Positions 1-34,339 of a stretch of 34,339 bases of DNA are shown here, one piece after another (positions within the stretch are counted from its first letter, which is position 1; each line of letters begins with the position of its first letter). Both the position numbers and the translations under genes were made by a program. The DNA lies in contig JAIKZD010000098.1 of NCBI GenBank assembly GCA_024682555.1, positions 1 to 34,339 of the forward strand. Reading direction: 5' to 3'. Origin of the DNA: Lachnospiraceae bacterium (GTDB lineage Bacteria > Bacillota > Clostridia > Lachnospirales > Lachnospiraceae). Below the pieces are notes generated by a model. That model saw only the letters and a list, made by a program, of their open reading frames with translations. It was not told the DNA's origin and did no database searches.

Positions 1-1
1 G

Positions 2-751
2 TTCAGACATAAAGACGTGATCAAATTCAGCGAGGTTGATGAGGATAAAAAGCTCGGCATCAAGGGCATCCTCAACTATTTTCAGGATGTTTCCGAGCTT
101 CAGTCGGAGTCCCTCGGTACAGGCTACCTAAAGCTTGACACCCACAATTACGGATGGATATTAAATTCCTGGCAGATACAGATACGAAGGCGTCCGCTTC
201 TCGGGGAGACCATATATTCCGCAACTTCCCCCCATAAGCTTAAGGGGATAGAGGGCGACAGAAATTTCTTTATATTCGGTGAAAATGATGAAGTCCTGGT
301 GAACGCAAATTCCATCTGGTCCTTTTATGACAGGAACAAAAAGACTCTCATGAAGATACCGGAGGCCGAGAAAAACGCCTTTGAGCTCTTTGAACCCTAT
401 CCCATGGAATACGAACCCAGAAGGATAAACATAAGAAACATCCCCGCAGATGCCTTTGTTTACGATGATACGGTAAAGGTGCGCTATTCAATGATCGATG
501 TCAACAGCCACATGAACAATTCCTGTTATGCCATCATCGCAAACGATCATCTGCCCAGGGATCACAGATACGACCAGATACGGGTGGAGTATGCAAAAAT
601 GGCTCTCCTTGATGACAGGGTGATCATTAAGCATTATGAGGATCCCGAAAGATATATCATAAAGCTCGAAAACGAAAAAGAAGAGATCTTTGCCATCTGC
701 GAATTCAGGTATCTGGGCCTTTCGGATCCGCAGGATCAAACAACAGAATGA
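2..751 (+). CDS. Acyl-ACP thioesterase (FatA-like), 5' end cut by window edge
   Basis: This enzyme hydrolyses acyl-ACP thioesters to release free fatty acids in the cytosol. The double hotdog fold is recognisable: the first half carries the DEDKKLGIKGILNYFQDVSE stretch typical of the family and NYGWILNSWQIQI, and the second half starts near KVRYSMIDVNSHMNNSCY, with the conserved Asp/Asn/His-bearing segment. The reading frame is open to the window edge and residues before the in-frame GTG at 17 (FRHKD) fit the family N-terminus, so the true start probably lies just upstream and GTG 17 is not needed. The gene ends 19 bp before the aminopeptidase and probably shares its transcript. About 250 residues is normal for bacterial members. 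Substrate chain length cannot be told. Confidence 0.85.
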   Translation, partial: FRHKDVIKFSEVDEDKKLGIKGILNYFQDVSELQSESLGTGYLKLDTHNYGWILNSWQIQIRRRPLLGETIYSATSPHKLKGIEGDRNFFIFGENDEVLVNANSIWSFYDRNKKTLMKIPEAEKNAFELFEPYPMEYEPRRINIRNIPADAFVYDDTVKVRYSMIDVNSHMNNSCYAIIANDHLPRDHRYDQIRVEYAKMALLDDRVIIKHYEDPERYIIKLENEKEEIFAICEFRYLGLSDPQDQTTE

Positions 752-770
752 TTATAAAAGGGAGGACAAA

Positions 771-2129
771 ATGAGATATTCGGACAGACTGATCGAATTC
801 ACGGATAAGGCGGTATCACCTTTCCATGCCGTAGAAGAAACGGTAAAGGAACTGAAAGAAGCAGGTTTTAATGAGCTTGATCCCGGTGAGAGCTGGGCTT
901 TAAAGAAGGGCGGAAAATATTATGTAAGCCATCACGGTTCCACTCTTTTTGCATTCACCCTTGGAACAAAGGACCCTCTTAAGGATGATCTTCGGATCGC
1001 AACGGCCCATACCGATTTTCCCTGCCTCAGGATTAAGACGTCTCCGGATATCAATTCCTCGGGTTATGCCAGTGTGAACACAGAAATATACGGCGGTGCC
1101 ATATTAAATACCTGGCTTGACAGACCGCTTTCGGTATCGGGCAGGATAGCACTTAAGAGTGATGATATAAGACATCCCGAGATGAAACTTATCGATCTGA
1201 AAAGACCCGTTCTCACGATACCCAATGTTGCCATCCACATAAACAGGGATGTGAACAAGGGCTTTGAACTCGATCAGCAGAAGGATATGCTTCCCATGGC
1301 GGGCATCCTCCCCTCTTTTCTTAAAAAGGACGCAAAAAAGGATGACTGTTCCGGTGAGAAAAAACTTACGGATGAAGACAGGGATTATTTCATAAACTTT
1401 ATCGCAAAGGAAGCAGGCGTTAATAAGGAGGATATCCTCTCCTTTGAGCTTTGTGTATATAACTGTGAAAAGGGATGTTACGTCGGAGTGGCAAATGACT
1501 TTATCTCCGCACCGAGACTTGACAACATGACCTCCGTCTTTGCGGATCTTACAGGCATCACGGAAGGAAAAAGAGCAACCGGCATAAACGTCATGGCCAT
1601 TTTCGATCATGAGGAGATAGGCTCCCGTACCAAACAGGGCGCAGGATCAATGGTCCTTTCGAATCTGATCCTCAAGATATATTCCTCTCTTACCGCAGGC
1701 AAAAAAACCGGACCGGCTGGCGAGGAATTATTCCTTAACAAGCTTTCCGACGCCCTTCTTCTGTCGGTGGATGTGGGACATGCCTACCATCCTTATATGG
1801 GGGATAAATACGATCCCGTAAACAAATCTCTTTTAAACAGCGGCGTTGTCATAAAGGAAACCGCCGAGCAGAAATATGCCACAGATTCGGAAGCCATCGC
1901 TGTGATCATCCAGATGCTTAAAAAGAACGATATACCCTACAGTGTCTTTGTGAACCGGTCGGGAAAACCCTCAGGCTCTACCCTTGGTTCCATCGCTTCC
2001 TCATACCTGCCCGTAATGACCATAGACACAGGTGTTCCCCTGCTTGCAATGCATTCCGCAAGAGAGCTTATGGGCGCGGCAGATGAAGATGCCCTCTGTG
2101 ATCTTTTAAGGGTATTTTACAGTATCTGA
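771..2129 (+). CDS. M18 family metallo-aminopeptidase
   Basis: A 452-residue cytosolic zinc aminopeptidase of the M18 (aspartyl aminopeptidase / LAP4-ApeA type) family, which removes N-terminal residues from peptides. Visible metal-site motifs in order are AHTDFPCLRIK (HxD ligand), FDHEEIGSRTKQGA (the HEEIGS catalytic Glu and ligand) and VDVGHAYHP near the C-terminus, with the family's closing GSTLG segment. The frame is open further upstream, but ATG 771 is preceded by GGGAGG at 760-765 with ideal spacing, and the protein from there starts as the family does (RYSDRLIEFTDKAVSPFHAV). It probably forms an operon with the thioesterase. Its stop overlaps the convergent glycosyltransferase gene by 13 bp, leaving no room for a classical terminator between them. 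Confidence 0.92.
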   Translation: MRYSDRLIEFTDKAVSPFHAVEETVKELKEAGFNELDPGESWALKKGGKYYVSHHGSTLFAFTLGTKDPLKDDLRIATAHTDFPCLRIKTSPDINSSGYASVNTEIYGGAILNTWLDRPLSVSGRIALKSDDIRHPEMKLIDLKRPVLTIPNVAIHINRDVNKGFELDQQKDMLPMAGILPSFLKKDAKKDDCSGEKKLTDEDRDYFINFIAKEAGVNKEDILSFELCVYNCEKGCYVGVANDFISAPRLDNMTSVFADLTGITEGKRATGINVMAIFDHEEIGSRTKQGAGSMVLSNLILKIYSSLTAGKKTGPAGEELFLNKLSDALLLSVDVGHAYHPYMGDKYDPVNKSLLNSGVVIKETAEQKYATDSEAIAVIIQMLKKNDIPYSVFVNRSGKPSGSTLGSIASSYLPVMTIDTGVPLLAMHSARELMGAADEDALCDLLRVFYSI

Positions 2130-5100
2130 TCTTTGTATGAATCGGCATCCTTAATGAGAGTTTTGTATGCAGCTTCATCCGCAAGGAGCGCATGCTCCCT
2201 CTGGCTTCTGATGCTCTGTTCCATCACTGCCCTGTCATTAAGGGCGGATGTTAATAAGGCTGTCAGCCTGTCAGGCTCATCCTTTCCGAATATATGACCC
2301 TTCTCCGTATAGATCCCGTCATGCAGGGTCTCCCTGAAGGCAAGGATGAGCATATTGTTTAAGAAAGCCCGCCTTACGGCAGATACTATCTCATTTTCAT
2401 GATTGATATCCAGATAGATATCGCAGCCGGCAAAAAGCTCATCAAGCTTTGCCATGCTGACTCCCGGATACAGGATCACGTTTTCCCTGTCGCCGAAGGC
2501 CATTAACTTAGCCGACATCTCTGTCAGAGCCGCTATATGAAAACGGCAATCCTTAACCGCAGCCGTTATCTCATCAAGACAGGCAATGTTATCGGAGTTT
2601 GTACCGATCAGTATGTCCCTTCCGTACCTGTTTTCCCTTTCAAAGGGATAGACAAATCCAAGAAGAGTTATCATATCCATATTTGCGCCGGAAGCCCTGA
2701 GCTTTTCATAAGAGGACCTGTTCTGTACTACGATCCTTCCCGTCCGGGAAGATCTTCCGTTTAAGATTATCTTCATATTTCCGGGGATATCATCCTTAAT
2801 GTCCTCCTGCCAGAACAGGATGTCCCCGCCCGTTTCCTTCGGAAGGTCCTCGGATACAAAGAAGGGATAGGAAAGGGAATTATAGAAGAGCCTCCTGCCC
2901 GAAAGTCCTCTTTCCTTAAGATAAAAGATGGCAAACTCTGTCTTGTTCTTAAATATCAGGATCTTTCCCTTATAATTCAGGATGATATCCCTGGTAACAA
3001 AGTTTTCGACAATGATCTCTTTTCCATCCGCGGAAAAAAAGCTCCTGTTTATCCTTTCACCCCCGGCGCTGAAGGCGGTCCTTGAGTACAGGGCACCATA
3101 CCTGTTGTAGTGATCGCTGAATCTTACGATCCCCTTTTCGTCGTAATAGTCCACCGTCTTAACATACCTTTTATGGGATGGCTCCGCATAGAAGATCCTG
3201 CCCCTTTCATGGGACATATCCGTTATTTTTCCTCCCCTGCCGGTACCGCTTATCTCCCAGTACTTCGGGACCCTGATCCCGTTAAAATATCTGGGCTTTC
3301 CTTCATAGGAGGTTCCCGCCCGGTATCCCAGAAAGAATCCGTATACGGATTCCATCTCCCCGGGTATAAATCCGTCATCGGATAAAACGGCGGCAAAAAA
3401 GGATTTTCCCGTGCTCTTAAACGAAGCATAAAGATCCATGGAATCCCTTCCCGTATTATCAAGAAGCAGCACAAAGTCCGGAGTATCCGCCAAATCCCCG
3501 GGATCGGTGTTTTCTGCGGATCCGTTTATACGGATCTCATTTCCGAATGCTCCATTCTGGATATTTCGACGGGGCTCGTTTCCGCAGGTCTCATCATCGG
3601 AATTCCCAAGAAGCAGGGCCCACTTTTCCGCAACCTTATCTTCAAGATAAGCTGCCGCTCTTTTGTATGAGTTTTCACGTAAAGCCCCCATGTCTCCTTC
3701 CGTAAACAGCCTTATGATCCTGTCGGACAGGGCTCTGACATATTCCGCCGTTTCCCTTCCCTTTTCATAGGAGATCAGATAACCGTTCTCTCCGTCCTTT
3801 ATAAAGGTCCTGTTGCCGTACCTTACATCAAAACCTATGACAGGAAGTCCCGAACCCATGGCTTCAAGTACGGACAGTCCGAATCCTTCGCTGGTGGATG
3901 CAGATATATATGCCTCGTACTTTACATATACCTCATCCAGAACCTGCTGTCCCATTAAATGGACATATTTCCCGGCATCGAGAGCGGCGATCCTGTGACG
4001 CAGCCTGTCGGACTCCCCGCCTTCTCCGTATATGTCAAGGGTCAGGCCTGGAAGCTTTTTGTGTGCTTCGGCCACAGCCTCCACTATCCAGTCTATGTGT
4101 TTTTCCGTTGCAAGTCTCGAGGCAGTGATAAGGGACAGAGGTTTTCTGTAAGGGTCCTCCGTTGATTCCTGCGTGACCTGCTTCTGTGAGTCCGGTTCCT
4201 GTGAGACCGGATCCCGGACCGTATCACCCGGATTCTTCTTAAGTTCACGGATACACCCCACGGGTATGGTGACGATCTTTGGATCCGCTTCTAAATACTT
4301 TCTGAACTGTTCCTTTAACAGATCTCTCTGGGAATCCGTTGCACAGATATAGAAGTCCACGTTCTCATGCTGTGAAAATGGATATTCGTAATAATTGTTC
4401 CACAGGATATTGTCGTTATCCGTGGCATCTTCATTGAAATGATCGGCGTGGATGATTATGCCCGTTTTTGCGGGATGCGCATTCATGAGGACCGCCTGGC
4501 CGATGCCCGTTGTCCTGTCAAGCAGTACCGTATCGTTTTCGGTAAGGGAAAGGCTTTTTACAAGATGTGCCACAAGCTCTTCTTTTGAATAGAGGATAGT
4601 GTCCTTTAAACGGTACATGACATTTTCACCGTCTATAAACTCATCATAGGCGGTGCTTCCGTCCGTGTTGAAAAATCTCCGCTGATAAAGCTTTGCGCTG
4701 TTATCCTTCGGAGCATAGTATTCGGAGTAGATCCTTGTGCAGGTATAATAATCCTTTCTCACAAGGAAATTACCCGAAACAAGCTCAACCCTGTGAACCC
4801 TGTCGGAGGTCTCATCAGTGAAATAAACCGTATAAAAATCTCCCTTTCCGGGAAAGGTGCAGCGTCCTCTTTTTCCCGTTCTTTTAAAGGTATGATCCTT
4901 TCTGTCAAAGGTCTTTTCAAGGTCCTTCAGGGTAAAGGTTACCGGGGATATCTTCGTATCGGTAAAGAAGGTATAGAGCCAGATGATCTCATCATCATGA
5001 AAGCCCAGATGGGCCGTCATATGTTCGATATTCTCCCTCGGGAACATGTCCGTAAAGATGAAACGGGCCTTAATATTGCTCTTTCTAAACTGCAGAGCCC

Positions 5101-5167
5101 GGTAGCTCTGTGCATATTCCACTCCGCTGCTTGCAAATCCTATGCCGAGATTAAAGCTGTATACCAT
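2117..5167 (-). CDS. GtfA-GtfB fusion: O-GlcNAc transferase of the accessory Sec system
   Basis: A 1016-residue protein that joins both subunits of the enzyme that starts O-glycosylation of serine-rich repeat adhesins. Residues 1-522 are GtfA: NLGIGFASSGVEYAQSYRA at the N-terminus, the add-on domain that clamps the acceptor, then a GT-B family 4 domain with ITASRLATEKHIDW and the E-x7-E motif (SEGFGLSVLEAMGSGLPVI, Glu427/Glu435). Residues 523-562 are a polar linker with no Met. Residues 563-1016 are full-length GtfB, the substrate-binding partner: DGFIPGEMESVYGFFLG, IVENFVTRDIILN, GDILFWQEDI, FHIAALTEMSAKL, CDIYLDINHENE. In known systems these are separate genes. A 34-residue Gln/Ser/Asp-rich insertion (310-343) sits inside the GtfA part. 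Last gene of the aSec operon, 61 bp after secA2. The start fits streptococcal GtfA; the upstream purine tract (AGAAGGACAGG) is a fair ribosome site. Confidence 0.93.
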   Translation of the reverse strand: MVYSFNLGIGFASSGVEYAQSYRALQFRKSNIKARFIFTDMFPRENIEHMTAHLGFHDDEIIWLYTFFTDTKISPVTFTLKDLEKTFDRKDHTFKRTGKRGRCTFPGKGDFYTVYFTDETSDRVHRVELVSGNFLVRKDYYTCTRIYSEYYAPKDNSAKLYQRRFFNTDGSTAYDEFIDGENVMYRLKDTILYSKEELVAHLVKSLSLTENDTVLLDRTTGIGQAVLMNAHPAKTGIIIHADHFNEDATDNDNILWNNYYEYPFSQHENVDFYICATDSQRDLLKEQFRKYLEADPKIVTIPVGCIRELKKNPGDTVRDPVSQEPDSQKQVTQESTEDPYRKPLSLITASRLATEKHIDWIVEAVAEAHKKLPGLTLDIYGEGGESDRLRHRIAALDAGKYVHLMGQQVLDEVYVKYEAYISASTSEGFGLSVLEAMGSGLPVIGFDVRYGNRTFIKDGENGYLISYEKGRETAEYVRALSDRIIRLFTEGDMGALRENSYKRAAAYLEDKVAEKWALLLGNSDDETCGNEPRRNIQNGAFGNEIRINGSAENTDPGDLADTPDFVLLLDNTGRDSMDLYASFKSTGKSFFAAVLSDDGFIPGEMESVYGFFLGYRAGTSYEGKPRYFNGIRVPKYWEISGTGRGGKITDMSHERGRIFYAEPSHKRYVKTVDYYDEKGIVRFSDHYNRYGALYSRTAFSAGGERINRSFFSADGKEIIVENFVTRDIILNYKGKILIFKNKTEFAIFYLKERGLSGRRLFYNSLSYPFFVSEDLPKETGGDILFWQEDIKDDIPGNMKIILNGRSSRTGRIVVQNRSSYEKLRASGANMDMITLLGFVYPFERENRYGRDILIGTNSDNIACLDEITAAVKDCRFHIAALTEMSAKLMAFGDRENVILYPGVSMAKLDELFAGCDIYLDINHENEIVSAVRRAFLNNMLILAFRETLHDGIYTEKGHIFGKDEPDRLTALLTSALNDRAVMEQSIRSQREHALLADEAAYKTLIKDADSYKDQIL

Positions 5168-5187
5168 ACCCTCAATCCTGTCCTTCT

Positions 5188-5230
5188 GACATTTTCATCG
5201 GTCCATCGGAATCCATCCGACATTTTCATC
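5188..5230. repeat. 12-bp direct repeat in the secA2-gtf spacer
   Basis: GACATTTTCATC occurs at 5188-5199 and again at 5219-5230, a 31-bp period. The second copy overlaps the secA2 stop codon and the first lies just upstream of the glycosyltransferase ribosome-binding region. It may be a slippage remnant or a regulatory element. No function is assigned. Confidence 0.6.
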
Positions 5231-7508
5231 AGCCCGTCAGAATATTTCTGATTATCCCGTTAAGAATATCTCTCTTCATATCCTTAAAGGATTCGTAGGC
5301 TTCCTTGTGATATTCATATATCGCATTTCTCTGGGCAGTGCTCCTGCCCGATACAGCCGACTGGAGCTGCTGGAGATAGTCAACCTGTTCTACCCAGGCA
5401 TCATCGATGGCGGAAAGTGCCGCCTCCCTGTAATGGTCTTCCCTGTTGTCGGATATGAGCTCTTCTCTCTCCAAAAGACTCTCTTCAACCTTTTTTATGA
5501 GGAATTCCCGGACGGCGGCTTTGTCCTTTGGGTCAACATGGTTTATGTCATCATGGAGCTCATAGCTTATGTTATCAAGCATGTATCGTCTGACCTCCGG
5601 CAGGGTGACCGTCTTTTTATCCTTTAGGAAGCGGTCGATATTGCCGGCCGCTATCTCGAGTATCTTCTGTCTGTCAAGGACCGCCTCGCCGTCCATCAGC
5701 CGGTTTCTGATATCATACATGATTTGTCTCTGCTTCTGGAGGACCTCATCATATTTGGTTGCCTTGATCCTTGAAAGCACGGCCTGTTCCTCACCGGTTT
5801 TCTGGGCATTGTTAACAAGCCTTTTTATCCTGCCTGTCGATATATGTTTCTTTTTCTCAAGCTTCTTCTTTTTCTTCTCATCAAGAGTGCTTAAATAAAT
5901 CTCATCCTCAAGGGATATATAAAATCTGCTGCTGCCCGGATCACCCTGTCTCCCGGCACGGCCTCTTGCCTGCCGCTCTATCCTGATATTCTGCATACGG
6001 CCTATTCCTATGACCGCCAGACCTCCCAGCTTATCCGTATCATCCTTCAGTTTTATGTCAGTTCCGCGGCCTGCCATGGAGGTTGCCACCGTCACCGCAT
6101 TGACATGGCCCGCCTCTTTTATCATCTCCGCTTCCCAGTAGGCATTGTTGGCATTTAAAACATTATGGGGAATATGAAGGTCGATGAGGGCACTTGAAAT
6201 ATACTCGGTCTCGCCAATGGTGGAAGCCACCACGAGTACGGGCTGGCCCGTTTCATGATGCAGTATCACCTCATCTATGGCAGCCCTGAACTGTTCATCG
6301 GAAGTCCTGAAATACCTGTCCTTATGGTCTATCCTTCTCATTGGCTTATTGGGAGGGATCACAAGGACCCTTTTATGGTACACATCCAGAAGTTCCTTCG
6401 AAGCATCCGATATGGTCCCGCTCATACCCGACATTTTCGGGAAAAGCAGAAACAGGTTCTGATAGGTTATGGATGCCATGGATCTGTTCTCCTGGCTTAT
6501 CTCGATGCCTTCCCTGGTCTCTAAGGCCTGATGGAGACCGCCCCTCAGCTTGACCCCGTGTACCATTCTTCCGGATCCGTTGTCAAGCAGCACTATCTCA
6601 TGGGCATCCGATACAACATAATCCCTGTCTACGGCAAAAAGATGTCTTGCACGAAGGGCAAGGGTCACATGCCTGTTGATCTCGAAATGTTCCCTTGCAT
6701 AGAAATTATCTATGCCGAAGAAGCTCTCGGCCCTTTTTATCCCCTTCGCCGTAAGATATACTATCTTTTCTTCCTTAACGAAATCCTCCTCGGGAATAAG
6801 GGTCCTCACAAAGAAATCCGCAAGTCCGTAAAGATTTGACTGGACCCTGGGAGATCCGGATATCACAAGAGGCATCTGGGCCGCATCAAGGAGTACCGAA
6901 TCCGCCTCATCTATCATGCAGAAATAGAACTCCCTCATGAACCGGTCCCCTGCGGTCTTTACCAGATTGTTAAAAAGATAATCAAATCCGAGTGTTCCGT
7001 GGGTCGTATATACGATGTCTGCCGCATATATCTCTTTTTTCTCCTCATCACTGAAACGCTCACTGGATCTTTCCCTGACCCCCGCCTTTACCGTCAGTCC
7101 CATAAAAGCATATGCGGGGCCCATTTCCGAAGCATCCCTGTAGGCCAGATGATCGTTTGCCGTGACTAAGATACAGCTTTTCCCCGTAAGGGCATTAAGA
7201 TACAGAGGAAGGGTTGCCATAAGGGTCTTGCCCTCCCCTGTGTTCATTTCTATGAGATATCCCTGATGAACCGCGATCCCGCCGGTTATCTGAACATCAT
7301 AAGGGATCTTTCCGAGCACTCTTCTGTCCGCCTCGCACATGGCGGCAAAGGCTTCTATCATGATGTCATCAAGAGTCTCACCCTCACTGAGCCTTTTTTT
7401 GAAGGCCTCGGTCATCCCCGATATCTCGGAATCCTCAAGGCGCTCATATTCTTCTCTCTTTTTTTTGACCTTAAGCATCAGCCTGTTGATTCTTCTTAAG
7501 CTGCTCAT
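5229..7508 (-). CDS. secA2: Accessory Sec translocase ATPase SecA2
   Basis: The motor ATPase that pushes the glycosylated serine-rich protein through SecY2. It has 759 residues, shorter than housekeeping SecA (about 840-900), and lacks the C-terminal Cys/His zinc and SecB-binding tail, as is usual for aSec SecA2. Motifs in order are Walker A MNTGEGKT (88-95), the DEAD-type MIDEAD box (198-203), MAGRGTDI (478-485) and QARGRAGRQGDPG (513-525). A Lys-rich stretch follows at about 544-555. It starts 6 bp after asp3, within the operon secY2-asp1-asp2-asp3-secA2-gtf, which fixes its identity as the accessory rather than the general paralogue. The ribosome site is weak (GGGATAACGG), so translational coupling to asp3 is likely. 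Confidence 0.95.
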   Translation of the reverse strand: MSSLRRINRLMLKVKKKREEYERLEDSEISGMTEAFKKRLSEGETLDDIMIEAFAAMCEADRRVLGKIPYDVQITGGIAVHQGYLIEMNTGEGKTLMATLPLYLNALTGKSCILVTANDHLAYRDASEMGPAYAFMGLTVKAGVRERSSERFSDEEKKEIYAADIVYTTHGTLGFDYLFNNLVKTAGDRFMREFYFCMIDEADSVLLDAAQMPLVISGSPRVQSNLYGLADFFVRTLIPEEDFVKEEKIVYLTAKGIKRAESFFGIDNFYAREHFEINRHVTLALRARHLFAVDRDYVVSDAHEIVLLDNGSGRMVHGVKLRGGLHQALETREGIEISQENRSMASITYQNLFLLFPKMSGMSGTISDASKELLDVYHKRVLVIPPNKPMRRIDHKDRYFRTSDEQFRAAIDEVILHHETGQPVLVVASTIGETEYISSALIDLHIPHNVLNANNAYWEAEMIKEAGHVNAVTVATSMAGRGTDIKLKDDTDKLGGLAVIGIGRMQNIRIERQARGRAGRQGDPGSSRFYISLEDEIYLSTLDEKKKKKLEKKKHISTGRIKRLVNNAQKTGEEQAVLSRIKATKYDEVLQKQRQIMYDIRNRLMDGEAVLDRQKILEIAAGNIDRFLKDKKTVTLPEVRRYMLDNISYELHDDINHVDPKDKAAVREFLIKKVEESLLEREELISDNREDHYREAALSAIDDAWVEQVDYLQQLQSAVSGRSTAQRNAIYEYHKEAYESFKDMKRDILNGIIRNILTG

Positions 7509-7514
7509 TTTCCG

Positions 7515-7943
7515 TTATCCCAACTCACTTATGATGATATTGTGAAATCTGAAGTAATGCCCTCCCCCGCTTATCAGCTGCATATTGTAGCTGTAGGTCT
7601 TTAAAGGACATCTGAAATCCATTTCCTTTCCCCTTATTATCAGTCCGTCAAACTCCTGACCGTATCGGTCAAGGAAGGAAAGCCTGACTATCATGCCTTC
7701 CAGTCCCTCTATATTGACACTGATATGGTATCTGCTCTCTCCGTCGATTATTGGTAAGGCCGGCTCTATCTTTTTTCTCTGAAAATTCACCGAGGAATAC
7801 CATTGTTTGATTATGGTTCCCGGGGGCATCAGCTGATTCTCGTATTCCACGTCATTGATCTTGTGAACCGTAAGCCTCGCCCCGTACAGATAGGTGTCCG
7901 AGGCATATTCGTTCCAGTATATCTTCCAGCTTCCAATCACCAT
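7515..7943 (-). CDS. asp3: Accessory Sec protein Asp3
   Basis: A 142-residue accessory Sec protein. Asp3 is a small beta-rich protein that joins Asp1 and Asp2 in a complex bound to SecA2 and the Ser-rich substrate. It shows the family features IYWNEYASDTYLYGARL near the N-terminus, a central WYSSVNFQRKK and a C-terminal FHNIIISELG. The assignment rests on these plus its position between asp2 and secA2. Its ATG directly abuts the asp2 stop codon (no spacer), which points to translational coupling and equal dosage of Asp2 and Asp3. Confidence 0.88.
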   Translation of the reverse strand: MVIGSWKIYWNEYASDTYLYGARLTVHKINDVEYENQLMPPGTIIKQWYSSVNFQRKKIEPALPIIDGESRYHISVNIEGLEGMIVRLSFLDRYGQEFDGLIIRGKEMDFRCPLKTYSYNMQLISGGGHYFRFHNIIISELG

Positions 7944-9452
7944 TTACTTATCCCCTCTGCCGAAATCCTCATTTATGATCATTCTGAAACGCGAAGAAAA
8001 CCAGGAGACTATGCCTCTGGTATTATCATTATGCCTTCCGTGAAGCCCCTTCCCGTATACCTTTACATTCACGCCGTCCAGATGGGAAAGAATGTCCTCA
8101 TAGGCTGTCTGGTCATAATCATCCTCGATCATGTAGGCAACGATGAATTTTGTATCTCCCCAGACGGTCTTTTCAAATTTGTCCCAGAATCTCCTGTTAA
8201 GCCTCTCTATCGCATCCCCGTCGCAACCGCCTTCAAGCTTCAGAAGGACATCAAGGGAGGTGGGAAATCCGCCGGGCCTTAAAAGCCTTTCATTTGCCGC
8301 AACATTTCCGATGCTCGCAAGGGGTTTTCCCAGTATCACCGCATGGGGCAGGATATCGGCACCGTAATACATCGCACCGAAAGATCCCATTGAGAGTCCG
8401 GAAAAGATCACGTCATCGGGGGTAAAACACAGCCTGTCCATATAGTCTCTTATGGCCGATAAGACCATCTGCTCATACTCCTCGTCACCCATATAGAAGC
8501 ATCCGCCCTCTACACGGGACTCGCTTATCAGCAAGAAAGGACAGCCCAGTTTCCGGATAAAAGAATAGCCCTCAAAGCTCTGCATCTTCTTGTATCCCGC
8601 AAAATAAACATTCAGGGGCGGTTTAAGATCCCCGGGATCGAAATAGCAGAACAGTTCTTCCCTGGAGGAGGTCTCATATCTGTCTCCGCCCGGCAGGAAA
8701 TATCCGTATTCCTTTCTGGAATAGCGGTTGTTAAGGGATATTATCTCAAGCTTTCCGCTGCCCTTTGCAAGCAGGGAAAAGAAAAGAGTTCCCTTTGCAT
8801 ATTCGTTCTCTATAAGCACTATATCGTCAAGTTCCGTATCATTGAATACCCAGGTATGAAGGACCTGGGAAATGCTTCCTTCCTTAAAGAGCATGACTTC
8901 CATGGATAATTCCACACTGTCGTCTTTCCTGTATTCAAGGAGGATATCGGAGCACTGTCCCTTGTGGATGGGGATATTGTTCCTGAAGCATACTATCTGT
9001 TTGAGCGTATCACCGTAATCACCCTCCAGTATAACGCTGCAGTTTCCGATGAAGCTTACGCTCCCTTTGTATCCCGGGGATACAGTGATGCTGTTTAACT
9101 GGTATTTTTCCCCATAGCCCTTTTTATAGAAAAGCTTCAGATCATTTTTTAGGAAACCGGGAATATCATCCTTCTGCAGGATCCTTCCCTTTTTTGAGGT
9201 AAAAAATCTTAAGATCTCTCCGTATACATAGACGTTTTCCGTAACGAAAAGACCGCCCGTGGCCGTAAGCTTCCATAATACGCTCACATCCTCAGACTCC
9301 GGGGTCTTATCAAGGATCACGACTTCATAAGCATCGGCAAGTCCCTCACGGTCGGCTGCACCGGTCATGATATCAAATCCCGCATCCTCGGGAATCTCAT
9401 ATCCGGCAATATTCTCTTTTTTTCCGAAAAAAAGAACGTTAATATCACTCAA
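7944..9452 (-). CDS. asp2: Accessory Sec protein Asp2 (putative GlcNAc O-acetyltransferase)
   Basis: A 502-residue Asp2 homologue. In streptococci Asp2 is both part of the export complex and an acetyltransferase that modifies GlcNAc on the Ser-rich adhesin. The N-terminal half is beta-rich; the C-terminal half is an alpha/beta-hydrolase fold with the nucleophile elbow SGLSMGSFGAMYYG (Ser354), an acidic segment IEDDYD (Glu443/Asp444) and HGRHNDN (His474 or His471), a plausible complete catalytic triad, so the enzymatic role looks intact. The start codon is TTG (9450-9452). It is supported by an AAGGTGA ribosome site about 8 nt upstream, by the protein N-terminus SDINVLFFGKKENIAG, and by the absence of another Met before residue 29. 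It overlaps the end of asp1 by 8 bp. Confidence 0.92.
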   Translation of the reverse strand: MSDINVLFFGKKENIAGYEIPEDAGFDIMTGAADREGLADAYEVVILDKTPESEDVSVLWKLTATGGLFVTENVYVYGEILRFFTSKKGRILQKDDIPGFLKNDLKLFYKKGYGEKYQLNSITVSPGYKGSVSFIGNCSVILEGDYGDTLKQIVCFRNNIPIHKGQCSDILLEYRKDDSVELSMEVMLFKEGSISQVLHTWVFNDTELDDIVLIENEYAKGTLFFSLLAKGSGKLEIISLNNRYSRKEYGYFLPGGDRYETSSREELFCYFDPGDLKPPLNVYFAGYKKMQSFEGYSFIRKLGCPFLLISESRVEGGCFYMGDEEYEQMVLSAIRDYMDRLCFTPDDVIFSGLSMGSFGAMYYGADILPHAVILGKPLASIGNVAANERLLRPGGFPTSLDVLLKLEGGCDGDAIERLNRRFWDKFEKTVWGDTKFIVAYMIEDDYDQTAYEDILSHLDGVNVKVYGKGLHGRHNDNTRGIVSWFSSRFRMIINEDFGRGDK

Positions 9453-11052
9453 AGGTCTCTATCACCTTTCTCCATCTTTCCAGGATATTCTCCGTCGTAT
9501 ACTGCTTCCCTATCTCGTAGGAATGGATAAGGGCTTCGTTCCAGTTGGCCAGACCGTCAAGGTAAAAATCAAGCACTCTCGGAAGATCGCTTGTATGGTT
9601 TATAACCTGGCCGTTCTTCATATGCTCCACATATTCCGTCTCGGTCCTTACGATCTGGGGGATCCCCATGCTGATACAGGATATCTGGAGATACAGATCC
9701 GGGACCTTTCGAAGATCCACCATAACCCTCTGGGTCCTCATGCACCGGCTGACGGACAGCTCATCGACACACTGTTCGAAAAAGAACCGGACATGGTTTC
9801 CGTCCTCATCCTCATCCTCTTCGATGAGCTCATTCTCGGCCTCCGTATAAAAAGCTCCCTCATCTGCGGGCATCATCTGTTCATCCGTATTTTCAAGGCT
9901 CCTTCTGACCTTTTTCTTGACCTTTTCCTCAAGATCGTAATCCGCAAGTCTGGTAAGAAAATGCACCTCGGCACTCCGGTTTTTGTCCATATACTGCGCA
10001 AGATACCTTACGGCATCATCAAAGATCCTGTCTTCTAACCCGTCAATGGGGAAAAGTATCTTCTGTACGTTGAGCTGTCCGCTGATACCGAAATCCACCC
10101 TGGAATCATAGGGAGTTATATCCGTTATCTTGTTCCTGATACTCTTATAGAGGATCCTGAGTCTTGCCGTGCTGGTCTTTGAGTCGGCGATGACAAAGCC
10201 CGCCCTGTTTACGATGGGGGAAAGCTTAAGGGTATCATTGATGTTTACCCTGTCCTCGAAAAACGAAAGGACGGTCTTTTTTCTCCTTAGGATATCTCTC
10301 AGGAATTCTATGTTCCTGTCATGCACCGCAATACAGAATATATCCTCATAATCGGTCATTTTTATATAGGCCTCGAGCACCTCTTCGATAACGGGAAGGA
10401 TGCTCCTGTATCTTAAGCTCTTAAACGCGCATTCCTTTTCTTTCCCGTCATACATTATCAGGTAGGTGTTCTTCTCCGGATTTACCTCCACGTGGGAATC
10501 CGAATAGAAAAGCCTCAGCTTCCATACCCCTTCGGGAGTGAGATATTCCTGGGTATAAGGCTTTCCGTCCTCATAAAGGATGGTGGAGGATACAAAACCC
10601 CTGTCATCATAGATATTGGATCTCTTAAGCTTTTCACCGTCGAAAATATCCACCTGAATGGGATTTCCGTCCTCTCCGAATTCTATCTGTGCATATTTCC
10701 TTTTGTTCACATATCCCATTATCACAAAATTCGTATATACAAATTCTATGTTTTCCGGCCATTTCAGATTGTGAAAGGAAAGAACATATATCTGTCTGAG
10801 TCTTACATGCTGAATGGAATCAAAGACCGAGATATAGGGAGCATGAAAAACACCCTGTCTGTGAAGAAAATGCCTGAAATTGGGAGCATAAGCCGGCAGA
10901 AGGATGCTGTAAGGATAGGCAGCCTTTCTGTTAAAAAGCTGCACCTGTTTAACGGTATCGTCGAATTCCGTCCTCAGACGTCTCGCATACCATTTCTGTT
11001 CATTTTCATGAAAAGAATCCGCTTTGTACCATGCGGGTATAAAAAAGATCAT
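9445..11052 (-). CDS. asp1: Accessory Sec protein Asp1
   Basis: A 535-residue Asp1 homologue. Asp1 has a GT-B-like fold without known transferase activity; it binds SecA2 and the acceptor protein and is essential for aSec export. The N-terminus MIFFIPAWYKADSF is the family signature, followed by a Trp/Tyr-rich region and the C-terminal half with Rossmann-like segments and ILERWRKVIETFE at the end. An acidic stretch (AENELIEEDEDEDG) near residues 412-425 looks like a surface insertion. GAGGAAACAGAG precedes the ATG. It begins 28 bp after secY2 and overlaps asp2 by 8 bp. Confidence 0.92.
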   Translation of the reverse strand: MIFFIPAWYKADSFHENEQKWYARRLRTEFDDTVKQVQLFNRKAAYPYSILLPAYAPNFRHFLHRQGVFHAPYISVFDSIQHVRLRQIYVLSFHNLKWPENIEFVYTNFVIMGYVNKRKYAQIEFGEDGNPIQVDIFDGEKLKRSNIYDDRGFVSSTILYEDGKPYTQEYLTPEGVWKLRLFYSDSHVEVNPEKNTYLIMYDGKEKECAFKSLRYRSILPVIEEVLEAYIKMTDYEDIFCIAVHDRNIEFLRDILRRKKTVLSFFEDRVNINDTLKLSPIVNRAGFVIADSKTSTARLRILYKSIRNKITDITPYDSRVDFGISGQLNVQKILFPIDGLEDRIFDDAVRYLAQYMDKNRSAEVHFLTRLADYDLEEKVKKKVRRSLENTDEQMMPADEGAFYTEAENELIEEDEDEDGNHVRFFFEQCVDELSVSRCMRTQRVMVDLRKVPDLYLQISCISMGIPQIVRTETEYVEHMKNGQVINHTSDLPRVLDFYLDGLANWNEALIHSYEIGKQYTTENILERWRKVIETFE

Positions 11053-11080
11053 ACTCTGTTTCCTCGGATAAACTGCTTAC

Positions 11081-12280
11081 TCAGATAAACGCCTCGTAGG
11101 AATCGAATGTTCTTACCGACACAAGCTCTTCCCTGATGTTGCACCAAAGGCTGGCCAGCATCATCGCGGTGGAGGGGATCGATATGAGCGAACTGTCCAG
11201 ATTCATATGCGAACAGACATACATCGGAATGCCGATGCACAGGCTCAAAACTGTCCCATTAACAGTACACATTATCAGGATCACCGCAAGCAGATAATTC
11301 TTTGTATCCTTTCCTGCGCGGATATCAACAAGACTGTCCCCGCTCTTTAAATACTGTTCCGAAAGATCCCTGGGATTTACCATGACAAATGCCAAAAAGA
11401 CGGTTATCAGATATATGATGATTATATAAACCGCGGTTCCCAGAGGTTTTAAAAGAGTCAGATTCTCGGAAAGCCAGATAATATCGGGGTCATCCGGCAT
11501 CACCATCAGAAGCGCGTTTACGATCATCTGAGGCAGCATAAAAACGGCCGAAGAGAACATTATGGGCATAACTCCCACAACGTTCAGTTTGAAAGCCATG
11601 TAATTCTTATCTGCATAGATGTTGTGGATCGAGATCCTCTGTACCGGGATCCTGAACTCAGAATACTCCATGAAAACAGTGAGCATCATCAGGATAAGAC
11701 CCATTACCAGCGAAGGAACAAGACTCATAAAGGAATGACCGTTTACGGCGGTAAAAAAGGTATCAAGTATGTTCACAAAAATAAGAACCGTCTGCCCGCC
11801 TGCCCCGTAGGTTTTATTTCTGGAAGCCAGCCACATGATGACCACGGCCCCGGTAACCATCTCAAGAACAGCTACCAGCATATTCAGATCGGTATATCTG
11901 TTCATTTCAAACTCCAGATGTCTCAGTCTGAGAACAGCCTGAATAAAGGCAATGACAAACACCATTACCGCAGTGAGTCTGTTTTTTCTTGCAGGCGAAG
12001 ATGAACCTGTTCCGTCGTTTTTGATGGAATAAAAAGCCTGAACAAGGATCGAAGAGATCATATAAGGGGAAAGTCCCAGGGCAAAAACAGACCGGCCGTT
12101 GATATCCCCGCCTATGGTGCTCATCATAAAGCTGTTCATGTCCACGATATCCCGATCCTTCATTATGGGTACAAGACCGCACATGGGTATCTTACGTCCC
12201 AGAACGTATATCGCTATTATCATTAATGTAAACAGGAGCTTCTGCTTTACAAGATCGTGGCTCTCTGAATTGTTTTCCAT
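11081..12280 (-). CDS. secY2: Accessory Sec channel protein SecY2
   Basis: The 399-residue membrane channel of the accessory Sec route. About ten hydrophobic segments can be followed, beginning with LFTLMIIAIYVLGRKIPM. The plug/TM2 region (GLSPYMISSILVQAFYSI) and the ELRIP-like segment EFRIPVQRISIHN mark it as SecY family. At about 400 residues it is shorter than housekeeping SecY (about 430), as usual for SecY2, and ribosomal-protein genes that normally flank secY are absent. It is the first gene of the machinery part of the locus, 108 bp downstream of the substrate gene and behind its own putative promoter. Only a weak ribosome site (GGGGACGGAAAC) is visible. Confidence 0.93.
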   Translation of the reverse strand: MENNSESHDLVKQKLLFTLMIIAIYVLGRKIPMCGLVPIMKDRDIVDMNSFMMSTIGGDINGRSVFALGLSPYMISSILVQAFYSIKNDGTGSSSPARKNRLTAVMVFVIAFIQAVLRLRHLEFEMNRYTDLNMLVAVLEMVTGAVVIMWLASRNKTYGAGGQTVLIFVNILDTFFTAVNGHSFMSLVPSLVMGLILMMLTVFMEYSEFRIPVQRISIHNIYADKNYMAFKLNVVGVMPIMFSSAVFMLPQMIVNALLMVMPDDPDIIWLSENLTLLKPLGTAVYIIIIYLITVFLAFVMVNPRDLSEQYLKSGDSLVDIRAGKDTKNYLLAVILIMCTVNGTVLSLCIGIPMYVCSHMNLDSSLISIPSTAMMLASLWCNIREELVSVRTFDSYEAFI

Positions 12281-12312
12281 AACAGTTTCCGTCCCCGGCT
12301 ATACAAGCGTCG

Positions 12313-12343
12313 AGGCATAGCAACCGGTCCGGTGACTATGCCT
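12313..12343 (-). promoter_or_regulatory. Hairpin at the predicted 5' end of the secY2 transcript
   Basis: Read on the minus strand, AGGCATAG pairs with CTATGCCT (8 bp, perfect) around an inner ACCGG/CCGGT stem. No U-tract follows, so it is not a classical terminator. It lies about where transcription from the putative promoter at 12349-12377 should begin, which suggests a 5' stabilising or regulatory stem. It could equally be a processing site on read-through RNA from the Ser-rich protein gene. Confidence 0.65.
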
Positions 12344-12348
12344 CTCCT

Positions 12349-12377
12349 ATTATAGTACATTTTATAGATGTTGACGA
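12349..12377 (-). promoter_or_regulatory. Putative sigma-A promoter for the secY2-gtf operon
   Basis: Minus-strand reading gives TCGTCA (12372-12377), a 17-nt spacer, then a perfect TATAAT (12349-12354). The -35 box matches consensus at 4 of 6 positions. It would let the export and glycosylation machinery be transcribed separately from the large Ser-rich substrate gene just upstream. Confidence 0.6.
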
Positions 12378-12388
12378 TTATATTTCAA

Positions 12389-15300
12389 TTATTCGGTATC
12401 GGAACCGGACTCATTTTCCTTTTTTTCCTTATTCCTCTTACCTATTGCCAGCATTCCCACTATGGAGCCTAAGATCGGAATATGCCAGTTTACGCCCTCC
12501 TTTGCGAAGGTTGCGGCCTTTGCAACTTCCTCGTCTTCAAGGGTTACCGTCTGAGGTTCCTCAAGCTCCTGATGAACAACCGAAAGAGGGATCTCCTCGC
12601 CTGTAGTATCGGCATGCTCCATAAGTACGCTGACTTCACGGGTATCCACGCCGTAGATATCCGATCCGGTCTCTTCAGTTCCACGGCCTCCCTGTGTTTC
12701 AACGGTCTGTCCTTCCGTACGGACTCCGGCTACACCTGCTCCCGGTCCGGATTCAGAGGATGAGGTGTCGGTATATCCTGCTTCCGGGCCTGTTCCACCC
12801 GTGAAACCGCCTGTTCCTGTTTCCGATCCGTATCCCGAAGCTGTACTCTCGGAAGCAAGCCTCTCGCTCTCGCTGATACTGGTGCTGGTGCTCTCGCTTG
12901 CAAGTCTGTCTCTCTCGCTGGCACTTGTGCTTTCGCTTGCACTGATGCTTTCGCTCTCGCTTAAGCTCGTGCTTGTACTCTCGCTCAAGCTGGTGCTGGT
13001 GCTCTCGCTTGCTATCCTTTCGCTCTCACTCGTGCTTGTGCTTGTACTCTCGCTTAAGCTGGTGCTGGTGCTCTCAGATGCTATCCTTTCGCTCTCGCTC
13101 GTGCTTGTACTCTCGCTTATGCTGGTGCTCGTGCTCTCAGATGCTATCCTTTCGCTCTCGCTCGTGCTTGTGCTTTCGCTTAAGCTGGTGCTGGTGCTCT
13201 CGCTTGCTATCCTCTCACTGGTGCTTGTGCTTGTACTCTCGCTTAAGCTGGTGCTCGTGCTCTCGGATGCAAGTCTCTCGCTCTCACTCGTGCTTGTGCT
13301 TTCGCTTGCTATCCTCTCGCTCTCACTCGTGCTCGTGCTTTCGCTTATGCTGGTGCTCGTGCTCTCGCTTGCTATCCTTTCGCTCTCGCTCGTGCTTGTG
13401 CTTTCGCTTCTTCTGGCGCTGATGCTCTCATACAACGACTGACTAAGAGACTCGCTGGCCGATATACTACCAGATTCACTCGCAGATATACTGTTCGAAG
13501 TAAACGCAGAATCAATAGAATCATTAGGGATAACTCTTAAGAATTCCTCACCCTTATAGCTGTTAAACAGGAATCCCTGTTCATCCCTTTTCGTTTTTGC
13601 CGTATTTCTGGCATTGATTCCCTCTATAACTTCCTTAAATATAGGATTTCCTTTTGCATCATAGAGATAGTTACCGTTCTCATCCGTCAAAACAGCCTTC
13701 TTCAAAAAGATGATCTCTGCATTGTCATCAGCTCTGTTGATGGCCTTGCCATTAAGCTTCAGTACATAATCAAAGTATTCCTCATGCTGCACTCCGTTTA
13801 CATCGGTGTACGTAACCTTCATATAATGGAAGGCCGCATTTGTGGTAAAGCCCTCCTGGGCATAATTGGTTACCATGTTTCCGATGTTTATATCCGTAGC
13901 ACCCTTTGCTAAAAGATCGGCCTCCACATAATATCTTAACAGTACATCTCCCTTTGTAAAAGCAAAGCCCTCTTCCAATTCCTGCTGTGCAGCCTTTATC
14001 CCTTCTAAGGCAGCATTATACTGTTCTACGTTATAGGAAGGCAGTACCGGCGTCAGACCGCCTGATATTTCTTCATACGATTCGGATTTTATCATCTCAT
14101 CTTCAAGTGACATGGATTCACTCTCGGACACAGAAGCCTGATACAGAGATTCACTTTCCTGAGGATGGGTTGAAAAATACATACTTAAGGACTGGCTCTC
14201 GCTTACCGAAAGGCTGAGACTTTCATACCTTTCCTCCCTCATGCTCTCTCTGACGCTAAGGCTCTCGGATTCTCTTACGGAATTACTCTGAGATTCGAAC
14301 ATGGATACCATATCATCGGCCTTTAATGTGGTTCCGTCAAAATATCCGATAGCTCTGCCCTTGTAGCCGTAAGTATCGGCTCCGTTCTCATCTTCATTCA
14401 CTTCTACAAATGTAGGCTGACCGTTCTTGTAAACCACATTTCCGTTTTCATCTCTTAAGACTTCCTTTTTAAGGTATACAACCTTATGATCTCTTACATC
14501 ATTAGTCAGATTTCCTTCCTTCATAACGGAATAGTCATAGAATTCTTCCACATAGTTGCCGCTTTTATCGAAAAAGCTTACCTTAATATAATGAAAATCG
14601 TTAGCATTGTTGAAGCCTTCCTGCTTGTAATTTGTTACAAAATTACCAAACTCGATGTCCGTTGCTCCTCTTAGCAACAGAGTGGTTTTAATATACTGCT
14701 TTGCTACCTCGTTTTCATTGCCCCATGAGAATGATCCATCCGTTTTTTCCTGAGCTTCCCTGAGAGCTTCCAATGTCTTTAAGTATTCTTCATTGTTTGT
14801 GGCGGAAATTGTGTTATTAAAGCTGCCCTCTTCGTTGATGAGTCTGTCTACCTCCGAATCAATGACAGCCCTGCCCTGTTCTGTGAGCTCAGCATCTGAG
14901 ATGCCCGGTTCGGTTCCGTTTTCAATTGTGTCTTCCGATCCTGTTTCAGACAAAGTCTCAGCTGCAGGTGCAGATTCCGGCTCCGTAGCAGTTTCTTCCG
15001 ATACCGGTGCTGTTCCCTGAAGGATCTCATCCGCCACAGGTGCATTTTCTTCTAAGGTCTCTCCTGCCACAGGTGCATTTTCCTCTAAGGTCTCTCCTGC
15101 CACAGGTGCGTTTTCCTCTAAGGTCTCTCCCGCTACAGGTGCGTTTTCCTCTAAGGTCTCTCCTCCCACAGGTGCGTTTTCCTCTAAGGTCTCTCCCGCT
15201 ACAGGTGCGTTTTCCTGCAAGGCTCCCTCTGCTACAGGTGATACAGTTACTTCAATATCAGCTGCAGGGGCTGCGGCTGCTGCCAGAGCCGCCAGATCCA

Positions 15301-15664
15301 CGGGAGCAGGAACTCCGAGTCCAAGCAGTGCGGCAAGATCCGCAGCGGGTACCGACATATCGGCTGCGGGAGCAGCCATATCCATCGTGGGCATTACCGC
15401 TTCCGGTACAGGTGTGAATACCTCCTCTGCCGGAGCTGAAACCGCTTCCGGTTCACAAACGTCCTGAGAAGGGGTCTCGACATACTCTTCATGTCTTTCC
15501 TCCTCAACCTGTATTTCTTCTACCACATCTCCGGCGGGCTGCTGCTGGTTTTCAAGTTCCTCCGCATAGACCACCATGTCATCGGAAATGGCATTGGATA
15601 CCCCGACGGCAACGCCCACTGAAGCAACACCTTTTAAAACTTTTCTGATCTTTTTGTTTTCCAT
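12389..15664 (-). CDS. Serine-rich repeat surface glycoprotein (accessory Sec substrate)
   Basis: A 1091-residue exported protein and the evident cargo of the adjacent aSec system. Residues 1-34 form a signal peptide with a basic start ([10 protein letters not shown]), a glycine-containing core ([14 protein letters not shown]) and a likely cut after VVYA; glycines in this core are a known aSec targeting feature. Then come an acidic/Pro region, an Ala-rich hydrophobic segment (106-135), six tandem copies of an 11-residue [11 protein letters not shown]-type unit (147-213), module A (290-445), Ser-rich stretch 1 (455-525), module B (545-715, clearly homologous to A), long Ser-rich stretch 2 (720-945), a Gly-rich spacer, and a C-terminal hydrophobic segment ([14 protein letters not shown]) with the basic tail KRNKEKK. 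No LPxTG precedes that tail. Modules A and B are not recognised; they are the candidate ligand-binding parts. AGAGGG lies 10 nt before the ATG. Confidence 0.9.
12830..13507 (-). repeat. Ser-rich coding repeat (SRR2)
   Basis: This stretch encodes residues 720-945 of the surface protein. Units of about 20-22 residues (roughly 60-66 bp) alternate S-E-S-T-S-T-S runs with a charged node ER(I/L)ASES that recurs about nine times, with one shorter interval. The Ser and Thr residues are the expected glycosylation sites. Near-identical DNA units make copy number prone to change by recombination or slippage. Confidence 0.9.
13520..14032 (-). other. Unrecognised module B of the Ser-rich protein (residues 545-715)
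   Basis: Second copy of a ~160-residue globular module. Shared landmarks with module A are [30 protein letters not shown], an EEYFDY strand, a [17 protein letters not shown] segment and a [11 protein letters not shown] end. I do not recognise the fold; the alternating strand-like segments suggest a beta-rich domain. Confidence 0.75.
14330..14797 (-). other. Unrecognised module A of the Ser-rich protein (residues 290-445)
   Basis: First copy of the module, with [30 protein letters not shown], an EEFYDYSV strand, [16 protein letters not shown] and a closing [11 protein letters not shown]. It starts with a helix-like [18 protein letters not shown]. It lies between the N-terminal acidic/Pro region and the first Ser-rich stretch, a usual location for binding regions in Ser-rich adhesins. 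Confidence 0.75.
15026..15226 (-). repeat. 33-bp tandem repeat coding for an 11-residue [11 protein letters not shown] unit
   Basis: Six consecutive in-frame units of 33 bp in the N-terminal part of the surface protein. The central units are nearly identical in DNA and the edges are degenerate ([10 protein letters not shown] first, EILQGTAPV last). The product is an acidic, Pro-containing extended stalk. There is no spacer DNA between units. Confidence 0.9.
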
Positions 15665-15824
15665 AGGCGATGTTCCCTCTGTTTCTTATATTTTTACCCC
15701 TTAGGTAAATTATTCATATCCGCGAAAAAAACAGGTATACTCTCCCTGTATATATATCGACAGATCCCTGAAAAACATTAATCCGCGGATAAAAATTTCT
15801 TTTCTCGTTTATTATATTCCGACT
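15665..15824 (-). promoter_or_regulatory. Long 5' leader of the Ser-rich protein gene with attenuator-like hairpin
   Basis: From the TATAAT box to the start codon there are 160 nt. The leader holds ACAGG/CCTGT (plus-strand 15731-15735 and 15745-15749) followed on the minus strand by seven T, which is weak but terminator-like. It also has a separate ATCCGCG...CGCGGAT long-range inverted repeat that would enclose that hairpin. This could be an attenuator, but no ligand motif is recognised. Confidence 0.4.
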
Positions 15825-15833
15825 ATTATAACA
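15825..15833 (-). promoter_or_regulatory. Putative extended -10 promoter of the Ser-rich protein gene
   Basis: The minus strand reads TGTTATAAT, a perfect -10 hexamer (15825-15830) with the TG extension. The -35 region (TGCAAA or GTGCAA, 16-17 nt upstream) is poor, which an extended -10 can offset. It partly overlaps the terminator of the preceding nitrogen operon. Confidence 0.6.
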
Positions 15834-15837
15834 CATA

Positions 15838-15873
15838 TAAAAGCATTTTGCACTATAAATGTGACAAAATGCT
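15838..15873 (-). terminator. Intrinsic terminator after the ANTAR regulator gene
   Basis: The minus strand forms AGCATTTTG / CAAAATGCT, a perfect 9-bp stem around a 14-nt loop, followed by TTTTATATG. It begins 24 bp past the regulator stop codon and closes the nitrogen operon. The AT-rich stem makes it only moderately strong. Confidence 0.65.
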
Positions 15874-15897
15874 CAAAAAATTATTTCCTTTATAAAC

Positions 15898-16479
15898 TTA
15901 TTCCATCTCATCCAGTATACTTCGGGCGGCGCTGCCTCTGGATATCCCGTTATCCATGGCAAGCTTCCCGATGTATCTGTGAGCCTCGTCCTCGGTCATA
16001 TGCTCCTTTTCGATCAGAAGAAACTTGACCTTGTTCACCAGACGCATCTCCTCTAACTTCTCCTCAGCCCGGCGCGCTTTGGTTTCAAGCATATGTATCT
16101 TATCCTGTATTGCGATAAGATATCTGACTGCCTTGTCTATCCTTCCCCGCGGGGCAGGTTTGGGAACCACTAACACCCCGTGATCGGTCACGGTTGAAAG
16201 AGAGTCCTCAAAACCGTCTCTGGGAGTCACTAACAGGACGGAGGCGCTGCTTTTTTCGGTAACATCAATGGCAAACTCCTCCCCGTTCTCATCAGGGAGA
16301 GGAGAATCGATCACAACAATGTCATAATATCTCTCAAGTATGCATCTGCGGGCAAGTACCGCGTTTTTTCTGATATCGATCGTTACAAATCCGGCCAGCG
16401 ATCTTTTGACTAACAGAACAAACTGTTCGGAGGAGGATACGATCAGGATGGAGTGGTATATGTCATCTTTTTTTGACAT
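15898..16479 (-). CDS. ANTAR-domain RNA-binding antitermination regulator
   Basis: A 193-residue regulator. Residues 9-120 are a receiver-like domain with VVIDSPLPDENG (Asp58 at the phosphoacceptor position) and VVPKP (the conserved Lys). The acidic pair expected after the first strand is replaced by VSSSE, so Mg-dependent phosphorylation is doubtful. Residues about 122-148 form a coiled coil. Residues 140-190 are an ANTAR domain (NKVKFLLIEKEHMTEDEAHRYIGKLAM), which binds paired hexaloop RNA hairpins and blocks terminators. Fitting hairpins lie in the gltB leader of the same cluster. The start at 16479 is preferred because AAGAGG lies 9 nt upstream; the in-frame ATG at 16512 has no ribosome site. 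It follows the GlnA-like gene. From memory, a comparable glnA-linked ANTAR regulator called NitR is known in Clostridium saccharobutylicum. Confidence 0.92.
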   Translation of the reverse strand: MSKKDDIYHSILIVSSSEQFVLLVKRSLAGFVTIDIRKNAVLARRCILERYYDIVVIDSPLPDENGEEFAIDVTEKSSASVLLVTPRDGFEDSLSTVTDHGVLVVPKPAPRGRIDKAVRYLIAIQDKIHMLETKARRAEEKLEEMRLVNKVKFLLIEKEHMTEDEAHRYIGKLAMDNGISRGSAARSILDEME

Positions 16480-16530
16480 GGACTGATACCTCTTCTTGCA
16501 TAAAAACCCCATACATTTCGGATGATACGG

Positions 16531-17703
16531 TTATCCGACGTATGCCTTTAAGATTCCTTCCGGAACATATTTCTTAACAAAATCGCTTTTTGCGGCAAGG
16601 GCAGCCGCCTCTTTTTTCGAGGTCGGAAGCATCACGGCCTCACTCTCCATTTCCTGCGGAAGCTCAAGCTTTTTCTCTATTCCGTTCAGTCCCGCCCTTA
16701 TAAGGAGAGCATATACGAGATACGGATTGCCGGAAGCATCGGGGCTCCTCAGCTCCACCCTTGTTTTGCCGTGATATGTCTCTATGTACATAAGCTCCGA
16801 TTCCTCGGCACTTGACCAGTTGACCCTGTCGGGAGCGGTATTATTGCCAAGCCTTGAATAAGACGCATCGGTGGGATTTAAGAAGATCGTAAGATCCTGG
16901 ATCCGGTCTATGATACCTGCTGCCGCGTATTTGACCACATCATTCCCTTCTCTGTCCACGGCGTAGATATTTATGTGATATCCGTTTCCGGGTTCATCGG
17001 GCAGAGGCAGGGGAGAAAAATCCGCATTCAGACCGTAACGGTCCGCCAGTGTCGAGACCACCATCTTAAAGGTCGTCATCTGATCCGCGGCCTTTAAGGG
17101 TTTTGCATAATGAAAATCTATCTCATTCTGTCCCGGTCCTCTTTCATGATGAGACCTTTCGGGTCTTAGGCCCATCCTTTCTATTGTGAGAGAGATCTCC
17201 CTCCTTACGTTTTCGCATTTGTCAAGGGGCGCGATATCCATATAGCCCGCCCTGTCATACGGGATCTTCGTGGGATTTCCCTCATCATCATTCTTAAAGA
17301 GATAAAACTCCGTTTCCGTTCCGAACCTGAACTCTATACCCGCATCCGAGGCATCCTTTACCGCCTGCTTGAGGATCCCCCTGGTATCGGAAACATATTC
17401 CTTTCCCTCCGGAGTATATATATCACAGAACATACGTAGTACCCTTCCGCTGTCCGGTCTCCAGGGAAGAATGGCCATAGTGTCCGGATCGGGCCTTAAA
17501 TAGAGGGATGCACTGGGACAGTCTTCAAATCCCTTTATTACCCTGGCGTTGATCTGTGTCCCTTCCTCAAAGGCCTTTTTGACTTCGCCCGGCATAACCG
17601 AAATGTTCTTCTGTACCCCGTAGGCGTCGCGAAAGGCCAGACGGATGAATTTCACGTCTTCCTCCTCGATATACTTCATAACTTCATCAACCGAATAATT
17701 CAT
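16531..17703 (-). CDS. Short type-I glutamine synthetase-like protein, probably with altered active site
   Basis: A 390-residue GSI-family protein, about 50 residues shorter than GlnA. Retained: metal-ligand segments GTETEFYLF (Glu130/Glu132), SHHERGPGQNEIDFHY (Glu187/Glu194), GNGYHIN (His243) and RVELRSPDASGNPYL. Changed: the loop that reads FDGSSIEGF in Bacillus GlnA reads INARVIKGF here, so the catalytic Asp is Asn52. The flap RLVPGYEAP is RLGNNTAP, lacking the flap Glu. The NRSPLIRIP segment with ATP-site arginines is replaced by AEESELMYIE. No adenylylation-site tail is present. It lies 26 bp after carB and just before the ANTAR gene, behind a good AGGAGG. A working synthetase (GlnN) is encoded elsewhere in the window, so a sensor or altered-substrate ligase role is plausible. 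Confidence 0.85.
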   Translation of the reverse strand: MNYSVDEVMKYIEEEDVKFIRLAFRDAYGVQKNISVMPGEVKKAFEEGTQINARVIKGFEDCPSASLYLRPDPDTMAILPWRPDSGRVLRMFCDIYTPEGKEYVSDTRGILKQAVKDASDAGIEFRFGTETEFYLFKNDDEGNPTKIPYDRAGYMDIAPLDKCENVRREISLTIERMGLRPERSHHERGPGQNEIDFHYAKPLKAADQMTTFKMVVSTLADRYGLNADFSPLPLPDEPGNGYHINIYAVDREGNDVVKYAAAGIIDRIQDLTIFLNPTDASYSRLGNNTAPDRVNWSSAEESELMYIETYHGKTRVELRSPDASGNPYLVYALLIRAGLNGIEKKLELPQEMESEAVMLPTSKKEAAALAAKSDFVKKYVPEGILKAYVG

Positions 17704-17729
17704 GCTGTCCTCCTGTTTTTTTACCTCTT

Positions 17730-20700
17730 TTATATTGTACTTATCCTGGGTGATATATCCTCCAGCACATCAAGCAGTATCTTTACCGTATCAAGGGATG
17801 TGAACATTGTGACGCCGTTCATGATGGCACATCTTCTTATGGCCACCCCGTCATTATAATGAACTCCCGAAAGTATGGCTCTTGTATTAATGATATAGCT
17901 TACATATCCCGCGCGGATGGACTTTAGTATCTCATCGGATCCCTCACTTATTTTTCCCCGGATCTTTGTCCTTATCCCGTGTTCCTTGAGAAAAACTCCG
18001 GTTCCGACGGTGGCTTCTATATTAAAGCCCAGTTCATAAAACCGCTTTATAAGCGGAAGAGCCTCTTCCTTGTCCTCATCCGCCAGTGTTACCATGACCG
18101 TGCCGTATTCCTTCATTCTGATGCCGGAAGCCTGAAGAGCCTTATACAGCGCCCTTTTCAGACTCCTGTCATAGCCGATTGCCTCACCGGTGGATTTCAT
18201 TTCGGGTGAAAGATAGGCATCCATTCCGTTCAGTTTTTCAAAAGAAAAAGCCGGTGCCTTAACATACCAGAAATCCCCGAAATTTCCTTTTTTCCCGGAA
18301 CGATCGTAGAAAACGGTATCCGCAAGCCCCTGATCTTTAAGGCTTTCACCCAGCATTACCCTTGTGGCTATGTCAACTAAAGGGATACCGGCCGATTTTG
18401 AAAGGAAGGGCACGCTTCTCGAGGCCCTGGGATTTACCTCAATGATGCGGACCTTTTCATCCTCATCCACGATGAACTGGATGTTGTAAAGTCCCTTTAT
18501 GCCGATCCCTTTTCCCAGCTTTTTCGTGTAATCCCATATGGTATCCTTAACCCTGTCCGATAAGGAAAAAGGCGGATATACGCTGATACTGTCTCCCGAA
18601 TGCACGCCGGTCCTCTCCACAAGCTCCATTATCCCGGGGAGAAAAACATCCTTTCCGTCGCAGATGGCATCCACCTCAACCTCTTTGCCCGAAATATATT
18701 TATCTATAAGAACGGGCCTGTCCTTATCAACCTCCACGGCACTTTCCAGATATCTTACAAGCATCTCCCTGTTTGCCACGATCTCCATTGCTCTTCCCCC
18801 AAGAACAAAGGAAGGTCTTAAGAGAACCGGGTATCCTATTCTCTCCGCAGCTTCCGTTCCATCCTGAAGGCTTGTCACCGCAATGCCTTCGGGATGCGGG
18901 ATATCAAGTTCTTTTATGACCTGTTCGAAGGCATCCCTGTCCTCCGCTTTAAAGATCGCATCATTGTCCGTCCCGATTATCCTTATGCCTCTTTCCGAAA
19001 GCGGTCCGGCCAGGTTTACGGCGGTCTGTCCTCCCAGTGAGGTTATGACCCCGAGAGGCTTTTCATGCTCCACTATTTCCGTTATATCCTCTGCGGTAAG
19101 AGGTTCAAAATACAGTTTGTCGGCGGTGGTATAGTCGGTCGATACGGTTTCGGGATTGTTATTTACAACTATTGCCTCATATCCCATGTCATGAATGGTC
19201 TTGACCGCGTGTACCGTGGAATAGTCAAACTCCACTCCCTGGCCTATCCTTATGGGACCGGAGCCCAAAACAATAATCTTTTCCCTTTCCGATACAAGGG
19301 ATTCGTTCTCCGTTTCATAGGTTGAGTAAAAATAGGGCACATAGCTGTCAAATTCCCCCGCACAGGTATCTATCATCTTATAGACGGGATGAATATCATA
19401 ACGCTTTCTGAGCTGCCAGATATCCTTCTCTTCACAGCCCGTAAGCTCCGCTATATAGGAATCCGAAAATCCCATCCTCTTTGCTTCGTACAGAAGCTCC
19501 CTGTCAGGGACTTTTGCATCCCCGTTTCCGCTGCGGCTTTTCTCGATCTTAATCTCAAAATCCACGATCTTCTTGATCTTATCGAGGAAAAACATATCTA
19601 TCTTTGTTTTGGAATTTATGACCTGGGGATCAACGGAAAGCCACAGAAGCTCCGATATGGCATAGATCCTGTCATCTGTACCCTCTTCGATATATTCAAG
19701 AAGTTTTTTAATTGCTTCCTTTCTTCCCTCAATGCCCTCTTTTTCCGAGAGGCTCTTTACGTCAAATTTTTCCAGATGGATATGATTCTTGCCGTCCTCA
19801 AGGGATCTTATGGCCTTTAAGAGACTTTCCTCCATGGTCCTGCCCACACTCATGGTTTCTCCCGTAGCCTTCATCTGGGTGGAAAGCACGTTTGAAGCCA
19901 GGGTAAACTTGTCAAAAGGAAATCTTGGCATCTTGGTGACCACATAATCGAGAGAAGGCTCAAAACAGGCCGGTGTATTTGCGAGCATTATCTCATCGAG
20001 ATCCATCCCAACAGCAATCTTTGCCGAAACCCTGGCGATAGGATAACCGCTGGCTTTTGAGGCAAGAGCGGAGGATCTTGATACTCTCGGATTAACCTCT
20101 ATCACGTAATAATCAAAGGATTCGGGATCCAGTGCAAACTGCACGTTGCAGCCGCCTTTTATCTTAAGGGCCCTGATGATCTTTAATGCGCTGTCCCTCA
20201 GCATGTGATACTCTTTATTGGTAAGGGTCTGGCTCGGGGCCACAACTATGGAATCACCGGTATGTATCCCAACGGGATCGAGGTTTTCCATGTTGCAGAC
20301 CGTTATGGCCGTATCCGATGCATCCCTCATGACCTCATATTCTATTTCCTTGTAGCCTTTGATGCTTTTTTCAACAAGAACCTGACTAACCGGTGAGAGG
20401 GCAAGGGCTGTCTTCATCTTTTCACGCATCTCACCGGGTTCCGAGGCAAAGCCCCCGCCGGTTCCGCCAAGAGTAAAGGCGGGCCTTAAGATAACGGGAT
20501 AGCCTATGGACTCCGCTGCGGCAAGGCCTTCTTCAACCGTGGTTGCAATTTCGGAAGGTACCACAGGCTCATTGAGTCCTTCACAGAGTTCCTTGAATCT
20601 CTCCCTGTCCTCAGCCATCCTGATGCTGTCGGCGTCCGTTCCGAGAAGCTCTATCTCACATTCATCAAGGACCCCTTTATCGTACAATAAAAGGGACAGA

Positions 20701-20990
20701 TTAAGTCCGGTCTGCCCGCCTATCCCCGGAACAATGGCATCCGGTCTTTCATATCTGCATATCCTTGCCATGTATTCGAGTGTGAGAGGTTCCATATAAA
20801 CCTTGTCCGCAATGGAACCGTCTGTCATTATGGTTGCAGGGTTGGAGTTTGCAAGTATCACCTCATAGCCTTCCTCCTTAAGAGCAAGACAGGCCTGTGT
20901 TCCCGCATAATCAAATTCCGCCGCCTGTCCTATGACAATGGGGCCGGAACCTATCACAAGTATCTTTTTCAGATCAGTCCGCTTTGGCAT
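17730..20990 (-). CDS. carB: Carbamoyl-phosphate synthase large subunit
   Basis: The 1086-residue ATP-using subunit that makes carbamoyl phosphate for arginine and pyrimidine synthesis from ammonia passed on by CarA. The two homologous ATP-grasp halves are clear: each opens with an ATP-binding IGSGPI(V/R)IGQ-type motif (KILVIGSGPIVIGQAAEFDY and IIVLGSGPIRIGQGVEFDY) and carries an EVNPR(V/A)SRS segment. A C-terminal MGS-like allosteric domain follows from about residue 945. The frame is open far upstream, but the true start is MPKRTDLKKILVIG at 20990, inside the carA end (17-bp overlap), with AGGAGG upstream. Coupled translation with carA fits the heterodimer. Confidence 0.97.
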   Translation of the reverse strand: MPKRTDLKKILVIGSGPIVIGQAAEFDYAGTQACLALKEEGYEVILANSNPATIMTDGSIADKVYMEPLTLEYMARICRYERPDAIVPGIGGQTGLNLSLLLYDKGVLDECEIELLGTDADSIRMAEDRERFKELCEGLNEPVVPSEIATTVEEGLAAAESIGYPVILRPAFTLGGTGGGFASEPGEMREKMKTALALSPVSQVLVEKSIKGYKEIEYEVMRDASDTAITVCNMENLDPVGIHTGDSIVVAPSQTLTNKEYHMLRDSALKIIRALKIKGGCNVQFALDPESFDYYVIEVNPRVSRSSALASKASGYPIARVSAKIAVGMDLDEIMLANTPACFEPSLDYVVTKMPRFPFDKFTLASNVLSTQMKATGETMSVGRTMEESLLKAIRSLEDGKNHIHLEKFDVKSLSEKEGIEGRKEAIKKLLEYIEEGTDDRIYAISELLWLSVDPQVINSKTKIDMFFLDKIKKIVDFEIKIEKSRSGNGDAKVPDRELLYEAKRMGFSDSYIAELTGCEEKDIWQLRKRYDIHPVYKMIDTCAGEFDSYVPYFYSTYETENESLVSEREKIIVLGSGPIRIGQGVEFDYSTVHAVKTIHDMGYEAIVVNNNPETVSTDYTTADKLYFEPLTAEDITEIVEHEKPLGVITSLGGQTAVNLAGPLSERGIRIIGTDNDAIFKAEDRDAFEQVIKELDIPHPEGIAVTSLQDGTEAAERIGYPVLLRPSFVLGGRAMEIVANREMLVRYLESAVEVDKDRPVLIDKYISGKEVEVDAICDGKDVFLPGIMELVERTGVHSGDSISVYPPFSLSDRVKDTIWDYTKKLGKGIGIKGLYNIQFIVDEDEKVRIIEVNPRASRSVPFLSKSAGIPLVDIATRVMLGESLKDQGLADTVFYDRSGKKGNFGDFWYVKAPAFSFEKLNGMDAYLSPEMKSTGEAIGYDRSLKRALYKALQASGIRMKEYGTVMVTLADEDKEEALPLIKRFYELGFNIEATVGTGVFLKEHGIRTKIRGKISEGSDEILKSIRAGYVSYIINTRAILSGVHYNDGVAIRRCAIMNGVTMFTSLDTVKILLDVLEDISPRISTI

Positions 20991-22074
20991 TTTCTCTTCC
21001 CTCCTGCATAAGCTTTGTAAATCTTGAAAAAAGATACCCCGAATCCTGAGGACCCGGAGCGCTCTCCGGATGATACTGCACCGAAAACGCCCTGTTCTTA
21101 ATGCATTCGATACCCTCAACCGTGTTATCCAGAATATTGATATGCGAAACCTCAAGTCCCGTTCCGATAAGCGAGGCTTCATCCACCGCATAGCTATGAT
21201 TCTGGCTTGTGATCCCGATCTTTCCGGTCTTTAAATCCCTGACCGGATGATTGCCGCCGCGGTGGCCGAACTTAAGCTTATAGGTCTTTGCCCCGTAGGA
21301 TAAGGCAAGGAGCTGGTGTCCGAGGCAGATCCCGAACATGGGGAGCCTTCCCTTAAGCTCCTTAAGGGTTTTTATCACCTCCGGCACATCGGTCGGATCT
21401 CCCGGACCGTTTGATATAAGAAGTCCGTCCGGATGAAGGGCCAGTATGTCTTCACCGCCCGTATCAAAGGGTACCACGGTCACGTTGCACCGGTTTGCGT
21501 TTAACATCCTGACAATGTTTGTCTTCATTCCGCAGTCTATCGCAACCACATTAAAAAGAGGGTTTGAAGTGCGGCTGTACCATCTTTTCCTGCAGCTGCA
21601 TCTCTTAACGGCATCATGAGGCACCGCGGTCTTTTCTATCTCTCTGAGCCCCTGTCCTGCAGATACGGAAGCATCGGTTATGATGCATCTCATGGTTCCC
21701 TTATCCCTTATACGCCTTACAAGCATTCTGGTATCTATTCCGGATATCCCCGGCACCCCTGCCTCCGTCAGCATTTCCGGCAGGGTCTTTGCCCACCTGA
21801 AATTAGAGGGATCATCATTGATATCCCTGACGATAAAGGCTGAGGGTGATATCATCCTGCTCTCAAAATCCTCATCCGTGATCCCGTAATTTCCTATCAG
21901 CGGATAAGACATGACAACGGCCTGATCGGTATAGGAAGGATCGGAGATTATCTCCTGATATCCCGCCATGGATGTGTTGAAAACTATCTCGCACACCCTT
22001 GTGCCCTCTGCGCCGAAACCCTTTCCGATGTATTCGCTTCCATCCTCAAGTATTAGTTTTCTGTCCTGCTCCAT
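20974..22074 (-). CDS. carA: Carbamoyl-phosphate synthase small (glutaminase) subunit
   Basis: A 366-residue glutamine amidotransferase subunit that frees ammonia from glutamine and channels it to CarB. The N-terminal CarA-specific domain has FNTSMAGYQEIISDPSYTDQ. The C-terminal class I GATase domain has the nucleophile elbow FGICLGHQ (Cys250) and YHPE (His334, Glu336), so the catalytic triad is complete. The inter-domain stretch RCSCRKRWYSRTS is more basic and Cys-rich than usual. AGGAG lies 7 nt before ATG 22074. It overlaps carB by 17 bp and sits 206 bp after pyrG. Confidence 0.97.
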   Translation of the reverse strand: MEQDRKLILEDGSEYIGKGFGAEGTRVCEIVFNTSMAGYQEIISDPSYTDQAVVMSYPLIGNYGITDEDFESRMISPSAFIVRDINDDPSNFRWAKTLPEMLTEAGVPGISGIDTRMLVRRIRDKGTMRCIITDASVSAGQGLREIEKTAVPHDAVKRCSCRKRWYSRTSNPLFNVVAIDCGMKTNIVRMLNANRCNVTVVPFDTGGEDILALHPDGLLISNGPGDPTDVPEVIKTLKELKGRLPMFGICLGHQLLALSYGAKTYKLKFGHRGGNHPVRDLKTGKIGITSQNHSYAVDEASLIGTGLEVSHINILDNTVEGIECIKNRAFSVQYHPESAPGPQDSGYLFSRFTKLMQEGRENAKAD

Positions 22075-22280
22075 GATCTTTCTCCTGCACGGTGTACTTT
22101 CGTGGCTTATGTATATTCTCTTTTATGCTTATTTTTATGCTTATTTTCTATTATGTCTGTTTTCTTAGATTCCCTATCTTTTGGCTTATTTTCGTATTCT
22201 CTTTACAGCACTGAATTTAAGGTTTGAAATCGCCCGGGAAATCATACTTTTTCGTGAATTTTACGCATTTAGTACCACCT
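22075..22280 (-). other. AT-rich spacer between pyrG and carA
   Basis: This 206-bp spacer has no terminator with a U-tract and no convincing -35/-10 pair that I can find. It contains a tandem AAAATAAGCAT direct repeat and a small AGAT/ATCT hairpin. carAB could be expressed by read-through from pyrG or from a weak promoter here. Confidence 0.4.
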
Positions 22281-23915
<1,635 letters not shown>

Positions 23916-23991
23916 CTACTTTTGGTCCTGTCCGTTTTCTGTCCTTTACGATATCGATACTTTATGTTAACGGTCCTGCTAATCATCGGTC

Positions 23992-25473
23992 CTAAAGATT
24001 CGAATATCCCATCAGTGCTTCATCCACGGCCCGGGCTGCCTTCCTGCCTTCGGATATGGCCCATACCACTAAGGACTGTCCCCTGTGCATGTCTCCGCAG
24101 GTATAGATCTTATCTGCCGAAGATCTGAAGCCTCCCGCCTCTGTTCTGACATTTGACCTTGCGTCCGTTTCCACCCTGAATGCATCGGTAACATATTTTT
24201 CCGATCCGAGAAAACCTGCGGCAATGAGAACAAGATCGGCCTTGACTGTCCTCTCCGTGCCTTCCTCCGGGACCATGTTAAGCCTTCCGGTTTTCTCATC
24301 CTTTACGGGCTTTAATGAAACCAGTACCGCTTCTTTTACGTTTCCTTTTTTATCCTTAACAAATTCCTTAACCGTTGTCTGATATATCCTGGGGTCCCCG
24401 CCGAATTTCCATATGGCCTCCTCCTGTCCGTAATCCACTTTAAGGATCTTCGGCCATTCCGGCCAGGGATTTGAGGGAAGTCTCGTTTCCGGAGGCTTCG
24501 GCATCATCTCAAGCTGGGTAACGCTTGCGGCACCCAGACGGATGCAGCTTCCGACACAGTCATTCCCGGTGTCTCCTCCGCCTATCACGATGACATTTTT
24601 ATCCCTGCACAGCTCATAGGGCGGCTCCTTAAGATCACTGTCGAGGAGTCTTTTTGTTACCTCCGTGAGAAAATCAACAGCGAAGCGTATCCCCTTTGCA
24701 TCCCTTCCCGGTGCCTTTATGTCCCTCGGATTAGAAGCTCCGCAGGCAAGGATCACGCTGTCATATTCGTTTATAAGACTCTCCGCGGGGATATCTTTTC
24801 CCACATCGGCATTAAGAACAAATCTGACCCCTGCCTTTTCCAGGAGAGCGATCCGTCTGTCTATAACTCTCTTATCCAGTTTCATGTTTGGGATCCCGTA
24901 GCGCAAAAGTCCCCCGGGCCTGTCTCTTCTTTCATAAACCGTGACCTCATGACCCGACCTGTTGAGTAACTGTGCCGCCGCAAGTCCGGAGGGACCGCTT
25001 CCTATGACGGCGATCTTCTTTCCTGTCCTTACGGAAGGTTCCTCCTTTACAAGTCCGTGTTCCCATGCATATTCAATTACCGCCTTCTCATTTTCCCTGG
25101 TCGAAACAGGCATATCGTTGAGCCCGCAGGTACAGGCCGCCTCACAGAGAGCGGGACATACCCTCGAAGTAAACTCCGGAAAGCTGTGGGTGACGGACAG
25201 TCTCTCATAGGCCGCCTCCATCCTTCCCCTGTACACAAGGTCATTTATTTCCGGTACCAGATTGTGAAGGGGACAGCCCGATGCCATTCCTGCTATCATA
25301 ACTCCCGCCTGACAGAAGGGGATACCGCAGTCCATGCATCTTGCAGCCTGTTCCCTTTGAGCGTTTCCGTCAAGAGGAGAGTGAAATTCAAGGAAATCCT
25401 TTGTCCTGTCCTTCTCGCTCCTTACCGGTCCGTCTTTTCTTTCATATTCAAGAAATCCCGTTGTCTTTCCCAT
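23992..25473 (-). CDS. gltD: Glutamate synthase small subunit (NADPH)
   Basis: A 493-residue FAD and iron-sulfur subunit that feeds NAD(P)H electrons to GltB. The N-terminal cysteines ARCMDCGIPFCQ, GCPLHN and CPALCEAACTCGL hold the 4Fe-4S clusters. GSGPSGLAAAQLLNRSGHEV with DRPGGLLRYGIPNMKLD is the FAD-binding site and VIGGGDTGNDCVGS the NAD(P)H site. The C-terminal TCGDMHRGQSLVVWAISEGR closes the FAD fold. Its ATG shares one base with the gltB stop (TAATG) behind a GGAGGTGA ribosome site, typical of translational coupling for a heterodimer. Confidence 0.97.
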   Translation of the reverse strand: MGKTTGFLEYERKDGPVRSEKDRTKDFLEFHSPLDGNAQREQAARCMDCGIPFCQAGVMIAGMASGCPLHNLVPEINDLVYRGRMEAAYERLSVTHSFPEFTSRVCPALCEAACTCGLNDMPVSTRENEKAVIEYAWEHGLVKEEPSVRTGKKIAVIGSGPSGLAAAQLLNRSGHEVTVYERRDRPGGLLRYGIPNMKLDKRVIDRRIALLEKAGVRFVLNADVGKDIPAESLINEYDSVILACGASNPRDIKAPGRDAKGIRFAVDFLTEVTKRLLDSDLKEPPYELCRDKNVIVIGGGDTGNDCVGSCIRLGAASVTQLEMMPKPPETRLPSNPWPEWPKILKVDYGQEEAIWKFGGDPRIYQTTVKEFVKDKKGNVKEAVLVSLKPVKDEKTGRLNMVPEEGTERTVKADLVLIAAGFLGSEKYVTDAFRVETDARSNVRTEAGGFRSSADKIYTCGDMHRGQSLVVWAISEGRKAARAVDEALMGYSNL

Positions 25474-28400
25474 TACTCTTCACCTCCCCCGGTAAAGGTC
25501 CTGAAAGCCTCTATCCCTGCAGTATCCGGATCCGCACCTGCTTCTGTTTTCTCAGCTATCAGCCTCATTATCTCCTTATAATCCTCCGGAATGATCTTTT
25601 TAAAGTGTCCGATATAATGGTCATAATCCGAAAGGATCATTTTGCCCTTTTTTGATCCCGTTGCCTCAACATGCTCCTTGATGATCTTCTTAAGCTCCAG
25701 TGCCTCTTTCCGGTCCTTTATCTCTTCCATGCTCACAAGCTGCCTGTTCAGATTCTTATAAAGCCTGTTTTCTTCGTCAAGAACATAGGCTGTCCCGCCG
25801 CTCATACCTGCGGCAAAGTTCTTTCCGGTGCCTCCGAGGATCACCACTTTTCCGCCGGTCATGTATTCGCATCCGTGCTCCCCAACGCCTTCAACAACGG
25901 CTATGGCGCCGGAATTACGGACGGCAAATCTCTCTCCCGCCATTCCGGCTATAAAAACCTTTCCGGAAGTGGCTCCGTAAAGCGCCACATTTCCTATGAT
26001 GATATTCTCATCCGGATCATACTTTGCTTCCTTCGGTGCCGAAATGATGAGTTTTCCTCCTGACAGCCCTTTTCCGAAATAATCATTGGAATCACCCGAT
26101 AATGACAGGGTGAGACCTGCCGGGATAAAGGCTCCGAAGCTCTGTCCTCCCGAACCGGTACAGTTTATCCTTATGCTGTCCTCCGAAAGACCTTCAGGGT
26201 GAAGCCTTGTGATCTCGGTCCCGAGAAGGGTTCCGAAGGCCCTGTCGGTGCTGCTTAGGCCTACCGAAAGCTCCGCCTTTTCTCCTTTGTTAAGAGCGCC
26301 CTGTATCTTTTTTGACTTAAGAAGCACGGTTTCATCCCTTGTCTTTTCAAGTTCAAAATCATAAAGATCCTTTTCTTCATGAGAGAGGGGCTCCCCTTCC
26401 ATATGAAGGAGTATCCCCGAGAGATCCAGCTTTTTCTCCCTTTCCGAAAGATCTCCTCTTACCTTTAAGAGATCGCTTCTGCCCACAAGACCGCTTACGG
26501 TCCTAATGCCGAGATCTGCCATTATCTCCCTTAAGGATCTTGCGATAAAATGCATGAAGTTCTCAACGTATTCCGGTTTTCCCGAAAACCTCTTTCTAAG
26601 CTTCGGGTTCTGGGTCGCGATACCCATGGGACAGGTATCCGACTGACACTGTCTCATCATCACACAGCCTAAGGTTATGAGAGGTGCCGTGGCAAATCCG
26701 AATTCCTCTGCCCCGAGCATTGCGGCTATTGCAACATCCCGTCCCGACATCAGCTTTCCGTCTGTCTCCACCACTACCCTGTTCCTGAGCCCGTTGGCGA
26801 TCAGGGTCTGATGAGTCTCCGCCAGTCCCAGTTCCCAGGGAAGTCCCGCATTATGTATGGAAGAAAGAGGGGCCGCTCCGGTACCTCCGTCATATCCGGA
26901 TATGAGAACGACCGCGGCTCCTGCCTTTGCAACACCTGCCGCAACGGTTCCCACACCTGCCTCCGATACCAGCTTCACCGATATCCTGGCGTTTTTATTT
27001 GCGCATTTCAGATCATAGATGAGCTGCGCAAGATCTTCTATGGAATAGATATCATGATGAGGCGGAGGGGAGATCAGGCTGACACCGGGGGTGGAGTGTC
27101 TTGTTTTAGCGATCCAGGGATATACCTTCCTTCCCGGAAGATGCCCGCCTTCACCGGGCTTTGCTCCCTGTGCCATCTTGATCTGTATTTCCTTTGCGCT
27201 TACGAGATATCTGCCGGTCACGCCGAACCTTCCGCTTGCCACCTGTTTGATGGCAGAGCTCCTGTCATCATCCGTTCCCGCCGATTCTATGCGCTCATCG
27301 CTTTCTCCGCCCTCTCCGCTGTTGCTCTTGCCCTTCAGGCGGTTCATGGCTATGGCCAGGGTCTGATGGGCTTCCTCCGAAATGGAGCCGTAGGACATGG
27401 CACCGGTCTTGAATCTCTTTACTATCTCTTCTTCGCTCTCCACTTCATCAAGAGGTATGCCCTCCTTAGGAAAATCAAATTCAAGAAGGCTTCGGATATA
27501 GCCCGTCGATTCTCCGTTGACCATGGACTCATACTCTTTGAATCTTTCATAATTTCCTTCTCTGGCTGCAAGCTGCAGCATATGGATGGTCTGAGGGTTG
27601 TATCTGTGATGCTCTCCCCGCGAGCGTTCCCTGTGCCTTCCCGTGGAGGAAAGCTCAAGGTCACACTTTCTGCCAAGGGGATCAAAGGCTTTGCTGTGCT
27701 GGCTGTCCGAGGCCTTACCTATATCCTCGAGAGTGATGCCGCCGATACGGCTTACGGTTCCCGTAAAATAATCATTTATGACCTCTTTAGAGATACCGAT
27801 GGCCTCGAAGATCTTGCTGCCCTGATAGGATCTCACGGTGGATATTCCCATCTTGGAGGCCGTCTTTACGATACCCGAGATTATGGCATTGTCATAATCC
27901 CTGACTGCCGCATAGTAATCCTTATCAAGCAGTCCGTCTTTTACAAGCTGTGCTATGGAAGCATGGGCAAGATAAGGATTCACGGCCGAGGCCCCGTATC
28001 CTAAGAGTGTTGCAAAATGATGTACCTCCCTTGGTTCTCCGGATTCCACAACAAGAGACATGGCCGTACATTTTCTTGTGTCCACCAGATGCTTGTGCAC
28101 CGCAGAAACAGCAAGAAGCGAAGGTATGGACACATGGTTCTCATCCACTCCCCGGTCGGAGAGGATCAGGATGTTTGCTCCCTCCCTGTAGGCCCTGTCC
28201 ACTTCTACAAAAAGATGATCTATGACCCTCTTCATGGGCATGCCCTTATAGAAGAGTATGGAAACCTTTGCCGCCTTAAACCCTTCTTTACTGATATGTT
28301 CGATCTTCATAAGATCAAGATCGGTAAGTATGGGATTATTTATCTTAAGGACATGGCAGTTACCGGGCACCTCTTTAAGGAGATTCCCGTTCTTTCCAAG

Positions 28401-30026
28401 ATAAACAGCCCTTGATGTTACGATCTCTTCCCGCTGCGCATCGATGGGGGGATTGGTAACCTGGGCAAAAAGCTGCTTGAAATAATAGAATAAAGGCTGA
28501 TACTGCCCCGAAAGAGCAGCTATGGGCGTATCTATACCCATGGAGCCTATGGCCTCAATGCCGTTTAATGCCATGGGCAGGATGCTGTCATGATAATTCT
28601 CCCAGGTGTATCCGAAGGCCTTCTGAAGCTTTTTTAACTCTTCCCTGTCATATTCCGGGACCTTCTTATTGGGTATTTTTAAGGAGGAAAGTGTTACAAG
28701 CCTGCTGTCAAGCCATTCTCCATAGGGCTTTCCATGGGCGTATTTTTCCTTCAGTTCTTCATCGGTTATGAGCTTCTTCTGCTTCGTATCCACAAGGAGC
28801 AGTTTTCCGGGATGAAGTCTTTCCTTTTTGAGTATATGATCCTCGGGGAGATCAAGGACCCCCACTTCTGAGGAAAGGATAAGCCTTCCGTCGTCCATGA
28901 TATAATACCTCGAAGGTCTCAGACCGTTTCGGTCAAGAATGGCCCCCATAACATCCCCGTCGGAAAAAACGATGGAAGCAGGCCCGTCCCAGGGCTCCAT
29001 CATGGTGGCATAATACTGGTAAAAATCTCTTTCCTCCTGGGACAGGGTCTCATTATGAGCCCAGGGTTCGGGGATCATGATGGCTGCCGCAAGCGCAATG
29101 GGCATGCCGCACATCACCAAAAACTCCAGAACATTGTCAAGCATGGCCGAATCGGATCCGCTCTGTGAAATGACAGGCAATACCTTTGTCATATCCTCCT
29201 CCGAAAAGGCATCCGTATGCATGGTCTCTTCACGGGCAAGCATCTTGTCCGCATTGCCCTTTATGGTATTGATCTCACCGTTATGTACAATGAACCTGTT
29301 TGGATGAGCTCTGTTCCAGCTGGGAAGAGTGTTTGTGGAAAATCTGGAATGGACCATGGCAATGGCCGACTCGTAACGGGGATCCTCAAGATCCTTAAAG
29401 AAGAGCCTCAGCTGCTTAACCAGGAACATTCCCTTATAAACTATGGTCCTGCAGGAAAGTGAAGGCACATAGGTGTTTGCGCTGCTCTGTTCAAACTCCC
29501 TGCGGACTATATAAAGCTTCCTGTCAAAATCGGAATCCTCCTTTATTTCCTCCGGTCTTTCAATGAATGCCTGATATATGTTCGGCATGCATTCAAGTGC
29601 CTTTGAGCCAAGTACGGAGGGATCGGAATCCACCTTTCTCCAGGTAATAAGATTAAGCCCCGCCTTTCTTAAGATGATCTCAAACATTGAGCGTGCCTGT
29701 CTCATATCAAGCTCATTCTGCGGAAAGAAAAATACACCTACTCCGTATCCTCTTTCCGCGGGGAGCGTTATACCCTCTTCACTGAGCTTTTCCGAAAAGA
29801 ACCTGTGAGGGATCTGGGTGAGTATGCCTACGCCGTCTCCTGTTTTTCCCTCAGCATCCTTACCTGCCCTGTGCTCCAGTCTCTCAACGATAAGGAGGGC
29901 GTCATCCACAAGCCTGTGACTCTTTTTCCCTTCAATATCGATGATCGCTCCTATCCCACAGTTATCATGTTCAAAAGAAGGATCATACAATCCTTTATTT
30001 CCGATGGTTTCAAACTGATCTGACAT
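25473..30026 (-). CDS. gltB: Glutamate synthase large subunit
   Basis: A 1517-residue GOGAT subunit: glutamine + 2-oxoglutarate to two glutamate. A 22-residue propeptide precedes the nucleophile Cys23 (DNCGIGAIIDIEGK) of the class II amidotransferase domain. Further along are a central domain, the FMN-binding synthase domain (YGSISEEAHQTLAIAMNRLK, GAKPGEGGHLPGRKVYPWIA, SGYDGGTGAAPLSS), the 3Fe-4S cysteines CVMMRQCQSDTC, and the C-terminal GxGxG beta-helix. AGGAGTGA precedes the ATG. It is transcribed from its own strong promoter through a leader with ANTAR-type hairpins and a terminator, so expression should depend on antitermination. Confidence 0.97.
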   Translation of the reverse strand: MSDQFETIGNKGLYDPSFEHDNCGIGAIIDIEGKKSHRLVDDALLIVERLEHRAGKDAEGKTGDGVGILTQIPHRFFSEKLSEEGITLPAERGYGVGVFFFPQNELDMRQARSMFEIILRKAGLNLITWRKVDSDPSVLGSKALECMPNIYQAFIERPEEIKEDSDFDRKLYIVRREFEQSSANTYVPSLSCRTIVYKGMFLVKQLRLFFKDLEDPRYESAIAMVHSRFSTNTLPSWNRAHPNRFIVHNGEINTIKGNADKMLAREETMHTDAFSEEDMTKVLPVISQSGSDSAMLDNVLEFLVMCGMPIALAAAIMIPEPWAHNETLSQEERDFYQYYATMMEPWDGPASIVFSDGDVMGAILDRNGLRPSRYYIMDDGRLILSSEVGVLDLPEDHILKKERLHPGKLLLVDTKQKKLITDEELKEKYAHGKPYGEWLDSRLVTLSSLKIPNKKVPEYDREELKKLQKAFGYTWENYHDSILPMALNGIEAIGSMGIDTPIAALSGQYQPLFYYFKQLFAQVTNPPIDAQREEIVTSRAVYLGKNGNLLKEVPGNCHVLKINNPILTDLDLMKIEHISKEGFKAAKVSILFYKGMPMKRVIDHLFVEVDRAYREGANILILSDRGVDENHVSIPSLLAVSAVHKHLVDTRKCTAMSLVVESGEPREVHHFATLLGYGASAVNPYLAHASIAQLVKDGLLDKDYYAAVRDYDNAIISGIVKTASKMGISTVRSYQGSKIFEAIGISKEVINDYFTGTVSRIGGITLEDIGKASDSQHSKAFDPLGRKCDLELSSTGRHRERSRGEHHRYNPQTIHMLQLAAREGNYERFKEYESMVNGESTGYIRSLLEFDFPKEGIPLDEVESEEEIVKRFKTGAMSYGSISEEAHQTLAIAMNRLKGKSNSGEGGESDERIESAGTDDDRSSAIKQVASGRFGVTGRYLVSAKEIQIKMAQGAKPGEGGHLPGRKVYPWIAKTRHSTPGVSLISPPPHHDIYSIEDLAQLIYDLKCANKNARISVKLVSEAGVGTVAAGVAKAGAAVVLISGYDGGTGAAPLSSIHNAGLPWELGLAETHQTLIANGLRNRVVVETDGKLMSGRDVAIAAMLGAEEFGFATAPLITLGCVMMRQCQSDTCPMGIATQNPKLRKRFSGKPEYVENFMHFIARSLREIMADLGIRTVSGLVGRSDLLKVRGDLSEREKKLDLSGILLHMEGEPLSHEEKDLYDFELEKTRDETVLLKSKKIQGALNKGEKAELSVGLSSTDRAFGTLLGTEITRLHPEGLSEDSIRINCTGSGGQSFGAFIPAGLTLSLSGDSNDYFGKGLSGGKLIISAPKEAKYDPDENIIIGNVALYGATSGKVFIAGMAGERFAVRNSGAIAVVEGVGEHGCEYMTGGKVVILGGTGKNFAAGMSGGTAYVLDEENRLYKNLNRQLVSMEEIKDRKEALELKKIIKEHVEATGSKKGKMILSDYDHYIGHFKKIIPEDYKEIMRLIAEKTEAGADPDTAGIEAFRTFTGGGEE

Positions 30027-30060
30027 GATACATCACTCCTTTGACCGACGGCCCTGCGAT

Positions 30061-30101
30061 AAAAAAAGGCGTCCAAGGTTGTCAAACAACCTTAAGACGC
30101 C
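30061..30101 (-). terminator. Leader terminator (attenuator) upstream of gltB
   Basis: The minus strand forms GGCGTC / GACGCC continuing into AAGGTTG / CAACCTT around a TTTGA loop, 13 bp with a small 2x1 internal loop, followed by seven T (30061-30067). It lies between the gltB promoter and the ribosome site, so it should abort transcription by default. Its 5' arm shares bases 30094-30101 with the second ANTAR hairpin. Confidence 0.92.
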
Positions 30102-30109
30102 ATTGCCTT
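30094..30109 (-). promoter_or_regulatory. ANTAR target hairpin P2 (gltB leader)
   Basis: Minus-strand AAGGC pairs with GTCTT (one G-U) around the six-base loop AATGGC, which has A at position 1 and G at position 4 as ANTAR proteins require. Forming it removes the GGCGTC arm of the terminator, the expected antitermination switch. Confidence 0.82.
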
Positions 30110-30139
30110 CTAACTGTATGCTATATAAAAACCTGATCC

Positions 30140-30157
30140 AATGTCCCCTTTGACATT
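30140..30157 (-). promoter_or_regulatory. ANTAR target hairpin P1 (gltB leader)
   Basis: Minus-strand AATGTC pairs perfectly with GACATT around the six-base loop AAAGGG (A1, G4). It begins about where transcription should start and is separated by 30 nt from P2. Paired A1/G4 hexaloop hairpins are the established ANTAR recognition element. Confidence 0.85.
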
Positions 30158-30163
30158 AGAAAA

Positions 30164-30192
30164 ATTATACAGTAGCAAAGAATAACAGTCAA
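30164..30192 (-). promoter_or_regulatory. Sigma-A promoter of gltB
   Basis: The minus strand reads TTGACT (30187-30192), a 17-nt spacer and TATAAT (30164-30169): 5 of 6 and 6 of 6 matches at optimal spacing. Start of transcription is predicted near 30157, the first base of hairpin P1. It is the strongest promoter in the window. Confidence 0.9.
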
Positions 30193-30222
30193 GGCATTAT
30201 TTTATTTTATCAGTTACTTTAG

Positions 30223-31980
30223 TTACTCCACATCCTGCAGGGCATCATAGTTCTCTTCGCCGGTCCTTATCTTAACTACCCTGCTCACTGGATATACAAA
30301 GATCTTTCCGTCTCCGATCTTTCCGGTATAAAGGGTCTTCTTGGCGGTTTCTATCACGCTGTCCACGGGGATCTTCGAAACAACAACCTCAAGCTTTATC
30401 TTGGGTAAAAGTGTCATATCCATCTCAACACCACGGTACATCTGTCCGGCACCCTTTTCGATGCCGCAGCCCGTAACCTGAGTAACCGTGATACCTGTAA
30501 CACCCAGCTCGTTGAGCGCTCTCTTGATCTTGTCATATCTTGAAAGCTTGGTAATGATAACCACTTTATTGATGCCCGTATCAAGGCTCGTACCCTTAAC
30601 GGTCTCCGCTGTATTTACGACCCTGACCGAAGCATTCCTTGCAGCCTCCGAGGCCTGTTCATATTCCGGTACGCCGAGACTCGTATTCTCGTTTGCCGTC
30701 ATGGCCGCACTCGATATATCCACTATTGAGAATCCCGCATAGGCCGATGTAAGACCGTGTTCTTTCACATCAAGGCCTTCTATCTCCTCTTCCTCACTGA
30801 CCCTGAGTCCGAAGATCGCCTTTATGACCGTAAAGACGATGAACATTCCCAATGCCGCCCAGGCTGCAACTGCCGCAAAACCGAGAAGCTGTATGAGAAG
30901 AAGCTTTACACCGCCGCCGTAGAAAAGGCCGGTGAGCTCACAGTCCGGAGCCGAAGGAGTTGCAAAAAGACCTACCGCTATGGTTCCCCAGATACCGTTT
31001 ATCATGTGTACGGCAACGGCTCCCACGGGGTCGTCGATGTGCAGCTTGTAATCCAGGAACCATACTCCGAAGCATACCAGAAGTCCGGCAACCGCTCCTA
31101 TTATGATGGAACCCAGAGCATCGGTCACATCACAGCCTGCGGTTATGGCAACAAGTCCCGCAAGTGATGCGTTTAAGCACATGGAAACATCGGGCTTTCC
31201 GAATTTTAACCAGGTAAAGATCATACAGACAACGGTGGCAATTGAAGGTGCTATGGTGGTCGTTACAAACACCGAAGCCAGCTGATCCACCGATGTACAG
31301 GCTGCACCGTTAAATCCGTACCACCCTAACCACAGGATGAATACTCCCAGGGCACCTACCACAATGTTATGACCGGGAAAAGCATTAACCTTTACGATCT
31401 TTCCCTTTGAATCCTTCTCAAATTTCCCAATACGGGGTCCCACCATCTTAGCTCCCACTATGGCTGCGATACCGCCCACCATATGGATAGCACAGGATCC
31501 CGCAAAATCATGGAACCCAAGCTGTGAGAGCCATCCGCCTCCCCAGATCCAGTGAGCCTCGATGGGATAGATCAGGGCAGAGATAACCGCCGAATAAACG
31601 CAATAGCTTAAGAACTTCGTCCGTTCTGCCATTGCCCCGGATACTATGGTGGCGGTGGTTGCGCAGAACACCAGGTTAAACACGAAGTTTGACCAGTCAA
31701 AGCTTTCATATGCGGTAAAAATATCAAGACCGGGCTTTCCTATGAAGCCGAACATATCCTCACCCAGTAACAGACCGAACCCTATAAGGATGAAGACCGC
31801 ACAGCCTATGCAGAAATCCATCAGGTTCTTCATAAGGATGTTTCCCGCATTCTTGGCCCTTGCAAAACCTGCCTCCACCATGGCAAAGCCTGCCTGCATC
31901 CAGAACACCAGAGCGGCACCTATCAGAAACCACACCGCAAACAGTTCACCGTCAACCGCTTTCAAAATTTCCTCTGTCAT
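30223..31980 (-). CDS. Ammonium transporter with fused PII (GlnK-like) domain
   Basis: A 585-residue membrane protein. Residues 1-395 are an Amt channel with eleven hydrophobic segments, the twin pore histidines (CAIHMVGG, His166; VAVHMINGIWG, His325) and the Amt C-terminal motif GLDVKEHGLTSAYAGF. A linker (about 420-468) leads to a PII domain (469-580) with NKVVIITKLSRYDKIKRAL and TGKIGDGKIFVYPVSRVVKI. In most bacteria GlnK is separate and plugs Amt through its T-loop. Here the T-loop reads GCGIEKGAGQMYRGVEMD: the uridylylation Tyr51 (E. coli numbering) is Met, and Gln39, which helps bind Mg and 2-oxoglutarate, is Glu; Lys58 is kept. No uridylyl control is therefore expected. GAGGAGA precedes the ATG. 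The leader contains a terminator. Confidence 0.95.
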   Translation of the reverse strand: MTEEILKAVDGELFAVWFLIGAALVFWMQAGFAMVEAGFARAKNAGNILMKNLMDFCIGCAVFILIGFGLLLGEDMFGFIGKPGLDIFTAYESFDWSNFVFNLVFCATTATIVSGAMAERTKFLSYCVYSAVISALIYPIEAHWIWGGGWLSQLGFHDFAGSCAIHMVGGIAAIVGAKMVGPRIGKFEKDSKGKIVKVNAFPGHNIVVGALGVFILWLGWYGFNGAACTSVDQLASVFVTTTIAPSIATVVCMIFTWLKFGKPDVSMCLNASLAGLVAITAGCDVTDALGSIIIGAVAGLLVCFGVWFLDYKLHIDDPVGAVAVHMINGIWGTIAVGLFATPSAPDCELTGLFYGGGVKLLLIQLLGFAAVAAWAALGMFIVFTVIKAIFGLRVSEEEEIEGLDVKEHGLTSAYAGFSIVDISSAAMTANENTSLGVPEYEQASEAARNASVRVVNTAETVKGTSLDTGINKVVIITKLSRYDKIKRALNELGVTGITVTQVTGCGIEKGAGQMYRGVEMDMTLLPKIKLEVVVSKIPVDSVIETAKKTLYTGKIGDGKIFVYPVSRVVKIRTGEENYDALQDVE

Positions 31981-32009
31981 AATATCATCTCCTCACTTAT
32001 TAATTTAAC

Positions 32010-32031
32010 GATGATCTTTAAAAAGATCATC
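32010..32031 (-). promoter_or_regulatory. Perfect inverted repeat in the amt leader
   Basis: The minus strand reads GATGATCTTT TT AAAGATCATC, a 10-bp palindrome lying directly after the terminator U-tract and 20 nt before the amt ribosome site. It may be a second stem of the attenuator or an operator for a dimeric repressor. I do not recognise it. Confidence 0.6.
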
Positions 32032-32083
32032 AAAAAAGGTCATCCCCGGCGCGTCAGAGTAACCACGCCATTGTGGGATGACC
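32032..32083 (-). terminator. Leader terminator between glnN and amt
   Basis: The minus strand pairs GGTCATCCC (5' arm, plus 32075-32083) with GGGATGACC (32038-32046), followed by six T (32032-32037). The loop holds a nested GGCGTG/CGCGCC stem. It lies after glnN and before amt, so it both ends the glnN transcript and can attenuate amt. The 5' arm overlaps the AATGGC hairpin. Confidence 0.85.
32063..32076 (-). promoter_or_regulatory. ANTAR P2-like hairpin in the amt leader
   Basis: Minus-strand CCAC pairs with GTGG around the hexaloop AATGGC, identical to the P2 loop of the gltB leader (both read CAATGGCGT). It uses bases of the terminator 5' arm, so it would act as an antiterminator stem. 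About 34 nt upstream lies AAAC/GTTT around a hexaloop GGTACA, in P1 position but without the A1/G4 pattern, so a full ANTAR site is not proven here. Confidence 0.65.
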
Positions 32084-32136
32084 CTTTTTTCCATTTTTGA
32101 TAACTCTTAAAAACTGTACCGTTTATGTCCCATTAT

Positions 32137-32164
32137 CCGGTTTAATATACCGACCGGTTTAATA
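32137..32164 (-). repeat. 11-bp direct repeat at the glnN 3' end
   Basis: TATTAAACCGG on the minus strand occurs twice (plus 32137-32147 and 32154-32164), 17 bp apart, overlapping the glnN stop codon. A candidate amt -10 (TATATT or GATAAT) lies within or beside it, without a good -35. It may be a paired binding site or a small duplication. Confidence 0.5.
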
Positions 32165-34258
32165 CACCGAAAACAGGATCTTTCCGTAACTGGGGAACGG
32201 CCAGCTCTCTTCGCTCGTGAGCATCTCGGCCTCATCAACATGCTTCCTTAAGTGTTCCATCTTCGGGATCACATCATCTCTGATGGCTTCCGAGGTCTTT
32301 CTTACATCATCGTAAGTCTTGATATCCTCCAGTGCCTTCTCAAGATCCTTTACTCTCTCAAGTATGTAATCCGTGAGCTCTGACAGCCTTTCCATGGTTG
32401 AGATCTCGTAGTTGCACTTTACATTACTGCTTACGGACTTCATAAGCGAGGTGGTCCTTGCGAGTCTCTGCAGATAATGCTCGATCGCGGGCAGGTAATT
32501 CTTTCTTACCATATCCACCATTGCGTGACCCTCTATGTTTACGGTCTTGCAGTAGTTCTCGAGCATGATCTCGCATCTGGACTGCAGCTCTGTCTCACTG
32601 AATACCTTATGGGAAACGAGCATATCAACGTTCTTCCTGTCAAGCAGATGCGGCATTGCATCCGGCGTTGTCTTAAGGTTTGAAAGGCCTCTTACCTCTG
32701 TTGCCTCTTTGACCCATTCCTCGCTGTAACCGTTTCCGTTAAAGAGGATCCTTTCGTGCTTTCCGATCACTTCCTTGATGAGCTCATGAAGCCTGGCCTC
32801 GAAATCATCCGCTCCTTCAAGTCTGTCCGCATACTGCTTTAAGCTTTCGGCAACAGCCGCGTTCAGCATGATATTGCAGCAGGCGATGCTGTTTGAGGAA
32901 CCGAGCGATCTGAACTCAAACTTATTTCCGGTAAAAGCAAACGGTGAAGTACGGTTACGGTCCGTTGTATCCCTTGAAAATCTCGGAAGGGAATGAACGC
33001 CGAGCTTTATGACTTCTTTTTCCTTGCCCTGATACGGTGTGTCATTCTTGATCGCATCAAGGATAGCGGAAAGCTCATCACCTAAGAAGACCGATATGAT
33101 CGCCGGAGGCGCCTCGTTTGCGCCGAGCCTGTGATCGTTCCCTGCAGTCGCAACGGAAAGACGGAGCAGATCCTGATAATCATCGACCGCCTGGATCACC
33201 GCGCATAAGAAAAGTAAAAACTGCGCGTTCTCATACGGGGTCTCGCCGGGTGAAAGAAGGTTTGTCCCGTCATCGGTTGCCATTGACCAGTTGTTGTGCT
33301 TGCCCGAGCCGTTTACTCCGGCAAAAGGCTTCTCATGAAGCAGGCAGACAAGTCCGTGCTTTCTTGCAACCTTCTGCATGATTTCCATGGTCAGCTGGTT
33401 GTTATCTGTCGCAATGTTAGTTGTCGAATAAATAGGTGCAAGTTCATGCTGTGCGGGCGCAACCTCGTTATGCTCGGTCTTTGCAAGGATCCCGAGCTTC
33501 CACAGCTCATTGTTCAGATCCTCCATGAACTCGGTGACTCTGGGCTTGATCACACCGAAATAGTGATCATCAAGCTCCTGGCCTTTCGGAGGCGCCGCTC
33601 CGAAAAGAGTCCTTCCTGTATATACAAGATCCGGCCGCTTGTCGAACATTTCCTTGTCTATAAGGAAGTATTCCTGCTCGGGACCTACGCTTGTCCTTAC
33701 ATATTTCGCGTCTTTTCCGAAGAGCTTCAGTATTCTCTTTGCCTGCCTGTTGAGGGCCTGCATCGACCGAAGCAACGGGGTCTTTTTATCGAGCGCGTCT
33801 CCCGAATAGGAACAGAAAGCCGTCGGGATACAGAATGTATGATCCTTGATAAACGCATAAGAGGTCGGATCCCATGCCGTATAGCCTCTTGCCTCGAAGG
33901 TTGCCCGAAGTCCTCCCGAAGGGAAGGATGAAGCATCAGGCTCGCCCTTTATAAGCTCCTTTCCTGAAAATTCCATGATAACTCCGCCGTCGGGTGAGGG
34001 TGTTATGAAGCTGTCATGCTTCTCGGCGGTCACGCCTGTAAGCGGCTGGAACCAGTGGGTAAAATGAGTGGCACCGTTTTCTACTGCCCAGTCTCTCATC
34101 TCTGCTGCCACAGCCTCGGCAACTTCCTCATCAAGCCTTGCATTCTCATCGATCGTTTTTCTCAGCGAATTATATACTTCCGCCGAAAGGCGTGATCTCA
34201 TCACCCTGTCATCAAAAACCATTGATCCGAATAATTCCGGTACGTTCTGTTTTCCCAT
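32159..34258 (-). CDS. glnN: Glutamine synthetase type III
   Basis: A 699-residue GSIII, the large dodecameric form common in Bacteroidetes and many Clostridia; makes glutamine from glutamate, ammonium and ATP. The GSIII N-terminus [15 protein letters not shown] is present, as are [15 protein letters not shown] (metal ligands), [30 protein letters not shown], and [13 protein letters not shown]. Catalytic regions look intact, so this is the likely working synthetase of the window, unlike the short GlnA-like protein 15 kb downstream. AGGAGG lies 6 nt before ATG 34258. It is followed by the amt-PII gene. Confidence 0.97.
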
Positions 34259-34339
34259 ACTCTGCCTCCTTCTGCTTTGCAGCTGTTTATTATTCTTCTG
34301 TCTGTATGATGTTTATTTAATATTCCCTGTTTCCCTCTG
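34259..34339 (-). promoter_or_regulatory. Start of the glnN 5' region, cut by window edge
   Basis: It contains the glnN ribosome site AGGAGG (plus-strand 34265-34270). A short CTGC/GCAG stem lies just upstream. No promoter, hexaloop hairpin or terminator is visible in these 81 bases; the regulatory part may lie beyond the window. Confidence 0.6.

Follow-up and report, generated by a model that had tools for sequence, protein, structure and literature searches.

The window, by which we mean the whole 34,339-nucleotide stretch of Lachnospiraceae DNA that was analysed, contains a compact accessory Sec operon whose last gene encodes GtfA and GtfB as a single polypeptide (Table 1). The GtfA/GtfB pair puts the first sugar on a secreted adhesin; related bacteria make it as two proteins, and the bacterium here, of gut type, seems to produce it as one protein of 1016 residues. 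The other genes of the operon lie upstream on the same strand, and secA2, secY2, asp1 to asp3, the glycosyltransferase pair and a Ser-rich protein, which together make up the membership of an accessory Sec locus, are found in the one cluster. A second model for SecY2, NF009082, gave 272.1 bits and stayed below its cut-off of 353. The presumed acceptor contains 42% Ser and 15% Thr at residues 721-940 and 24% Ser at residues 481-560, and it exceeded the cut-off of no NCBIfam or Pfam family model. The next ORF runs in the opposite direction, converging on the fusion gene, and shares 13 bases with its 3' end; no glycosyltransferase gene follows. The whole resembles the minimal staphylococcal locus of PMC7661464, except that the glycosyltransferase pair is one gene. 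Accessory Sec proteins are also listed among the genes unique to Pseudobutyrivibrio in the accessible portion of PMC6912079.

Table 1. Features of the fusion gene and of the accessory Sec operon, in order of position along the window; cut-offs are those of the models named.
Feature	Position	Strand	Evidence or remark
gtfAB, fused GtfA-GtfB, 1016 aa	2117..5167	minus	single ORF, ATG start, both families
GtfB half, residues 566-1016	2120..3472	minus	TIGR02919
15-mer at GtfB start, residues 567-571	3455..3469	minus	147 nt (49 codons) downstream of the 15-mer at the GtfA end
Linker, residues 521-565 (45 residues)	3473..3607	minus	disordered by prediction, polar, same-frame codon use, single copy
15-mer at GtfA end, residues 518-522	3602..3616	minus	agrees with the GtfB-start 15-mer in 13 of 15 bases
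GtfA half, residues 1-520	3608..5167	minus	GT4 fold and extended beta-sheet domain; TIGR02918, PF22145, PF00534
Polar insertion of 25 residues, GtfA residues 316-340	4148..4222	minus	absent from the 21 other GtfA aligned
secA2	5229..7508	minus	TIGR03714, 940.1 bits, cut-off 930
asp3	7515..7943	minus	TIGR03711, 119 bits, cut-off 67.25; PF15432
asp2	7944..9452	minus	TIGR03712, 459.9 bits, cut-off 210.75; PF16929
asp1	9445..11052	minus	TIGR03713, 431.1 bits, cut-off 136.1; PF16993
secY2	11081..12280	minus	TIGR02920, 252.4 bits, cut-off 249.6
Serine-rich repeat protein, presumed acceptor, 1091 aa	12389..15664	minus	composition

The fusion gene reads through 1016 codons from its ATG with no internal stop. 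A first-pass annotation of the window had proposed that both glycosyltransferase components are joined in this polypeptide, and searches of the NCBIfam models with hmmscan confirmed it on the minus strand. The whole protein gave 652 bits with the GtfA model TIGR02918 (cut-off 574.6), with similarity spanning residues 2 to about 520, and residues 568-1004 gave 484.4 bits with the GtfB model TIGR02919 (cut-off 338.3). When overlapping pieces of the protein were scanned singly, the scores were 655.2 bits for the N-terminal part with TIGR02918 and 484.3 bits with TIGR02919. In Pfam, the N-terminal half of the fusion has GT4-type domains as well as the extended beta-sheet domain of GtfA, and the GtfB half has no domain. 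In sequence comparisons with the PDB, the N-terminal half matched the solved GtfA chains 4pqg_A (E 2.5e-152) and 5e9t_A (E 1.3e-151), and residues 567-1001 matched the GtfB chain 5e9t_B (E 6.1e-101). Each half passes the curated equivalog cut-off of its family and belongs to it as GtfA or as GtfB. GtfA/GtfB is described as a two-protein complex in the parts consulted of the review PMC6973325 and the research paper PMC7948813. Since both components are encoded here in one open frame rather than separately, the fusion is a variant, not a standard member, of the two-component complex.

In their conservation of invariant positions, both halves are roughly comparable to unfused relatives. The GtfA half keeps 106 of the 111 columns that are invariant in 21 other GtfA sequences (0.955), which is within the range of the others and below their median (median 0.991, lowest 0.946); the five otherwise invariant residues that are changed lie at positions 4, 11, 53, 133 and 245. 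The GtfB half keeps all 33 columns that are invariant in 32 other GtfB sequences, for which the median of the same measure is 1.0 and the lowest value 0.846. The insertion in the GtfA half lies after residue 300 and before the second Rossmann domain, and it contains a 15-nt tandem repeat at 4184-4214. The single chain was modelled with AlphaFold2 from a 23-row alignment in which each half was aligned correctly (8 of 21 GtfA and 14 of 33 GtfB sequences collected); an earlier 49-row alignment, in which GtfB had been matched to GtfA, was set aside. The model has a mean pLDDT of 80.4 and a pTM of 0.73, and pLDDT falls below 50 at residues 523-560 in the linker, at 313-336 in the GtfA insertion and in some short stretches such as 243-256. 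Foldseek aligned the predicted GtfA half with 4pqg_B (TM-score 0.88 by target length) and the predicted GtfB half with 5e9u_D (TM-score 0.95 by target length, rmsd 1.8). The linker is predicted to be disordered.

The first-pass annotation had also described a polar linker of about 40 residues at 3482-3601. These positions encode residues 523-562, and we place the interdomain linker at approximately residues 521-565, with a mean hydropathy of -1.26 (eighth from the most polar end among 972 windows). Its codon use favours the frame shared with both halves by 16.3 and 10.8 nats over the two other frames, compared with medians of 14.2 and 14.9 nats elsewhere in the gene; for the first 22 codons of the linker the preference over frame +2 is weak, at only 3.8 nats. 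A second copy of the linker was sought in the genome of origin, and none was found.

For a comparison of this junction with those of relatives we took two fixed landmarks, the final Trp of GtfA and the conserved Asp in the first GtfB strand, and measured the spacing between them. Of 122 loci taken in, two were the window itself (fused), six lacked a junction pair and one lacked the motif; the remaining loci comprised 72 distinct junctions of 38-74 nt, with a remainder modulo 3 of 2 in 43, of 1 in 29 and of 0 in none. The junction of the window measures 162 nt with remainder 0, and is therefore in frame, and it exceeds the junctions measured in relatives by 88-124 nt. Ribosome sites were scanned in 61 distinct junctions; where a junction offered several candidates for the gtfB start, the one whose site was strongest was chosen. 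The gtfB start lies 4-40 nt before the end of gtfA in 60 of these junctions and 1 nt after it in the other, and it is in the frame of gtfA in none (0/61). Across them, the energy of anti-Shine-Dalgarno pairing upstream of gtfB runs from -18.1 to -5.8 kcal/mol, with -12.6 as the median, and in loci of the same family, for example L008-L012, L014 and L017-L031, the ribosome site is immediately 5' of the conserved C-terminal Trp codon of GtfA. In the window, the usual ribosome site of gtfB is absent, and there is no strong site for a separate full-length GtfB. The old position of the gtfB start is a GTG overlapping the Trp codon, and its frame now stops after nine codons. The longer distance, the shared frame and the lost start together mean that one miscalled base on a normal junction would be insufficient to produce the fusion. 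That the read-through is not a simple stop-codon error had been argued from the window itself, and the argument is strengthened by the different frames of gtfA and gtfB in relatives.

Other genomes were then surveyed for the pair; each number of positive genomes is a minimum, and the window's own genome is included where it belongs to the group. The pair was matched in at least 2 of 37 genomes of the genus (the window, fused, and a congener, G004, with separate genes), at least 14 of 397 in the family, at least 17 of 392 in the order and at least 28 of 29 in one positive-rich genus. Further matches were found in at least 3 of 60 relatives of G1426, a genome discussed below, in at least 9 of 194 relatives of another genome (G344), and in at least 2 of 398 genomes of a phylum-wide sample. 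In the order around a further genome (G714), 66 of 395 genomes passed the GtfB cut-off; the 68 rows have frames of 437-480 aa, which could not accommodate a fusion (0/66), and all 30 loci read directly there have separate genes. Both halves occur in 17 of 22 matching plasmid records; in these 17 a single place spans 80% or more of the query, and each aligns as two pieces. Viral contigs that were searched contained no relative. A contig scan gave nine loci, eight with both genes, which are separate in 8/8; its nearest loci are from Lachnospiraceae, Roseburia, Dorea and Pseudobutyrivibrio. Junctions were read directly for part of the genomes and judged for the others from table positions and frame lengths, which are not always exact. 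A 948-aa "open frame" in G1535 was rejected as a fusion, as its longest open stretch is 357 codons and its gtfA and gtfB are broken into several frames.

In the family, with each genome counted once, at least 52 genomes contain both halves, and a GtfA-GtfB fusion occurs in one, that of the window; among the other 51, some are truncated at the end of a contig. The matches listed from 1966 genome look-ups, repeats and the own genome included, contain no second GtfA-GtfB fusion, so the fusion is unique to the window's genome as far as we searched, and the expectation that the partners are usually separately encoded is borne out. No natural GtfA-GtfB fusion is described in the titles or excerpts among the matches listed from open-licence full-text literature, and in the main text of PMC6973325 no word starts with 'fusion', 'clostridi' or 'lachno'.

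A fusion seen once, in a draft assembly of 159 contigs (95.69% complete, 5.84% contaminated), raises the question of whether two real genes were merged by an indel or a mis-join. The broken frames of G1535 are in keeping with such an artefact, and so is frame +1 of the window, which is stop-free from codon 505 to codon 547 and contains out-of-frame ATGs. The trees are compatible with a chimera in that the GtfA half has a position without support (0.12; the congener was left out of this tree, its gtfA being split between frames). A sequencing error may also lie on top of a real insertion. Against this, a single indel is too little to account for the added length of the junction and for the missing start and ribosome site. 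Of the four out-of-frame ATGs within the linker, the best has a pairing energy of -6.2 kcal/mol, which falls inside the range of the window's own genes and is the strongest for any start codon in the two other frames over codons 505-570, but its frame stays open for only four codons. In addition, the GtfB half and the GtfB of the congener with separate genes are sisters (support 0.993), and the ORFs flanking gtfA and gtfB in the congener are similar in size and order to those of the window. We therefore consider an artefact unlikely.

Alternatively, the long frame could be real and a separate GtfB could also be made from an internal start, ATG577, GTG566 or TTG559, which would leave the enzyme partly a two-protein one. 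The linker contains no in-frame ATG, and the two in-frame non-ATG starts at or adjoining its end, TTG559 (-4.1 kcal/mol) and GTG566 (-4.8 kcal/mol), pair with the anti-Shine-Dalgarno sequence at background level (median within the gene -4.1, 5th percentile -9.3), which agrees with the earlier observation that the junction has neither a Met nor a ribosome site. The first in-frame ATG past the linker, ATG577, has a pairing energy of -8.3 kcal/mol, comparable to the values for genes of the window itself (-5.9 to -9.9). Given the 5th percentile of the background this value is unexceptional, and in the AlphaFold2 model initiation there would cost GtfB the first beta-strand of its Rossmann domain (residues 565-569). 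An additional internal start thus appears quite improbable.

Least likely of all is a decaying locus in which the fusion has no function and marks a stage in the loss of the genes: the scarcity of the pair in the genus, the split gtfA of the congener, which indicates that the locus can be damaged in this genus, and the five changed GtfA residues would fit it, but they are opposed by the uninterrupted frame with coding signal throughout, by the fully kept invariant positions of GtfB, and by SecA2, SecY2 and Asp1-3, each of which is open and above the cut-off of at least one model.

We conclude that the gene is probably a genuine fusion that makes the known accessory Sec O-GlcNAc transferase, GtfAB, as one chain, and that its product is most likely a working single-chain initiating enzyme. 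Its occurrence in a single draft genome and the position of its GtfA half near the low end of the range of conserved positions were counted against this reading. It is hypothesized that, once expressed, the GtfB half would act as a catalytically inactive acceptor-binding chaperone that holds the unfolded Ser/Thr-rich adhesin of the same operon, and that the GtfA half, of GT4 type, would load UDP-GlcNAc and add GlcNAc to successive Ser/Thr residues. The disordered linker would be the tether between the halves, two fused chains may pair and so restore the usual 2:2 complex, and the fusion would take the place of the gtfB start that is found at the end of gtfA in relatives. GtfA/GtfB is a model for a chaperone subunit that hands an unfolded acceptor to a catalytic glycosyltransferase subunit. 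The first-pass annotation had proposed that a fusion fixes a 1:1 stoichiometry and would serve structural study. A natural single chain would indeed offer structural and kinetic studies a defined 1:1 unit, and it could reveal whether the acceptor is handed over inside a single GtfA-GtfB pair or across the whole 2:2 assembly; the stoichiometry itself is not a new property, as the native complex is already a tetramer of two GtfAB dimers with inactive GtfB, according to the available part of PMC12809243. The known chemistry is unchanged, and we regard the fusion as an unusual arrangement of a well-known enzyme, not as a new kind of system.

With the streptococcal GtfA-GtfB (Gtf1-Gtf2; 4pqg, 5e9t, 5e9u) the fusion shares near full-length components in the same order, the operon context and the solved fold that each half matches. 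It differs in being one chain instead of two proteins, with a 45-residue linker, no strong gtfB start and the extra 25-residue insertion in GtfA. For GtfA/B/C of L. reuteri, expression in E. coli together with the SRR1 region, followed by a test for GlcNAc with wheat-germ agglutinin and mass spectrometry, is described in PMC6291802. A second kind of fusion was found in the same bacterial family, in G1426 (locus L084), where gtfB runs on into a GtfC-like sugar transferase. Its 848-aa frame had been considered as a GtfA-GtfB fusion and was rejected as such; it is a GtfB-GtfC protein of 797 aa from its ATG, and GtfA is a separate ORF. TIGR02919 gave 499.5 bits at residues 12-450 and NF007325 gave 305.4 bits at residues 465-794, short of the 491 required by the latter model; in the PDB, 3rhz and four further chains of Gtf3 type were matched with E values down to 1e-69. 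NF007325 is the closest model to GtfC and had no match in the window's own genome; in view of its low score on the GtfB-GtfC protein, that search was not exhaustive. Like the fusion of the window, the GtfB-GtfC protein combines GtfB with a glycosyltransferase of the same pathway in one chain, but the join is at the other end of GtfB and to the second-step enzyme, GtfC (Gtf3). It too is from one draft genome. In dGT1 of Streptococcus parasanguinis, likewise, two adhesin-glycosylation modules are present in one polypeptide; these are two catalytic domains for later steps, whereas the fusion of the window joins the initiating enzyme to its chaperone (PMC5063993, in the part available). The fusion of the window and the GtfB-GtfC protein suggest that covalent linkage of these partners is tolerated, and the GtfB-GtfC protein and dGT1 together suggest the same for fusion within this pathway.

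The sister relationship of the GtfB half to the unfused congener indicates that the fusion is probably younger than their split. A plausible history begins with an in-frame deletion that would have joined Leu codons of gtfA and gtfB, after which the 5' end of gtfB may have duplicated and its first copy decayed into the linker. The two 15-mers at the ends of the linker are a possible trace of such a duplication, and a match as good at both ends was found in 4 of 500 shuffles. In a chained alignment the linker scored 37.2 against codons 567-626. Among 500 dinucleotide shuffles one reached this score, as did three of 851 coding windows elsewhere and one of 77 other pieces of the gene itself. Under a stricter local alignment, p was 0.037 for the N-terminal part of GtfB and 0.10 for gtfB as a whole, compared with 0.17 for gtfA and 0.56 for its C-terminal part. 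The 15-mer pair is one of five short repeat families in the stretch and the tests were chosen after it had been noticed; a duplication origin of the linker is therefore only suggestive.

A broader idea, which we offer tentatively and hold to be possible, is that this family has fused adhesin-glycosylation enzymes around GtfB more than once, GtfA having been joined to its N-terminal side in the window and GtfC to its C-terminal side in G1426, and that GtfB might hold the acceptor as the covalently attached scaffold of a glycosyltransferase that works like an assembly line. The linker would then be the duplicated and decayed 5' end of gtfB, and covalent coupling would have replaced the translational coupling of overlapping genes.

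The GtfA half also has distant kin in SdgA and SdgB (7vfo and others), the GT4-type enzymes of staphylococcal SD-repeat adhesins, with which it shares approximately 20% identity; the fusion gave 111.1 bits with the NCBIfam model for SdgA, the cut-off of which is 800.

In unfused relatives (loci L008-L012, L014 and L017-L031), the ribosome site of gtfB is encoded within gtfA, where it lies immediately 5' of the codon for the conserved C-terminal Trp of GtfA. Genome G1426 carries a second fusion within the same pathway, of a different kind from the GtfA-GtfB fusion of the window, in which GtfB is joined to GtfC and GtfA has its own ORF upstream. The GtfA half of the window protein also has a polar insertion, which contains a 15-nt tandem repeat and was not present in any of the 21 other GtfA sequences in the alignment.

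Positions of features in the window and in other genomes
Feature	Location	Strand	Remarks
Polar insertion in GtfA	window 4148-4222		25 residues; N-terminal side of second Rossmann domain
Tandem repeat	window 4184-4214
Ser-rich protein	window 12389-15664	-
GtfB-GtfC fusion	L084:1486-3876	+	797 aa; genome G1426
Divided gtfA	L046:6143-7653		congener G004; ORFs 6143-6628 and 6541-7653
Second GtfB-like match	G1560 contig 4, 9475-12189

In the congener of the window genome, gtfA is divided over two reading frames and gtfB is an open frame. Both genes are broken into several frames each in G1535 (L115), a single-contig assembly, which may reflect error or decay. A divergent second GtfB-like match (38% identity) immediately follows gtfB in G1560.

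The Ser-rich protein of the window lacks a match to an LPxTG-like pattern and ends in a hydrophobic stretch and a Lys/Arg-containing tail. In the fold search, the GtfAB model matched the Asp1 structures 6lnw, 5vae, 5vaf and 6oyc with E values of about 1e-12 to 1e-16, as would fit a fold of glycosyltransferase type in Asp1 too.
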